Assembly: GCA_015232455.1 (NCBI GenBank)
Contig: JADFZQ010000001.1
Coordinates: 248,001 to 312,000, forward strand
Source of the DNA: Desulfamplus sp.
GTDB lineage: Bacteria; Desulfobacterota; Desulfobacteria; Desulfobacterales; Desulfobacteraceae
DNA length: 64,000 nt
Direction: 5' to 3'
Positions 1 through 64,000 of this stretch are shown here, in pieces. The notes under the pieces are model-generated. The model was not told the DNA's origin, did no database searches, and saw only the letters and a program-made list of their open reading frames with translations. The translations under genes and the position numbers were made by a program. The first letter of the stretch is position 1. Each line of letters opens with the position of its first letter.

Positions 1-344
1 CTTAAAGCCATTTTCATAGCAAGGCTCTTTACCTTTTTGTTTACTTTATGTTCATAGGATCTTTGAACAGGCCCAAAAATTATTCCGCCACCTTTTCTAA
101 GAGCTGACTTTATTCCGCCTGCCCTCGCATTTCCAGTTCCTTTCTGTCTAAACAACTTTCTTGTACTTCCTGCAACTTCACCCCTGACCTTAGCAACCGC
201 TGTTCCTAAGCGCCTAGAAGTAAGCTGCATCCTGACAACATCGTGCAGTACGCTTTTCTTTACAGGAACGGTGAATATCTCATCAGATAGATTTACTTCT
301 GATACTTTTTCACCAGATCTGTTCAAAACATCTACAACAGCCAT
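1..344 (-). CDS. rplD: 50S ribosomal protein L4 (partial, C terminus outside window)
   Basis: Structural protein of the large ribosomal subunit that lines the peptide exit tunnel. In some bacteria it also represses its own operon; nothing here shows that. The reverse strand from the ATG at 342-344 translates to about 114 residues beginning MAVVDVLNRSGEKVSEVNLS, with the L4 core motif RKLFRQKGTGNARAGG near residues 63-78. The frame runs off the window edge, so roughly the last 90 residues are missing. It follows rplC by 86 bases, the normal S10-operon order (rpsJ, rplC, rplD). Confidence 0.95.
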   Translation of the reverse strand, partial: MAVVDVLNRSGEKVSEVNLSDEIFTVPVKKSVLHDVVRMQLTSRRLGTAVAKVRGEVAGSTRKLFRQKGTGNARAGGIKSALRKGGGIIFGPVQRSYEHKVNKKVKSLAMKMAL

Positions 345-430
345 ATACTTCCTCATTAAAAATAACGACCATGCATCACTGCGAAATTATTGCAATACCC
401 ATAGCCGTAAGTAAATAGTAACCTAATTTT

Positions 431-1066
431 CTATTTTTTATTTATATTAGATTTCACAATCTCAAGAATACCTGTTTTAGAACCTGGTATAGCACCTTTT
501 ATCAACATCAAATTCTGTTCAGGTCTAATATCGATAATCTCAAGATTTTTAACTGTTTTTCTATCAACACCCATGTGACCTGGCATTTTTTTGCCCTTTA
601 TAATTCTTGATGGCCATGCACTACAACCAACTGAACCAGGTTCACGAATATTTCGGCTTCCATGAGACCTTGGACCCATTGTAAATCCATGCCTCTTTAC
701 AGTTCCTGCAAACCCACGTCCTTTAGAAATACCTGAAACATTAATTTTTTGCCCTACAGAAAACATATCAAGGTTAATGAGCTGCCCTAACTGATAATCC
801 CCAGGAGAGTCAACCCTGAATTCTCGCAAAGCAGAGAAAGCTGCTGAACCACTTTTGGAAAAATGCCCAGCAGCGGGTTTATTTACCTTTACAAGGCTCT
901 TCTCCCCAAAACCTAACTGCAGTGCATTATATCCATCGGTTTTATCCGATTTAATCTGAGTAACATAACACGGTCCAACCTGAACAACTGTTACAGGGAT
1001 AAAACGACCATCAGATGCAAAAACATTGGTCATCCCGATTTTTTTTCCTAAAATTCCATTACACAT
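431..1066 (-). CDS. rplC: 50S ribosomal protein L3
   Basis: One of the first proteins to assemble on 23S rRNA, close to the peptidyl transferase centre. The product is 211 residues, a normal length, with the typical start MCNGILGKKIGMTNVF and the conserved central stretch KGRGFAGTVKRHGF. The frame opens further upstream at a GTG (1078), but the Shine-Dalgarno AGGTGGGA overlaps that codon. The ATG at 1064-1066 sits about eight bases beyond it and gives the family's usual N terminus, so I chose it. It lies between rpsJ and rplD. Confidence 0.93.
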   Translation of the reverse strand: MCNGILGKKIGMTNVFASDGRFIPVTVVQVGPCYVTQIKSDKTDGYNALQLGFGEKSLVKVNKPAAGHFSKSGSAAFSALREFRVDSPGDYQLGQLINLDMFSVGQKINVSGISKGRGFAGTVKRHGFTMGPRSHGSRNIREPGSVGCSAWPSRIIKGKKMPGHMGVDRKTVKNLEIIDIRPEQNLMLIKGAIPGSKTGILEIVKSNINKK

Positions 1067-1114
1067 TATCATTCCCACCTGAACCCTAAATGATATTTAA
1101 GGCTTTATCTTTGC

Positions 1115-1423
1115 TTAAAGTTTTATCTGAACATCAACACCTGGCGAAAGATCAAGTTTCATAAGTGCATCAACTGTCTGCTGAGTTGGCTCAAGTATAT
1201 CCATCAGTCTTTTATGAGTTCTGATTTCAAACTGCTCACGGGATTTTTTATTCACATGGGGAGATCTGAGAACACAGAATTTATTGATACTTGTTGGTAG
1301 TGGTATAGGACCCACAACCTTTGCACCTGTCTTTCTTGCAGTATCAACAATATCAATAGATGACTGATCAAGAAGTTTGTGATCGTATGCTTTGAGCCTG
1401 ATCCTGATTTTTGATTTTATCAT
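1115..1423 (-). CDS. rpsJ: 30S ribosomal protein S10
   Basis: Small-subunit head protein that also acts as NusE, partner of NusB in transcription antitermination. The 102 residues match the family length, with the conserved segments [23 protein letters not shown] and the terminal PGVDVQIKL. Only 22 bases separate it from the tuf gene upstream, so the S10 genes appear to be read as a continuation of the str operon. Confidence 0.97.
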
Positions 1424-1445
1424 AACAGCCTTATATTCTTATGCT

Positions 1446-2639
1446 TTATTCAATTATTTCACCAATGACACCAGCCCCTACAGTGCGACCACCTTCACGA
1501 ATAGCAAAACGAAGCTCTTTTTCCATAGCTATCGGAGCTATCAGTTCAGCAGTTATACTCGCATTATCTCCGGGCATTATCATCTCAACACCTTCTGCAA
1601 GACTTAATATTCCAGTAACATCTGTGGTTCTAAAGAAAAACTGAGGTCTATATCCACTAAAAAATGGGGTATGGCGACCTCCCTCTTCTTTGCTTAAACA
1701 ATAAATTTCAGCTCTGAACTTAGTATGAGGTGTAATGCTACCGGGTTTTGCAACTACCTGTCCTCTTTCAACTGCATCTCTTTTCGTTCCACGAAGAAGG
1801 AGTCCTACGTTGTCTCCAGCCTGACCCTCATCAAGTAGTTTCCTAAACATCTCTACACCAGTACAGGTTGTCTTGGCTGTCTCACGTATTCCTACAAGCT
1901 CTACTTCATCTCCTGCTTTGATTATTCCTCTTTCAATCCTGCCAGTTACAACTGTGCCACGACCAGAAATGCTAAATACGTCTTCAATAGGCATAAGAAA
2001 TTCTTTATCCATATCGCGTTTTGGCTCAGGAATATAAGAATCAAGAACATTCAAAAGCTCGGTAATACACTTTGCATCATCTCCATTTGCATCATCACAC
2101 TCAAGAGCTTTTAATGCACTGCCGCGAACAATCGGTGTATCATCTCCTGGAAAGTCATACTTGTCAAGAAGTTCACGCAACTCCATCTCAACAAGCTCTA
2201 TAAGTTCCATATCATCTACCATATCGCATTTGTTCAAAAACACAACCATACTCGGAACACCTACCTGACGCGCAAGAAGTATATGCTCACGAGTCTGAGG
2301 CATAGGACCGTCATCTGCACTTACAACAAGTATAGCACCATCCATCTGTGCCGCACCTGTTATCATATTCTTGATATAGTCAGCATGACCAGGACAATCA
2401 ACATGAGCATAGTGTCTTTTTTCACTCTCATACTCAACATGAGCTGTCGCTATTGTGATTCCACGCTCACGCTCTTCTGGCGCTTTGTCAATCTCATCAA
2501 ATGGAACATAAGTACCATTGCCCTTCAGTGCTGCATGTTTAGTAATTGCAGCTGTCAACGTGGTCTTACCATGATCTATGTGACCTATTGTTCCAATATT
2601 CACATGGGGTTTGTTTCTATTAAACTTCTCTTTTGCCAT
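1446..2639 (-). CDS. tuf: Elongation factor Tu, copy 1 (str-operon copy)
   Basis: GTPase that delivers aminoacyl-tRNA to the ribosomal A site. The 397 residues have the G1 loop GHIDHGKT (19-26), the G3 motif DCPGHADY and the G4 motif NKCDM, followed by the two beta-barrel domains. The translated protein appears identical to the second copy at 16687-17880. The genes differ at only six positions that I found, all silent, and similarity stops at the stop codon on one side and about 14 bases beyond the start on the other. It follows rpsG directly, where fusA would normally intervene. Confidence 0.98.
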
Positions 2640-2719
2640 TTTAAATTATCCTCCCTGAAATATTAACAGGATGTTTAAAAAAAATCTTTATCTCTTAAAT
2701 TAAACTAAATAGTTGACTC

Positions 2720-3187
2720 TTACCATCTGAAATGAGCAAAAGCTTTATTTGCTTCTGCCATTTTATGGGTATCTTCTTTTTTCTTCACTGCTCCACCGCG
2801 TTCATTATAGGCATCCATTAACTCAGCGGCTAATTTATTTATCATACCTTTTTCAGAACGTGTCCTGCTGAATTTAAGCAACCATCTGAATGCAAGTGCA
2901 GTCTGCCTTGATGGTTTTATCTCTGTTGGAACCTGATAAGTTGAACCACCAACTCTGCGAGATTTAACTTCAACAGAAGGCTTGATATTATTCAAAGCCT
3001 TTTCAAAAATATTTAACGATGGTTCGCCAATCTTTTTCTCTACAAGTAACAAAGCTCCATCAAAAACTTTTTGTGCCGCACTTTTTTTACCATCTTTCAT
3101 AATGCAGTTTACAAATTTTGAGCCAAGACGATCTTTCTGCCCAGCATCTTTATGTAAATGTCCTGATACAATTTTTTTTCTTGCCAT
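2720..3187 (-). CDS. rpsG: 30S ribosomal protein S7
   Basis: Primary 16S rRNA binding protein that organises the 3' domain (head) of the small subunit. It has 155 residues, close to the usual 156, with the conserved [16 protein letters not shown] and the C-terminal [12 protein letters not shown]. It sits between rpsL (77 bases upstream) and tuf (80 bases downstream). The expected fusA gene is missing from the downstream gap, which is far too short to hold even a remnant. Confidence 0.97.
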
Positions 3188-3264
3188 ATATCCACCAAAA
3201 TCCCTAAACTTGATTCAAAGATCAAAAAAATATTAATACAAGCGGCCACTATTTATAATAGCCA

Positions 3265-3636
3265 TTACTTGGGTCGTTTTGCCCCATATTTTGATCTTCC
3301 CTGTCTTCTGTCTTCTACACCAAGAGTATCAAGAGTACCTCTAACAATATGATAACGAACACCAGGAAGGTCTTTTACTCTTCCACCTCTAACAAGAACA
3401 ACTGAATGTTCCTGAAGGTTATGTCCCATACCCGGAATATATGCGGCAACTTCAAGTCCTGTAGTTAATCTCACCCTCGCAACCTTTCTAAGAGCTGAGT
3501 TTGGTTTTTTGGGGGTTGAGGTATATACTCTTGTACAGACTCCTCTTTTCTGGGGACCGCCTTTTAAAGCAGGTGTTCCCTGTTTTTTTTCAGCTTTAGC
3601 CCTTCCCTTTCTTACTAATTGATTAATGGTAGGCAT
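3265..3636 (-). CDS. rpsL: 30S ribosomal protein S12
   Basis: Decoding-centre protein and classical target of streptomycin-resistance mutations. It has 123 residues with the invariant [18 protein letters not shown] and [17 protein letters not shown]. The lysines at which streptomycin-resistance substitutions classically arise are wild type. It is the first gene after the strong promoter at 3694-3722 and therefore heads the str operon (rpsL, rpsG, tuf, rpsJ, rplC, rplD). Confidence 0.98.
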
Positions 3637-3693
3637 ACCTTAAAAACTCCTTAACGACCTTTTTCAATTTTTATTATGCGACAAAATGGTGAA

Positions 3694-3722
3694 TTATTAT
3701 ATATATCCACCATATTTGTCAA
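3694..3722 (-). promoter_or_regulatory. Sigma-70 type promoter of the str operon
   Basis: On the reverse strand a perfect -35 box TTGACA (3717-3722) is followed by a 17-base spacer and TAATAA (3694-3699) in an AT-rich context; an overlapping TATAAT is also available. It lies about 60 bases upstream of rpsL and inside the 246-base gap after rpoC, so rpsL and its followers can be transcribed independently of rpoBC. The hexamers and spacing are seen; activity is inferred. Confidence 0.75.
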
Positions 3723-3882
3723 GCTTTTTTCTAAATCCTTGATTTGTAGAACAACTAATAATTAAACTATAGATAAGGATGCTTGTTTTCCCTATTCACA
3801 TAGAAAACAGAGTTTCTGCACAACTTAAATTATCTGGAATGCAGAGGATGTAAATATATTTTGCAAAGAGGTCAAATATTTC

Positions 3883-6800
3883 TCAAGATAGTGTCTCTAT
3901 AGTAATTGCTCTATAACCAGGAAAACCTGTACCAGCAGGGATTAGTCGCCCCATAATGACATTCTCCTTAAGACCTCTTAAATCGTCATATCTGCCCTGA
4001 ATACTTGCTTCAGTCAATACTTTTGTAGTCTCTTGAAAAGATGCAGCAGATATAAAACTATCTGTTGCAAGTGATGCCTTAGTAATACCAAGTATTAAAG
4101 GCTCTCCCCTTGCGGGTTCTCCACCTTTCATAACAGCTTGACGATTGGCTTCAGCAAATTTTACCCGATCAACTTGTTCATCAGGAATAAAATTGGTATC
4201 TCCTACCTCAATAACTTTAACACGTCGCATCATCTGACTAATGATAACCTCAATGTGTTTGTCATTTATCCTTACACCTTGAAGGCGATATACCTCTTGA
4301 ACTTCATCAACAAGATAACGTGCCAAAGCAACCTCTCCCTTAATATTTAATATATCTTGAGGGTTGGCACTACCACCTATGAGAGGCTCTCCAGCTTTGA
4401 CGTAATCGCCATCATAAACGCTTAAATGTCTTCCTTTAGGAATTAGATACTCTTTTTTATCTCCAATATCTGTAGGGGTTATAGTTACTTTTTGTTTACC
4501 TTTTGCACCTTTGGCAACCGTTACGTATCCATCTATCTCGCTCAACATACTTGGTTCTTTAGGTTTACGAACCTCAAATAGCTCTGCAACTCTTGGAAGA
4601 CCACCTGTAATATCTTTAGTTTTAGTAGTTGCCCTTGGAAGTTTTGCAATAACATCACCTGCCATAACCTCATCATCTTCATCTTTCATTAAAATGGCAT
4701 TAACAGGTAAGAAATACCTTACAACGGATGAAGAACCTGGAAGTTTTACACCCTTACCATCTTTATCTTTAATTGTAATTTGAGGACGAAGCACATCTCC
4801 CGATTTTTCAAGCGATTTTCCCTCAATAATAGTTCGGCTGGCTTTTCCAGTTACTGGGTCAATCTGTTCTTGAACAGTTGTACCAACTTCAATGTCCGCA
4901 TATCTTACCCTACCACTAACTTCTGTAATAATTGGAGTAGTAAAAGGATCCCAAGTTGCAAGAACGTCTCCAACCTCAACATTTTGACCATTTTTAACTA
5001 ACAAAGAGGCACCATAAATAACCTCTTCTTTTGCTCTCTCTCTACCTTCAGGTCCAACAATTGAAAAACCACCACCTTTACGGTTCATTACAATCTGCTC
5101 GGGATTAGCCGCATCAGCAGTTTTTCTCAAGGCAATATCTAAATTTTCGTTAAATTTTATGATACCCGCAACTCTTGCTTTAATTTCAGCTACCTCAACT
5201 TTACGGCTTGCAGTTCCACCGATATGGAAAGTACGCATAGTAAGCTGAGTTCCTGGCTCTCCAATAGATTGAGCAGCAAGTATCCCAACAGCCTGCCCTA
5301 TCTCTACAGTCTGTCCATGTGCTAAATCTCGACCATAGCATTTAGCACAAACTCCATTTTTAGCTTTGCATGTAAGTACAGACCTTATTTTAACGCTTGT
5401 AACTCCAGCAGCTTCTATTTTTTCAACCATACGCTCATTAAGCTCAACCCCTTTTTTAACAATAATTTCATTTTTATAGGGGTCAATTACATCTGCTTGA
5501 ACTACCCTTCCAAGGATTCTCTCTCCAAGACTTTGAATAACCTCACCACCTTCAAGAAGCGACTCTACATCAACTCCCATCAAGGTTCCGCAATCATGCT
5601 CAATAACAGTGCAATCTTGGGCAACGTCAGCAAGACGGCGGGTCAAATATCCTGAGTTTGCTGTTTTAAGTGCAGTATCAGCAAGCCCTTTTCTTGCACC
5701 ATGTGTTGAGATAAAATATTGCAACACAGTCAAACCTTCACGGAAGCAGGCGGTAATCGGATTCTCAATGATTTCACCTGACGGTTTTGCCATAAGACCT
5801 CTCATACCAGCAAGCTGACGCATCTGATCTTTACTTCCTCTTGCTCCTGAATCTGCCATCATATAAACAGCATTTAAAACATCTTCAGTTGAGTTTGGTC
5901 CACCCGGCTTTTTCATAACAGCCATCATGGCATCAGCAATATCATCCGTGCTTTTTGCCCAAATATCGACAACTTTGTTATACTTTTCACCTTGGGTAAT
6001 CAAACCTTCTGAATATTGCTGTTTTATATCAAGAACGCTCTGTTCAGATTTTCTTATGATATCCCATTTGCTATCTGGAATAATCATATCATCAATACAG
6101 ATGGAAAGTCCTCCAAGTGTTGAATACTCATATCCAATATCTTTAAGGCGATCAGCAAGGATAACCGTCTCTTTAAGTCCTATGTTTCTATAGGCATAAT
6201 CAACAAGGGCACGGACAGAAGATTTATCCATTAGTCGATTCACAAGATCAAATGGAATTGTGCTTTTTCTCTCATCAACACGGAAAATATTTAACTCTCC
6301 ACCAGATTCAATAATATCAGAATATTGTGTCTCCAAAAGTGAAAATAGGTGATTTGAAACGATCTCTGAAACTTGAAAAATATTACTAAATTCCTTACGA
6401 GTTAATATGCCTGTGGTTCCATGATTCGCAACTGTCTCTTCATCACAATATTTTGCTCTTACAGATTCAAAAGCCTCTCCGCCTTTTAACTCCTTTAGTG
6501 CATTTTGAGCCAATTGGCTAATGGTTAGCCCGCTCTCTTCTCTATTTTTAATAACAATACGGCTTAACGAAAGCAAAGTATCGCCGGGAATAATCTCCCA
6601 CAAAAGGATTCTTCCAGTTGTAGTTTCATAGATTTTGCCATCAATTCTCACCTTTATCTTTGCGTGGAGATTTAGCTCTCCTGAATCAAAAGCTGATCTT
6701 ACTTCAGAAACACTTGAAAAGAGCGTCCCCCCACCTTTTTTACCGTCAGCTCCACGAGTCATGTAGTAAATTCCAAGAACAATATCTTGTGTCGGCACAA

Positions 6801-8298
6801 TCACAGGCTGACCATTTGCAGGAGATAAAATGTTATTACTTGATAACATAAGAACTCTTGCCTCAAGCCTTGCCTCAAGTGAAAGCGGAACATGAACAGC
6901 CATCTGATCACCGTCAAAGTCAGCATTAAAGGCTGTACATACAAGAGGATGTAATTGGATGGCTTTTCCTTCAATTAGGATAGGCTCAAAAGCCTGAATA
7001 CCAAGACGATGCAATGTTGGAGCACGGTTCAACATTACAGGATACTCTCTTACAACATTATCAAGAGCGTCCCATACTGCATCCTCTTCTCTTTCAACCA
7101 TCTTCTTAGCACTTTTGACAGTAGATACTAAACCTTTTTGCTCAAGGTAGTTGTAAATAAAAGGTTTGAACAGCTCTAATGCCATTTTTTTGGGCAGTCC
7201 ACACTGGTGAAGGCGTAAGTTAGGACCAACTGTGATAACAGTACGACCTGAATAGTCAACACGCTTACCAAGGAGATTTTGGCGAAAACGTCCCTGTTTA
7301 CCTTTTAATGTGTCGCTCAATGATTTAAGAGGTCGCTTATTTGTGCCAGTTACAACTCTGCCATGCCGTCCATTATCAAACAGAACATCAACAGACTCTT
7401 GAAGCATTCTCTTTTCGTTACGTACAATTATATCAGGAGCTGCAAGATCAATAAGTCTCTTAAGACGGTTGTTTCTATTTATAACCCTTCTGTAGAGATC
7501 ATTTAGGTCTGATGTTGCAAACCTTCCACCTTCAAGAGGAACTAAAGGTCTCAAGTCAGGCGGCAATACAGGTATTGCTGTCATAATCATACGTGTAGGG
7601 CTTATGCCAGAATTGAGGAAAGCATCTACAACTTTGAGTCTCTTAGACATTTTCTGTCTTTTTGCTACAGATTTTGTAGTTGTGATATCCTCTCTCAACT
7701 CTTTATAAACTGCCTCAAGATCAACCTCTTCAAGTAGCTTTAAGATTGCCTCAGCACCAATACCAACCTCAAACTCATATCCAAACTGATCAATTGCTTC
7801 CTGATATTTCTCATCTGAAAGCAGTTGTAGTCGAGTAAGTTCAGTCTCTCCTGGATCAATAACAACATAGGAGTCAAAATAGAGAACTTTTTCAAGATTC
7901 TTCAAGGTCAGATCAAGCACATTACCGATTTTGCTGGGCAGACTCTTTAAAAACCAGATATGAGATACAGGACAGGCAAGTTCAATGTGTGCCATTCTTT
8001 CACGTCTTACTTTTGATTGAATGACCTCTACACCGCACTTTTCACAGATAACGCCTCTGTGCTTCATTCTCTTATATTTGCCGCAATTGCACTCATAATC
8101 TTTAGTTGGACCAAATACCTTAGCACAAAAAAGCCCATCACGTTCAGGCTTAAAAGTTCTGTAGTTTATGGTTTCAGGCTTTTTTATCTCACCATGGGAC
8201 CACTCTCTTATCTGATCAGAAGAGGCAAGATTTATCTGGACTCCTTTATAGAGTTTAGGATCTTTTGGCTTTGCAAAGAAATCGTATATGGTTTCCAA
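3883..8298 (-). CDS. rpoC: DNA-directed RNA polymerase subunit beta'
   Basis: Catalytic subunit of RNA polymerase. The 1471 residues include the N-terminal zinc site (CNCG...CEKC, about residues 69-90), the absolutely conserved active-site loop NADFDGD near 455-461 whose aspartates hold magnesium, and the second zinc site formed by a Cys near 907 and the [11 protein letters not shown] stretch around 980-990. It is somewhat longer than the 1407 residues of E. coli. The start codon lies 11 bases after rpoB, so the two are translated from one message. No convincing intrinsic terminator follows. Confidence 0.99.
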
Positions 8299-8309
8299 TA
8301 TCTTTCTCC

Positions 8310-11300
8310 TTAATTATTTCCTTCAATTAGATTGATATCGAGTCCCAAACTCTGAAGCTCTTTTGTAAGAACTCTAAAAGATTCAGGCATTCCGGGTTCA
8401 AGGACATTTTGACCCTTGACAATTTTTTCATACATGCGAGTACGTCCGCTCATATCATCAGACTTTACTGTGATAAATTCTTGAAGAGCATGAGCTGAAC
8501 CATAAGCCTCCATTGCCCATACCTCCATCTCTCCCAACCTCTGTCCACCAAATTGCGCTTTTCCTCCAAGCGGCTGCTGAGTTACTAAAGAGTATGGACC
8601 TATTGAACGCGCATGGAGTTTATCATCAACAAGATGGTGGAGTTTGAGCATATACATGATTCCAACCGTAATCGGTTTATCAAAAGGCTCACCCGTTCTT
8701 CCATCATATAAAATAGACTGACCAGAAGAGCTAAGACCAGCATACTTAATAAGAGCTTTTATCTCCTCTTCTGATGCCCCGTCAAATACAGGCGTTGACA
8801 TGTGAACTCCGTTTCGATACTGAGAAGCAAATGCAACCAAATCTTTTTCGTCCATATTATCAATAGCATCAACAAAAACCTTTTCGTCATCGTTTACAAC
8901 AGAGACAGGAGCTGAGCAGTCATTGGTGTAATGGGCATCAAAGTCATAACTTATCTTACCTTCCATTATATCTACTGTCTTAACTGGAGGGGTTGTAAAG
9001 ATACGTTTAAGTTTTGATTTTAACTCGTCATATTTAATCTTCTCTTTCACCTCATCAAGAAGATCGTCAATTTGACGACCAAGACCGCGGGCAGCACAAC
9101 CTAAATGTATCTCAAGTATCTGCCCAACATTCATACGCGATGGAACTCCTAAAGGGTTTAAGACCATATCAACAGTTCTTCCATCTTCAAAATATGGTAA
9201 ATCCTCAACTGGTAGAATTCTTGATACAACGCCCTTATTTCCATGCCGTCCAGCCATCTTATCGCCAACTGAAAGAACCCTCTTCATTGCAACATTAACT
9301 TTAATAAGTTTAAGAACGCCAGGAGGTAGTTCATCACCTTTTTCAAATCTTACTACTTGGCTTTCAAAAAACTCATTAGCAATTTTTATCTGCTTCTCAG
9401 CCTTTTCAACAATATCTTGTGCAGCATCACTCTTGATACCAAGCTCTCTTGCAACTTCATCACTTGAATGCGAATCTTCAACCGATATATTTATAAGATC
9501 AGATACAGATAACTTTGTTCCATGGCTCTTTTCTATATCGCTAAAAATATTTTCTCTAACAACAGTGCCTGAAGGGATAATAACTTGTTTACCTTTTTTA
9601 ATGTGGGTTGTAAGTTTGCAACCATCTAATATCTCTTCAATACTATCTTTTGCAGCTTTAGTTATAATTTGAATTTCATCATCTCTGTTCTTTTCCAAAG
9701 TTGCAATTTCAAAATCTTCAATTGACCTTGTCCGCTCATCTTTTGGCAATCCACGTCTTGAAAAGACCTTAGCACTTGTAACAATACCCTCAACTCCAGG
9801 TGGAACTCTTAAAGATGTATCTTTAACATCGCCTGCTTTTTCACCAAAAATAGCTCTAAGTAACTTCTCTTCAGGAGAAAGTTGAGTCTCACCTTTAGGG
9901 GTTACTTTACCAACAAGAATATCACCTGGTTTTACTTCCGCACCAAGTCTGATAATACCGCTATCATCTAAATCTTTTAGAGCTTCCTCTCCAACATTGG
10001 GAATATCTCGTGTTATCTCCTCTTTGCCAAGTTTTGTATCCCGTGCAACAACTTCAAACTCCTCTATGTGAACAGAGGTATAGACACCATCCATGACTAA
10101 ACGATCACTTACAAGAATTGAGTCTTCGTAGTTGTAACCACTCCATGGCATAAAAGCAACGGTAACATTTTTTCCTAAAGCAAGTTCTCCACGCTCTGTT
10201 GAAGGTCCATCAGCAATAACTTCACCTTTTCTAACAAAATCCCCTTTTTTAACAATAGGTCTTTGATTAAAGCATGTGTTTTGGTTAGACCTTACAAATT
10301 TTGAAGCTGTGTAGATAGAGACAAGTTTATCAATAGTACCCATTGGATTGTAACTTAAAGAAGTAGATTTATCTTTAAAGTTATTTACAGAATTTTGCAC
10401 AACTATACGCTGTGCATCAACTTGAACTACAACACCATCATGTTCAGCAACAATAGCAACTCCTGAATCTCTTGCCACAACACCTTCAATACCAGTTCCA
10501 ACAAGCGGAGCTTCACTTCTGATAAGTGGAACAGCTTGACGCTGCATATTTGATCCCATCAAAGCTCTATTTGCATCATCATTTTCGAGAAACGGGATAA
10601 GTGATGCGGAGACAGATACAAGCTGATTTGGTGAAACGTCCATAAATTCAATATCATTATTTGGAACAAGCTCGAACTCTCCTGCTACCCTTGCAGATAT
10701 ATTATCCTTTATAAATCTACCCTCATTATCAAGCAAAGCGTTAGCCTGAGCAATAGGGTGTTCTTTCTCTTCAAATGCAGATAGATGTTTTATCTCTTTT
10801 GATACAACTCCATCTTTAACAATACGATAAGGTGTCTCTACAAAACCAAAGCGATTTACACGGGCGTAGGTACATAAAGAGACAATTAAACCAATATTTG
10901 GACCCTCAGGAGTCTCAATAGGACAGATTCTACCATAATGAGAAGTGTGAACATCTCTTACCTCAAATCCCGCTCTCTCACGGGTTAAACCACCTGGACC
11001 CAAGGCACTGAGACGCCGTTTATGGGTTGTTTCAGAAAGCGGATTTGTCTGATCCATGAATTGTGATAATTGGCTTGTGCCAAAAAATTCACGAACAACT
11101 GCTGATACAGGTTTTGGATTGACAAGATCGTTTGGCATCATTGCATCAACCTCCTGCATACTCATTCGTTCTTTTATAGCCCTCTCCATTCTCACAAGCC
11201 CGATTCTATACTGGTTTTCTAATAACTCTCCAACAGCCCTTACCCGTCTGTTACCAAGATGATCAATATCATCAACAGCTCCTTGTGTATCTTTTAACTG

Positions 11301-12692
11301 CACAAGTTTTTCAGCAGTAAGTAGAATATCCTCTTTTCTTAAAGTCTTGACCTCAATATCAGTTTCAACTTCAAGACGATGGTTCATTTTTAGACGTCCA
11401 ACATTTGAAAGATCATAATATGCTGGTTTAAAGAAGAGATGATCAATAAACTCCTGAGCTACCTCAGGTGTTGCAGGATTTCCTGGTCTAAGTCTCCTAT
11501 AAATTTCCATAAGAGCCTCAGCACGAGATACAACTTTATCGACCGCAAGGGTTTTTCTCATTGAATCCGAGCTGTAAGAATCAACATAGAGAATCTTAAA
11601 GCTATCAAGTCCAGCAGCTTCAATTTTCTCAAGAGTATCAATATTGATAAGCTCTCCAGCCCGAACAAGTGTCTCTTCCGTTGATGGATGGTATATAGTC
11701 TCTGCAGATGCCTTGCCATATAGTTCATCTTTATTTATGGGTATATACTCAAGACCAGCATCTTTAAGTTGTTTTAAAGCTCTTTTTGTAAAAAGTCTGC
11801 CTTTTTTTACAGCAATCTCACCTGTCTGAGGATCAATTACATCATAACTTGCCCTATGTCTCTTAAGATTGTCAGGATTAAATTTTTTAAAGTAAGAGCC
11901 ATCTTTTTTAACAATAAAATCTTTTTGATAAAAAAGAGTTAAAATATCCTCAGTAGTGTAGCCAAATGCTTTAAACAAAATTGAGATAGGAAACTTTCTC
12001 CTTCTATCAATACGGATATATATAATATCTTTAGGATCAATCTCCATATCAATCCATGAACCACGCACAGGAATAATACGAGCTGTATAGACAATCTTTC
12101 CGCTTGAATGGTTTTTACCCTTATCGTGGTCAAAAAAGACACCTGAAGAGCGGTGAAGTTGGCTAACAACTGCTCTTTCTGTTCCATTAATGATAAAAGT
12201 ACCTCTTTTAGTCATCAAAGGAATGTTGCCAAAATATATGTCTTGTTCCTTGATGTCACGGATAGATGTAACTCCTGCGTCTTTATTAATCTCATAGACT
12301 ACAAGTCTAACCTTTATATTTACTGGAATTTCATAAGTCATTCCACGACTTATACACTCCTCAACAGAGTGTTTTATATCACCAAAAGAGTATGAGACAT
12401 ATTCAAGTGATGATGTGCCACTAAAATCTTTGATTGGAAAGACGGATTTAAATACAGAGTGAATACCAATATCTTCTCTGTTTTCAGGAAGGACTTCTCT
12501 TTGAAGAAAATGTTCAAAGGATGTACGTTGCATACCTATAAGATCTGGAATGTCAACAACCTTATTTTTACTTCCAAACTCTTTTCTTATTCGTTTGTCT
12601 GCAATAGCTTTTGTATTTTGCTCTCTTATCTTTTTATCTGCTATTACGTCTATATCTGATGTCTGCTTGTCTGCCAAGAGGCTCCCGGTCAT
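8310..12692 (-). CDS. rpoB: DNA-directed RNA polymerase subunit beta
   Basis: Second large catalytic subunit of RNA polymerase. The rifampicin pocket is wild type in the stretch [20 protein letters not shown] and the following [10 protein letters not shown]. The product has 1460 residues, longer than the E. coli protein (1342). Part of the excess is an N-terminal extension: the usual start of the family ([10 protein letters not shown]...) is preceded by about 30 residues holding a near copy of itself (IADKKIR and IADKRIR). The ATG is supported by TTGGAG about six bases upstream. The gene is 241 bases downstream of rplL, a gap with two hairpins. Confidence 0.98.
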
Positions 12693-12727
12693 GGTATCTC
12701 CAATAATGGTTTATTATAACCGTGAAA

Positions 12728-12761
12728 GCGGAGACAAAGCCATAACGGCTTAAACCTCCGC
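12728..12761 (-). promoter_or_regulatory. Nested hairpin just upstream of rpoB
   Basis: The outer stem is GCGGAG (12728-12733) with CTCCGC (12756-12761) and the inner stem AAGCC (12737-12741) with GGCTT (12747-12751). It starts about 35 bases before the rpoB ATG on the transcript. In E. coli the rplL-rpoB spacer holds an attenuator and an RNase III site, so a similar mRNA-processing or attenuation role is a reasonable inference. No U-run follows, so it is not a standard terminator. Confidence 0.45.
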
Positions 12762-12890
12762 ATCGTATGTGTGCAATCTGCCAATTTTTCCAAATAGTTA
12801 TATCAATAGGTCAAAGCTGCCAGTCACCTTTCCCCAAATAAAATTTACTAACTTATATTTTAAGGAAATAAAAGACCGTCAAATAGGTCA

Positions 12891-12910
12891 GGGCGACCAA
12901 AAGGTCGCCC
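12891..12910. repeat. Perfect palindrome in the rplL-rpoB spacer
   Basis: GGGCGACC, a four-base AAAA loop, then GGTCGCCC: an eight-pair perfect stem that stands out as GC-rich in an AT-rich gap. The reverse strand reads GTAGGGGCGACC at its 5' side, resembling the other GTAG-type palindromes at 51441 and 51517. It could be a dispersed repeat unit used secondarily as an mRNA hairpin between rplL and rpoB. Confidence 0.6.
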
Positions 12911-12933
12911 CTACTATTATAATACCTACAAAA

Positions 12934-13320
12934 CTATTTAATACTTATTTGTGCCCCAGCAGCTTCAACTTGTGCTTTAATTTTCTGGGCTTCTTCTTTG
13001 GATACACCCTCTTTCAAGGGTTTTGGGCACTCATCAACAAGAGCTTTTGCCTCTTTAAGTCCAAGACCAGTAATTGCTCTTACCTCTTTAATTACATTGA
13101 TCTTTTTGTCCCCAGAAGATTCTAATATTACTGTAAACTCTGTCTGCTCCTCTACTGGAGCAGCTTCAGCAGCACCAGCAGCAGGTCCTACCGCAACTGC
13201 AACAGGAGCAGCAGCAGAGACACCAAATTTTTCTTCAAGTTCTTTTACAAGTTGTGAAAGCTCAAGAACTGTCATTCCAGCGATAAATTCAACTACATCA
13301 TCTTTTGTTATATTAGCCAT
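12934..13320 (-). CDS. rplL: 50S ribosomal protein L7/L12
   Basis: Flexible stalk protein that recruits translational GTPases. The 128 residues comprise the N-terminal dimerisation helices (about 1-37), an Ala/Pro/Val-rich hinge (about 38-58) and the conserved C-terminal domain with [21 protein letters not shown] strong AAGGAG precedes the ATG. It is 66 bases downstream of rplJ, the invariant order for this operon. Confidence 0.97.
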
Positions 13321-13386
13321 TTTTTCTCCTTAAAAAAACAAGAAAGGGATATAATCCCTTTAAAATAATTAAGTAATTATAAATTG

Positions 13387-13908
13387 TTAAGCAGCCTTTT
13401 TCTGATCCCCAATTGCATTTAGCACATAAAGGAATGATCTTGGTACTTCTCCAAGCACTCTTACCATCGCAGTAGGAACTGCATTCATGGTTGATAGCAA
13501 CTGAGCCAGCAGTATCTCTTTTGGTGGCATTTTGGCAAGTGCTTTAATATCATCAAGATTTAGCACTTTACCATTCATAGCACCGATTTTTATCTCAAGT
13601 TTCTGATTGGCATCAGCAAATTTTACAAGCACTTTAGCTGGTGCAACAGGATCAGTTTTTGAGGTTACAATAGCATTGGGACCTTTGAGAAAATCTTTTA
13701 AAACAGATACCTGTGTCCCCTCAGATGCCATTGATAAAAGCGTATTTTTTACAACTTCTAATTGAGAACCCTCTTTTCTTAGCTCATTTCTCAATTGAGT
13801 CATTGACTCAACATCAAGCCCTTTGTAGGCAACTATGAGAGCAATCTCGGTTTCAGCAAGCCGTGAATTTAGTTTTTCAACTACTTCTTTTTTTGTTGTC
13901 AGGTTCAA
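13387..13908 (-). CDS. rplJ: 50S ribosomal protein L10
   Basis: Stalk base protein that anchors L7/L12 dimers and, as the L10-(L12)n complex, represses its own message. The frame opens at a GTG (13917) lying only one base after the AGGAGG ribosome binding site. The TTG at 13906-13908 is about ten bases from that site and yields the family-like start MNLTTKKEVVEKL, so I prefer TTG (173 residues). Conserved GLDVESMTQLRNELR and VVKNTLL are present. The L10 leader lies immediately upstream. Confidence 0.93.
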   Translation of the reverse strand: MNLTTKKEVVEKLNSRLAETEIALIVAYKGLDVESMTQLRNELRKEGSQLEVVKNTLLSMASEGTQVSVLKDFLKGPNAIVTSKTDPVAPAKVLVKFADANQKLEIKIGAMNGKVLNLDDIKALAKMPPKEILLAQLLSTMNAVPTAMVRVLGEVPRSFLYVLNAIGDQKKAA

Positions 13909-13975
13909 ATCAAACACACCTCCTTTCCATCGTTAAGTTAATTTCTCCAGAGGTGCCAACTGTGCCAAAACATAT

Positions 13976-14060
13976 TCTGTCTCGGCAGGCCGGCATCGCC
14001 GTTTATACATATTGCAATGCAAATCAAGACATTGCCTTGTACCTGCTGTCTTTGACAGAC
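13976..14060 (-). ncRNA. L10 leader (rplJ autoregulatory RNA element)
   Basis: The reverse-strand RNA begins TCTGTCAAAGACAGCAGG and ends CCTGCCGAGACAGA. Its closing stem pairs TCTGTC with GACAGA and CAGG with CCTG, and two internal hairpins follow (GCAATG with CATTGC, and GGC-GAT-GCC). The GACAGCAGG/CCTGCCGAG pair around a three-way junction is the recognisable core of the L10 leader family bound by L10-(L12)4. An alternative TCTGTC/GACAG hairpin at the 5' end could be the competing fold. It lies in the 196-base space between rplA and rplJ, the canonical site. Confidence 0.85.
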
Positions 14061-14080
14061 AACAATTTATATTTTAAATA

Positions 14081-14096
14081 TTCTCCTAAAGGAGAA
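14081..14096 (-). other. Short hairpin directly after rplA
   Basis: TTCTCC, loop TAAA, GGAGAA: a perfect six-pair stem eight bases past the rplA stop codon. There is no U-run after it, so I do not call it a terminator. It may mark an mRNA end or processing point before the L10 leader. Confidence 0.35.
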
Positions 14097-14104
14097 CAAG
14101 TTGA

Positions 14105-14797
14105 CTATTTTATTATTGAAGGATCTATTTTTACGCCTGGTCCCATAGTTGTAGATACACTTATGGCTTTTATATAAGTACCTTTACTTGCTGGTGGCTT
14201 TAGAGCAAGAATCCTTGTAAGAAAAGCATTAGCATTTACTACTAATTTCTCTACTCCAAAAGATGCTTTACCTATTGGGACATGGACAATACCAGCCTTT
14301 TCAACTCTAAATTCAATCTTTCCAGCTTTAAGCTCTTTAACAGCTTTTTCTATATCAAAGGTTACTGTCCCTGTCTTTGCGTTGGGCATAAGTCCTCTTG
14401 GACCAAGTATTCTACCAAGTTTCCCAACTGTTCCCATCATATCTGGGGTTGCAAGGGCTTTATCAAACCCAAACCAGCCAGCTTTAATCTTTTCGACAGT
14501 CTCATCATCTGCAATAAAGTCAGCACCAGCCTCTAATGCCTCTTTTTCTTTTTCACCCTTTGCAAATACAAGGACTTTTACCTCTTTACCAAGACCATTT
14601 GGCAAGATAACGGTGCCACGTACCATTTGATCGGCATGACGCGGATCAACACCAAGTCTCACCGCTATATCTACGGTCTCATCAAATTTAGCATAGGATG
14701 AAGAGAGTGAGATCTCTAAAGCTTCGTTAAAATCATAACGCTTTTGTCTGTCGATCTTTTTTACTATTTCTATATATTTCTTACCGTGTTTCGGCAT
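14105..14797 (-). CDS. rplA: 50S ribosomal protein L1
   Basis: Forms the mobile L1 stalk at the ribosomal E site. The 230 residues are of normal length, starting [10 protein letters not shown] and containing the signature [20 protein letters not shown] around residues 120-139. It follows rplK by 23 bases and precedes the L10 leader. Confidence 0.97.
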
Positions 14798-14820
14798 CTT
14801 ATATCACTCACTCCTTTATT

Positions 14821-15243
14821 TTAAACGACCTCTATACCCATACTCCGTGCTGTTCCAGCGATTATGTTAACCGCACCTTCCAAATTTACAGCATTCAAGT
14901 CTTCCATCTTCAACTTGGCAATATCAACAAGCTGATCTTTAGTTACCTTGCCCACCTTATCTTTGTTCGGAGTGCTTGAACCCTTTTCAATTTGAGCTGC
15001 TTTTCTCAATAACATGGATGCCGGTGGAGTTTTTGTTATAAAGGTAAAAGTTCTATCCTGAAAAACTGTAATCACAACAGGAATGATTGAACCAACATCA
15101 TTGGCTGTTCTTGCATTAAACTGCTTGCAAAACTCCATTATATTAACACCATGTTGACCCAAAGCAGGTCCGATCGGTGGAGATGGATTAGCCTTACCAG
15201 CCTGAACCTGAAGCTTTACCTGTGCCGTTACTTTTTTTGCCAT
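14821..15243 (-). CDS. rplK: 50S ribosomal protein L11
   Basis: Protein of the GTPase-associated centre, needed for elongation factor function and stringent response activation. The 140 residues carry [20 protein letters not shown] near the N terminus, with the proline-rich thiostrepton-site loop, and [18 protein letters not shown] precedes the ATG. A 128-base spacer separates it from nusG; it contains short GC-richer stems but no element I can name. Confidence 0.97.
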
Positions 15244-15371
15244 TTTTTTTCTACTCCTGACACATACGTATTTATCAGTTGGCGTTATCCATCTCTTTTT
15301 AGAACGGTGTTCATAACATAATTAACTTCACCAGCAGACGGAAAAACACTCCAACAATTTATATTAATAAC

Positions 15372-15905
15372 TCAACTAACTTTTGCCACCTGAACAAAAT
15401 CCAATTCAACGGGTGTTGCTCTACCAAATATACTTACAAGAACCTTTACTTTAGCTTTTTCTGAGTTCACCTCTTCAATAGTACCATTGAAACTTGCAAA
15501 AGGTCCATCTGCAACACGGACCTCATCGCCAATTTCAAAACTATATTTTGGCTGGGGTTTGCTCTTACCCGTTTCCATTTTTTCAATAATCTGAGCCGCT
15601 TCTCTATCGCTTATTGGTGCTGGTCTATTTTTGCCACCCAGAAAACCCGTAACCTTTGCGGTTGAATTAACAACATGCCATGTCTCATCATTTAATTCCA
15701 TGTTAATAAGGATATAGCCCGGATAAAACTTTCTTGAAGATTCCCTTTTTTTTCCATTGACGAGTTCAACAACATGCTCTGTTGGAACAAGTATATCGCC
15801 AAATTTATCCGCAAATTTAGATTTGGCTATTCCATCTTCTAAGGCATGTTTTACCTTTTGTTCATATCCTGAATAGACATGAAGTACATACCATCTACGA
15901 GACAC
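15372..15905 (-). CDS. nusG: Transcription termination/antitermination factor NusG
   Basis: Binds RNA polymerase and modulates elongation, pausing and Rho action. The 177 residues have the NGN domain ([19 protein letters not shown] at the start, [12 protein letters not shown] in the middle) and a C-terminal KOW domain with [20 protein letters not shown]. The start is GTG at 15903-15905, five bases after GGGAGTTAAG. It lies 47 bases downstream of secE in the standard secE-nusG pair. Confidence 0.96.
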
Positions 15906-15952
15906 CTTAACTCCCTTTATTCTCTATTTATGCAACTACTATTATTGTTCGC

Positions 15953-16330
15953 TTATGCAAGCACTATCTGTACAAGTTTTGAAAGTGTAACATCCACAAG
16001 CCCCAAAAATGTTGCAATAATAAATACGAGTATAATAACTACAACAGTTGCCCCTGCTGTCTGTTTTTGGTTAGGCCATGTTACTTTCTTCAATTCAGCC
16101 TGAACTTCACGTAAAAATTGAACTCCTCTTTGGAAAAGATTAAGCTCGCCTTCTACAACAGTTTGAGCTGTCATATCTCTTGTATTTTTAAATGCAGCAT
16201 TTGGGATAATTCGAGATGAGGGGACAATAGATAAACTTTTCTTCTCATTAATCTCAGATGATTTCTCTTCAGCTGAACTGCTTTTTTTAATCTTGTCATG
16301 TAATGACTTTTTTTTCTGCAATTTTGCCAT
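15953..16330 (-). CDS. secE: Preprotein translocase subunit SecE
   Basis: Essential small partner of SecY in the protein-conducting channel. The 125 residues have a long Lys/Ser-rich N-terminal half, the amphipathic motif FLREVQAELKKVTWPNQKQT (about residues 69-88) and one transmembrane helix near the C terminus (VVVIILVFIIATFLGLV). GGGAG lies seven bases before the ATG. The charged N terminus is longer than in minimal one-helix SecE proteins and looks like low-complexity sequence. Confidence 0.93.
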   Translation of the reverse strand: MAKLQKKKSLHDKIKKSSSAEEKSSEINEKKSLSIVPSSRIIPNAAFKNTRDMTAQTVVEGELNLFQRGVQFLREVQAELKKVTWPNQKQTAGATVVVIILVFIIATFLGLVDVTLSKLVQIVLA

Positions 16331-16395
16331 AATGCTCCCAAACTCGAACTATATTATACCTATCAAAATCACAATATCTATCTTAAACATAAAAA

Positions 16396-16472
16396 TGGCA
16401 GGTCAGGAGGGACTCGAACCCCCAGCATCCGGATTTGGAGTCCGGCGCTCTACCAATTAGAGCTACTGACCT
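16396..16472 (-). tRNA. tRNA-Trp (anticodon CCA)
   Basis: Reverse strand: acceptor 5' AGGTCAG pairs with CTGACCT, the anticodon loop CTCCAAA gives CCA, the T-loop GGTTCGAGTCC is standard and the 3' CCA is encoded. It sits between rpmG and secE, a widespread position for tRNA-Trp in this operon. Confidence 0.95.
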
Positions 16473-16515
16473 GCATATTAAACAGTGTGTATTGAGCTGT
16501 TATTTTAGCGAACTA

Positions 16516-16668
16516 CTACTTAGTCTCTTTATGAGCTACATGTTTTTTACAGAATCTACAATATTTTTCAAACTCAAGTTTATCAGGGGTCGTACGCTTA
16601 TTCTTCGTAGTAGTGTAATTTCTTCTCTTACACTCTGTACATACAAGCGTTATATTTACTCTTGGCAT
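16516..16668 (-). CDS. rpmG: 50S ribosomal protein L33
   Basis: Small ribosomal protein of the large subunit. The 50-residue reading frame starts [20 protein letters not shown] and ends [12 protein letters not shown]. Two CxxC pairs (CTEC, CRFC) make this the zinc-binding form. It lies 18 bases downstream of tuf copy 2 and just before tRNA-Trp, the conserved tuf-rpmG-trnW-secE-nusG order. Because of the CxxC pairs it could be subject to zinc-responsive paralogue replacement, but no other copy is in the window. Confidence 0.93.
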
Positions 16669-16686
16669 AATAGCCAACTCCTTTAT

Positions 16687-17880
16687 TTACTCAATTATTT
16701 CACCAATGACACCAGCCCCTACAGTGCGACCACCTTCACGAATAGCAAAACGAAGCTCTTTTTCCATAGCTATCGGAGCTATCAGTTCAGCAGTTATACT
16801 CGCATTATCTCCGGGCATTATCATCTCAACACCTTCTGCAAGACTTAATATTCCAGTAACATCTGTGGTTCTAAAGAAAAACTGAGGTCTATATCCACTA
16901 AAAAATGGGGTATGACGACCTCCCTCTTCTTTGCTTAAACAATAAATTTCAGCTCTGAACTTAGTATGAGGTGTAATGCTGCCGGGTTTTGCAACTACCT
17001 GTCCTCTTTCAACTGCATCTCTTTTCGTTCCACGAAGAAGGAGTCCTACGTTGTCTCCAGCCTGACCCTCATCAAGTAGCTTCCTAAACATCTCTACACC
17101 AGTACAGGTTGTCTTGGCTGTCTCACGTATTCCTACAAGCTCTACTTCATCTCCTGCTTTGATTATTCCTCTTTCAATCCTGCCAGTTACAACTGTACCA
17201 CGACCAGAAATGCTAAATACGTCTTCAATAGGCATAAGAAATTCTTTATCCATATCGCGTTTTGGCTCAGGAATATAAGAATCAAGAACATTCAAAAGCT
17301 CGGTAATACACTTTGCATCATCTCCATTTGCATCATCACACTCAAGAGCTTTTAATGCACTGCCGCGAACAATCGGTGTATCATCTCCTGGAAAGTCATA
17401 CTTGTCAAGAAGTTCACGCAACTCCATCTCAACAAGCTCTATAAGTTCCATATCATCTACCATATCGCATTTGTTCAAAAACACAACCATACTCGGAACA
17501 CCTACCTGACGTGCAAGAAGTATATGCTCACGAGTCTGAGGCATAGGACCGTCATCTGCACTTACAACAAGTATAGCACCATCCATCTGTGCCGCACCTG
17601 TTATCATATTCTTGATATAGTCAGCATGACCAGGACAATCAACATGAGCATAGTGTCTTTTTTCACTCTCATACTCAACATGAGCTGTCGCTATTGTGAT
17701 TCCACGCTCACGCTCTTCTGGCGCTTTGTCAATCTCATCAAATGGAACATAAGTACCATTGCCCTTCAGTGCCGCATGTTTAGTAATTGCAGCTGTCAAC
17801 GTGGTCTTACCATGATCTATGTGACCTATTGTTCCAATATTCACATGGGGTTTGTTTCTATTAAACTTCTCTTTTGCCAT
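16687..17880 (-). CDS. tuf: Elongation factor Tu, copy 2 (tRNA-linked copy)
   Basis: Second EF-Tu gene, placed after four tRNA genes exactly like E. coli tufB. The 397-residue product appears identical to that of copy 1. I find six base differences (at 16915, 16981, 17080, 17197, 17512 and 17773), all silent. Identity continues for about 14 bases upstream of the ATG, covering the ribosome binding site, then ends abruptly, as expected for ongoing gene conversion. The message probably includes the upstream tRNAs, from which it is freed by tRNA processing. Confidence 0.98.
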
Positions 17881-17907
17881 TTTAAATTATCCTCACCATA
17901 ACAACAA

Positions 17908-17984
17908 TGGAGCCCATAACCGGAGTCGAACCGGTGAACCTCTTCCTTACCAAGGAAGCGCTCTACCTACTGAGCTATATGGGC
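17908..17984 (-). tRNA. tRNA-Thr (anticodon GGT)
   Basis: Reverse strand: acceptor GCCCATA pairs with TATGGGC, the anticodon stem CTTCC/GGAAG holds the loop TTGGTAA (GGT), and the 3' CCA is encoded. It is the last of four tRNAs before tuf copy 2, 27 bases from the tuf start codon. Confidence 0.95.
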
Positions 17985-18065
17985 AACAAAAGCATAGAGT
18001 AATTGAATGAAAATTTAAAAAAACTTAGAAAATCTTAAGAATTAAGGAATTTATAGATAGAAGGA

Positions 18066-18141
18066 TGGAGCGGGAGACGAGTCTCGAACTCGCGACATTC
18101 AGCTTGGAAGGCTGAAGCTCTACCAACTGAGCTACTCCCGC
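18066..18141 (-). tRNA. tRNA-Gly (anticodon TCC)
   Basis: Reverse strand: acceptor GCGGGAG pairs with CTCCCGC, the anticodon loop CTTCCAA gives TCC, the T-loop is GAGTTCGAGACTC and CCA is encoded. It is the third gene of the tRNA cluster. Confidence 0.95.
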
Positions 18142-18242
18142 ATAAAAAGAACTGACTCTAAATAGTCAGACTTGAAATTCATTCATTCTATGTAGTAAAT
18201 GACCTTATATGCTTTTAAAGATCTCCTACATTAAATCAATCA

Positions 18243-18328
18243 TGGTGGTGGGGGGAGGATTTGAACCTCCGAAGGCTACAGCCGTCAGATTTACAGTCTG
18301 ATCCCTTTGACCACTCGGGAACCCCACC
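18243..18328 (-). tRNA. tRNA-Tyr (anticodon GTA)
   Basis: Reverse strand: an 86-base class II tRNA with a long variable arm (GACGGCTGTAGCCTTC region), acceptor GGTGGGG, anticodon loop CTGTAAA giving GTA, and encoded CCA. It is the second gene of the cluster. Confidence 0.95.
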
Positions 18329-18335
18329 TTGTTTT

Positions 18336-18411
18336 TGGAGCCGATACCCCGAATCGAACGGAGGACATTCTCATTACAAGTGAGATGCTCTACCTACTGA
18401 GCTATATCGGC
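18336..18411 (-). tRNA. tRNA-Thr (anticodon TGT)
   Basis: Reverse strand: acceptor GCCGATA pairs with TATCGGC, the anticodon loop CTTGTAA gives TGT, and CCA is encoded. It is the first gene of the Thr-Tyr-Gly-Thr cluster, the same order as thrU-tyrU-glyT-thrT before tufB in E. coli. Only seven bases separate it from tRNA-Tyr. Confidence 0.95.
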
Positions 18412-19055
18412 ATATAGATAATATTCAATCCAAGATAATAAACTATCTATCACGAAAAGACCCGCCGAAAATACCAGAGAGATATTAAGATAGCAAGTCA
18501 AACAATATATGTTTAAAGATGATTTAAAAGATATTATTTAATATAATACCGTAAAATCTCTGTTTTTCATCAAATAATGTGATATTTCTTCTTTTTGGAT
18601 TAACGTCAACATCTTTGTTACTATCTACAAATATTTTTTATTAAAAATCAATTCAATAATTCTTTTAAAAATAAAACACTACATATTGTGGAGTCTAAAA
18701 AAATAACCGTTTCTTAGATACAAGATGTTCCTTCTAAATACAAAAACACACAATAAAATTGTAGCATATAGATATATTTTGGGAATTTATTAAGGCTTGA
18801 CAGGCTCGAATCTATCCATTAAATAATTAATCAATTTTTTAATCTGTGTTTAATTAACCTTCTTTGGTTTTTTTTCTACAGTTAATATCATTAACTAAAT
18901 TAAATTTTAAGGAGTATAAACTTTTTCCTTTGAAACTGACTTTTTAACCTTTTGGTATTTGATTCTAATCAACATCTAAATGTCTGCTTTATAGAATCTA
19001 ATTACAGCAATAATAATCAGTAACAACTAAAATAAGGAAACTAAATATAAATATT
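18412..19055. other. AT-rich divergent intergenic region
   Basis: 644 bases without a supported gene, between the minus-strand tRNA cluster and the plus-strand transglycosylase gene. A reverse-strand TTGACT (18497-18502) followed by the GC-rich GGCGGG is a possible tRNA-operon promoter region, but I find no good -10 at proper distance. A plus-strand TTGACA/TAAATA pair is listed separately. The rest is low-complexity AT sequence with several T-runs. Confidence 0.6.
18797..18825 (+). promoter_or_regulatory. Possible sigma-70 promoter upstream of the transglycosylase gene
   Basis: TTGACA (18797-18802), a 17-base spacer, and TAAATA (18820-18825). The -35 is perfect and the spacing ideal, but it lies about 230 bases before the start codon and the region is AT-rich, so chance matches are likely. 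Confidence 0.4.
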
Positions 19056-21017
19056 ATGAAAAATTTATTATATGCTTCGGCTTTGGCAATATTGATACTT
19101 CTATCTGCTTGTACGTCCAATGGTTCGAAGAAAATATCATCTTCTGAAATAATTACCAGCACTTCTGAAACCTCACAAAATAATTCTTACATATACAAAC
19201 GAAATACATCTATCCCAGATCAACTTGCTATTGAAAATGGAATCATTTTGCCAAATGAGAGTATATCATCTGGAGACACCGTAGTTTCAAAAGAGATTAA
19301 GCATGCACTTGAACTTTGTGATTTAGCCCAAAAATCATGGGAGCAAGGTTCTACAGAAAAATCACTTCAATATCTTGATGCTGCATACGCATCTATCCTT
19401 GATCTTGAAACTGATGAAGGCAGAGTGAATAAACAAAAAGAAGATTTACGCTTTATGATTTCCAAAAGGATAATGGAAATATATACATCTCGTCAGACTT
19501 CTATAAAGGGAGAGCATAAGGAGATTCCTGTAATAATAGACAATAAATATGTTAAAAATGAGATTGAAAGGCTTACGGGATCAGAAAGAGAATTTTTTAT
19601 TAGAGCAATGGGACGGGCAGCAGAATTTCGTCCATTTATAGTAAAAGAACTGAAAGAGGCTGGTTTGCCTGAGGAACTCTCATGGCTACCTTTGATTGAA
19701 AGCGGTTTTAAAGTTCAGGCGTTATCACCTGCAAGAGCTTTAGGATTATGGCAATTTATACCATCGACGGGTTATAAATTTGGGCTTAAACGAGATTATT
19801 ATGTTGATGAAAGAATGGATCCCATTAAATCAACGAAAGCTGCCATTAAATACCTCTCAGAACTCCATAAAATGTTTGGAGATTGGTCAACTGTTCTTGC
19901 TGCTTACAACTGTGGGGAGGGAAGAGTATTAAGAACTATCAGGAGTCAAAATGTCAATTACCTTGACAATTTCTGGGATTTGTATGAAAAATTACCACAA
20001 GAAACAGCTTGTTATGTTCCAAGGTTCATTGCAACACTCCACATTGTAAACAATCTTGAAAAATATGGATTCCCACCTCAAAAAAAGATACCACCACTTG
20101 AATACCAAATTGTTACTGTAAACAAACAGCTTAAACTTACAGATATTGCAAGAAAAATGTCTATAAGCCGCACTCTGCTTGAGACATTAAACCCTGAGTT
20201 AAAATATGGTGTTCTTCCACCTGAAGAGTATCAACTAAGAATTCCTAAAAACACTGTAGATACTTTTATTGCAAGTATTGATGATATTAAACCATCTGAC
20301 CCTGTTTCTCCCCAAAACTACTCATCTCATAAAGTAAAAAATGGAGAAACGCTTTTCAGTATTGCCAAAAAGTATGGCATTACAATGGGAGAGCTTGCTG
20401 GAGCTAACAATATATCAAAACAATCTTCTATATCTTCTGGAAAACTGTTAAAAATTCCTGAATCAGGAAGTATTTCAGCATCCTATGCTTATAACAATAA
20501 CTTCAAAAAAATAAACGATAAAACAAGAGAAGCTAAGGTAAAAAAAGAAGTTAGTAATGAGCAACAACCTAATAGTGCTAAAAAAGATAAAATAATACCT
20601 ATGAAGAGTGTTAAATATGCGGTTAAGCAGGGAGATACAATGTGGTCTATTGCTCAAAAGCACAATACAACACCAGAATTAATTAAAGCTGCAAACTCTC
20701 TTTCAGGCTATACCCTAAGTCCAGATCAAAAACTTATCATCCCTCAATCTAATAATGTTGTGGTTTCAAAAATAAAAGAAGAGCCTAAAATCTCTGGTAC
20801 AGGAAATAAATCTTTAGATACCAATGGCGTTATTGCTTCTAATTATCAAAAAAAGAACCCTGTAAAGTCAAAAAAATCAACTCACTGGGTAAAATCTGGA
20901 GAAACTCCCTTTACAATTGCCCAAAAATATAATATTTCAGTACAAAGTCTTTTTAACCTTAACCGTTTACCTAAAGGTAGTAAAATATTTCCTGGGCAAA
21001 AACTTTTGGTTAAATAA
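19056..21017 (+). CDS. mltD: Membrane-bound lytic murein transglycosylase D-like lipoprotein with three LysM repeats
   Basis: Cleaves the glycan strands of peptidoglycan in the periplasm. A lipoprotein signal ends at LLSAC (Cys about residue 19). The SLT catalytic domain spans about 190-320, with the catalytic Glu215 in PLIESGF, then ALGLWQFIPSTGYKFGLKRD and VLAAYNCGEGRV. Three LysM glycan-binding repeats follow near 427-471, 521-566 and 609-653, the last at the very C terminus; two Lys/Ser-rich linkers separate them. The architecture is that of E. coli MltD. It is apparently monocistronic, with a hairpin terminator 15 bases after the stop. Confidence 0.88.
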   Translation: MKNLLYASALAILILLSACTSNGSKKISSSEIITSTSETSQNNSYIYKRNTSIPDQLAIENGIILPNESISSGDTVVSKEIKHALELCDLAQKSWEQGSTEKSLQYLDAAYASILDLETDEGRVNKQKEDLRFMISKRIMEIYTSRQTSIKGEHKEIPVIIDNKYVKNEIERLTGSEREFFIRAMGRAAEFRPFIVKELKEAGLPEELSWLPLIESGFKVQALSPARALGLWQFIPSTGYKFGLKRDYYVDERMDPIKSTKAAIKYLSELHKMFGDWSTVLAAYNCGEGRVLRTIRSQNVNYLDNFWDLYEKLPQETACYVPRFIATLHIVNNLEKYGFPPQKKIPPLEYQIVTVNKQLKLTDIARKMSISRTLLETLNPELKYGVLPPEEYQLRIPKNTVDTFIASIDDIKPSDPVSPQNYSSHKVKNGETLFSIAKKYGITMGELAGANNISKQSSISSGKLLKIPESGSISASYAYNNNFKKINDKTREAKVKKEVSNEQQPNSAKKDKIIPMKSVKYAVKQGDTMWSIAQKHNTTPELIKAANSLSGYTLSPDQKLIIPQSNNVVVSKIKEEPKISGTGNKSLDTNGVIASNYQKKNPVKSKKSTHWVKSGETPFTIAQKYNISVQSLFNLNRLPKGSKIFPGQKLLVK

Positions 21018-21031
21018 CTCAATAAATAAGC

Positions 21032-21065
21032 AAAGAGATGGTATTAGTATAAATATTATCTCTTT
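21032..21065 (+). terminator. Hairpin after the transglycosylase gene
   Basis: AAAGAGAT (21032-21039) pairs with ATCTCTTT (21058-21065); the stem can extend inward with A-U and G-U pairs. The distal arm ends in a T-rich tail, TCTTTTG. It lies between the mltD-like stop codon and tRNA-Arg. Confidence 0.5.
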
Positions 21066-21086
21066 TGTAGTTTGTGTGTAATCCTT

Positions 21087-21161
21087 GCCCCCGTAGCTCA
21101 GTGGATAGAGCATTGGATTCCTAATCCATGTGCGCAAGTTCGATTCTCGCCGGGGGTACCA
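21087..21161 (+). tRNA. tRNA-Arg (anticodon CCT)
   Basis: Acceptor GCCCCCG pairs with CGGGGGT, the anticodon loop TTCCTAA gives CCT, the T-arm is GCAAGTTCGATTCTCGC, and the 3' CCA is encoded. It reads AGG codons. It stands alone between the transglycosylase and the U32 gene. tRNA genes can be integration sites, but nothing downstream looks like an integrated element. Confidence 0.93.
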
Positions 21162-21250
21162 TTTTTTGAACTTGCCTCTTTAAATACCATTTTTCATATC
21201 GTAAATAACCCCTTAATCTCTTTTATACCAAACTTATATTAATCCTACCA

Positions 21251-22561
21251 ATGTCTGAATATTACTCCAAAAAAACGGCACATACCTTATTGCCAAAGAT
21301 ACCAATACGACCAGAATTGCTTGCACCTGCTGGAAATTATGAAAAACTCGAAACAGCTATTCATTATGGTGCCGATGCGGTATATCTTGGTGGCAAAGAT
21401 TTCAGCTTAAGAAATTTCTCAGGTAACTTTACAGATCAAGAACTTGAGTCCGCTGTCTCCTATGCCCATAAACATGATGTTAAAGTATATGTAACATGCA
21501 ATATATTTTCAAGAACCCATGAACAGAACAACATAGCAATCTTTCTTGAAAAAATTGGCAATATAAATGCTGATGCCATAATAATATCTGACCCTGGCAT
21601 TATTAGAATAGCAAGAGAGATTATTCCACAAATTGATATTCATCTAAGTACTCAAGCAAATACAACAAATCTTAGTGCAGTAAGATTTTGGAGCAATTTA
21701 GGAATTAAAAGGATAAATCTTGCAAGAGAACTCTCTTTATATGAGATAAAAGAGATTACACAAAACTCGCCATCAATCGAGATAGAGACTTTTATCCATG
21801 GTGCTATGTGTATATCTTACTCAGGTAGATGTCTTCTTAGCAGTTTTTTGACTGGTCGAGATAGCAACAGAGGACTTTGTAGTCATCCATGCCGTTGGAG
21901 ATATTCAGTAGTTGAAGAACAAAGACCCGGCGAGTATCAACAAGTTTTGGAAGATAAGCGTGGAACATATATTTTTAACTCAAAAGACCTCTGCATGATT
22001 GAACATATTCCAGAACTTTGTGATGCTGGTATCCATTCATTCAAAATTGAAGGCAGGATGAAAGGGATTTCATATCTTGCATCTGTTGTGAAAACATATA
22101 GAGAAGCCATAGATTTGTATTTATCTTCTCCCTCAACTTATAGAGTAAAAGATGTTTGGTACAAAGAGCTTGCGCTTATATATCACAGAACTTATTCCAC
22201 AGGATTCTATTTTAATAATCCTGATAATTCCACTTCTGCCTCTTGTCTTGATCAAATTGTTCCAAATTATAATAACATACATAAGGGATACATACATAGT
22301 TTTATAGGTAAAATTATTAAATCTCTATCAGATAACAAGATTGTAGTTTCAATTAAAAACAGGGCTTCTGTAGGCGATATAGTTGAAATACTTTCTCCAA
22401 AATCAGATGCTTTAAAAACAAAAATTATCGCCATATATGATATAAATAACAATCTCATAGTCAATGCTCAACCAAATACTGACTCTATTTTGCAATTAGA
22501 ATGCACACCCGATATTTTTTTTGATAATGTGTTTACACTCAACATTGTTAGAAAAATTTAA
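21251..22561 (+). CDS. trhP: Peptidase U32 family protein, TrhP (YegQ)-like tRNA hydroxylation protein
   Basis: U32 proteins of this size in E. coli (TrhP/YegQ) take part in prephenate-dependent 5-hydroxylation of U34 in tRNA. The 436 residues have the U32 N-terminal barrel start RPELLAPAGNYEKLETAIHY (from residue 21) and the family signature ETFIHGAMCISYSGRCLLSS with its two cysteines. A further Cys pair follows in GLCSHPCRW, as in iron-sulfur U32 proteins. A C-terminal small barrel region is present. It is much shorter than the RlhA type (about 650). No clear ribosome binding site precedes the ATG. U32 membership is firm; the precise substrate is inferred. Confidence 0.78.
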   Translation: MSEYYSKKTAHTLLPKIPIRPELLAPAGNYEKLETAIHYGADAVYLGGKDFSLRNFSGNFTDQELESAVSYAHKHDVKVYVTCNIFSRTHEQNNIAIFLEKIGNINADAIIISDPGIIRIAREIIPQIDIHLSTQANTTNLSAVRFWSNLGIKRINLARELSLYEIKEITQNSPSIEIETFIHGAMCISYSGRCLLSSFLTGRDSNRGLCSHPCRWRYSVVEEQRPGEYQQVLEDKRGTYIFNSKDLCMIEHIPELCDAGIHSFKIEGRMKGISYLASVVKTYREAIDLYLSSPSTYRVKDVWYKELALIYHRTYSTGFYFNNPDNSTSASCLDQIVPNYNNIHKGYIHSFIGKIIKSLSDNKIVVSIKNRASVGDIVEILSPKSDALKTKIIAIYDINNNLIVNAQPNTDSILQLECTPDIFFDNVFTLNIVRKI

Positions 22562-22772
22562 TACATCTTTTTGTATAATCATTTATTACAGAGATAGATT
22601 TTTACAGAGATAGATATGGTGTTTGACTTTTTTTTTTTTTTTTAATACTTTATAAAAAAATTATTACCAAGATATTTGTATATTATAACTTATATATTAA
22701 AAATAGCGTTTGTTATGACACTAAAAAATATAGCGTTGTTCCTATGCCCAAAAAAATCTCAGGAGATGCATC
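22562..22772. repeat. Spacer before cheA with a T16 tract and a 14-base direct repeat
   Basis: TTACAGAGATAGAT occurs at 22586-22599 and again at 22602-22615, 16 bases apart. A run of 16 T follows at 22628-22643. Downstream, TAGCGTT is repeated at two sites before the cheA ribosome binding site (AGGAG, seven bases before the ATG). No hairpin precedes the T-run, so it is not an intrinsic terminator; a phase-variable promoter spacer is one possible role. Confidence 0.6.
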
Positions 22773-25700
22773 ATGATTGAAGACGATGAAATTCTACAGA
22801 TGTACATTGAAGAATCCCTTGAACACCTTTCAGATATTGAAAGTGATCTGTTGACCATTGAAGGTGATGGAGAAAATATTGATATTGATATTGTAAACAA
22901 TGTTTTCAGAGCTGCCCACTCAATTAAAGGCGGTGCAGGATTCATGGGCTTAACAACTATAAAAGGGCTTGCCCATAGCCTTGAGAATGTCCTTGATCTT
23001 ATAAGGAACAAGGAACTTGTTCCAACGCCGAATAGAATCAGTGTATTGTTAAAAGGTTTTGATAAGCTTGAAAGCCTTATGAACGATATTCAGGCGAGCA
23101 ATGATGAAGATGTATCTGAATATATTGATGCTCTTGCAAATATCACTAAATCTTCATTAACAGAAGAGCAGCAAGATATGGTAACTAATTTGCTTGATCT
23201 TACACTTGCAGATGGACGTGTATTTCCCGCAGTATCGCAATACAGTATTGAACAGGCAAAAGATGATGGAAGATACATATATTTAGTCGAATATGATCTT
23301 ATACAAGATATTCAAAGAAAGAGCAGAAACCCAATAGAGCTTCTTGAATCACTCGAAAAGACAGGCACAATTATTGATTCTCGAATAGATTTTGATTCTG
23401 TTGGAACATTAGGTGATAATCTTCTATCTACAAGAATACCTTTCCAAATACTATTTTCTTCAATATTAGAACCTGACATGGCTGGAACACTCTTTGATCT
23501 TGAAGATCAATATATTCATGTAGTTACTGATGAAATGCTCTCTATTTCAAACGCAACTGAAGATGACGCTGTTGCAGCTATGCCACTTAGAACTGACATT
23601 GAGCCTGAACTTGAAACTATACCCTCAATGGCTACTATTGTTGAGCAAGAAGCTGTTGTTTCTCCGAAATTAGTTGCTACACAAAAACAAAAATCTGTTA
23701 CAGCAACGCCTGATATTCAAAAAGAGCAAATCAGATCAACTCCTGCTACTATAAAAACTGCATCACAAGAAAAAGAAGTTTCTGTTAAGCAAAATATTGC
23801 ACCTGTTAATAAACAAAAAGAAACTTTTAAAGTTGAAGCTCAGGCTAAACAACAACCTGTTAAGGCAAAACCTCCTGTTGCAGCACGTAAAAAAGTGGAG
23901 TCTGTAGCAACAGAAAACGATATAAATGACTATACTAACGAAGGTGATGCTAACAATGCTATGAATATGTCAAAACCTGTGGGTTCTCTGAGGGTTAATG
24001 TAAATCTACTTGATACCCTTATGAACCTTGCAGGAGAGTTAGTTTTAAGCAGGAATCAGTTGATTCAGGGAATTAACTCGTCAAATGCTAAGGCAACCGA
24101 GCTTTCAAGCCAGCGTATTGATATGATTACATCAGAGTTGCAAGAAGCTATTATGAGAACCAGAATGCAGCCAATTGCAAATGTTTTCAACAAATTTACA
24201 AGAGTTGTTCGTGATCTATCACAAGAGCTTGGTAAATCAATTGATCTTGTAATTGAAGGGAAAGAGGTTGAGTTAGATAAAACAATTATAGAGGCTATTA
24301 ATGATCCTTTGACCCATTTGGTTCGTAACTCTGTTGATCATGGTATTGAATTACCGCATGTTAGAGAGGCGGCAGGAAAAAAAGCCACGGGTAAAATAAT
24401 TTTAAAGGCTTTCCATGATGCTGGACAGGTCAATATTATGATCTCTGATGATGGAAAGGGGCTTGATCCTGATAAAATTGCTGCTGCTGCTGTCAAAAAA
24501 GGTTTGATGACGGAACAACAGGTCTCTGAACTTTCTGCTAAAGAGAGGATTGATTTAATTTTACTACCTGGTTTCTCTACAGCCGAAAAAGTTACAGACG
24601 TTTCTGGCAGAGGCGTTGGAATGGATGTTGTTGTTACTAACCTTGCAAAACTTGGCGGAATCATTGAAATTGAGTCTAAAACAGGTAAAGGAACAGATAT
24701 TCAGATTAAACTCCCACTAACGCTTGCTATTATACCAAGTCAGATCATATCCGTTGGAAATGAAAAATATGCGATACCGCAGGTAAATTTAGATGAACTT
24801 CTTAGAATACCAGCTTCTCAGGTGAAAGAGCGTATTGAGAAGGTTGGTGATGCTGATGTAGTAAGGCTTCGTGGTAATCTTCTACCGCTTCTTAATCTTT
24901 CACAGGTACTTGGCATTAAAAAGACTTTTATCCATCCTGATGATGGTATGGAGTATCCTGATCAAAGAGAGAGCATTGCTGATCGTAGATCAAACAGAAC
25001 TGGTCAAAATGGTAAACGTGAATCTGTAAACAGCATACATGCCCATGAGAGAAGTGGGCAAGATCGAAGATATAGAGCATCAAGTGCAATAAATATTGCT
25101 GTGGTATCTGCTGGTGCACATAAATATGGTCTTGTGGTTGATGAGCTGCGAGATTCAGAAGAGATTGTTGTAAAACCCCTTGGCAGACATTTAAAGAAAT
25201 GCAGCGGTTATGCAGGAGCTACCATAATGGGAGATGGAAAAGTGGCATTGATTCTTGATGTCTCAAACCTTGCCCAGATGGGCGAATTGACCACTATGGC
25301 TGAAGCAGAAAGAACTGCAAAAGCTGCAAGGGCTGCTGAAGAGGCAAGAGAAAAAGCTCTTGATAAGGCATCTTTACTTCTCTTCAAAAATGGTCCAGAA
25401 CATTGTGCGGCTCCCCTTAACCTTGTTGAACGTATTGAGAGAATTCCAGTCTCATCAATTGAGCACGTCAGCGGTAAAAAAGTTGTTCAATATAGAGGTG
25501 GTGCATTGCCACTTTATGAACTATCTCAAGTTGCCAATGTCTCAAAACTTCCTCCTACAGAACAGCAAGAAATCATTGTTTTCACAGTAAAAGGTAGAGA
25601 ACTTGGTCTTATGGTTACACCTCCTGTTGATGCGGTAGAAATATCTCTTGATATTGATGATTCAACATTAAAACAGGTTGGGATTAACGGCTCAATGATA

Positions 25701-26180
25701 ATAGATGGTCATACTACATTGCTCGTTGATATTTTTGATGTTGTCAAAAATCTTAATCCATCATGGTTTGAAGATGAAAAACTTGCTGCTGCAGATATGG
25801 AAGAGGCTGGTCAAAAGGTTATTCTTTTTGCGGAAGATTCAGCTTTTTTTAGAAATCAGGTTAAAGGTTTTATGACTGATGAAGGGTATAGTGTGATAAC
25901 GGCTGAAGATGGTGAAATTGCGTGGAATCTTCTTAAAGAGAGATATTCTGAAATTGATCTTGTTGTTACTGATCTTGAGATGCCTAATATGGACGGTTTT
26001 GAACTAACGTCAAAAATCAAAAAAGACCCGCTGCTGTCGCACTTTAAAGTTATTGCTTTGACATCTCTTGCAAGCGATGCTCATGTAAAAAAGGGCAAAG
26101 AGGTGGGCATTGATGAATACGAGATAAAACTTGACCGTGAAAATCTGATGAAACTTATCAGAAGATATTTGAATCTTTAA
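22773..26180 (+). CDS. cheA: Hybrid chemotaxis histidine kinase CheA with C-terminal receiver
   Basis: Autophosphorylating kinase of a chemosensory pathway. Domains in order over 1135 residues: HPt with the phospho-accepting His49 in AAHSIKGGAGF; a middle region with no domain I can name; a Gln/Lys/Val-rich linker (about 290-395); a P3 dimerisation segment; an ATPase with the N box LVRNSVDHGIE near 517 and DDGKG near 559; a first CheW-like domain from about 647 interrupted by a charged Arg/Ser/Asp insert (about 720-770); a second CheW-like domain (about 865-1000); and a receiver from about 1016 with the phospho-acceptor Asp1067 in VVTDLEMP. Heads the cheA-cheW-cheB-cheR operon. Confidence 0.95.
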   Translation: MIEDDEILQMYIEESLEHLSDIESDLLTIEGDGENIDIDIVNNVFRAAHSIKGGAGFMGLTTIKGLAHSLENVLDLIRNKELVPTPNRISVLLKGFDKLESLMNDIQASNDEDVSEYIDALANITKSSLTEEQQDMVTNLLDLTLADGRVFPAVSQYSIEQAKDDGRYIYLVEYDLIQDIQRKSRNPIELLESLEKTGTIIDSRIDFDSVGTLGDNLLSTRIPFQILFSSILEPDMAGTLFDLEDQYIHVVTDEMLSISNATEDDAVAAMPLRTDIEPELETIPSMATIVEQEAVVSPKLVATQKQKSVTATPDIQKEQIRSTPATIKTASQEKEVSVKQNIAPVNKQKETFKVEAQAKQQPVKAKPPVAARKKVESVATENDINDYTNEGDANNAMNMSKPVGSLRVNVNLLDTLMNLAGELVLSRNQLIQGINSSNAKATELSSQRIDMITSELQEAIMRTRMQPIANVFNKFTRVVRDLSQELGKSIDLVIEGKEVELDKTIIEAINDPLTHLVRNSVDHGIELPHVREAAGKKATGKIILKAFHDAGQVNIMISDDGKGLDPDKIAAAAVKKGLMTEQQVSELSAKERIDLILLPGFSTAEKVTDVSGRGVGMDVVVTNLAKLGGIIEIESKTGKGTDIQIKLPLTLAIIPSQIISVGNEKYAIPQVNLDELLRIPASQVKERIEKVGDADVVRLRGNLLPLLNLSQVLGIKKTFIHPDDGMEYPDQRESIADRRSNRTGQNGKRESVNSIHAHERSGQDRRYRASSAINIAVVSAGAHKYGLVVDELRDSEEIVVKPLGRHLKKCSGYAGATIMGDGKVALILDVSNLAQMGELTTMAEAERTAKAARAAEEAREKALDKASLLLFKNGPEHCAAPLNLVERIERIPVSSIEHVSGKKVVQYRGGALPLYELSQVANVSKLPPTEQQEIIVFTVKGRELGLMVTPPVDAVEISLDIDDSTLKQVGINGSMIIDGHTTLLVDIFDVVKNLNPSWFEDEKLAAADMEEAGQKVILFAEDSAFFRNQVKGFMTDEGYSVITAEDGEIAWNLLKERYSEIDLVVTDLEMPNMDGFELTSKIKKDPLLSHFKVIALTSLASDAHVKKGKEVGIDEYEIKLDRENLMKLIRRYLNL

Positions 26181-26207
26181 ATTTTGCTTTGGTGAGGAAA
26201 ATTGAAT

Positions 26208-26669
26208 ATGGCTTCAAAAACAGCTACAAATATGGGAACACTTATAGAGAGCAATACTGAACTTGCAACATTTTATATTGGCAAGGCTCTTTGTGGTATT
26301 GATATATTAAGCATACAGGAGATTAACAAACATTTTGAAGTTACTACAGTCCCTCAAGCACCTGATTATGTTGTGGGAGTTTTAAATTTACGTGGTCGTA
26401 TTGTAACAATACTCGATCTTGGAAAAAAACTTGGACTTTCTCAGATTGAAAAAGATAAACGAAACAGAAATATAATTGTTCGTTCTCAAGATGAGCATAT
26501 AGGGCTTATGGTTGATGCAATAAGCGATGTTGTTACTGCTGAAAAAGATAAAATAGAGCCTGCCCCATCAAATATAAGTGGTTTAAAGGGGCGTTTTTTT
26601 AAAGGTGTTATGAAAACTAAATCATCTTTAATTGGTATTTTAGATATTGAAGAGGTGTTAAAAGATTGA
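26208..26669 (+). CDS. cheW: Chemotaxis coupling protein CheW
   Basis: Scaffold that couples receptors to CheA. The 153 residues form a single CheW domain: FYIGKALCGIDILSIQEI, GVLNLRGRIVTILDLGKKLG and GLMVDAISDVV are typical. A TTG at 26202 also opens the frame, but GAGGAAA is only four bases from it and ten from the ATG at 26208, which I chose. It follows cheA by 27 bases. Confidence 0.92.
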   Translation: MASKTATNMGTLIESNTELATFYIGKALCGIDILSIQEINKHFEVTTVPQAPDYVVGVLNLRGRIVTILDLGKKLGLSQIEKDKRNRNIIVRSQDEHIGLMVDAISDVVTAEKDKIEPAPSNISGLKGRFFKGVMKTKSSLIGILDIEEVLKD

Positions 26670-26757
26670 CATTCTAATTGTCATTACAAATACTACATAA
26701 TTTATATACAAAATAATAATTATAAAACTCTGGATTTAAGAGGTCTTGAAACAATAA

Positions 26758-27981
26758 ATGGGAAAAATAAAAGTTCTCGTAGTTGATGATACTATTGTCT
26801 ATCGTAAAATAGTCAGTGATGTACTTAAACAGATGCCTGATGTTGAGCTTGTGGGGGCTGCAAGCAATGGTAAAACTGCTATATCAAGGATAGCCGCACT
26901 AAAACCCGATATTGTAACATTAGACATAGAGATGCCAGAGATGAATGGAATTGAAGTTCTTGAATATATCAAAGAGAACTCTATTCCAACCTCAGCCGTT
27001 ATGTTAAGCACACTTACCCAACGAGGAAGTGATATGACAATAAAAGCCCTTGAACTCGGGGCTTTTGATTTTATATCTAAACCTGATAAAGGAACAATGG
27101 CTGAGAATATGGTGAAGGTGCGTGATTCTCTTGCTCCTATTATAAATGCCTTTAAACGCCAAAAAGGTTTACCTAAACATAGTCCAGCAGGTTCGTCAGC
27201 AGGAGGAGGACTCACCACCACAAATATTATTCAGCCTCATCACTCATCTATAGCACTTACAAGCCCCCATTCTACTACTGGGATTATAGGAACCAAACTA
27301 ACCTCTAATCTTACTAATTTATCTTCTAAAACCCATATTCATAAATTAAAAAGTGAAGGTAGAAGTGAGATTGTAAAGTCTTCCACTATTATACGAAGAC
27401 AAACCCCTTCATCAATAATAGGAATTGGAATTTCAACAGGAGGTCCTAAAGCATTGGCAGTTATGATGCCTATGTTAACTACAAAGCTTAATGTGCCTGT
27501 ATTGATAGTTCAACACATGCCCCCTGTTTTTACAAAATCACTTGCAAAGAGTCTTGATGCAAAGTGTTCCCTTGAAGTTAAAGAGGCTGAAAATGGTGAA
27601 CCGTTGCGACCCAATACAGTTTTCATTGCCCCGGGAGGAATGCAGATGAAAATAGTAGCTGGTGCTGATGGTAGAACAAGAACTATAAAACTTACAGATG
27701 ACCCGCCAGAAAATAGCTGTAAGCCATCTGTTGACTATCTTTTTAGGTCTATTGCTGAACACTATGTTGGAAGGGCGACCGCAGTTATTATGACTGGAAT
27801 GGGTTCAGATGGAACAAAAGGGCTTGAGCATATCAAAAAAAATGGTGGGGTTATTATTGCTCAAGATAAAGATAGTTGCACTGTATATGGTATGCCAAAA
27901 GAACCGATAGAGTCTGGATTGGCTGATGTGGTTGTCCCTCTTAATCAAATTGCTGAAGAGATAACTAAAACCGTAATTTGA
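26758..27981 (+). CDS. cheB: Chemotaxis response regulator protein-glutamate methylesterase CheB
   Basis: Removes methyl groups from chemoreceptors when phosphorylated by CheA. The receiver domain (1-125) has the acidic pair in VVDDT and the phospho-acceptor Asp56 in TLDIEMPEMNG. A Ser/Thr/His-rich linker follows (about 140-215, longer than usual). The methylesterase domain has the triad Ser226 (GISTGGP), His253 (VQHMPP) and Asp351 (MTGMGSDG). It is the third gene of the operon, 88 bases after cheW. Confidence 0.94.
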   Translation: MGKIKVLVVDDTIVYRKIVSDVLKQMPDVELVGAASNGKTAISRIAALKPDIVTLDIEMPEMNGIEVLEYIKENSIPTSAVMLSTLTQRGSDMTIKALELGAFDFISKPDKGTMAENMVKVRDSLAPIINAFKRQKGLPKHSPAGSSAGGGLTTTNIIQPHHSSIALTSPHSTTGIIGTKLTSNLTNLSSKTHIHKLKSEGRSEIVKSSTIIRRQTPSSIIGIGISTGGPKALAVMMPMLTTKLNVPVLIVQHMPPVFTKSLAKSLDAKCSLEVKEAENGEPLRPNTVFIAPGGMQMKIVAGADGRTRTIKLTDDPPENSCKPSVDYLFRSIAEHYVGRATAVIMTGMGSDGTKGLEHIKKNGGVIIAQDKDSCTVYGMPKEPIESGLADVVVPLNQIAEEITKTVI

Positions 27982-28047
27982 TAAGAACGGAGCTTAAATA
28001 GTAAATATGACATCAAGATGTAACGATCTTAATAATAGTAGGATACA

Positions 28048-28884
28048 ATGATCAAGATCACACCAGCCGAATTTGATATATTATCCAAATATATAATGGA
28101 GATATCTGGAATAGCACTCTCTAAGGGCAAAGAGTATCTTATTGAAACCAGACTCAATCCATTAATGGAACAGTTAGGCTGCACATCATACTCAGACCTT
28201 CACAAAAAAGCAAAATTTGATCCTAAAAAAGATATTGAAAAGAAGATTATTGATGCCATATCTACAAATGAAACCTATTTTTTTAGAGACAAATCTCCTT
28301 TCACATTAATTCAGCATAAAATTATCCCAGATCTCATTGACAGACGGTCAAAAAACAGAACTGTATTAAAGCCGGCTATTAGATTATGGAGTGCTGCAAA
28401 TTCAACGGGACAAGAGATTTATAGCATTGCAATGGCTCTTGATGAAATTGGTATTACCCCTCAAAAATATCAAATTAAACTACTTGGAACAGACATTTCT
28501 GATGCTGCAATTGCTCAAGCAAGTTATGGCAGATATAATAAATTTGAGGTTGCAAGAGGGTTAGAACCCAAAAGACTCAATAAATATTTCACACAAGATG
28601 GTGATTACTGGAAAATCAAAGATGAAATAAGGGCAATGGTTCAGTTCCAGAAGATGAATTTAATGAAACCTTTTGTAGGACTTGGAAAATTTGATATTAT
28701 CTTGTGTCGTAATGTTATGATCTACTTTACTGAGGAAGACAGGCGTAAAATCTACGCCAACATTGCTAAAGTTCTTGAGCCAGATGGCTATCTCATCATT
28801 GGTGCAACAGAATCCCTTGCAAACAATTCAGATCTTTTTGTATCTAAAAGATATTTAAACTCAATTTTTTATCAATTGAGCTAG
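28048..28884 (+). CDS. cheR: Chemotaxis protein methyltransferase CheR
   Basis: S-adenosylmethionine-dependent methyltransferase acting on receptor glutamates, opposing CheB. The 278 residues have the N-terminal helical domain and the family motif NETYFFRD (about 74-81). The SAM region includes IRLWSAANSTGQEIYSIAM, where the usual C of the family's SxAcSTG motif is N. LGTDISDAAIAQA and ILCRNVMIYFTEE follow. The C terminus ends without a TPR or pentapeptide-binding extension. Confidence 0.93.
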   Translation: MIKITPAEFDILSKYIMEISGIALSKGKEYLIETRLNPLMEQLGCTSYSDLHKKAKFDPKKDIEKKIIDAISTNETYFFRDKSPFTLIQHKIIPDLIDRRSKNRTVLKPAIRLWSAANSTGQEIYSIAMALDEIGITPQKYQIKLLGTDISDAAIAQASYGRYNKFEVARGLEPKRLNKYFTQDGDYWKIKDEIRAMVQFQKMNLMKPFVGLGKFDIILCRNVMIYFTEEDRRKIYANIAKVLEPDGYLIIGATESLANNSDLFVSKRYLNSIFYQLS

Positions 28885-28932
28885 TAAAAATAGGGTAATT
28901 TAACAACTATAAAAAATATATGAGAATCAATC

Positions 28933-30621
28933 ATGGCTGGAATTAATCCTAAAGAATTTTTAGAAGAGCTGATTTTTTGTCTAAAAGATGAAGATATTGT
29001 TAAGGCAAAGGCTCTTTTACAGTTCATAACAACCCCTGAGATGAATGTAAATATCCAAAAAAGAGCTTTGCATGAACTATCTAAAGCATCTGAAAGGCTT
29101 GTATTTCCTATACTTGAATATTTAACAACCCTTCAAATACCAAATCCTGAAATACAAGAGAGTCTCTATGAGTTGATACTTGATAAGGCTTATGGAAATG
29201 CTGACAGAATTATCAAATATATAATACAAGATGATAAAAGAAACCGTCTAATCTATATAAAAGTTGCTGGTGATTTTATTCTTGCAGAGGCTGCTCCTGT
29301 TCTTGAAAATATTCTGCTGACATCAAAAGACCCTGAAATTCTAATTCAAACAGCAACATCGCTTGGTTCACTTCGTTTGCCCAAATCTATTCCAACATTA
29401 ATAAAACTAACTGAAAACTATGATGATCCAAATATAAAAAGTGCGGCTATATCTGCAATTTCACAAATTGGGGGTAAAGATGCTGTTGATTACTTAATCT
29501 CTTCAATAACAGGGCGTGATGAATCAGATCAACTAAAAATAAAGGCAATAGGCGAAATACAAGATCAATATTCTCTTAATAAACTTGCCTCTCTTTTAGA
29601 GTCTAAAAACACCCATATAAGAGATGCTGCTATTGATATGTTAATAGAAATTGGTGGTAAAGCTGTTCCAATACTTACTGCTGCAACTTCAAATGCAAAT
29701 ACAGATTTTATGGTGCATTTAATTACCACACTTGGATATATAAGAGACCAAAAAGCATTGCCTGTTATTCTTGATATTATGAAAACAAAGCCAGAAGACC
29801 CTAACATAAGGCAGGCAGCTTATGAAAGCATGGAGAGAATTCCATCAACTAAATCATCTATTGCCCTTGCAATTGGTATCCAAGACCCAGTTGAAGCTGT
29901 GCGGATGAGTGCAGCTCGTGCAATGGATAAAAATATTTCAAAGGTTCTTGTTGCTGGTCTTAAAAATATTGTTAGAGAGGGTAATGAAGAGGCTTTAAAT
30001 GCAGTTGGTGCTTTGATTGATTCAGAGGCAGACAATATTTTTAATTTTTTGCTTCAAGAAGAGGCATTTATTAAGCTGTCAGTGAAACATGTAACTACAA
30101 AAGCAGACAAAAAGACAAGAGAACATTTTCTTGGAATATTGAGAAAGAAGAATTATCAAGCACTTGCAGATAAAATTGTTCAGTTGATTCCAGAAGAGAA
30201 AAAAGAGAATGCCTGTCAGATTGCCCAGATTTATGTTGTAGATGACTCTAAGATGATGCTTAAGCTCTATGAAAACAAAATTACAGGTTTCGGGTATAAT
30301 GTAACCTCTTTTGTATTTCCAGAAGATGCTATACGTCAAATATATGCATCAAAGCCTGACCTTGTTATAACTGATCTTAATATGCCTAAAATGAATGGTA
30401 TCCAGCTTTCTCAGGCAATCAGGAAAAAATATTCGTCAGTTGAGCTACCAATTGTGATGATAACAACTCAAAGTGATGTTGTAGAGTCAGAGAACAACGA
30501 TGAGTTAAAAATGAGCAAAAGCCTTCTTGGGAATGTTGGTATAAACAAAGTTCTTCATAAACCTTTTTCTAATGAGGAGCTTCAAGAGACTATTTTGAAA
30601 CTTTTAGGTGGGAAATGTTAA
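28933..30621 (+). CDS. HEAT-repeat protein with C-terminal response-regulator receiver domain
   Basis: About residues 60-400 are HEAT-like helical repeats (recurring patterns such as IRDAAIDMLIEIGGKAVPIL and IRQAAYESMERIPSTKSSIA), a protein-protein interaction scaffold. A receiver follows from about 433: YVVDDSKMM supplies the acidic pair, LVITDLNMPKMNG the phospho-acceptor Asp, and HKPF the conserved Lys. It lacks a DNA-binding domain. It is the fifth gene of the che operon, which has no cheY, so it may be the phosphorylation output of CheA. That role is inferred; domain assignments are read from sequence. Confidence 0.82.
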   Translation: MAGINPKEFLEELIFCLKDEDIVKAKALLQFITTPEMNVNIQKRALHELSKASERLVFPILEYLTTLQIPNPEIQESLYELILDKAYGNADRIIKYIIQDDKRNRLIYIKVAGDFILAEAAPVLENILLTSKDPEILIQTATSLGSLRLPKSIPTLIKLTENYDDPNIKSAAISAISQIGGKDAVDYLISSITGRDESDQLKIKAIGEIQDQYSLNKLASLLESKNTHIRDAAIDMLIEIGGKAVPILTAATSNANTDFMVHLITTLGYIRDQKALPVILDIMKTKPEDPNIRQAAYESMERIPSTKSSIALAIGIQDPVEAVRMSAARAMDKNISKVLVAGLKNIVREGNEEALNAVGALIDSEADNIFNFLLQEEAFIKLSVKHVTTKADKKTREHFLGILRKKNYQALADKIVQLIPEEKKENACQIAQIYVVDDSKMMLKLYENKITGFGYNVTSFVFPEDAIRQIYASKPDLVITDLNMPKMNGIQLSQAIRKKYSSVELPIVMITTQSDVVESENNDELKMSKSLLGNVGINKVLHKPFSNEELQETILKLLGGKC

Positions 30622-31076
30622 GAAAAGCAACACCAGCAGATGTTAAGTCGATTCATGCAATTCTTCAGTTATATGGAAAAAAAGGAGAACTTCTTGCAAG
30701 ACCTTTAAGTGAATTATATGACCATATCCGCGATTTTTGGGTCTATACTGAGGAAACTACGGGGGAAGTTTTAGGTTGTTGTGCTCTTCAATTCTGCTGG
30801 TCTAACCTTGCTGAAATTCGCTCTCTTGCAGTTGTAGAAACAGCTAACGGCAGAGGTATCGGAACTATGTTGGTTGATAGAACAATACAGGAGGCAGAAA
30901 TCTTTAAAATGCCAAAACTATTTACCCTTACTTATAGACCAACTTTTTTTCAAAGGTTTGGATTTGAGCAGATAGATAGGGCAGAACTTCCAATCAAAAT
31001 ATGGTCAGGTTGTATTACGTGCGTAAATTTCCCTGACTGCAACGAGATTGCTATGCTTAAGCGTATAAAGATTTAA
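30615..31076 (+). CDS. argA: GNAT N-acetyltransferase, short ArgA-like N-acetylglutamate synthase
   Basis: Probably transfers acetyl from acetyl-CoA to L-glutamate, the first step of arginine biosynthesis. The 153-residue single GNAT domain has the ArgA-type strands LAEIRSLAV and GRGIGTMLVD (acetyl-CoA loop). The C-terminal pattern FTLTYRPTFFQRFGFEQIDR, followed by LPIKIWSGC and FPDCNEIAM, is characteristic of short N-acetylglutamate synthases. The ATG overlaps the last seven bases of the HEAT-receiver gene, implying translational coupling to a chemosensory operon. A generic GNAT function is the alternative. Confidence 0.75.
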   Translation: MLRKATPADVKSIHAILQLYGKKGELLARPLSELYDHIRDFWVYTEETTGEVLGCCALQFCWSNLAEIRSLAVVETANGRGIGTMLVDRTIQEAEIFKMPKLFTLTYRPTFFQRFGFEQIDRAELPIKIWSGCITCVNFPDCNEIAMLKRIKI

Positions 31077-31117
31077 CTTCATAATGTTTTGGTTGAAAAT
31101 ATAATTGGTGTAAATAC

Positions 31118-31150
31118 AGATTTGACAACGTTTTAAAAATTGTCAAATCT
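31118..31150. terminator. Bidirectional terminator between argA-like gene and pgk
   Basis: AGATTTGACAA (31118-31128) and TTGTCAAATCT (31140-31150) form an 11-pair perfect stem around an AT-rich 11-base loop. It lies between convergent genes and can serve both. The U-tail is weak on both strands. Confidence 0.65.
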
Positions 31151-31207
31151 TTCTTGATTCAATAGCATTTAACAGCTTTGTCATTAACTATTTGTTGATA
31201 TTGACAA

Positions 31208-32440
31208 TTAAAACTTACTTTTCTCAAGAGCCACTACAGCAGGAAGCTCCTTTCCTTCCATTAAATGGAGAAACGCCCCACCACCAGTTGAGATGTAGCT
31301 TACTTTATCTTCAACACCGCACACTTTAGCTGCAAGTCCTGTGTCTCCACCACCAACAACAGAAAATGCTCCAGACTCTGCAATTGCTTTACTTATCGCT
31401 TTTGTTCCGCTACAAAACCTTTCCATCTCAAAAACACCCATAGGACCATTCCAAACAATTGTCTTTGCACCAGTAATCAGCTCACCAAAAAGTTGAGAAC
31501 TTTTCTCTCCTATATCTAATGCCAACCAACCTTGTGGAATAGGCTGACTAAATTGAGCAAGGTCAATGGTTTGTTTTTCCGCATCTTTATCAAATTTTGA
31601 AGCAAAAACAAGGTCGATTGGTAATTGCAATTTAACCCCTTTTTCTTTAGCCTCTTTGATAATTTTTGAAGCTGTCTCAACAAGTTCCTCTTCAACCATA
31701 GATGCACCAACATCAACACCTTGGCTTTTCAGAAAAGTGTTTGCCATTGCACCCCCAATTATAAGGGTATCAACGCAATTTAGCATATTTTCAAGGGCTG
31801 CAAGTTTACTTGATACTTTAGCACCGCCAATTATCGCAACAAGAGGTCTTACTGGGTTTTTGATTGCATCACTATAGCATTGAATCTCTTTTTCAAGTAA
31901 AAAACCAGCAACTGACTCTTTAACCATCATAGGAAGTGCAGTTACAGATGCCTCTTTTCTATGTGAAACTGCAAACGCATCATTTACATATACATCGCAA
32001 AGAGAAGCTAATTGTTTTACAAAATCAGGATCAGAACTTTTTTCTCCTTCATAAAATCTTAGGTTTTCAAGAAGCACAATTTCACCTTCTTTTAACTCAG
32101 ATACTTTTTTCTCAACTTCATTACCTATACAATCAGAGATAAAATTAACGGTTCGCATCTTAACATCTCCTTCAACCTTGGCACTCTTTAAAAGAAGTTC
32201 AGATAAACGTGTTGCAGCGGGTTTTAAAGATAACGCTGGCACAACCTTACCTTTAGGGCGTCCCATGTGAGATATAAGAATAATTTTTGCATTGTTCTCA
32301 AGAAGATAATTAATTAAAGGTAGAGTTTCTCTTATTCTATTGTCATCAGTTATATTTAAGTTCTCATCCATTGGAAGATTATAATCTACACGCACCATTA
32401 CTCTTTTTCCTGAGACCTTAATATCTTTTACTGATTTCAT
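31208..32440 (-). CDS. pgk: Phosphoglycerate kinase
   Basis: Catalyses 1,3-bisphosphoglycerate + ADP = 3-phosphoglycerate + ATP in the cytosol. The 410 residues include the substrate-binding VRVDYNLPMD and ISHMGRPKG, the family stretch VLLENLRFYEGEKS, and the C-terminal nucleotide site VVGGGDTGLA and STGGGAFLHLMEG. GGAGG precedes the ATG by seven bases. It is monocistronic, without gap next to it. Confidence 0.97.
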   Translation of the reverse strand: MKSVKDIKVSGKRVMVRVDYNLPMDENLNITDDNRIRETLPLINYLLENNAKIILISHMGRPKGKVVPALSLKPAATRLSELLLKSAKVEGDVKMRTVNFISDCIGNEVEKKVSELKEGEIVLLENLRFYEGEKSSDPDFVKQLASLCDVYVNDAFAVSHRKEASVTALPMMVKESVAGFLLEKEIQCYSDAIKNPVRPLVAIIGGAKVSSKLAALENMLNCVDTLIIGGAMANTFLKSQGVDVGASMVEEELVETASKIIKEAKEKGVKLQLPIDLVFASKFDKDAEKQTIDLAQFSQPIPQGWLALDIGEKSSQLFGELITGAKTIVWNGPMGVFEMERFCSGTKAISKAIAESGAFSVVGGGDTGLAAKVCGVEDKVSYISTGGGAFLHLMEGKELPAVVALEKSKF

Positions 32441-32534
32441 ATTTTAACCTCCGATTATCTTTTATTATTAAGAAATTTCAACCCATTAATGATTGTATGT
32501 AAAACGATTATCACCCATACAATGATGCTATCAT

Positions 32535-32873
32535 TTATATTTTTAAATTATTTACTCGTTCTTTTTCTCTACTAAGAGCCTTTTTCTTTGACCATCTTTC
32601 AAAAAAACCAATAACCCCTGCTTTCTCTCCACGTTCAAGTATCTCTTCTCTAACATCTATTCCCTTTGAGCCTGACATTGCCTTTTTAAGACAAGCAGTT
32701 TTATAGGCACAAAGATACATGCAATTATCAGGAGTCTCTCTTAATCCTCTGCTACCCATTGGAAAGACGATTTCAAGATTTCCAAAACAGTCAGGGATAT
32801 AACCATTAGGAACACCATTGTTTATGCAATGGTCAGATTTATCAGATTGATTTTGTTCATCTTGATCAACCAT
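32535..32873 (-). CDS. Small Cys-containing protein of unknown function, coupled to radC
   Basis: 112 residues from the ATG at 32871-32873, supported by AGGGAG about nine bases upstream; it overlaps the last eight bases of radC, so the two are probably co-translated. The acidic N terminus (MVDQDEQNQSDKSD) is followed by a compact Cys-rich segment: DCFGNLEIVFP, then NCMYLCAYKTACLKKAM (Cys spaced 3 and 5 apart). A Lys/Arg/Glu-rich C terminus ends it. The cysteine spacing suggests a metal or Fe-S site, but I do not recognise the family. It has no membrane segment. Confidence 0.7.
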   Translation of the reverse strand: MVDQDEQNQSDKSDHCINNGVPNGYIPDCFGNLEIVFPMGSRGLRETPDNCMYLCAYKTACLKKAMSGSKGIDVREEILERGEKAGVIGFFERWSKKKALSREKERVNNLKI

Positions 32874-33603
32874 TTTTTTCAAACTCCCTATTAAATTCAG
32901 CAATATAGCCATGATCTGCAAAACTATAATAACCAGCATCGCCAGTAATTATATGCTCATGCACAGTGATTCCAACATGACGACAAGCAAAAACCAACCT
33001 TCTTGTTATTGCAATATCTTCTGGAGATGGGGAAAAATCTCCAGAAGGGTGGTTGTGGGCAAAAATAATAGAGGCTGCCCGATGCTCAAGAGCCTTGATA
33101 ATAACCTCTCGTGGATAAACAGAACTCATGGTTAAAGTGCCTTGAAACAAAATCTCAAGTGCATTGACTCTGTTTTTTGCATCAAGAAAGACTCCAGCAA
33201 AAACCTCTTTGTTTCTCTGTCCAATTGCATTTTTGAGATAGTGTATAAGATCATTTGAGTTAGTTATCACATCACGACCAGTAACCTTCTTTTGAAGATA
33301 CCTATCTGCAACTTCTTTAATGAGCTTTAACCCAAAAACATTCGCCTCCCCTACCCCACTTACTCGCGAAAGCTCTTCTTGATTTGCCTCAAACACACCT
33401 TGCAAAGTTTTGAATCTGCTTATCAGCTCTTTGGCAGTTGATTTGCAATCACGGCGAGGAGTGTTAAGGGTGAGAAGTAGTTCAATAACCTCGTAGTCTA
33501 AAAATCCGCCAAGACCATTTTGGAGAAACTTTTCGCGTAGGCGTTTTCGGTGTCCCTCGTTGCTTTTATCTTTTGTTTTCTGTTCGTTATCTGTCTCTTT
33601 CAT
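32866..33603 (-). CDS. radC: RadC family JAB/MPN-domain protein
   Basis: 245 residues: an N-terminal helix-hairpin-helix-like part (SRVSGVGEANVFGLKLI) and a C-terminal JAB/MPN domain with the JAMM motif HNHPSGDFSPSPED near residues 184-197. This is the standard RadC architecture. Despite the old name, a direct role in DNA repair is not established for the family; the JAMM motif implies a zinc-dependent peptidase-like fold. It is followed with overlap by the small Cys-containing gene. Confidence 0.9.
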   Translation of the reverse strand: MKETDNEQKTKDKSNEGHRKRLREKFLQNGLGGFLDYEVIELLLTLNTPRRDCKSTAKELISRFKTLQGVFEANQEELSRVSGVGEANVFGLKLIKEVADRYLQKKVTGRDVITNSNDLIHYLKNAIGQRNKEVFAGVFLDAKNRVNALEILFQGTLTMSSVYPREVIIKALEHRAASIIFAHNHPSGDFSPSPEDIAITRRLVFACRHVGITVHEHIITGDAGYYSFADHGYIAEFNREFEKNG

Positions 33604-33641
33604 TTTATTTTTTTACAGCTTCTAAAACTTGCTTAACTATT

Positions 33642-33827
33642 TTAGGATGCAGCATCTTTCCAGCAATACAACTCTACTGCTTCTCTTATGTTTAACATAA
33701 TCTCTTCAAAGGTATCCCCTTGACTCTGACATCCTTGCAATTCAGGGCAATAAGCGTAATAGCCGTATTCATCTTTTTCAATTACAATGTTGATTTTATG
33801 TGATCCAGACTGTTGTATTGCTTTCAT
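33642..33827 (-). CDS. hicB: Orphan HicB-like antitoxin domain protein
   Basis: 61 residues from the ATG at 33825-33827, eight bases after AGGAG. The pattern INIVIEKDEYGYYAYCPELQ, then GCQSQGDTFEEIMLNIREAV, is the HicB partial RNase-H-like fold. The usual C-terminal DNA-binding helix-turn-helix is absent, so this is the short HicB form. No hicA toxin is found next to it: the 119 bases up to gyrA have an open frame in phase but no recognisable toxin. It could be a solitary antitoxin or the remnant of a pair. Confidence 0.7.
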   Translation of the reverse strand: MKAIQQSGSHKINIVIEKDEYGYYAYCPELQGCQSQGDTFEEIMLNIREAVELYCWKDAAS

Positions 33828-33946
33828 TGCATTTCTCCTTTTAAATCCTTGAGCAATAAATTTCATCGCCTCATGTTCCCGCTCTACCAGTATCAATTTT
33901 AACCGCAAAAAAGAGATACAAACCATAATCAGATTTTTTAAGGATT

Positions 33947-36628
33947 TCAGCTATCTGTTTCATCAGCCTCTTCTTCTTCGTCTAAATCATCATAGCTTTG
34001 ATCTTCATTATCTTGGATTTCTTCTGGATCACCAAAATCTTCATCTAACTCATCATGCTCTGAAGATGCTAAATCTTCTTGAATACAATCATGTTCAAAA
34101 TCTTGTTCAGCATCTTCTTGGCTGTCTGAACATCTTTGAACCTTATTTGTGCCATCTTCTGGAAGTCTTGCAACAGCAATCAATTTCTCTTCATCAGAGA
34201 GATTGATAAGCCGCACCCCTTGTGTCGCTCTACTTATTGTTGAGATTCCTCCAACATGAATCCTGATAAGTTTGCCTTTATCTGTAACAAGCATTAATTC
34301 ATCACTCTCTTCAACAAGAAGCAAAGAGACCATCATACCGTTTCGTTGTGATGTTTTGATTGAAAAAACGCCCTGCCCACCCCGAGCTTGACTGTTGTAT
34401 TCTTCAATTTTAGTACGTTTACCATAACCATTTTCAGTAACAGTAAGAAGAGTCTGACCATGACTTAACACTTCCATGCCAACAACTTGATCGCTCTCTT
34501 TTATTCTCATACCAATAACGCCCATAGAACCTCTTCCAACTGAACGAACCTCTTCTTCACTAAAACGGATAACTTTCCCACCTTTTGAGCCAAGAAAAAT
34601 ATCCATAGTGCCATCAGTTATACGAGCAGAAATAAGTTCATCACCCTCTACCAACTTTATACCAATTAATCCTTCTGAACGAGGTCTGGAATAGGACATA
34701 AGGTCTGTTTTCTTAACAAGTCCCTGCTTAGTTGCCATGATAACATATTTGCCATCTTCAAATTGTGGAACAGTTAGGACAGTTGCAAGTTTTTCACCTT
34801 CATCAAAATTGAGAAGATTAACAATAGCTTTGCCAAGGCTGGTACGTCCTGCCATAGGAATATCATAAACTTTCTTTTGATAGACCTTACCAAAATTGGT
34901 AATAAACAAAAACGTATGATGAGTTGATGCAACAAAAAGATGCTCCACAAAATCATCTTCTTTTGTTCCCATAGCAGTTTTACCCTTACCACCACGCCGC
35001 TGAATTTCATAAAGAGTAACAGGATTTCTCTTGATATAACCTGTTCTTGAGATGGTAACCACCATATCTTCTTGGGCAATTAGGTCTTCAATATCAATAT
35101 CGCCTGAATGTTCTACAATTTCAGTTCGTCTTGGGTCTGTAAATTCAGACCTCATTTCAGAAATCTCATCTTTGATGATCCCCTTGACAACCTCATCGCT
35201 TGAAAGAATTTCTTTAAACCAATTAATATCTTTTAAGAGAGCAAGATACTCTTCCTCAATCTTATCTCTCTCAAGCCCTGTTAATCTTTGCAATCTCATC
35301 TCTAAAATTGCCTGAGCCTGAAACTCTGAAAAAGCAAATGGATAATCTAACCCATCAAAATTCTCTGAACTATTTGAACTATTTAAGTTGTCAGGGTCAA
35401 ATCTCATTAATCTAAACTTTGCATCTTCAGGCGATCTTGATCCTCTAATTAAAGATACCACTGCATCTAAATGTTCTAATGCTTTTTTAAGCCCCTCTAA
35501 AATATGTGCCCGCTCTTCTGCTTTTTTAAGATCAAATATTGTTCTTTTTCTGATTACATCTTTTCTGTGGTTAATAAACTGTTCAAGAATCTGCTTGATG
35601 TTGAAAAGTTGAGGACGTTTATTGATTACAGCAAGAAAGATAATTCCAAAACTTGACTGCATATACGTATGTTTATAAAGCTGATTTATAACAACGTCTG
35701 CAATTTGATCTTTTTTTAACCCAATGGCAATTCTCATTCCATCACGATCAGATTCATCACGGACATAAGCTGCCCCTTCAATCACCTTTTCCCGCATCAG
35801 CTCGTCAATCTTTTCAACTAATCTTGCCTTATTTACCTGATATGGAAGCTCTGTAACAACAATAGTCTCTCTTTGAGTTTTGTTGTTTAGTTCAACTTCC
35901 ATTTTTGCCCTTATTGTGATAACCCCGCGACCAGTTGTGTAAGCATCATAGATTCCCTTTTTGCCATGAATTATTCCTGATGTTGGAAAATCAGGACCTG
36001 GAATATAAGTCATAAGGTCAAGAATATCCATTGCAGGATTATCAAGAAGTGCGATTATACCATCACAAACTTCACCAAGGTTATGAGGTGGAATATTGGT
36101 TGTCATTCCAACTGCAATACCAGAAGAGCCGTTCACTAATAACGCTGGAAATTTAGTTGGAAATACTGATGGCTCTTCTAAAGTTTCATCATAATTTGGA
36201 ATCCAATCAACAGTCTCTTTCTCAATATCAGAGAGCATAAGATGAGCAAGTTTTCTCATTCTTATCTCTGTGTACCTCATAGCTGCTGGAGAGTCGCCAT
36301 CAACTGAACCAAAGTTGCCCTGACCATCAATAAGGGTATAACGTAATGAGAAATTTTGAGCCATACGGACAATAGTATCATAGACTGCTGTGTCTCCATG
36401 CGGGTGATATTTACCAATTACATCACCAACCACACGGGCAGATTTTTTGTAGGGCTTGTTCCAATCATTGCGGAGCTGTCTCATTGCAAAAAGCACTCTT
36501 CTATGCACTGGTTTTAATCCGTCCCTGACATCAGGCAAGGCTCTGCCTATTATAACACTCATGGCATACTCAAGATAGGAGTGTGTCATCTCTTTCTCAA
36601 TACTTGTAACGTTCTTCTCTTCTATCAT
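33947..36628 (-). CDS. gyrA: DNA gyrase subunit A
   Basis: Breaks and rejoins DNA to introduce negative supercoils together with GyrB. The 893 residues have the active Tyr119 in AAMRYTE, the GyrA-box QRRGGKG and a C-terminal beta-pinwheel. I chose the ATG at 36626-36628, seven bases from AAAGGA; another ATG six bases upstream is too close to it. The quinolone-region residue equal to E. coli Ser83 is Thr80 (HPHGDTAVYDT), and the Asp87 equivalent is kept (Asp84). An Asn/Ser-rich insert lies near residues 410-420. The last 60 or so residues are a very acidic tail. Confidence 0.97.
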   Translation of the reverse strand: MIEEKNVTSIEKEMTHSYLEYAMSVIIGRALPDVRDGLKPVHRRVLFAMRQLRNDWNKPYKKSARVVGDVIGKYHPHGDTAVYDTIVRMAQNFSLRYTLIDGQGNFGSVDGDSPAAMRYTEIRMRKLAHLMLSDIEKETVDWIPNYDETLEEPSVFPTKFPALLVNGSSGIAVGMTTNIPPHNLGEVCDGIIALLDNPAMDILDLMTYIPGPDFPTSGIIHGKKGIYDAYTTGRGVITIRAKMEVELNNKTQRETIVVTELPYQVNKARLVEKIDELMREKVIEGAAYVRDESDRDGMRIAIGLKKDQIADVVINQLYKHTYMQSSFGIIFLAVINKRPQLFNIKQILEQFINHRKDVIRKRTIFDLKKAEERAHILEGLKKALEHLDAVVSLIRGSRSPEDAKFRLMRFDPDNLNSSNSSENFDGLDYPFAFSEFQAQAILEMRLQRLTGLERDKIEEEYLALLKDINWFKEILSSDEVVKGIIKDEISEMRSEFTDPRRTEIVEHSGDIDIEDLIAQEDMVVTISRTGYIKRNPVTLYEIQRRGGKGKTAMGTKEDDFVEHLFVASTHHTFLFITNFGKVYQKKVYDIPMAGRTSLGKAIVNLLNFDEGEKLATVLTVPQFEDGKYVIMATKQGLVKKTDLMSYSRPRSEGLIGIKLVEGDELISARITDGTMDIFLGSKGGKVIRFSEEEVRSVGRGSMGVIGMRIKESDQVVGMEVLSHGQTLLTVTENGYGKRTKIEEYNSQARGGQGVFSIKTSQRNGMMVSLLLVEESDELMLVTDKGKLIRIHVGGISTISRATQGVRLINLSDEEKLIAVARLPEDGTNKVQRCSDSQEDAEQDFEHDCIQEDLASSEHDELDEDFGDPEEIQDNEDQSYDDLDEEEEADETDS

Positions 36629-36696
36629 TAACATTCCTTTATTATTCGCAAAATGGTGAGTTTATCATTCACAAAAGGTGTATCAGGCAAAATTAA

Positions 36697-36729
36697 AAAA
36701 CTCCTTCTGCTTTTTACGGAAGGAGTTTT
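36697..36729 (-). terminator. Rho-independent terminator upstream of gyrA
   Basis: AAAACTCCTTC (36697-36707) pairs with GAAGGAGTTTT (36719-36729), an 11-pair stem followed on the reverse strand by a run of T. It ends transcription of the small membrane protein gene and insulates gyrA. Confidence 0.85.
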
Positions 36730-36811
36730 ATTATTTTATGTTTATTTTTTGTTTCAATCCACGCTATCTTAACTTAATTATCTTGATCTCATGGAGATTG
36801 CGACATAAAAA

Positions 36812-36967
36812 CTATCGACTAATACATCCTAATGCAGCAAGCAAAAGAATGATCTCGTAAACGATCACCTGTGTAAAGCTGCCAAAAAAGTGATACACAA
36901 TACCTCCGCCAATAATTGCAGGCACTGCACTAAATACCATAATTCCAAGTTTTCTGCTTATATCCAT
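36812..36967 (-). CDS. Small hydrophobic (membrane) protein, 51 residues
   Basis: Starts MDISRKLGIMVFSAVPAIIG and has two hydrophobic segments (about 8-25 and 33-48) around a short polar hinge (YHFFGSFTQ), so it probably spans the membrane twice. GAGG lies nine bases before the ATG, and a strong terminator follows 82 bases after the stop, which supports a real gene. I do not recognise the family. It stands alone between the thiolase gene and gyrA. Confidence 0.6.
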   Translation of the reverse strand: MDISRKLGIMVFSAVPAIIGGGIVYHFFGSFTQVIVYEIILLLAALGCISR

Positions 36968-37055
36968 AATAAATTATCCTCATTGTAAAGGCATATTTAC
37001 CCTTATATTTATATATGAAACAATAGGTAACGATTCAGAAATTTTAACTACAAAA

Positions 37056-38342
37056 CTATCTTTCAATGATCATTGCCATACCCATGCCACCACCAATACA
37101 CATGGATATAAGACCAGATGAATAGCCTTTTCTCTTCATCTGATTGATTGCTGTAACCATCTGTCTTGCACCTGTGCAGCCAATTGGGTGTCCAATAGAG
37201 ATACCGCTTCCAAGTTCATTGGGTTTTTCAACATCAAGTCCAAGTTCACGAATACAACCAATTGCCTGAGCTGCAAAAGCCTCATTAAGCTCAATAAGAT
37301 CAATATCTTTAATTGACATTTTTGAACGTTCAAGAGCCATTTTAACTGCTGGAACAGGACCAAGCCCCATATATGCAGGATCAAGCCCACCTGATGCAAA
37401 AGTTTTGATTCGAGCAAGTTTTTCAAGCCCTAAAGAATCGGCTTTTTCTTCACTCATAATAAGGATAGCAGCAGCACCATCATTGATACCAGAGGCATTA
37501 CCAGCGGTTACACTGCCATCTTTTTTAAATGCTGGCTTCATTTTAGAAAGAAGCTCCATGCTTGTCTCCATTGGACGCTCATCTTTATCAACAACAATAT
37601 CTTTTTTCTTAGAAGGAATTGTTATAGGGATAATCTCTTGTGCAAATGTGCCATCATTAACAGCTTTAAACGCACGATTGTGGCTCAAAAGTGCAAGTTC
37701 ATCTTGCTCTTGACGGGTAATGCCATATTTTTCAACAATATTTTCAGCAGTCTGTCCCATGTGGTAGCCGTAGAAAATCTCATAAAGACCATCATAAACC
37801 ATCAGATCATGAATATCTCCAACACCAGTTAGCTCCATACGATGTCCCCATCTTGCCTTAAGAAGAGCCATCGGAGCGTTACTCATACTCTCTTGACCAC
37901 CAGCAAGCACAACATCAGCATCCCCAGCCTTGATTGCTTGAGCCGCAAGTGCAATGGCTTTAAGACCTGAACCACATATTTTGTTTACCGTAAATGCTGT
38001 AGTGTAGCGTGAAATACCAGCAGCAATCATTGCTTGACGAGCAGTGTTTTGACCTTGACCAGCTTGAAGCACGTTACCCATAATAACTTCATCAATATGA
38101 ATAGGTGTCAAAGAGTCATCATAATCATAACCTTTTTTCTCAAGAGCTATCATATCTTGATCTTTAAGAGAATTTGGTCCGTAAGATTTAACTTTATCAT
38201 CTGCTACAGGTCTTAAACCAGCTCGCTTAAGTACATTTTTCATTACAATAGTGCCAAGCTCAACAACAGAAAGACTTTTTAAAGAGCCTCCAAAAGCTCC
38301 TACAGGTGTTCTGACACCACTTACAATTACTGCTTCCTTCAT
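37056..38342 (-). CDS. Acetyl-CoA C-acetyltransferase (thiolase)
   Basis: Condenses two acetyl-CoA to acetoacetyl-CoA or runs in reverse in beta-oxidation. The 428 residues have the acyl-accepting Cys in NKICGSGLKAIALAA, the motif NEAFAAQ, the catalytic His in GSGISIGHPIGCTGARQM and the second Cys in SMCIGGGMGMA. Family members usually have about 390-395 residues. The excess is a charged insert near residues 45-75 (VKSYGPNSLKDQDMIALE...) between the first strand-helix unit and IDEVIMGNVLQAG. AGAAGGAG precedes the ATG. Direction of use in this organism cannot be told. Confidence 0.93.
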   Translation of the reverse strand: MKEAVIVSGVRTPVGAFGGSLKSLSVVELGTIVMKNVLKRAGLRPVADDKVKSYGPNSLKDQDMIALEKKGYDYDDSLTPIHIDEVIMGNVLQAGQGQNTARQAMIAAGISRYTTAFTVNKICGSGLKAIALAAQAIKAGDADVVLAGGQESMSNAPMALLKARWGHRMELTGVGDIHDLMVYDGLYEIFYGYHMGQTAENIVEKYGITRQEQDELALLSHNRAFKAVNDGTFAQEIIPITIPSKKKDIVVDKDERPMETSMELLSKMKPAFKKDGSVTAGNASGINDGAAAILIMSEEKADSLGLEKLARIKTFASGGLDPAYMGLGPVPAVKMALERSKMSIKDIDLIELNEAFAAQAIGCIRELGLDVEKPNELGSGISIGHPIGCTGARQMVTAINQMKRKGYSSGLISMCIGGGMGMAMIIER

Positions 38343-38483
38343 ATTAAGTCTCCTTCTGGTTATAATATCTTAAAATTACAGCAAAAAAATTATCAATTTT
38401 AGTTGGAACTAATATCAAAAATTATAATAAAATTCAAGGGTTCAATAATCCATCAAGGTTGAATTTTAAAGATAGAAAATAAA

Positions 38484-38510
38484 TAAGAGGCGACTATTAA
38501 TCGCCTCTTA
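38484..38510 (-). terminator. Rho-independent terminator after the PFOR gene
   Basis: TAAGAGGCGA (38484-38493) and TCGCCTCTTA (38501-38510), a ten-pair perfect stem with a seven-base loop, followed on the reverse strand by TTTATTTTC. It lies 46 bases after the PFOR stop codon. Confidence 0.85.
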
Positions 38511-38555
38511 CAATTATTCTAAAATTTAAGATAATGGAGAAATAAAAGCTAAAAA

Positions 38556-42251
<3,696 letters not shown>

Positions 42252-42337
42252 CTATTTATATCAATATAACTAACATATTAATTATAGCTTTTCTTAAAAT
42301 ATTTATTTTTAAATTGTTGCTTCTCATAAAATAGAGT

Positions 42338-43612
42338 TTAAGCACTTTTGATTTTTTGTAGAAGAAAATCTGTTGCTTGCTCACAGGTTATACCATTTTT
42401 TCCGCCATTTGGCACTAAATTTTCAGAAGTTAAAGCATCTATAGCAGCAAAAACCTTTTCTTTGAAAACAGGATAACCAATAAAATCAAGTAATTCTCCA
42501 GTTGCTTTAACAACAGCCACAGGAGATGCAAAATGCCCTCTATTTTCAAGCATCATTCTTGTGCCTGTACCTCCACCAGCTTCAAACATACCTTGTGAAA
42601 ACGATATATTTGCTGAACCCACACCTCCAATACCCCCAACATACATGCCAGCCTCGTCTCCTGCCATGTCGCCTACAATGTTGTTGCAAACCACTGTTGT
42701 GAGTTTAAACTCTTTTCCTGTTTTTTCTCCTCTCATTGATTTAAGTTTTGATGGCTGAGTAACTGTGTATGAAAAATCATCAGGCTTTACAGAGAGATAG
42801 TCAACTTCAGGAAAATTTTTATCAATATAGGCTTTTGCCCAATTCAACGCAGCAGCATCAGGTTTTATAACATTATCTTTGAAATTGAGAACAACCGCTG
42901 GTGTCAAACTTTGCTCTTTACCATTTGGAGTTAAACTTAACTTATCAATTTTTAGGCTCTGCTCTTTTGCATGGACACATGCAAGATGAGTGAGGCGTTC
43001 AATATCAATTCTTGACTGGGGCCAAAAACATAGAGCATACTCCTCTTGACCATTTAAAAAAGAGACCCCTGCTGATTTTGCATCTTGATATGGAGTACCA
43101 AGATTACATCTAAAAATAGTAAAATCAATTCCTAACTCTTCATTTTTAATCCCTCTTTGACAGGCAAAGAGATCCATATATTGCCTCATCCAGACATTTG
43201 CACTTGGAACATTTGGGTATTTTGAGCTATCAGGTGTCTCCAAAGGCATCTTTAATATAACATCACATCTGTCAATAACATCAATTGAGGTTTGTGGAGC
43301 GACAACGTCCAGCTCAAGCCTCTTTTCTATTGTAAGATCAGGTATCTCAACAACTGTGATCTCTCCTTTTGCTATCTCGCTTGAAAGCATAGTCTCAAGA
43401 ATAGTACGAGCAGCCTTTGCAACAATAGGACCAATTCCATCACCCGGGGCAAATCCAATTGTCAATGGGCGTTTCTTGCTTAAATCAACAGGGTTAAAGT
43501 ACCCGCGAGTTTTAATAGCTTTTTCAACACGCTCTTTTTCATTTTTCAACAAAATTGATAATGCTTCAAAAGGGTTATAACTACCTTCAAAAATATTTAC
43601 ATACTCACTCAT
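42338..43612 (-). CDS. Isocitrate/isopropylmalate dehydrogenase family protein
   Basis: The fold is recognisable from FAPGDGIGP (about 54-62), MRQYMDLFACQRGI, the metal-binding-like NNIVGDMAGDEAGMYVGGIG and a glycine-rich ANISFSQGMFEAGGGTGTRM. Members perform metal-dependent oxidative decarboxylation of isocitrate, 3-isopropylmalate or related 2-hydroxyacids with NAD(P). The 424 residues include an unusual N-terminal extension of about 45 residues, and the sequence is too divergent for me to assign a substrate. It lies 107 bases upstream of PFOR, in the same direction; an isocitrate dehydrogenase role beside PFOR is plausible but inferred. Confidence 0.7.
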   Translation of the reverse strand: MSEYVNIFEGSYNPFEALSILLKNEKERVEKAIKTRGYFNPVDLSKKRPLTIGFAPGDGIGPIVAKAARTILETMLSSEIAKGEITVVEIPDLTIEKRLELDVVAPQTSIDVIDRCDVILKMPLETPDSSKYPNVPSANVWMRQYMDLFACQRGIKNEELGIDFTIFRCNLGTPYQDAKSAGVSFLNGQEEYALCFWPQSRIDIERLTHLACVHAKEQSLKIDKLSLTPNGKEQSLTPAVVLNFKDNVIKPDAAALNWAKAYIDKNFPEVDYLSVKPDDFSYTVTQPSKLKSMRGEKTGKEFKLTTVVCNNIVGDMAGDEAGMYVGGIGGVGSANISFSQGMFEAGGGTGTRMMLENRGHFASPVAVVKATGELLDFIGYPVFKEKVFAAIDALTSENLVPNGGKNGITCEQATDFLLQKIKSA

Positions 43613-43656
43613 TTTGTTTTTCCTCTTTAAAAAACTATATGTTTAATGTGTCCATT

Positions 43657-44523
43657 TTATGATGCAGCTTTTTGGAACAAAAGACCTGATATAATAAATG
43701 TAAGTCCAATAAATGTTGATAAATATATGGTCTCATTTAAAAAGAACCGAATGAATATCAATGAGATAAATGGAGTTAAAAATATAATATTGACAAGTTT
43801 ACCTGTGTTTTTACTAAGTTTAAGTGCTGTAAGCCAAACAACAAAGGTAAATCCTAATTCAAAACACCCTACCCAGACCGCCCCAGCAAGCCCTTTAAGT
43901 GAAATATCGGTTATACTTGAAAACCAGATACACGATAATGCCGATAAGGGAAGACTAAATAGAAAATTAAGAAAAAGACCAATAACGGGTTCACGAGGCA
44001 TACGAACATTCATGATCCAGTAAACTGCCCATACAGCAGTAGTACCAATTGCTAAAAGAAGACCGTTTAAATTTAAGCTCTTAAAGCTTGAAATGTCCCC
44101 ATGAGTAGAGACAATTACAGCACCTGTGTAACAGATAATCATGGCAATAAAGTCAATCTTTCCAAACGGGTGTTTAAGGATAGGAACAGAGAGAAGTGTA
44201 AGCATTATTGCCCATGTATAATTTACAGATTGGGCAACTTGAGCGGGAAGAAGATCGTATGCCTTAAATAACATAAGGTAATATATAAATGGATTTATAG
44301 AACCTAAGAAAAAAGAATTTATATAATCTTGCCGTTCAAGGGTAAATATCTCTTTAAACTTTCCTTGAATTCCCAAGATAGCAGCTATTACAACAGTTGA
44401 AACTACACTTGCATAAAATAGAAGCTGTAAAAAATCAAGGTGTTTAAGAGAGAGTTTAAAGGCTGTTGCCGATGTTGACCAAAAAAGAACTGTAAGAATT
44501 GCAAGTCCGTATGCTTTATTCAT
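43657..44523 (-). CDS. EamA/DMT family membrane transporter
   Basis: 288 residues that are almost entirely hydrophobic, consistent with ten transmembrane helices in two EamA repeats: the first half starts YGLAILTVLFWSTSATAFKL, the second near LNLNGLLLAIGTTAVWAVYW. Family members export amino acids, nucleotides or other metabolites. The substrate cannot be told. GGGGATCAG precedes the ATG. It lies between moaA and the dehydrogenase-family gene without evident functional link. Confidence 0.85.
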   Translation of the reverse strand: MNKAYGLAILTVLFWSTSATAFKLSLKHLDFLQLLFYASVVSTVVIAAILGIQGKFKEIFTLERQDYINSFFLGSINPFIYYLMLFKAYDLLPAQVAQSVNYTWAIMLTLLSVPILKHPFGKIDFIAMIICYTGAVIVSTHGDISSFKSLNLNGLLLAIGTTAVWAVYWIMNVRMPREPVIGLFLNFLFSLPLSALSCIWFSSITDISLKGLAGAVWVGCFELGFTFVVWLTALKLSKNTGKLVNIIFLTPFISLIFIRFFLNETIYLSTFIGLTFIISGLLFQKAAS

Positions 44524-44595
44524 CTGATCCCCAATTTCTTCTAAAATGTGTAAATTTAGATCGTGAAATCTTTTAGTTATTAACTGTTCGTATAA

Positions 44596-45651
44596 TTATC
44601 CGCCAATCGTTGACATTTGTGTCTGCACACGATTATTGCTTATTTGTGGGCTTAGAGAAAAGGTTTTATTAATATCGCTTATCGTTAGATTATCAGAGTA
44701 ATTAAGGTTATGGGTAGCGGGTTTGCATTTAATTGCAGAAAGCAATATCTGTTTTATGGTTTCACAAGAAGCACCTTGACGCAATGGTGTCAAAATATCA
44801 AACTCTTGGTTATTTAAAAGGCAGGGTCTTAAATGTCCAGTTGATGTAACTCTTAACCTATTGCATTGATGACAAAAGTGAGAGCTAACAGGTGATATAA
44901 AGCCAATCTCCCCTAAAGCTCCTTTTATTTTATAACGTTTTGCAGGTCCAGCTTCTAAGTTTATACCTTCTACTGAATCAAGTTTTCCCATCTTTTGCTC
45001 AATTCTTTCTCTGATTTCAGGTATAAGAACTTGTTGTGAAATATCAACCGCTGAATTTCCCATAGGCATATACTCAATAAATCGAACATGAAAAGGATAC
45101 TTTAAAGAGAGTGCCGCCAAATCTTCAATCTCATCATAATTTATTCCTCTTAATATAACAGCATTGAGCTTTATAGGTGAAATCCCCTTATCAAGAGCTG
45201 ACATGATTCCTTGCCATACAGCTCTAAAATTGTCTCTCCCTGATATAAATAGGAATCTATCTGGCTTAAGAGTATCTAAACTTATATTTATCCTATTTAC
45301 ACCTGACTCTATGATTTCGTTTATGTTAGGTTCAAGGAGAACGCCGTTTGTAGTAATTGAAATCTCTTTTATTCCATCAATCTTTGATAAGCCCTTTATA
45401 AAAGGCAAAACCCCTTTACGCATGAGGGGTTCGCCTCCTGTAATTCTTAACTTAGTAATTCCAATCTCAGAGGCACATACGACAATTTTGTGTAACTCTT
45501 CGTATCTTGCAATTTTATCATGGTTTATAAATCGCAATGCCTCTTTCGGCACGCAATATCGACACGCAAGGTTGCATCTGTCTGTAACTGAGATACGAAG
45601 ATAATTTATAATTCGATTATCTGAATGGGTAAATGGTATATGCGAATTCAT
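44596..45651 (-). CDS. moaA: GTP 3',8-cyclase MoaA
   Basis: Radical SAM enzyme of the first step in molybdenum cofactor synthesis. The 351 residues have the radical SAM motif CNLACRYC, the loop TGGEPLMR, the C-terminal second cluster motif CHQCNRLRVTSTGHLRPCL and the essential terminal Gly-Gly (MSTIGG). The frame also opens at a TTG (45672) overlapping the upstream gene; I prefer the ATG at 45649-45651 because TTG lacks a placed ribosome binding site. moeA for the last step is at 61179-62549. Confidence 0.92.
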   Translation of the reverse strand: MNSHIPFTHSDNRIINYLRISVTDRCNLACRYCVPKEALRFINHDKIARYEELHKIVVCASEIGITKLRITGGEPLMRKGVLPFIKGLSKIDGIKEISITTNGVLLEPNINEIIESGVNRINISLDTLKPDRFLFISGRDNFRAVWQGIMSALDKGISPIKLNAVILRGINYDEIEDLAALSLKYPFHVRFIEYMPMGNSAVDISQQVLIPEIRERIEQKMGKLDSVEGINLEAGPAKRYKIKGALGEIGFISPVSSHFCHQCNRLRVTSTGHLRPCLLNNQEFDILTPLRQGASCETIKQILLSAIKCKPATHNLNYSDNLTISDINKTFSLSPQISNNRVQTQMSTIGG

Positions 45652-45658
45652 CTGTTTT

Positions 45659-46765
45659 TTAAATACTCTCAACTTCTTTCAAAGGTATATTTAACATTGC
45701 TGAAATTTTCTCATTTGAATAACCTGCTGTTTTAAGTGATGAAACAGATACTTTCAAAATTTCGTTATTTCTTTGTAAAGCCTCTTCTTTGGCTTTTCGC
45801 TCTTCTTCCTTAGCTTTACGTTCCTCTGCGTTTCTTTTTAAAGCCTCTTCTTTGGCTTTACGCTCTTGTTCTTTGGCTTTACGCTCTTGTTCTTTAGCCT
45901 TTACAGCTTGCTCAAGGTCAAGTAACGCTTTATTATACTGCTGTTTTAGTTTTTCTTTTCGAGCTTCCTCGCCTCTTTGAACTCTTATAAACTCCTCATG
46001 CAGGCGGTACTGTTCTCTTAATCTGTCATCTTTTGTAAAGGTTTGCAGCATCTCAAATACCTCCTTTATTCCCTTAATTTTGCTCAGAACAGGGGCAAGC
46101 GGTTTTGAATTATCCTGAATTGTTCCTAAAAAATAACTCCAAAGTTCAAGTTCTTTGCTGAAAGATGTTATATCTTTATTATCTCCTTCAATATCATCTT
46201 GTCCAACTGTTCTACCTGATTTAATTTTTTCAAAGCACTTCAAAAATTTGGTCAACTCAACATAATAAAGATTCCAATGGTTCATCAGTGGTTTGTGTGT
46301 TCTTATATTAAGCATTCTATAATGATTAAACCAGAACTCTTCTTCATCTTTTTCTTCAAAAATTGAATCTACCAGAATGTGGATTCCATAACAGGCTCGA
46401 AGCTCATCATAGTTATGCTCACTGCCCTTTTTCAACTGATCGCGATACATGCCTGCAAGATAATACTTTGAACGCTCTCGGTAATCAAAAGTGCGGATAA
46501 CTTGAACCTCTAAATCTATCCATTCATTTGAGTTAATATCTTTTGCCCTTATATCAAGTATTCCCTGCTTCTCACTTGTAAATGGCTCATTCACATCATA
46601 AGGATTTAGAATCTCAACCTCTGAAAATTTAGGTTTGTCTGTATCAGAACAATCATCAAGGTCATAAGAGACTACAGAATTGAGAAAACAGATTAAGGGA
46701 TAAGTCTGCTCCTGTCTTCCAAACACCCATTTAAACACAACATCATTGTATAATTTGATTTCCAT
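45659..46765 (-). CDS. Rpn family recombination-promoting nuclease / PD-(D/E)XK transposase-like protein
   Basis: 368 residues. The N-terminal part begins LYNDVVFKWVFGRQEQTYPL, typical of the family. The nuclease core has D in GILDIRAKD and E-x-Q in WIDLEVQV, the PD-(D/E)XK arrangement. The C-terminal third is a highly charged, repetitive coiled coil built of seven-residue AKEQERK/AKEEERK units (about 268-330). A short tail, LKTAGYSNEKISAMLNIPL, resembles a small DNA-recognition helix. Related proteins are scattered, often in mobile contexts. It sits beside two broken genes. Confidence 0.82.
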   Translation of the reverse strand: MEIKLYNDVVFKWVFGRQEQTYPLICFLNSVVSYDLDDCSDTDKPKFSEVEILNPYDVNEPFTSEKQGILDIRAKDINSNEWIDLEVQVIRTFDYRERSKYYLAGMYRDQLKKGSEHNYDELRACYGIHILVDSIFEEKDEEEFWFNHYRMLNIRTHKPLMNHWNLYYVELTKFLKCFEKIKSGRTVGQDDIEGDNKDITSFSKELELWSYFLGTIQDNSKPLAPVLSKIKGIKEVFEMLQTFTKDDRLREQYRLHEEFIRVQRGEEARKEKLKQQYNKALLDLEQAVKAKEQERKAKEQERKAKEEALKRNAEERKAKEEERKAKEEALQRNNEILKVSVSSLKTAGYSNEKISAMLNIPLKEVESI

Positions 46766-46783
46766 TTTTCCATCTTTGGAATC

Positions 46784-47056
46784 TCACAACTCCAAATCCC
46801 TTATAATCAGCATAATTCTATCTGTCTCTGATAATGCTACAATAATCTTCTGATAATGTAAAATATCATCAACTGATAACCCTCTGCCCTTTCGGTCTTT
46901 CAACCATTTTTGAGCTGGCTGATAACCTCCGATATAGAAATTCCAAGCTATTTTAGGCACTTTATCAAAATACTGCTCTTTGTTGATATAGACTTTACCG
47001 CCTATGTATTGTGGTTTTTCCACTATGTTTGTTCCGTCTATTGGATAGGTTGTAAA
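46784..47056 (-). pseudogene. C-terminal remnant of a type ISP restriction-modification/N6-adenine methylase protein
   Basis: The frame reads YPIDGTNIVEKPQYIGG, KVYINKEQYFDKVPKI, then WNFYIGGYQPAQKWLKDRKG, RGLSVDDILHYQKIIVALSE, which is the conserved C-terminal end of type ISP (LlaBIII-like) enzymes. These are normally far over 800 residues. Here the frame is closed by a TAA at 47057-47059, only about 90 residues before the end. A GTG at 47021-47023 could start a 79-residue product, but the homology begins before it, so I call it a remnant. Confidence 0.7.
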
Positions 47057-47260
47057 TTACTTAATCTTGAAGCAAATATCAGACATGCTTTAAATATCAT
47101 CTCTTACTAAGCCTTCGTAATCTTGGAGGATTTCATCAACATCCATATCACTGCTCAATAGTTCTCAAATCATCTCAACAGGATAGCGAAACCCTCTGAT
47201 ACAAGGTTTTCCATGACAGGTTTCTGGATCAATTACGATTCTGTTCAATAAATTTTCCAT
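47038..47260 (-). pseudogene. DUF433-family (antitoxin-like) gene broken by a stop and a frameshift
   Basis: From the ATG at 47258-47260 it reads MENLLNRIVIDPETCHGKPC then IRGFRYPVEMI, the clear DUF433 signature. A TGA at codon 32 (47165-47167) interrupts it where the family has a residue before ELLSS. The frame resumes with ELLSSDMDVDEILQDYEG and then needs removal of one T near 47090-47095 to continue as DDIKACLIFASRLS, the family's C terminus. Two independent lesions make it a pseudogene. DUF433 proteins often pair with a PIN-like toxin (DUF5615), not found here. Confidence 0.78.
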
Positions 47261-47799
47261 CTTTACTACGATTCATTGAGATTACCTTACAACTTTTCTG
47301 TAATTTAACCTAATTTTTATTTTTGAAAGTTATAATTTTTATACTCATTTCTGCCATTCAGTCTTTGTAGGTGGTATTTGTATTATTTAACATTAATTAA
47401 GAGTGCCTCCAATGAAAAAATACTAAAATCACAAGATAATTTCCTTACCATAGACCTTTCTCAACCTTTGAGCTTACACTATCCACACAAAAAAATAACA
47501 AAAAACTAATATTTTTATAACATATAGCGTCTATAAATTTAATTTAATGTTTTATTTTAGGTTTAAGAACATAAATATTTGGCAAAAACTTTTTAAAGAA
47601 GCTCCCATCCGCAGCGGCGGGGTATCTTAAAAACATTACAACGCCCCAAGGGGCGGGTATTAACCCGAGCTTCGCAATAAAAAGTCTATGTTTGATTTTG
47701 TTCAAAGCTAAAATCTGAAACTCTATATTATTTGATGTTTGATTTAACTAAAAAAAATCAAACCATATTAAGAAAATTTAACTAAATAAGGAGATTAAG
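47261..47799. other. Gene-free region before the double nucleotidase gene, with a GC-rich palindrome
   Basis: 539 bases with no supported gene. Most is AT-rich. At 47598-47673 a GC-rich island begins GAAGCTC and ends GAGCTTC (perfect inverted ends), with an inner GCCCC-AA-GGGGC hairpin at about 47652-47663. It looks like a palindromic repeat unit and not a coding remnant. The downstream gene has its ribosome binding site AAGGAG nine bases before its ATG. Confidence 0.6.
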
Positions 47800-50700
47800 A
47801 TGAAAAGTTTACGAAGGTTTAAGCCAATTATTTTTGTATTGGCAATGAGTCTTTTGCCGTTTATTTATGGCTGTTTTGATGATGATTCAGATTCTGGACC
47901 ATTGACATTATCAATAATGCATGTAAATGACACCCACTCTCAAATAGAAGAGTTGACTTCCCAAACGATTAAAATTAACGGCACATCAACCACAGTTGAC
48001 ATGGCTGGTATGGCACGTCTTGCCACTAAGGTAGCTGATATTCGTTCCAAAAAAGAAAACACCCTTTTGCTTCATGCTGGCGATGCTGTGCAAGGAACTC
48101 TCTATTTTACTAAGTATGAAGGAGAGGCTGAATTTCGCTTTATGAATGATATGAAGTTTGATGCTATGGCAATCGGTAACCATGAATTTGATAAAGGACC
48201 TGATTACCTAAAAAATTTCATAGATTATGCAAATTTTCCAATTATATCAGCAAACATAACTCCATCTGCAGATTCAGAGCTGTCAAAGCAGTTTGAGCCA
48301 TATACCATAATAAAAGTTGATAATCAGGAAATAGGAATTATAGGTCTTACCACCGTGGATACAGATAATATTTCAAGCCCTGGCAACAAGGTTACCTTTA
48401 CAGATGAGATAGATGCTGCAAAAAAATATGTGAGTGAACTTGAGGCAAAAGGTGTTAATAAGATTATAGCCTTAACTCATATGGGATATGAACAAGAAAT
48501 GGCTTTAGGTCAAGCTGTTAGTGGCATTGACATTATAGTTGGTGGACACTCACACACCTTCTTAGGTGGAAAGAACCTGACAGATTTAGGGATGAGTGTG
48601 GCTGGTGATTATCCAACTATAGTTAAAAATCCAAGTGGTGAAAGTGTTTATATTGTTCAGGCTTGGGAAAAAGCTAAAGTTCTTGGAATCCTTGATGTAA
48701 CCTTTGATGCTAACGGTAAGGTTACATCTGCTGCTGGAACTCCTGTGCTGCTTGTTGACGATAATTTTAAACAAAAAGATAGCAACGGCAACTCAGTTGC
48801 AGTTGATGAAACTACAAAATCTTCAATTATGGGAGTTATCAACGCTAACAGTGCAATTGAAGTTGTGAAAGAAGATGCTACTTCTCTTGCCACTCTATCA
48901 ACCTATAAAGCAGGTGTTGATGAGATACAAAATCTTAAAATTGGCTCTGCTGGAGATAATCTCTATCATACCCGTGCCCCTTTTACAGACAAGCTAAGTG
49001 TTGGAGTGCCATTTCCTTTTGGCTCTTATGTTGCACCTCATGTAGCAGAATCAATGTTGTGGAAGGTAAATAAAAGTGGTTATAAAAATGCAGATATTGC
49101 CTTAAAAGGAGGCGGTGGTGTTCGTATTAGTTTAAACAAAGGTGATATAACAGTTGGTAAAGCCTATGAACTGCTTCCATTTGCAAATACCTTAGTTGTG
49201 GTATCTCTTACTGGAGCTGAAGTTGTAGAATCTATTCAAAGCGGAGTTACTACAGCGGTTGTTGGCACTTCATCTGGTGCATATCCTTATGTAGCTGGTG
49301 CACGTTACACAGTTGATGCTAAAACTGACCCTAAAAATCCAATGGTTACATTGGTTGAAATTAAAAATGACGATGGCACTTACACTAAAATTAACGAGTC
49401 AGCAAATTACAATGTAGTTGTAGATTCTTATGTTGCTGGAGGTGGGGATTTTTACAGCACTATTGGAAATGCAGATGGATATCGATATGACACAGGTTTT
49501 ATAGATGCTGAAGCGTTCATGGATTATGTGAGCGAAAAAGGAACTCTATATCGTCTAAATGAGACTGGAGTAACCTATCTGACTGATTCTAAAGTAATAA
49601 AAGTTATTGAAACTACTGATATTCATGGTTCTATTTTCCCTTACGATTTTATAGAGGCAAAATCAACAGGACAATCTCTTACACAGGTGTATTCTTATGT
49701 GAAAGCACAGAGAAACATTGCAAATCAATCGGTTGTACTGCTTGATAATGGCGATATTTTGCAAGGGCAGCCAATAGTTAATTACTACAACTTTGAACAC
49801 ACCCCGCTTTCTGAACATGTTGTTGCTGCTGCAATGAACTACATGGGCTATGATGCTGCAACAGTTGGTAACCATGATATTGAGCCAGGAAAAGAAGTTT
49901 ATGATGCTATTCAATCTGCTTTAAATTTTCCATGGTTAGCGGCAAACTGCATTGATACTAACACTGGAAAGCCATATTTTGAGCCTTATGCTGTGGTTAC
50001 AAAAAATGGTGTGAAAATTGCTATATTAGGTCTTATTACTCCTGGTATTCCAATGTGGTTGCCTCAAAGCGTTTGGCCTAATATGGAATTTATTGACATG
50101 ACAGAGGCAGCTCAAGAGTGGATACCAAAAATCAAATCTCGTGAAAATCCTGATATTATTATTGGACTTTTCCATTCTGGTTGGGATTACTGCTACAATA
50201 ACGATTGTAAGAGTCAAGAAGAGATTGAAGCAGCTTATGCTCTTGAAAGAAATGAAAATGGTGCCCAGATAGTAGCTATGGAGGTTGATGGTTTTGACCT
50301 TATCTGTATTGGACATGATCATATGAACTGGGCAGATTCAATTAAAAATAAAGCAGGAAAAACAGTCTATTTTATGGGAGCTGATGATGCAGCAGCCTAT
50401 ATTTCAGAAGCTATAATAGTTGTTAAGGCTGATGGCACCAAAATGATAGAGGTTTTAAATCGGAACTCCTCAAAATTTGCAGTTGATAACGAAATGTATA
50501 GCTATTTTGAACCGCAAATAAATTATACAAAAGCATTTGTTGATGAAGAGATAGGAGTATTCACCGCTGACACATCTTCTCAAGATTCAATGTTTGGCGA
50601 TTCATCTTTCAATGACATTATTCATGAGCTGCAACTAAAAGTTGCTAAGAACGCACTTGATATTGATGCTCAAATATCTTTTGCTGCACCGCTTCAATTT

Positions 50701-51348
50701 GATAAAACCATTGCTGCTGGTCCAATTTATGTAAGAGACCTTTATAAATTATACAAGTATGATAACTGGTTGTATGTTATGGAGCTTACAGGAGAGGAGA
50801 TTGATGGGCATCTTGAGTTTTCTTATGCAAAATGGACAAATCAGATGAAATCAGATAAAGACCATCTGCTCAACTTCACAAAACTTGATGAAACAGTTTC
50901 TCCTCCAACCTATGAAACTGCAACCCGCTACTACAACTATGATTCAGCGGCTGGTATTGTTTATACTGTTGATGTTTCAAAGCCAGCTTATGACAGAGTT
51001 GAGATTTTAGGTCTTGATGCAAATCTTGATGGTGTAGTTGATCCAAATTCAACATGGAGTGAGACAGCAACTTATAATGTTGCAATCAACTCGTATCGTG
51101 CTGCTGGAGGCGGAGGTCATCTTACAGATCCAAATGGAGCTGGCATACCGGCAAATGAGCTTGAAGATTTGACCATTGGAAAAACTGCTCGCGATCTTCG
51201 TTACTATCTTGGAGAAGAGATTGAAAAACAAGGTTCAGTAACACCAAGAGCAATTGGTAACTGGAAATTTATACCAGAAGATTGGGCAAAAGCTGGGGCT
51301 GCAAGAGATATTAATATTCTTTACACCAGTGGAAGCGGTGCGCATTAA
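47800..51348 (+). CDS. Double 5'-nucleotidase/UshA-family lipoprotein (two complete enzyme units)
   Basis: 1182 residues. A lipoprotein signal ends at FIYGC (Cys25). Unit 1: a metallophosphoesterase domain (about 36-300) with HVNDTHS, HAGDAVQGT, AIGNHEFDKG and VGGHSHTF, then a 5'-nucleotidase C-terminal domain (about 380-570) with ALKGGGGVR and LPFANTLVVVSLTG. Unit 2: a second phosphoesterase (about 605-840) with ETTDIHGS, DNGDILQGQ, TVGNHDIEPG and IGHDHMNW, then a C-terminal domain (about 905-1160). Unit 2 resembles the CpdB-type cyclic phosphodiesterase/nucleotidase branch. It probably hydrolyses nucleotides at the envelope to salvage phosphate and nucleosides. Confidence 0.88.
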   Translation: MKSLRRFKPIIFVLAMSLLPFIYGCFDDDSDSGPLTLSIMHVNDTHSQIEELTSQTIKINGTSTTVDMAGMARLATKVADIRSKKENTLLLHAGDAVQGTLYFTKYEGEAEFRFMNDMKFDAMAIGNHEFDKGPDYLKNFIDYANFPIISANITPSADSELSKQFEPYTIIKVDNQEIGIIGLTTVDTDNISSPGNKVTFTDEIDAAKKYVSELEAKGVNKIIALTHMGYEQEMALGQAVSGIDIIVGGHSHTFLGGKNLTDLGMSVAGDYPTIVKNPSGESVYIVQAWEKAKVLGILDVTFDANGKVTSAAGTPVLLVDDNFKQKDSNGNSVAVDETTKSSIMGVINANSAIEVVKEDATSLATLSTYKAGVDEIQNLKIGSAGDNLYHTRAPFTDKLSVGVPFPFGSYVAPHVAESMLWKVNKSGYKNADIALKGGGGVRISLNKGDITVGKAYELLPFANTLVVVSLTGAEVVESIQSGVTTAVVGTSSGAYPYVAGARYTVDAKTDPKNPMVTLVEIKNDDGTYTKINESANYNVVVDSYVAGGGDFYSTIGNADGYRYDTGFIDAEAFMDYVSEKGTLYRLNETGVTYLTDSKVIKVIETTDIHGSIFPYDFIEAKSTGQSLTQVYSYVKAQRNIANQSVVLLDNGDILQGQPIVNYYNFEHTPLSEHVVAAAMNYMGYDAATVGNHDIEPGKEVYDAIQSALNFPWLAANCIDTNTGKPYFEPYAVVTKNGVKIAILGLITPGIPMWLPQSVWPNMEFIDMTEAAQEWIPKIKSRENPDIIIGLFHSGWDYCYNNDCKSQEEIEAAYALERNENGAQIVAMEVDGFDLICIGHDHMNWADSIKNKAGKTVYFMGADDAAAYISEAIIVVKADGTKMIEVLNRNSSKFAVDNEMYSYFEPQINYTKAFVDEEIGVFTADTSSQDSMFGDSSFNDIIHELQLKVAKNALDIDAQISFAAPLQFDKTIAAGPIYVRDLYKLYKYDNWLYVMELTGEEIDGHLEFSYAKWTNQMKSDKDHLLNFTKLDETVSPPTYETATRYYNYDSAAGIVYTVDVSKPAYDRVEILGLDANLDGVVDPNSTWSETATYNVAINSYRAAGGGGHLTDPNGAGIPANELEDLTIGKTARDLRYYLGEEIEKQGSVTPRAIGNWKFIPEDWAKAGAARDINILYTSGSGAH

Positions 51349-51440
51349 ATTGACATCCTGCAAAACCCAATTTTATCCAATAAAATCAATGTCTGCTTCA
51401 AGTTTTGCAGGAACTCTAATTTTGTTAATGTGAAACTTTA

Positions 51441-51466
51441 AGGGGCGTAGCACATGCTACGCCCCT
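51441..51466 (+). terminator. Perfect 12-pair palindrome after the double nucleotidase gene
   Basis: AGGGGCGTAGCA, loop CA, TGCTACGCCCCT. It lies about 90 bases past the stop codon, between convergent genes, so it may terminate transcription, although only a weak TATTATATTT tail follows. The GTAG/GGGGC composition resembles the palindromes at 12891 and 51517, so it may instead be a dispersed repeat. Confidence 0.55.
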
Positions 51467-51472
51467 ATTATA

Positions 51473-51543
51473 TTTAGCAATATACTATTCAAGGTCATAA
51501 ATTGAGTTTTATAAACGTAGAGACGCACGGCAGGCGTCTCTAC
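51473..51543. repeat. Dispersed repeat element with palindromic core (copy 1)
   Basis: Contains TTTAGCAATATACT (51473-51486), TCATAAATTGAGTT (51495-51508) and the hairpin GTAGAGACGC (51517-51526) with GCGTCTCTAC (51534-51543). The 14-mer TCATAAATTGAGTT and the hairpin core recur in the same order at 63824-63875. The TTTAGCAATATACT 14-mer recurs there inverted on the far side (63923-63936). A non-autonomous mobile element or intergenic repeat family is likely. Confidence 0.6.
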
Positions 51544-51586
51544 TCTAAAATATAAAAAATTTAGTTTATGCCCGATTGCAGTATAT

Positions 51587-53182
51587 CTAATTGCTCTTCA
51601 CAGCCTCAACCATCGCATCAACAAGTCCGGGTATCGTGTATTCTGTTGCAATAATATCGGGTTTAAAGCCTTCTGCTATTGCTGTATCAGCAGTTATGGG
51701 ACCGATGCAGGCAACAGTTACGCCCTTCATAAGCTCAGAAAATTTATCTTGTGGCAAAAGTGCTTTAAAATTTTTCACGGTTGATGAACTTGTAAAGGTA
51801 ACTATATCAATACCTGCATTGTCATTGCTCTCTTTTGGTTTATCGGAGTTGGCATTTTCAAGAAGCGTTATAAGCTCATCTTTTGCGTCTGTAACCTGTT
51901 CTGTGATATATGTTGTAACTTCATCAATAATAGCACCCATTTTAGCAAGCTCCTCTGGAAGCACTGACCTTGCCTCTTTTGCCCGTGGCAGAAGAACTCT
52001 TTTACCTTGAATGTCTATCTCTTTGCCTTTAACGCCTTGATTATTTAAACCTTGGAAAGCATCAACAATTGACTCTGCTCGATAGCTTTCAGGTAAAACA
52101 TCGCAGATAATCCCATGACTTTTTAATTCTTCTTTAGTAACAGGACCTATACATGCAAATTGAAGATGCCCTAAAATTCTGACATCTTTGCCCATTTTAA
52201 ACAAAGTATCAAAAAAGAACTTCACGCCATTTACGCTTGTAAATATAAGCCAATCATAGGTTTTAATATTTTCTATTGCCATCTCAAGAGGTGTGTTATC
52301 AGAAGGCGGCATAACTTTAATTGTTGGAATCTCTATACACTCTGCACCAAGCTCTGTAAGTGCTGCAACTAAATCGCTTGCCTGCTCTCTTGCCCTTGTT
52401 ACAACAATCCTTTTGCCATGAAATGGGCGTTTCTCAAACCACTGCATCTGTTCACGTAAAGAGACAACTTCACCAACAACAATTAGTGAGGGTGGTTTAA
52501 GTTTAGCTTCCGCTACCTTTTGAACAATATTTGATAGAGTACCGCTGACAGTCTGCTGTTTTGGAGTTGTTCCCCATCTAACTAAGGCAACTGGTGTATC
52601 AGGTGATTTTCCATTCTTGATCAATTGCTCACAAATATTTGGAAGATTTTTCACACCCATAAAAAATACAAGCGTGCTACCGCTCTTTGCAAGGGTATCC
52701 CATTTAATGCTGCTCTCCTCTTTAAGCGGGTCTTCGTGCCCTGTAATGAGCGATACTGAAGATGTATAATCTCTGTGAGTAAGGGGAATGCCTGCGTAAG
52801 CAGGGGCTGCAACTGCTGACGTAACGCCCGGTACCACCTCAAACAAAACACCCGCCTCAATAAGAGCCTCTGCTTCCTCTCCGCCTCTGCCAAAGATAAA
52901 TGGATCACCGCCTTTGAGCCGTGCCACTACAAGTCCCTGCTTTCCTTTATCTGCAAGAAGCTCATTTATCTTATCTTGAGACATGGTGTGATCCCCGCCT
53001 TTTTTCCCTACATAGATAATTTGAGCATTTTTTTTAGCATATTTCAGTAATGCTGGGGCAGCAAGGTAGTCATAGACAACAACATCAGCCTTTTTAATGC
53101 ACTCCATTCCCTTGATTGTAATAAGTTGTGGGTCTCCTGGACCTGCACCAATAAGATATACTTTGCCTTTTTTAGGGTTCAT
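51587..53182 (-). CDS. cobA-hemD: Fused uroporphyrinogen-III C-methyltransferase / uroporphyrinogen-III synthase
   Basis: Two tetrapyrrole enzymes in one 531-residue chain. Residues 1-245 are the SAM-dependent methyltransferase making precorrin-2 for cobalamin, siroheme or related cofactors ([47 protein letters not shown]). Residues about 260-531 are the HemD synthase, which cyclises hydroxymethylbilane ([38 protein letters not shown]). An Asn/Asp/Lys-rich insert lies near 436-450. The next gene upstream is hemC, which makes the HemD substrate. Confidence 0.94.
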
Positions 53183-53238
53183 TATTTTTTATATCTCCGC
53201 AAAATGTCTGGCTTTACGACTTAATGCCATGACATCTC

Positions 53239-54315
53239 CTATTTTAAACTTTCAAGTATTTTCTTTGCCCCTTTATTAAGAAGCAGATCAGCAAGCTCAA
53301 TTCCAGCGTTTTTAGCAATGGTTGAGCACTCTTTAGGCTCTTTATTAATTAAATATGTCAGACTCTCTTTTATTATGGTTGAGCCATCTTCTGACGCTAC
53401 TAAACCAGTTAGAGTTAATGGTAAGCTGTTTGAGTTTTCTTTTTCTTTATTTTCGAGTTTGCCAAAACACGCCACAGGTATATGACAACTTCCTTCCATT
53501 TTTTTCAAAAAAGCTCTCTCTGCTTCAACTGGAATACGTGTGTTAATATCATCAAGTTTTGCCATAATCTTGGAAATTAAGAGATCGTGTTTCTCAGATT
53601 CTCCATGAATTTGACGAGATTCAACGCACAAAGCACCCTGCCCCACTGCTGGCACCATCGTATTTTCATCAAGATATTGGGTAATTCTATCTTTCATTCC
53701 AAGCCTGATAAGACCCGCAGCAGCAAGAATAATTGCGTCATATTCACCTGTATCCAATTTTCTAAGGCGTGTATCAAGATTACCACGTATTGAAATAGGG
53801 GTAATATCTGGTCGAGTATGTTTAATTTGCGATGCACGTCTTAAGCTACTTGTTCCAACCCGTGAACCTGCTGGCAAATCATTCAATGGAATGTTATCCC
53901 TTGATATAATAACGTCAAATGGGTTTGCTCTTACTGGAATTGCACCAATAGTTAAGCCATCTGGCAAATCTGCTGGCATATCTTTCATGCTGTGAACTGC
54001 AATATCTATCTGCCCATCAAGAAGCTGCTGCTCAATCTCTTTGACAAAAAGCCCTTTACCACCGACCATTGATAGAGGACGATCAGTTATCTGATCGCCT
54101 GTAGTTTTTATCTTTACAATTTCAATTGTGGGAATAGAAAGAGCATTGTCTAAAACATCTTTAGTTGAACTATTTAAGCAGTTTATATTTGCACTGTTTT
54201 CATTTAGTTCATTATCAATACAAGATAGTATTTTTTCAATCTCACATTTTACCCAATTTGCCTGCCACAATGCAAGCTGACTGCCTCTTGTGCCTATTTT
54301 AATTATTTTTGTCAT
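53239..54315 (-). CDS. hemC: Hydroxymethylbilane synthase (porphobilinogen deaminase)
   Basis: Condenses four porphobilinogen molecules to hydroxymethylbilane. The 358 residues start MTKIIKIGTRGSQLALWQAN at 54313-54315; the frame extends further upstream but that part lies inside the overlapping zinc-ribbon gene. Conserved features are DMPADLPDGL, GTSSLRRASQ, ISIRGNLDTRLRKLD and the dipyrromethane-cofactor Cys in EGSCHIPVA (near 275). The protein is about 45 residues longer than usual, mainly because of an Asn/Ser-rich insert near residues 25-55 (DNELNENSANINCLNSSTKD). It lies directly upstream of cobA-hemD. Confidence 0.95.
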   Translation of the reverse strand: MTKIIKIGTRGSQLALWQANWVKCEIEKILSCIDNELNENSANINCLNSSTKDVLDNALSIPTIEIVKIKTTGDQITDRPLSMVGGKGLFVKEIEQQLLDGQIDIAVHSMKDMPADLPDGLTIGAIPVRANPFDVIISRDNIPLNDLPAGSRVGTSSLRRASQIKHTRPDITPISIRGNLDTRLRKLDTGEYDAIILAAAGLIRLGMKDRITQYLDENTMVPAVGQGALCVESRQIHGESEKHDLLISKIMAKLDDINTRIPVEAERAFLKKMEGSCHIPVACFGKLENKEKENSNSLPLTLTGLVASEDGSTIIKESLTYLINKEPKECSTIAKNAGIELADLLLNKGAKKILESLK

Positions 54316-54319
54316 TGTT

Positions 54320-54562
54320 TTATTTACTTCCACAAGTCCCGCAACTTGTTGCTGAACACCCGCTGCATGATGTGCCAGCCGATGATTTTGTTTGAACAGC
54401 ACCAGCAGCACCTGATGGTGTGATAGATATAAAGCCACACGCAGACATCAATTTATTAAGGTCATTACTGTGGCACGATGGACATGATGGAATATCACTA
54501 CCAATTACCAATTTTTCAAAGTTATTCCCGCAAGTTTTACATTTATATTCGTATATAGGCAT
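54320..54562 (-). CDS. FmdB family zinc ribbon protein
   Basis: 80 residues: MPIYEYKCKTCGNNFEKLV and CPSCHSNDLNKLMS give the two CxxC pairs of the FmdB-type zinc ribbon, with a Gly/Ser/Cys-rich tail containing CSGC, SCGTC. It was named after a putative regulator of formylmethanofuran dehydrogenase; the real role of the family is not known. The stop codon is four bases before hemC. Confidence 0.9.
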   Translation of the reverse strand: MPIYEYKCKTCGNNFEKLVIGSDIPSCPSCHSNDLNKLMSACGFISITPSGAAGAVQTKSSAGTSCSGCSATSCGTCGSK

Positions 54563-54595
54563 TTTGTTCCTCGTTTAAAAATTTAATCTGAAAAG

Positions 54596-55192
54596 CTATA
54601 TTGATTTTTTATCCTTCTGATATTGTAATTTCCTCTCTGTCAAATCACACAAAATATGAATAAGCGTAATGTGAGATTCCTGAATCCTTGCTGTTACTTC
54701 AGAGTTTACACAAAAGGCAATATCTGCAATTTCTTTGAGTTTGCCCTTATTGCCTGAAAGCCCAATAATGTGCAATCCCATTGCCTTTGCCTCTACAGTT
54801 GCTTTAATAACATTTGGTGAATTTCCACTTGTTGATATACAGATGGCAATATCTCCTTGTTTTCCAAATGCTTGGATTTGCTTAATAAAAATATCATCAA
54901 AAGAGTAGTCGTTGCCAATGCTTGTGATGATCGATGTGTCTGTAGTTAAGGCAAGTGCTGCAAGAGGAGGACGCTCTATCTGAAATCGATTCACAAACTC
55001 TGCTGCAAAATGTTGGGCATCTGCGGCACTGCCTCCATTGCCAAAAATTAGAAGTTTGTTTCCATTTTTGAGCGTTTCAACTATGAGATTTACACAGCTT
55101 TCAATCTGTGCAACATGGCTGCTTATAAACTCTTGTTTTACCTTGATACTCTCATTAAGAGTCGCAATTATTAATTGTGCTGTGTCCATCAA
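54596..55192 (-). CDS. gmhA: Sedoheptulose-7-phosphate (phosphoheptose) isomerase, SIS domain
   Basis: Converts sedoheptulose 7-phosphate to D-glycero-D-manno-heptose 7-phosphate for lipopolysaccharide core synthesis. The 198 residues have the SIS fold with LLIFGNGGSAADAQHFAAEF, ERPPLAALALTTDTS and ICISTSGNSPNVIKA, and the C-terminal helix ESHITLIHILCDL with the metal/active-site histidines. DiaA is the close alternative, but the ERPPL..LTTDTS segment favours GmhA. It is six bases after the TPR gene. Confidence 0.87.
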   Translation of the reverse strand: MMDTAQLIIATLNESIKVKQEFISSHVAQIESCVNLIVETLKNGNKLLIFGNGGSAADAQHFAAEFVNRFQIERPPLAALALTTDTSIITSIGNDYSFDDIFIKQIQAFGKQGDIAICISTSGNSPNVIKATVEAKAMGLHIIGLSGNKGKLKEIADIAFCVNSEVTARIQESHITLIHILCDLTERKLQYQKDKKSI

Positions 55193-55198
55193 TTCCTT

Positions 55199-56938
55199 TT
55201 ATGCTGATTTTTTTCTGGGTTCTTCTGATTTGGCATTATCGCTATATTCAAACATATCATCTATCTCTACAATCTCTTTAACCATCTCTATATCTTCTTC
55301 TGTCCCAATTGTTGTTGAGCTGAAAGCCAATGGGCTGTTTGCATCTTTACAATCATCTTTGTTTAGATAGATATTTGCTGCTTTAAATTGCCTCTCTGCC
55401 GTTGAAAACTCAATATCTGCAAAATCGTATTTTCCTTTTTTAAGATATATTTTTGCAAGACGGGTTCTAAAATATGGATTGTCAGGGGCAATTTCAAGGC
55501 TGTGAATGGCAAGGTTAAGGGCAATGTCAAGATTTTTATTCTGAATCTCAAATGACCTTGCAAGTCCTGACATAGAACTTGCATCATAAGGGTTAATTTT
55601 TAATGCCAGCTTATATTCATTAACAGCTTTTGAAGGCTGATTTGTCTCTAAATAAAGCTCTCCAAGTAACCTGTGTGCTATTGCTGATTCTGGGTTAAGT
55701 TTAACTGCATTGTTTATATGAATTAATGCTTGATCAGCCATCTGCTTATTTTTTAACTCACCGTTTTTTATACTAACTTTAAAAAATAAAATTCCAGCAG
55801 TTAGTTCTGCTTCAAAAAAGCCTTTATTGATGGCTGTAGCCTTATTAATATAGGCAATTCCATTTTCGATATCGCCCATAAGGTTGCATGTAAGAGCAGC
55901 GTTATAAAGAAACATGAAGTAGTTATCATCTGTTTTCAATGGATCGTTGTCGTTTGTTTTAGATGGCTCATTACTATCTACTTCTATTTTAGGCAGCCCA
56001 TGTTCAGACTCTTTATATTCATATTCAAGCTCATTACATTTGGTAATAGCTTTTTCAAACTGTTCTCTTGCAAGATCAAGTCTGTTCATTAAGCTGTAGC
56101 ATACTCCAAGACTGTTAAGAATATTTAAGTTATCTCCTTTAATTTTAAGACCTTGTTCATACTCTTTTGCAGCATCTTCTAATTTTCCAAGCTGATATAA
56201 CCTATCGCCATAGATATTTTGGGTAATATCATCAAAAAAAATAAGAGAATTTGGAGCAAAAAATGCAGCGTGATCAAGAGCTTTTACGGCATTACACACA
56301 ATAGTTGAAGGATGAAAATCCATAAAAGGAGAAACTGCCGCCCCTACATAACATGGAATTTTAAGTGTTATATCTGTAAATTTTATAAAATCTTTGATTG
56401 TCTCTTCTGCTTGAACAGGAGCATCTCCCCATAACACAATTATCAATGTTGATTCACAAAGCCACTGCCAGATACCACCTTCATCTATTATTGAGGCATT
56501 AAGTGCGTGGGCTAAAGTCTCTTTCTTGTTTTTTGTATCGCACAAAATATGGCTCTGCTCATTAGAAGTGATAATATTAATCTGACTCTGTTCATTAGAA
56601 GTTATAATATCTTTATTAAGAATATTGTTTTTTGCAGACGTATCTGGAAATTCAAATCTGATTACAAAGCACGTAAAAGGTCTATCAGGAGTCTGTAATA
56701 TATCTTTAACAAACAAATTAAATTGGACTAACCATTGATTGTTAGAAGCATCGTTTTCTTCAGTAAGAGAGTCGGGAAGATTAGGGGAGTCCGAGGGGTT
56801 AAGAAAGTCTGAGGAGTTAAGAAAATCTGAGATATATTGGTTTGGTGTAAAATCAGAGTGATATATGGCATCAGAGCCAGATTTCATAAATGAAATTTCT
56901 TTGGAAGAGAAATTACTGCCTTTGTATAAAAGTTCCAT
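55199..56938 (-). CDS. TPR-repeat protein with degenerate nucleotide-cyclase-like N-terminal domain
   Basis: 579 residues from the ATG at 56936-56938 (a TTG 12 bases upstream also opens the frame). The N-terminal 60 residues are low complexity (SSDFLNPSDSPNLPDSL). About 75-235 resembles a GGDEF/cyclase fold in pattern (FVIRFEFPD, LCESTLIIVLWGDA, NAVKALDHAAFFAPNSLIFF) but lacks a GG(D/E)EF motif. It contains the duplicated ITSNEQS segment. From about 245 to 540 there are seven or more TPR units such as YGDRLYQLGKLEDAAKEYEQ. Probably a scaffold; no signal peptide is seen. It is translationally close to gmhA. Confidence 0.7.
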   Translation of the reverse strand: MELLYKGSNFSSKEISFMKSGSDAIYHSDFTPNQYISDFLNSSDFLNPSDSPNLPDSLTEENDASNNQWLVQFNLFVKDILQTPDRPFTCFVIRFEFPDTSAKNNILNKDIITSNEQSQINIITSNEQSHILCDTKNKKETLAHALNASIIDEGGIWQWLCESTLIIVLWGDAPVQAEETIKDFIKFTDITLKIPCYVGAAVSPFMDFHPSTIVCNAVKALDHAAFFAPNSLIFFDDITQNIYGDRLYQLGKLEDAAKEYEQGLKIKGDNLNILNSLGVCYSLMNRLDLAREQFEKAITKCNELEYEYKESEHGLPKIEVDSNEPSKTNDNDPLKTDDNYFMFLYNAALTCNLMGDIENGIAYINKATAINKGFFEAELTAGILFFKVSIKNGELKNKQMADQALIHINNAVKLNPESAIAHRLLGELYLETNQPSKAVNEYKLALKINPYDASSMSGLARSFEIQNKNLDIALNLAIHSLEIAPDNPYFRTRLAKIYLKKGKYDFADIEFSTAERQFKAANIYLNKDDCKDANSPLAFSSTTIGTEEDIEMVKEIVEIDDMFEYSDNAKSEEPRKKSA

Positions 56939-57012
56939 GTCAGTTCCCAATCTTTGTTCGCTATTTATATTTTCATCAGTCTAATTTTGAGATTCTCTTA
57001 TAAAGCCTCAAT

Positions 57013-58476
57013 TTATAAACTTTTACAGTATAAAATATCTACAAGAGCATTACAGATAATCATATCTTCGCCTTGTTGTAAGGTTCTTGGATCGACTATA
57101 AATCTATTATTATCAATCCTTCCGATGATTGATGGTTTATAAAGACGCATCTTTTTTTCAAAAAGCGATGCTGATATAGATTTTGGCTCAATGGTTACAC
57201 ATCTACTTGGTATTGAATATTCAGGATAAGAGCCTCCACCTGTGCGAGAAGAGAGATCCGCGTAACCAACAGCTACTCTGTCTTCTATCCCCATACTTTC
57301 TATTTTTAGCTTAATCTCATTGATAAGTTTATTAGCTCTCTCAACTGTCTCATCAAACGTCATGGTCAACATTTTCAATGTTGGAATCTTTTTTATCGCC
57401 TGCATCTCATCTCTGTAAAGATTTAAAGTTGCTTCCAATGCAGCAAGGGTTAATTTATCAATTCTAAGTGCACGAGTTAAAGGGTTTGATTTTATTTTTT
57501 TAATTACATCAGCTCGTCCAACTATCAAGCCAGCCTGAGGACCGCCAAGCAACTTATCACCGCTAAATGTTACAACATCAGCACCTGATGAAACAACATC
57601 AGATACAGTTGGTTCACGGGCAAGACCATATTTTGAGAGATCGATAAGTGAACCGCTGCCTAAATCTTCCATTACAGGCAAATTATATTTTTTTCCAAGC
57701 AATGCAAGTTCAGCCAGAGGAACACTTGCTGTAAACCCCTCAATTGTGTAGTTGCTTGTATGCACTTTAAGAAGCAAGGCGGTTTTGTCAATTATTGCAG
57801 ATTCATAATCACGAAGATGAGTTCTGTTTGTTGTGCCAACCTCTTTGAGTTTACAGCCGCTTTTTTCCATAACATCAGGGATTCTAAAAGAACCGCCAAT
57901 TTCAACAAGCTCCCCACGCGAGACAACAACTTCACAATCTTTTGCTAAAGTGTTGAGACAAAGAAAAACAGCACCTGCATTGTTGTTCACAGCCATAGCA
58001 GATTCAGCTCCAGTTAACTCACACAAGATCTGCTCTATAGCACTGTAACGCTCACCCCGTTTCCCTTTTTTTATATCAAACTCAAGATTTGAAAAACCCG
58101 CCGCAATATGGTTTATCCTTTCAAGAGCATCTTGGCATAAAAGCGATCTTCCAAGATTTGTATGCAAAACAACGCCTGTTGCATTTATCGTTGGAACAAG
58201 TCTTGGAGCTATTCTCTCTTGAGCATAAATTAGAACATCTTGAATAATCTTTTCGTGAAGAATAACTTTATCATTTATAACATCACAATAGACCTCTTTT
58301 TCTCCAATAACTCCATTTAAAATACTTGTTCTAACACGCTCAAGAACCTCTCTTATTGAAGATTTTACTACAGAAAGGGGGATATTTTTAAAATTTGTGC
58401 TATTTTTGATTTTTTCAAGAAGAGAATCAACCCCGGGAATCTCTCTTAAAAGGGTCTGTATGCTATTTGTTGTCAT
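57013..58476 (-). CDS. selA: L-seryl-tRNA(Sec) selenium transferase
   Basis: Pyridoxal-phosphate enzyme that converts seryl-tRNA(Sec) to selenocysteinyl-tRNA(Sec), so this organism should make selenoproteins. The 487 residues include the tRNA-binding N-terminal domain, TINATGVVLHTNLGRSLLCQ, the Schiff-base Lys near 305 in FSGDKLLGGPQAGLI, and NPLTRALRIDKLTLAALEAT. selB, selC and selD are not in the window. It is 43 bases downstream of the CheD-HDOD gene. Confidence 0.96.
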   Translation of the reverse strand: MTTNSIQTLLREIPGVDSLLEKIKNSTNFKNIPLSVVKSSIREVLERVRTSILNGVIGEKEVYCDVINDKVILHEKIIQDVLIYAQERIAPRLVPTINATGVVLHTNLGRSLLCQDALERINHIAAGFSNLEFDIKKGKRGERYSAIEQILCELTGAESAMAVNNNAGAVFLCLNTLAKDCEVVVSRGELVEIGGSFRIPDVMEKSGCKLKEVGTTNRTHLRDYESAIIDKTALLLKVHTSNYTIEGFTASVPLAELALLGKKYNLPVMEDLGSGSLIDLSKYGLAREPTVSDVVSSGADVVTFSGDKLLGGPQAGLIVGRADVIKKIKSNPLTRALRIDKLTLAALEATLNLYRDEMQAIKKIPTLKMLTMTFDETVERANKLINEIKLKIESMGIEDRVAVGYADLSSRTGGGSYPEYSIPSRCVTIEPKSISASLFEKKMRLYKPSIIGRIDNNRFIVDPRTLQQGEDMIICNALVDILYCKSL

Positions 58477-58519
58477 TTTATCTTCGATTTTATATTAACT
58501 ACTTAGGTTATTTTTTATA

Positions 58520-59899
58520 TTAACTATTTAGATCAAATACATGCAAAGGAATCGCATCAATAATTTTTGCCATATCAGAAATTGATAATCCCAAGTTTGA
58601 TAATATCTTATTAAGATTTTCAGACTCTGTATTATCAGTTTGAACTATGCTATTAAACCTCAACATTAAAAGATCAGCAATATGGACTATGCTGACAATA
58701 TTTCTATTTTTGATTGGAGAGTTTTGAGAATCGTGGTGGTATTTGATGACATCGATCAATAAATCAGAAAAGCACCACTTCTTTGCTAAAATCACTCCAG
58801 TTTCACAATGCGTTATTCCAAGTATATTTTGTTCAGCAGTAAGATAATCAGCCTTTTTTTGGTGAAGTTCCCTAAAAAACAATGGGTAGAGATTTGCAAC
58901 ATATTGATCTAAAACAACTTTGCCAATATCATGTAAAAGTCCTGCTGTGTAAGCAATTTTAGGCTCTATTTTTCCTGTAATTTTTGCTATAATTTCAGAT
59001 GTTACTGCACACCCCACAGAGTGAAAAAACATACCACCTCGACACATAGAGTAACCATTAGCGTCAGATTGATTGAAATAATTTTTTATTGCAGCAGTAA
59101 TAACAGAGTTGATTAAGGTGGTTTCTCCAAGAATCAGCAGAGCATCTTTTAAAGTCTCTATTCTTATTTTTCCTGCAAATATCGCTGAATTACACATCTG
59201 AATTGTTCTTGCGGCAAGCACCTGATCTTTTTGAAGCTCTTTTTCAATAGAGCTAAGTGAGTAGTTGTCCTTTTGAACAATGCGCATAATTTTAAGTGCT
59301 GTTTGAGGAATTGGGTTTAAAGACTCTATGGTATTCTCAATACTATCTTTAGAAGGTCTCTCTACTTCAACAATATTGCTACTACTATCTCTATGTGTCT
59401 CTTTATGAATTGAATTTTCATTATAACTCCATGCGGGTTTTATTGTAGTTACGCCATTGCTTAAGTTTAATTCTAATGTGCAGGTAAAAAAGCCGCCTGT
59501 TTCAGATTTTTTTATTGCTATCCCCTCTCTACATAGAATTTTCATAACAATATCAGTTGAACGACCACCAATATCTAAGTTTATATCTTGGTGGCTTAGA
59601 GGTCCAACTAATGCACCTCCAGCAACTGTTGCAACCATGTTATCTTGGGTTGCTCCCATTGAATACATCTCCTGCAAAAGCAAGGGAAGACCAGTAGAAG
59701 CATATTTTTCTGGATTTTCAGGAGCAAAACTACTAACTGGTTCTGGCAAAAGTATATGGATAATCCCGCCAATGTGTGCATGATCATCAAATATGGCAAC
59801 TCCTACACACGTCCCAAGGTGTGCTTGAAATAAGAAATTACTCTTTTTTGCTGTTTTAAAACTTCCTGAAGGGATATGTGTTGTAATAAAATGGACCAT
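58520..59899 (-). CDS. CheD-HDOD fusion: chemoreceptor deamidase domain plus HDOD domain
   Basis: 459 residues. Residues 1-155 are CheD, which deamidates glutamines of chemoreceptors: the catalytic Cys31 in LGTCVGVAIF and His48 in GGIIHILLPEP have the same 17-residue spacing as the Cys/His pair of Thermotoga CheD, but the third catalytic position (Thr in that enzyme) is Gln25 here. After a Ser/Glu-rich linker, residues about 190-400 form an HDOD domain (LNPIPQTALKIMRIV, MCNSAIFAGKIR, GLLHDIGKVVLDQ near 323). HDOD domains are signalling modules. The fusion ties receptor modification to an unknown HDOD output. Confidence 0.88.
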   Translation of the reverse strand: MVHFITTHIPSGSFKTAKKSNFLFQAHLGTCVGVAIFDDHAHIGGIIHILLPEPVSSFAPENPEKYASTGLPLLLQEMYSMGATQDNMVATVAGGALVGPLSHQDINLDIGGRSTDIVMKILCREGIAIKKSETGGFFTCTLELNLSNGVTTIKPAWSYNENSIHKETHRDSSSNIVEVERPSKDSIENTIESLNPIPQTALKIMRIVQKDNYSLSSIEKELQKDQVLAARTIQMCNSAIFAGKIRIETLKDALLILGETTLINSVITAAIKNYFNQSDANGYSMCRGGMFFHSVGCAVTSEIIAKITGKIEPKIAYTAGLLHDIGKVVLDQYVANLYPLFFRELHQKKADYLTAEQNILGITHCETGVILAKKWCFSDLLIDVIKYHHDSQNSPIKNRNIVSIVHIADLLMLRFNSIVQTDNTESENLNKILSNLGLSISDMAKIIDAIPLHVFDLNS

Positions 59900-60180
59900 T
59901 CAAATATCTTATGATTTATAGAACCAATAATAAAAGTTGGAGAGTTATCTATTGCTAACGAAGCGGTCATAATATTTAGCAATAGCAATATTTAAGTTAT
60001 TGTTCAAAAACAAAGCCGTCTAAATATTGTGATTGACTGAGTAAATTTGATTTAATATCATCAAAACAAAAACCTTTTCAATAAAATTATTTCAATTTGC
60101 TAAAAGGCTACGCTCATTGGTTGATGGATTCACACGCCTTAAAAAAATAAAACAATAAAAATGAGAGATTACTAAATTCA
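59900..60180. other. Divergent intergenic region upstream of pyrF
   Basis: 281 bases between minus-strand cheD-HDOD and plus-strand pyrF. A partial copy of the repeat end motif (TTTAGCAATA) lies near 59976. I see no gene. No clear ribosome binding site precedes pyrF; the spacer otherwise shows only AT-rich sequence. Confidence 0.5.
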
Positions 60181-60996
60181 ATGAAAAGAGGAAAAGATTA
60201 TATTGTTTTTGCCCTTGATGTCTCTTCAGCAGGTGAAGCTGAAAAATATGTCAAGATTCTCAATGGCAAAGTTGGTATGTTTAAGATAGGTTTGGAACTT
60301 TTTATAAAGATGGGTCCCGATATTATACGGCGAGTAAAAAATCTAACTGACGCTGGTATTTTTCTTGATTTAAAGCTCCATGATATTTCAGAAACAGTTA
60401 AAAGAGCTATGGAGCAGGTTGCACAACTTGGTGTTGATTTAGTTACAGTTCATTTATCATCTTCACCCAAAATGTTAGAAATGGCTGTACAAGGAGCTGC
60501 TAAGAGTTATGGAGAAAAAGGAGTATCTCAATTTAACTGCTGTTCTGATGTCAGCGTTAGCAAAAGTATGGATAGCCAACTTGGGGTGCTTGGAGTTACT
60601 CTGCTTACAGATCATGACGCATCTGTAATTGAATCTTGCGGGTTTAGAGATATTTATGTGCAAGATATTCAAGCTCTTGTTATGAAAAGAGCAGAGATAG
60701 CATATTTTGCTGGGTGTCGTGGAGTTGTATGTTCAGGGCAAGAGGTGCAGCTTATAAAAGCTAAATTTGGAAAAGAGTTTCTTGCTGTAACCCCTGGTAT
60801 AAGACCAGTATGGTCAATAGATAAAGAGATATTAGATAAAAGCGATGATCAAAAACGAATCACAACCCCTTCAATGGCAGTCAAAGCTGGTGCAGATTTG
60901 ATTGTTGTTGGCAGACCAATTAAAAGAGCAAAAGACCCAGCCTTAGCAGCAGAGAAAATTGCAGATGAGATTGAAATGAACTTTAGCGTTATATAG
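60181..60996 (+). CDS. pyrF: Orotidine 5'-phosphate decarboxylase
   Basis: Last step of UMP synthesis. The 271 residues begin with FALDVSSAGEAEKYV and have the catalytic Asp63-x-Lys65-x-x-Asp68 set in LDLKLHDIS, the phosphate-binding GIRP (VTPGIRP) and the terminal DLIVVGRPIKRAKDP. The usual short type (about 230-240 residues) is exceeded mainly by an insert near 112-130 (GVSQFNCCSDVSVSKSMDSQ). Confidence 0.96.
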   Translation: MKRGKDYIVFALDVSSAGEAEKYVKILNGKVGMFKIGLELFIKMGPDIIRRVKNLTDAGIFLDLKLHDISETVKRAMEQVAQLGVDLVTVHLSSSPKMLEMAVQGAAKSYGEKGVSQFNCCSDVSVSKSMDSQLGVLGVTLLTDHDASVIESCGFRDIYVQDIQALVMKRAEIAYFAGCRGVVCSGQEVQLIKAKFGKEFLAVTPGIRPVWSIDKEILDKSDDQKRITTPSMAVKAGADLIVVGRPIKRAKDPALAAEKIADEIEMNFSVI

Positions 60997-61018
60997 TATA
61001 ATAGGTTGATTTTTTAAC

Positions 61019-61135
61019 GCCCCGAAATAAATTTCAGGGCTAAAAATAAGGAAAGTCGGCTAAAGCCGACTAAATAATAGTCCACTTTAGTGGACTTATT
61101 TTACACAGTAGCCGTGCGATTTATCGCTCGGCTAC
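61019..61135. repeat. Array of four consecutive hairpins between pyrF and moeA
   Basis: H1 61019-61040: GCCCCGAAAT aa ATTTCAGGGC (one mismatch). H2 61054-61071: AGTCGGCT aa AGCCGACT. H3 61079-61096: AGTCCACT tt AGTGGACT. H4 61108-61135: GTAGCCGTGCGAT tt ATCGCTCGGCTAC (one mismatch, 13 positions). Each is a near-perfect palindrome with a two-base centre. They fill the space between convergent genes and may terminate both, but no U-runs follow, so a palindromic repeat cluster is more likely. Confidence 0.75.
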
Positions 61136-61178
61136 AAGAAAATTGTTATAAAACCATTTGCAAACATTGAAACTATGG

Positions 61179-62549
61179 CTATTCAAGAGTTCTAAGAGGT
61201 ATAATATTAACTAAATCTCCTCTCTCAACACCTTCAACATTTTCCCCAATCTCAAGCAGACCATCAGCCATGACCATTGTTCTGATAAGTCCAGATTTCC
61301 CTAAAATTGGTTCGGCAAAAATCTCATATTTGTCTTTTAAGGTACTATATTGCGAATTACTATTTCCTACATTGCTATTGTTTGAATCCCCATCAATTTT
61401 TCTGAAAAGTTTTACCCTTACAAAATCAGTTCTACCTTGGGCAGATGCCACATTTTTTGTAAGTATTGCTGGAATAAGTATTGAGGAGTCTTTGGGTTTA
61501 CAAGAAATAAAACCTTGTATCTGTCTTAGAAATGGTAGCACAACTATTTTAAACACAACCATTGCAGAGACAACATGACCCGGTAATCCCCAAATTGGTT
61601 TTATTCCAGATTTCGCAAGAATTGTGGGTTTACCGGGACTTATTGATATTCCATGTACCAAAATCTCTGTATCTTTTAATGAAGAGAGAACCTTAACTGT
61701 AAAATCACGGTTTCCAACAGAGCTGCCACCAGAGATAAGAACCATATCAGTCTCATCAAGAGCCTTTTTACACGCATTCAATAGAGCCTCTTCGTTATCT
61801 TTAATAATGCCATATTGAACAGGAATAGCACCAGCTTCAACTATAAGTCCTGCAAGTGTATATGAGTTTATATCTCTTATTTTACCCAATTGAGGTGTTT
61901 TATCAATTGGCACAATCTCATCACCTGTGGAGATTATACCAACCTTTGGAATCTTATAAACAGGCAGTTCACAGATTCCAAGTGCAGCAGCAAGACCAAC
62001 CTCTTGTGGTCTTAATAGCGTGCCAGATGTGAGAATCTTCTCACCTTTTTTAAAATCTTCGTCTTTATCAATAACATTTTGAAGAGGAGCAACGCTTTTG
62101 TATATCTCTACAGTTGGGATATAGGAAACTTGTGCTTTATCTTCTCTATCAACGCCTGTTAGCGATGACGATTCACCACCTATAACTTCCGTATGTTCAA
62201 CCATTACAACGCTGTCAGCACCGTCAGGCAACATACCTCCAGTTGATATTTTTGCTGCCTGACCCGATTGGATAGAAAAACTTGGACTTTCTCCCATTGA
62301 TATAGAGCCTATAACTTCAAGCCATGCTGGATTAGACTCAGATGCCCCAAAAGTTGAAGAAGAATTTACAGCATATCCGTCCATTGTAGCTCTTCTAAAT
62401 CCGGGTATATCATGCGTTGCCTCTATATCTTTGGCAAGAACACGAAAGAAAGAATCTGATATAGGAACTTTCTCAATGGTTACAGCCGCAAATTGATGGG
62501 CAAGTAACGCCACCTGTTCTAAAGATTGAACCTTAAAAAAGTGGTTCAT
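61179..62549 (-). CDS. moeA: Molybdopterin molybdenumtransferase MoeA
   Basis: Inserts molybdate into adenylylated molybdopterin. The 456 residues have RATMDGYAV near 54-62, [44 protein letters not shown] and [17 protein letters not shown]. They are about 45-50 more than the usual 400-410 because of two inserts: one in the first half ([14 protein letters not shown]) and an Asn/Ser-rich one near 400 ([18 protein letters not shown]). The start codon overlaps the stop codon of dapL by four bases (ATGA), so the two are translationally coupled. Confidence 0.93.
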
Positions 62550-63772
62550 TTTAAAACCCCACCCATACGAACCATAGCTTCTTCAACATTTTCACGGCTA
62601 TTAAATGCACTTATTCTGATATACCCTTGCCCACATTTTCCAAATCCTGCTCCAGGGGTGCAGACAACGCCAACCTTTGTAAGAAGCATATCAAAGAACT
62701 CCCAAGAGTCTCTGCCATTTCCATCAATCCAAATATATGGAGAGTTATCTCCACCAACAAACTCAAATCCAAGCTCTGACATTGCAAGCCTTATTAATTC
62801 AGCATTTTTTAGATAATATGATGCAAGAGCTTGTATCTGAATACGTCCCTCTTCAGAATAGATAGCTTCAGCAGCTTTTTGGACAGGATATGATACACCA
62901 TTAAATTTAGTGCTTTGTCGTCTTTGCCACAAAGCATGAAGTGAAACTTTATTTCCATCTTCATCAAAAATCATACACTCTTTTGGTACAACGGTATATC
63001 CGCAACGTGTTCCTGTAAATCCAGCAGTTTTGGAAAAACTTCTAAACTCTACCGCAACCTCTTTTGCCCCTTCAATCTCGTAGATTGAGTGGGGAAGATC
63101 GTTATTGCGGATAAAAGCCTCATAAGCTGCATCAAATAGAATCAACGCCTTTGTCTCTTTGGCATAGTCAACCCATTTTTTAAGCTCTTGCTTTGAGATA
63201 GTTGTGCCAGTTGGATTATTTGGAAAGCAAAGGTATATAAGATCAACTGGACTTTCAGGAAGTTTAGGAAGAAAATTGCTCTCTTTTGTGCAATCTAAAT
63301 AAACAATTCCATCGTATCTGCCATCTTTATATTTACCAGTTCTTCCTGCCATTACATTGGTGTCAAGATAGACAGGATAGACAGGGTCAGGTATTGCAAT
63401 TTTAATGTCTGGTGAAAAAAGTTCCTGAAAATTGCCTGTATCGCACTTTGCACCATCGCTTACAAATATCTCGTCAGATGCAATATCAGCACCTCTTGCC
63501 TGAAAATCAAATTTTGCTATCTTTTCACGTAAAAACGGATAGCCTTGTTCTGGTCCATATCCTTTAAAAGTCGCATCTTTTGCCATCTCAGCAACACCTT
63601 GTTCAAATCCTTTGATACAGGCATCTGGCAATGCTCTTGTAACATCGCCTATTCCAAGACGAATAATTTTTATATCAGGATTATCTGACTGGAATTTTGC
63701 AACCCTTTTGGCAATATCAGAAAAGAGATATGATGCGTTAAGTTTACTGTAGTGTTTATTTGCTTTAATCAT
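62546..63772 (-). CDS. dapL: LL-diaminopimelate aminotransferase
   Basis: PLP enzyme converting tetrahydrodipicolinate to LL-diaminopimelate in one step for lysine and peptidoglycan synthesis. The 408 residues have [54 protein letters not shown] and the Schiff-base Lys near 246 in [20 protein letters not shown]. These are the DapL signatures of Desulfobacterota, chlamydiae and plants. AAGGA lies eight bases before the ATG. Confidence 0.96.
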
Positions 63773-63823
63773 TAATTTATTCCTTGTAATTGATACATGA
63801 TTATAATGTTATAATATTAAATA

Positions 63824-63936
63824 TCATAAATTGAGTTCCACCTAAAATATAGAGACGCACGTTTGTGCGTCTCTACTAAATTTGGAAAAATTTATGGTGT
63901 TATTTTATTACCATTCCTTAAGAGTATATTGCTAAA
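63824..63936. repeat. Dispersed repeat element with palindromic core (copy 2)
   Basis: TCATAAATTGAGTT (63824-63837) is followed by TAGAGACGCAC (63850-63860), a four-base loop and GTGCGTCTCTA (63865-63875), then AGTATATTGCTAAA (63923-63936). The first two parts repeat copy 1 at 51495-51543 in order. The last is the exact inverse complement of copy 1's TTTAGCAATATACT. It is upstream of dapL in a region without a supported gene up to the window end. Confidence 0.6.
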
Positions 63937-64000
63937 CTCTAATTTAATTTTGCACTCACTCTGCATGTAATCCAGTTTACTCCATAAATTATGCTTTCCC

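Follow-up and report, generated by a model that had tools for sequence, protein, structure and literature searches.

The kinase is the usual basis for classifying chemosensory operons. The F5 class serves flagellar chemotaxis in Azospirillum. Its kinase is described as a CheA with a duplicated CheW domain (PMC10782961), and F5 systems pair with 38H receptors (PMC6759762). Proteins built of HEAT repeats have been connected with such pathways in Halobacterium, where the HEAT_PBS protein OE2401F is encoded near che genes and is required for flagellar switching, which its deletion abolishes (PMC2666748), and in Myxococcus xanthus, where the Che7 pathway acts through the HEAT protein Cpc7, which interacts with the receiver protein CheY7 (PMC11514114). 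The HEAT-repeat/receiver protein analysed here may be likened to OE2401F by role, with the differences that no receiver domain is reported for OE2401F and that its target is the archaellum instead of the flagellum. The comparison with Cpc7 also concerns how the proteins may work and not their descent. In Che7 the HEAT and receiver parts reside in separate proteins and the pathway has a developmental output, whereas here a HEAT solenoid and a chemosensory receiver are fused and their occurrence tracks flagella. The literature searched yielded no cheA operon that contains a HEAT-receiver fusion.

Gene content and class of the operon

The window, that is, the whole 64-kb stretch analysed, comes from a relative of the magnetotactic Desulfamplus. 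Open reading frame calls and Pfam matches confirmed the first-pass annotation in that a hybrid cheA with two CheW-like domains and a receiver, cheW, cheB, cheR and a HEAT-receiver gene are consecutive, all on the + strand, at 22773-30621. The product of the last operon gene, a regulator of 562 aa, will be called HEAT-RR. The F5-type hybrid CheA (22773-26180, 1135 aa) shows the Pfam order Hpt, H-kinase_dim, HATPase, CheW (three stretches) and Response_reg. These matches correspond to a P1/Hpt domain (PF01627; aa 6-100, 22788-23072), a dimerisation domain (PF02895; aa 405-462, 23985-24158), an ATPase domain (PF02518; aa 511-650, 24303-24722), two CheW-like domains (PF01584; 24747-25277 and 25374-25748) and a C-terminal receiver (PF00072; aa 1017-1129, 25821-26159). 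The three CheW stretches represent two domains, the first being split into PF01584 halves by an insertion of about 40 aa at about 24927-25043; a CheW-domain insertion of the same type, and the artefact, are described for Desulfobacteraceae CheA (PMC10782961). The genes that follow are cheW (26202-26669; PF01584), cheB with receiver and methylesterase domains (26758-27981; Pfam, NF001965 above cut-off), cheR with N-terminal and SAM domains (28048-28884; PF01739, PF03705) and the HEAT-RR gene (28933-30621). Promoter motifs for sigma-28, sigma-54 and sigma-70 upstream of cheA scored no better than shuffles at the 20 loci compared.

The operon appears to be of the F5 type, an assignment drawn from architecture, gene order and nearest relatives. 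As in the Che1-type F5 system of Azospirillum, CheA has a duplicated CheW domain and a C-terminal receiver, and the genes follow the order cheA-cheW-(cheY)-cheB-cheR. The most complete plasmid-borne CheA matches were from Azospirillum and Rhodovastum, in operons with the order cheA-W-Y-B-R upstream of fliI or cheA-W-B-R among flagellar genes. The receptors may be of the 38H class. Tsr is a 36H receptor, and its alignment with a single one of the genome's own receptors of the operon-linked kind left gaps that total about one heptad per helix. The locus differs from the Azospirillum system in that the operon has no cheY, a HEAT-receiver is the fifth gene, and both the receptors and a cheY-cheX pair are encoded elsewhere.

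The HEAT-RR protein and its place in relatives

HEAT-RR was matched by the Pfam families HEAT_2 (116 bits) and Response_reg (74 bits). The receiver (aa 433-554, 30229-30594; Pfam and alignment) has a complete active site, as the phosphorylation residues D437, D438, D481, T511 and K543 are invariant in the 23 HEAT-RR rows aligned, and it superimposes on Vibrio CheY4 with a Z of 19.5 and an rmsd of 1.6 over 119 aligned residues (VIA-align). It departs from CheY in being fused to a solenoid instead of standing alone, and in the switch position: the equivalent of CheY Tyr106 is V, I or L in 23/23 HEAT-RRs and Tyr in all 28 CheYs that could be parsed from the 30 loci tried. Since the motor-switching tyrosine is missing, an output by protein-protein interaction, as the first-pass annotation suggested, is reasonable.

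The remainder (aa 1-420, 28933-30192) is predicted to be a HEAT solenoid by an AlphaFold2 model with a mean pLDDT of 87.3, and its best PDB matches in the fold search were alphaRep/HEAT-like solenoids. The fold searches returned generic HEAT/ARM solenoids and receivers and no relative that would inform on the function of the solenoid. The VIA match list was mostly occupied by the receiver, and the matches added by PHROGs cover the receiver end only. Strongly conserved stretches of the solenoid lie at positions about 261-340. Residues C16, A27, L28, Q30 and F31 (28978-29025) are conserved in the 23 rows of the che set and differ in nine orphan HEAT-RRs, and this N-terminal stretch is a candidate pathway-specific contact, judging from the alignment. 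The orphans and the che set have 69 conserved positions in common. A residue pattern computed for the orphan copies proved unreliable and was left out of account.

HEAT-RR follows cheR in 33 distinct genomes mapped, that of the window included. It adjoins cheR in all but one of 27 loci, a set in which four are named Desulfamplus genome records, two of them duplicating loci already included; the exception (L160) is a second copy. This arrangement is not due to chance. HEAT-RR stays linked to the F5 operon in no fewer than nine families (f1, f10, f14, f18, f21, f27, f35, f48 and f68). Families f30, f53, f46 and f22, which are mostly flagellated, contain unlinked HEAT-RRs, and in genomes of the f30/f53 type the gene is apart from the che genes and this CheY is missing. 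HEAT-RR was correctly seen as filling the last slot of the operon, which is occupied by a true cheY in one relative (G096) and by receiver-GGDEF genes in two others (G236, G107). In G068 and G221 cheR, a PBP1A-like gene, argA and pgk stand in order and HEAT-RR is simply missing. The contigs of G081, G262 and G179 stop before the HEAT-RR position (L330, L317 and L323), so its absence there is taken solely from the genome-wide search.

Receptors, CheY and flagella in genomes with HEAT-RR

A profile search of the 64-kb window outside the operon found no MCP and no further CheW or CheA match. The description of the system as lacking a receptor was not supported: 22 of the 34 receptor genes of the genome resemble receptors in or beside sister F5 operons, and a receptor-less operon was rejected because receptors are encoded in trans. 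Nor does HEAT-RR stand in place of CheY, as had been proposed: a canonical cheY lies beside a CheX phosphatase gene (PF13690) at C33 in the same genome, outside the operon. The FliM of this genome (protein start MSEILSQDEVDSLL) has an N-terminus of the CheY-binding type, LSQDEVDSLL. CheY orthologs with at least 79% identity were found in 29 of the 31 HEAT-RR genomes of a 58-genome sample, and CheY was present in all 21 che-linked HEAT-RR genomes examined. It is also missing in 11/11 genomes that have this CheA and neither fliM nor HEAT-RR.

Among 242 genomes of the order, fliM was found in 44 of the 46 with HEAT-RR and in 89 of the 196 without it. By Fisher tests uncorrected for phylogeny, the counts for both genes, HEAT-RR only, FliM only and neither were 44/2/89/107 in this set (p 3e-11), 29/2/12/15 in the 58 genomes (p 4e-5) and 40/2/8/11 in the 61 genomes with an F5-like CheA, for which a score of 800 bits or more was required (p 1e-5). 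A phylogeny-aware test of HEAT-RR against flagella, based on five well-supported independent pairs, of which about two were as predicted and none opposite, was not significant; therefore, the Fisher values overstate the evidence. Two genomes (G063, G251) have HEAT-RR without FliM. Two others, G085 and G241 (84% and 93% complete), are flagellated and carry CheY and the F5 operon but no HEAT-RR, which is therefore dispensable there. The F5-like CheA was found in 42/46 genomes with HEAT-RR and 19/196 without. Thirteen of the 61 F5-like-CheA genomes lack fliM, and 11 of these 13 also lack HEAT-RR; in the fliM-minus genomes the kinase core may serve something else.

Possible outputs of the pathway

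We give about an even chance to the reading that the operon is an F5-type flagellar chemotaxis system of Desulfobacterales in which HEAT-RR is an accessory, phosphorylation-switched adaptor beside CheY. Receptors encoded elsewhere (38H-like) would drive CheA via CheW and be adapted by CheB and CheR, while the canonical CheY, encoded beside CheX, would act on FliM. In what we infer of phosphotransfer, partner identity and the adaptor role, CheA would phosphorylate Asp481 of the HEAT-RR receiver, this would alter the binding of the solenoid, which would dock both on Che proteins and on a partner at the pole or on the flagellum side, and kinase activity would thereby gain a second output besides CheY-P. 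Such coexistence with CheY suggests a putative second flagellar-chemotaxis output in Desulfobacterales, magnetotactic species included. A more specific form of the proposal is tentative and, in our judgement, rather doubtful: HEAT-RR would be a dedicated second output, a scaffold switched by phosphorylation that links the receptor array physically with the motor or the flagellar pole, as a bacterial fused counterpart of CheY7-Cpc7 and the haloarchaeal HEAT switch factor. It would be gained and lost with the flagellum, and the kinase core reused for other outputs by exchange of the fifth gene (cheY, receiver-GGDEF, receiver with coil, HEAT-receiver). The cheA-W-B-R core is nearly constant and the identity of the exchangeable fifth regulator goes with motility type, which provides a natural series in which to study how a single kinase core comes to be wired to different outputs.

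Other explanations were weighed against the adaptor. HEAT-RR might be a phosphate sink or signal-termination partner, with a receiver that drains phosphoryl groups from CheA and a HEAT part that only tethers it to the array. The complete active site, the missing switch tyrosine and the description of CheA-borne receivers as sinks (PMC10782961) agree with this, but CheA already carries its own receiver, a CheX phosphatase gene adjoins cheY, orphan copies occur away from che genes, and a solenoid of 420 aa, strongly conserved in places, exceeds what a sink needs; we regard it as unlikely. Somewhat less probable still is the non-flagellar output, to pili, development or aggregation, put forward in the first-pass annotation. 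The receiver-GGDEF genes in the fifth slot and the 13 genomes with F5-like CheA and no fliM indicate that operons of this type are not tied to flagella, and the Myxococcus HEAT protein serves an alternative-function pathway (PMC11514114). Nonetheless, the lack of flagellar association expected of an alternative-function (ACF) system was not observed: HEAT-RR is accompanied by fliM in all but two of its genomes and is missing from 11 of those 13 fliM-minus ones, and the genome of the window has CheY, CheX and a FliM with the CheY-type N-terminus.

It is improbable that HEAT-RR is a component of the flagellar or polar machinery whose linkage to che genes is secondary and whose receiver may be served by other kinases. 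The unlinked copies in mostly flagellated families, with the conserved positions that they have in common with the che set, would fit, but linkage across so many families and the concentration of F5-like CheA in HEAT-RR genomes argue against it. A true replacement of CheY as motor regulator seems very improbable; the gene sits at the cheY position of G096, and the single-contig genome G033, in which cheB is split, has HEAT-RR and FliM without such a CheY or CheX, but CheY accompanies HEAT-RR nearly throughout and the Tyr106 position is aliphatic.

Neighbouring genes were also considered. A GNAT N-acetyltransferase gene (argA-like; 30615-31076, + strand; NCBIfam NF005840 above cut-off) shares its first 7 bases with the end of the HEAT-RR gene. 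It was rejected as pathway output because a PBP1A-type gene separates HEAT-RR from argA in several relatives, and it is probably a housekeeping gene outside the pathway. A link to the U32, lytic transglycosylase or pgk genes was likewise rejected, as these appear to be conserved housekeeping neighbours. One further chemotaxis-type domain in the window is a CheD fused to HDOD at 58520-59899.

The operon and the distribution of HEAT-RR

Five chemosensory genes, cheA-cheW-cheB-cheR-HEAT-RR, occupy positions 22773-30621 (+), and the consecutive arrangement described in the first-pass annotation was confirmed. The fifth gene (28933-30621, +) encodes HEAT-RR, a 562-aa HEAT-repeat/receiver regulator, and its stop is overlapped by the following GNAT gene. 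The genome (4.35 Mb, 98.5% complete) has its nearest named relatives in Desulfamplus, and its HEAT-RR shares 97% identity with the copy of a Desulfamplus MAG and 80% with that of D. magnetovallimortis. CheA includes Hpt, dimerisation, ATPase, two CheW-like and receiver domains; it gives three CheW matches, an insertion splitting the first of the two domains. A split CheW domain was also reported in CheA of Desulfobacteraceae (PMC10782961). Searches of open-access papers turned up no account of a HEAT-receiver encoded within a cheA operon, which is not proof that none exists.

Loci (L) were mapped in genomes (G) of the order Desulfobacterales. As far as the contigs (C) extend, the gene order was kept in 26 of 27 loci, the exception, L160, being an extra HEAT-RR copy, and the flanking genes (lytic transglycosylase, U32, argA, pgk, radC and gyrA) were often conserved as well. 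HEAT-RR lies directly after cheR in 33 distinct genomes, including that of the window, and lacks che neighbours at ten loci (L282-L289, L300 and L301; families f30, f53, f46, f22 and f44). When nine of these unlinked proteins (tandem copy L287 excluded) were aligned with a 23-row che-linked set, 69 near-invariant positions in the HEAT and receiver parts were common to both, while the N-terminal stretch C16/A27/L28/Q30/F31 differed in the unlinked proteins. A distant paralog without che neighbours (28% identity over the matched part) was found at G000:C44:167310-168062 (L170 7233-8996), beside a gene whose start, judged by eye, resembles UDP-glucose epimerase; similar paralogs are present in many relatives.

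Chemosensory class, receptors and CheY

CheA architecture, gene order and closest matches make the operon probably F5-type; a CheA with a duplicated CheW domain is an F5 criterion in PMC10782961. Among plasmid-borne CheAs, the most complete matches came from Azospirillum and Rhodovastum, where the operons are arranged as cheA-W-Y-B-R upstream of fliI or as cheA-W-B-R amid flagellar genes, accompanied by cheY and cheZ. Azospirillum Che1 is classed as F5 in PMC6759762, with 38H receptors predicted. In Azospirillum the F5 class serves flagellar chemotaxis. The window's genome contains 34 separate receptor ORFs. Scored against receptors whose genes lie within or beside sister F5 operons, 22 of them reached 227-458 bits and the other 12 gave 23-212 bits. 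Alignment of one of the 22 to E. coli Tsr produced gaps of about one heptad per helix, as would be expected for a 38H receptor, Tsr being of the 36H class.

Two other chemosensory loci were observed in G000. On C5 (L174 5484-14127), genes for CheW, CheB and a receptor accompany a second F5-like CheA (1106 aa, same domain order), as does one for a 367-aa protein, Hpt plus P2-like, that resembles a CheA N-terminus but is encoded separately. On C25, two adjacent genes lie in a large che cluster, where CheA gives two Hpt matches: one (L171 6402-8372) encodes a receptor-like protein carrying a pair of MCP signalling domains, the other (8375-10441) a 688-aa protein that matches CheW four times.

The proposal that the HEAT-receiver stands in place of CheY was not supported. 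CheY is encoded in the window's genome at C33:64324-64695, beside a PF13690 CheX and a sigma-54 activator. Of 58 relatives, 34 have an ortholog (at least 79% identity), among them 29 of the 31 with HEAT-RR. In G024 the 124-aa CheY and a CheX-type gene lie together about 20 kb from fliM. The FliM N-terminus in the window's genome is MSEILSQDEVDSLL, which is of the CheY-binding type. Of 30 CheY loci tried, 28 could be parsed, and in all 28 a Tyr precedes the conserved Lys by three residues; the residue of HEAT-RR at that position is V, I or L (23/23). G033, a single contig, has HEAT-RR and FliM without a CheY ortholog, its cheB is split into two frames (L163), and a search for CheX that covered five regions of roughly 20 kb each around the flagellar genes found none; the pathway may be in decay, or HEAT-RR may work there without CheY.

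Association with flagella and the gene after cheR

HEAT-RR and FliM occurred together in 29 of the 58 relatives (HEAT-RR only, 2, with completeness of 70% and 81%; FliM only, 12; neither, 15) and in 44 of 242 genomes of the order (HEAT-RR only, 2; FliM only, 89; neither, 107). Among the 61 genomes with an F5-like CheA (at least 800 bits), the counts were 40, 2, 8 and 11, respectively, and the CheY described above was missing from all 11 with neither. In G068 and G221 the rest of the operon and its right-hand neighbours are in place, and the locus lacks HEAT-RR alone. Against the trend run G063 and G251, with HEAT-RR and no FliM; G033, with HEAT-RR and no CheY; and the eight flagellated members of these 61 that lack HEAT-RR, among which the contig of G081 stops before the position after cheR and CheY is present in G085, G241, G096 and G186. 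In a 54-row CheA tree, 8 changes were counted for FliM and 7 for HEAT-RR. A phylogeny-aware test on this tree was not significant, and of five well-supported independent pairs about two went in the predicted direction and none in the opposite one; thus, the direction of the association is consistent and the independent events are few.

Several families besides that of the window have HEAT-RR in the position after cheR. G096 has a true cheY there, G236 and G107 encode receiver-GGDEF proteins, G181 encodes a multi-receiver histidine kinase, and in G235, G186, G082, G053 and G261 the receiver bears a C-terminal extension; the contigs of G262 and G179 stop short of the position. G053, G181 and G107, where other receivers stand in that position, have neither HEAT-RR nor FliM. 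This variation suggests that the position is an exchangeable output slot. In the F5-like operons at L332 14399-15793 and L324 3427-4677 the fifth gene encodes a receiver-GGDEF protein, which points to the same kinase core feeding a c-di-GMP output.

Proposed role of HEAT-RR

In the predicted model of HEAT-RR (mean pLDDT 87.3), the solenoid ends near residue 420 and is joined by a linker to the receiver. Its PDB matches, among them Vibrio CheY4 (Z 19.5, 119 residues), were generic solenoids and receivers. HEAT solenoids commonly bind proteins. Since a complete receiver is encoded within the cheA operon, HEAT-RR would probably be phosphorylated by that CheA. Two precedents tie HEAT proteins to chemosensory output: deletion of the haloarchaeal HEAT_PBS protein OE2401F abolishes switching (PMC2666748), and Cpc7 interacts with CheY7 in Myxococcus (PMC11514114, PMC9040617). 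Because of the receiver, the binding habit of the fold and these precedents, we favour, at about even confidence, a reading in which HEAT-RR would act beside CheY as a phosphorylation-controlled accessory adaptor of flagellar chemotaxis. Four other readings rank lower: that HEAT-RR is a phosphate sink, that the operon is an alternative-function system, as first annotated, that HEAT-RR belongs independently to the flagellar or polar machinery, and that it replaces CheY.

Elsewhere in the window, an N-terminal CheD domain, a deamidase-type chemotaxis domain, is fused to HDOD/HD in a 459-aa protein (58520-59899, -; PF03975, 76 bits; PF08668, 156 bits). Its surroundings are otherwise housekeeping, and the che operon lies 28 kb away. 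Two ordinary EF-Tu genes lie about 15 kb apart (1446-2639, -, and 16687-17880, -), the latter adjoining a tRNA cluster.
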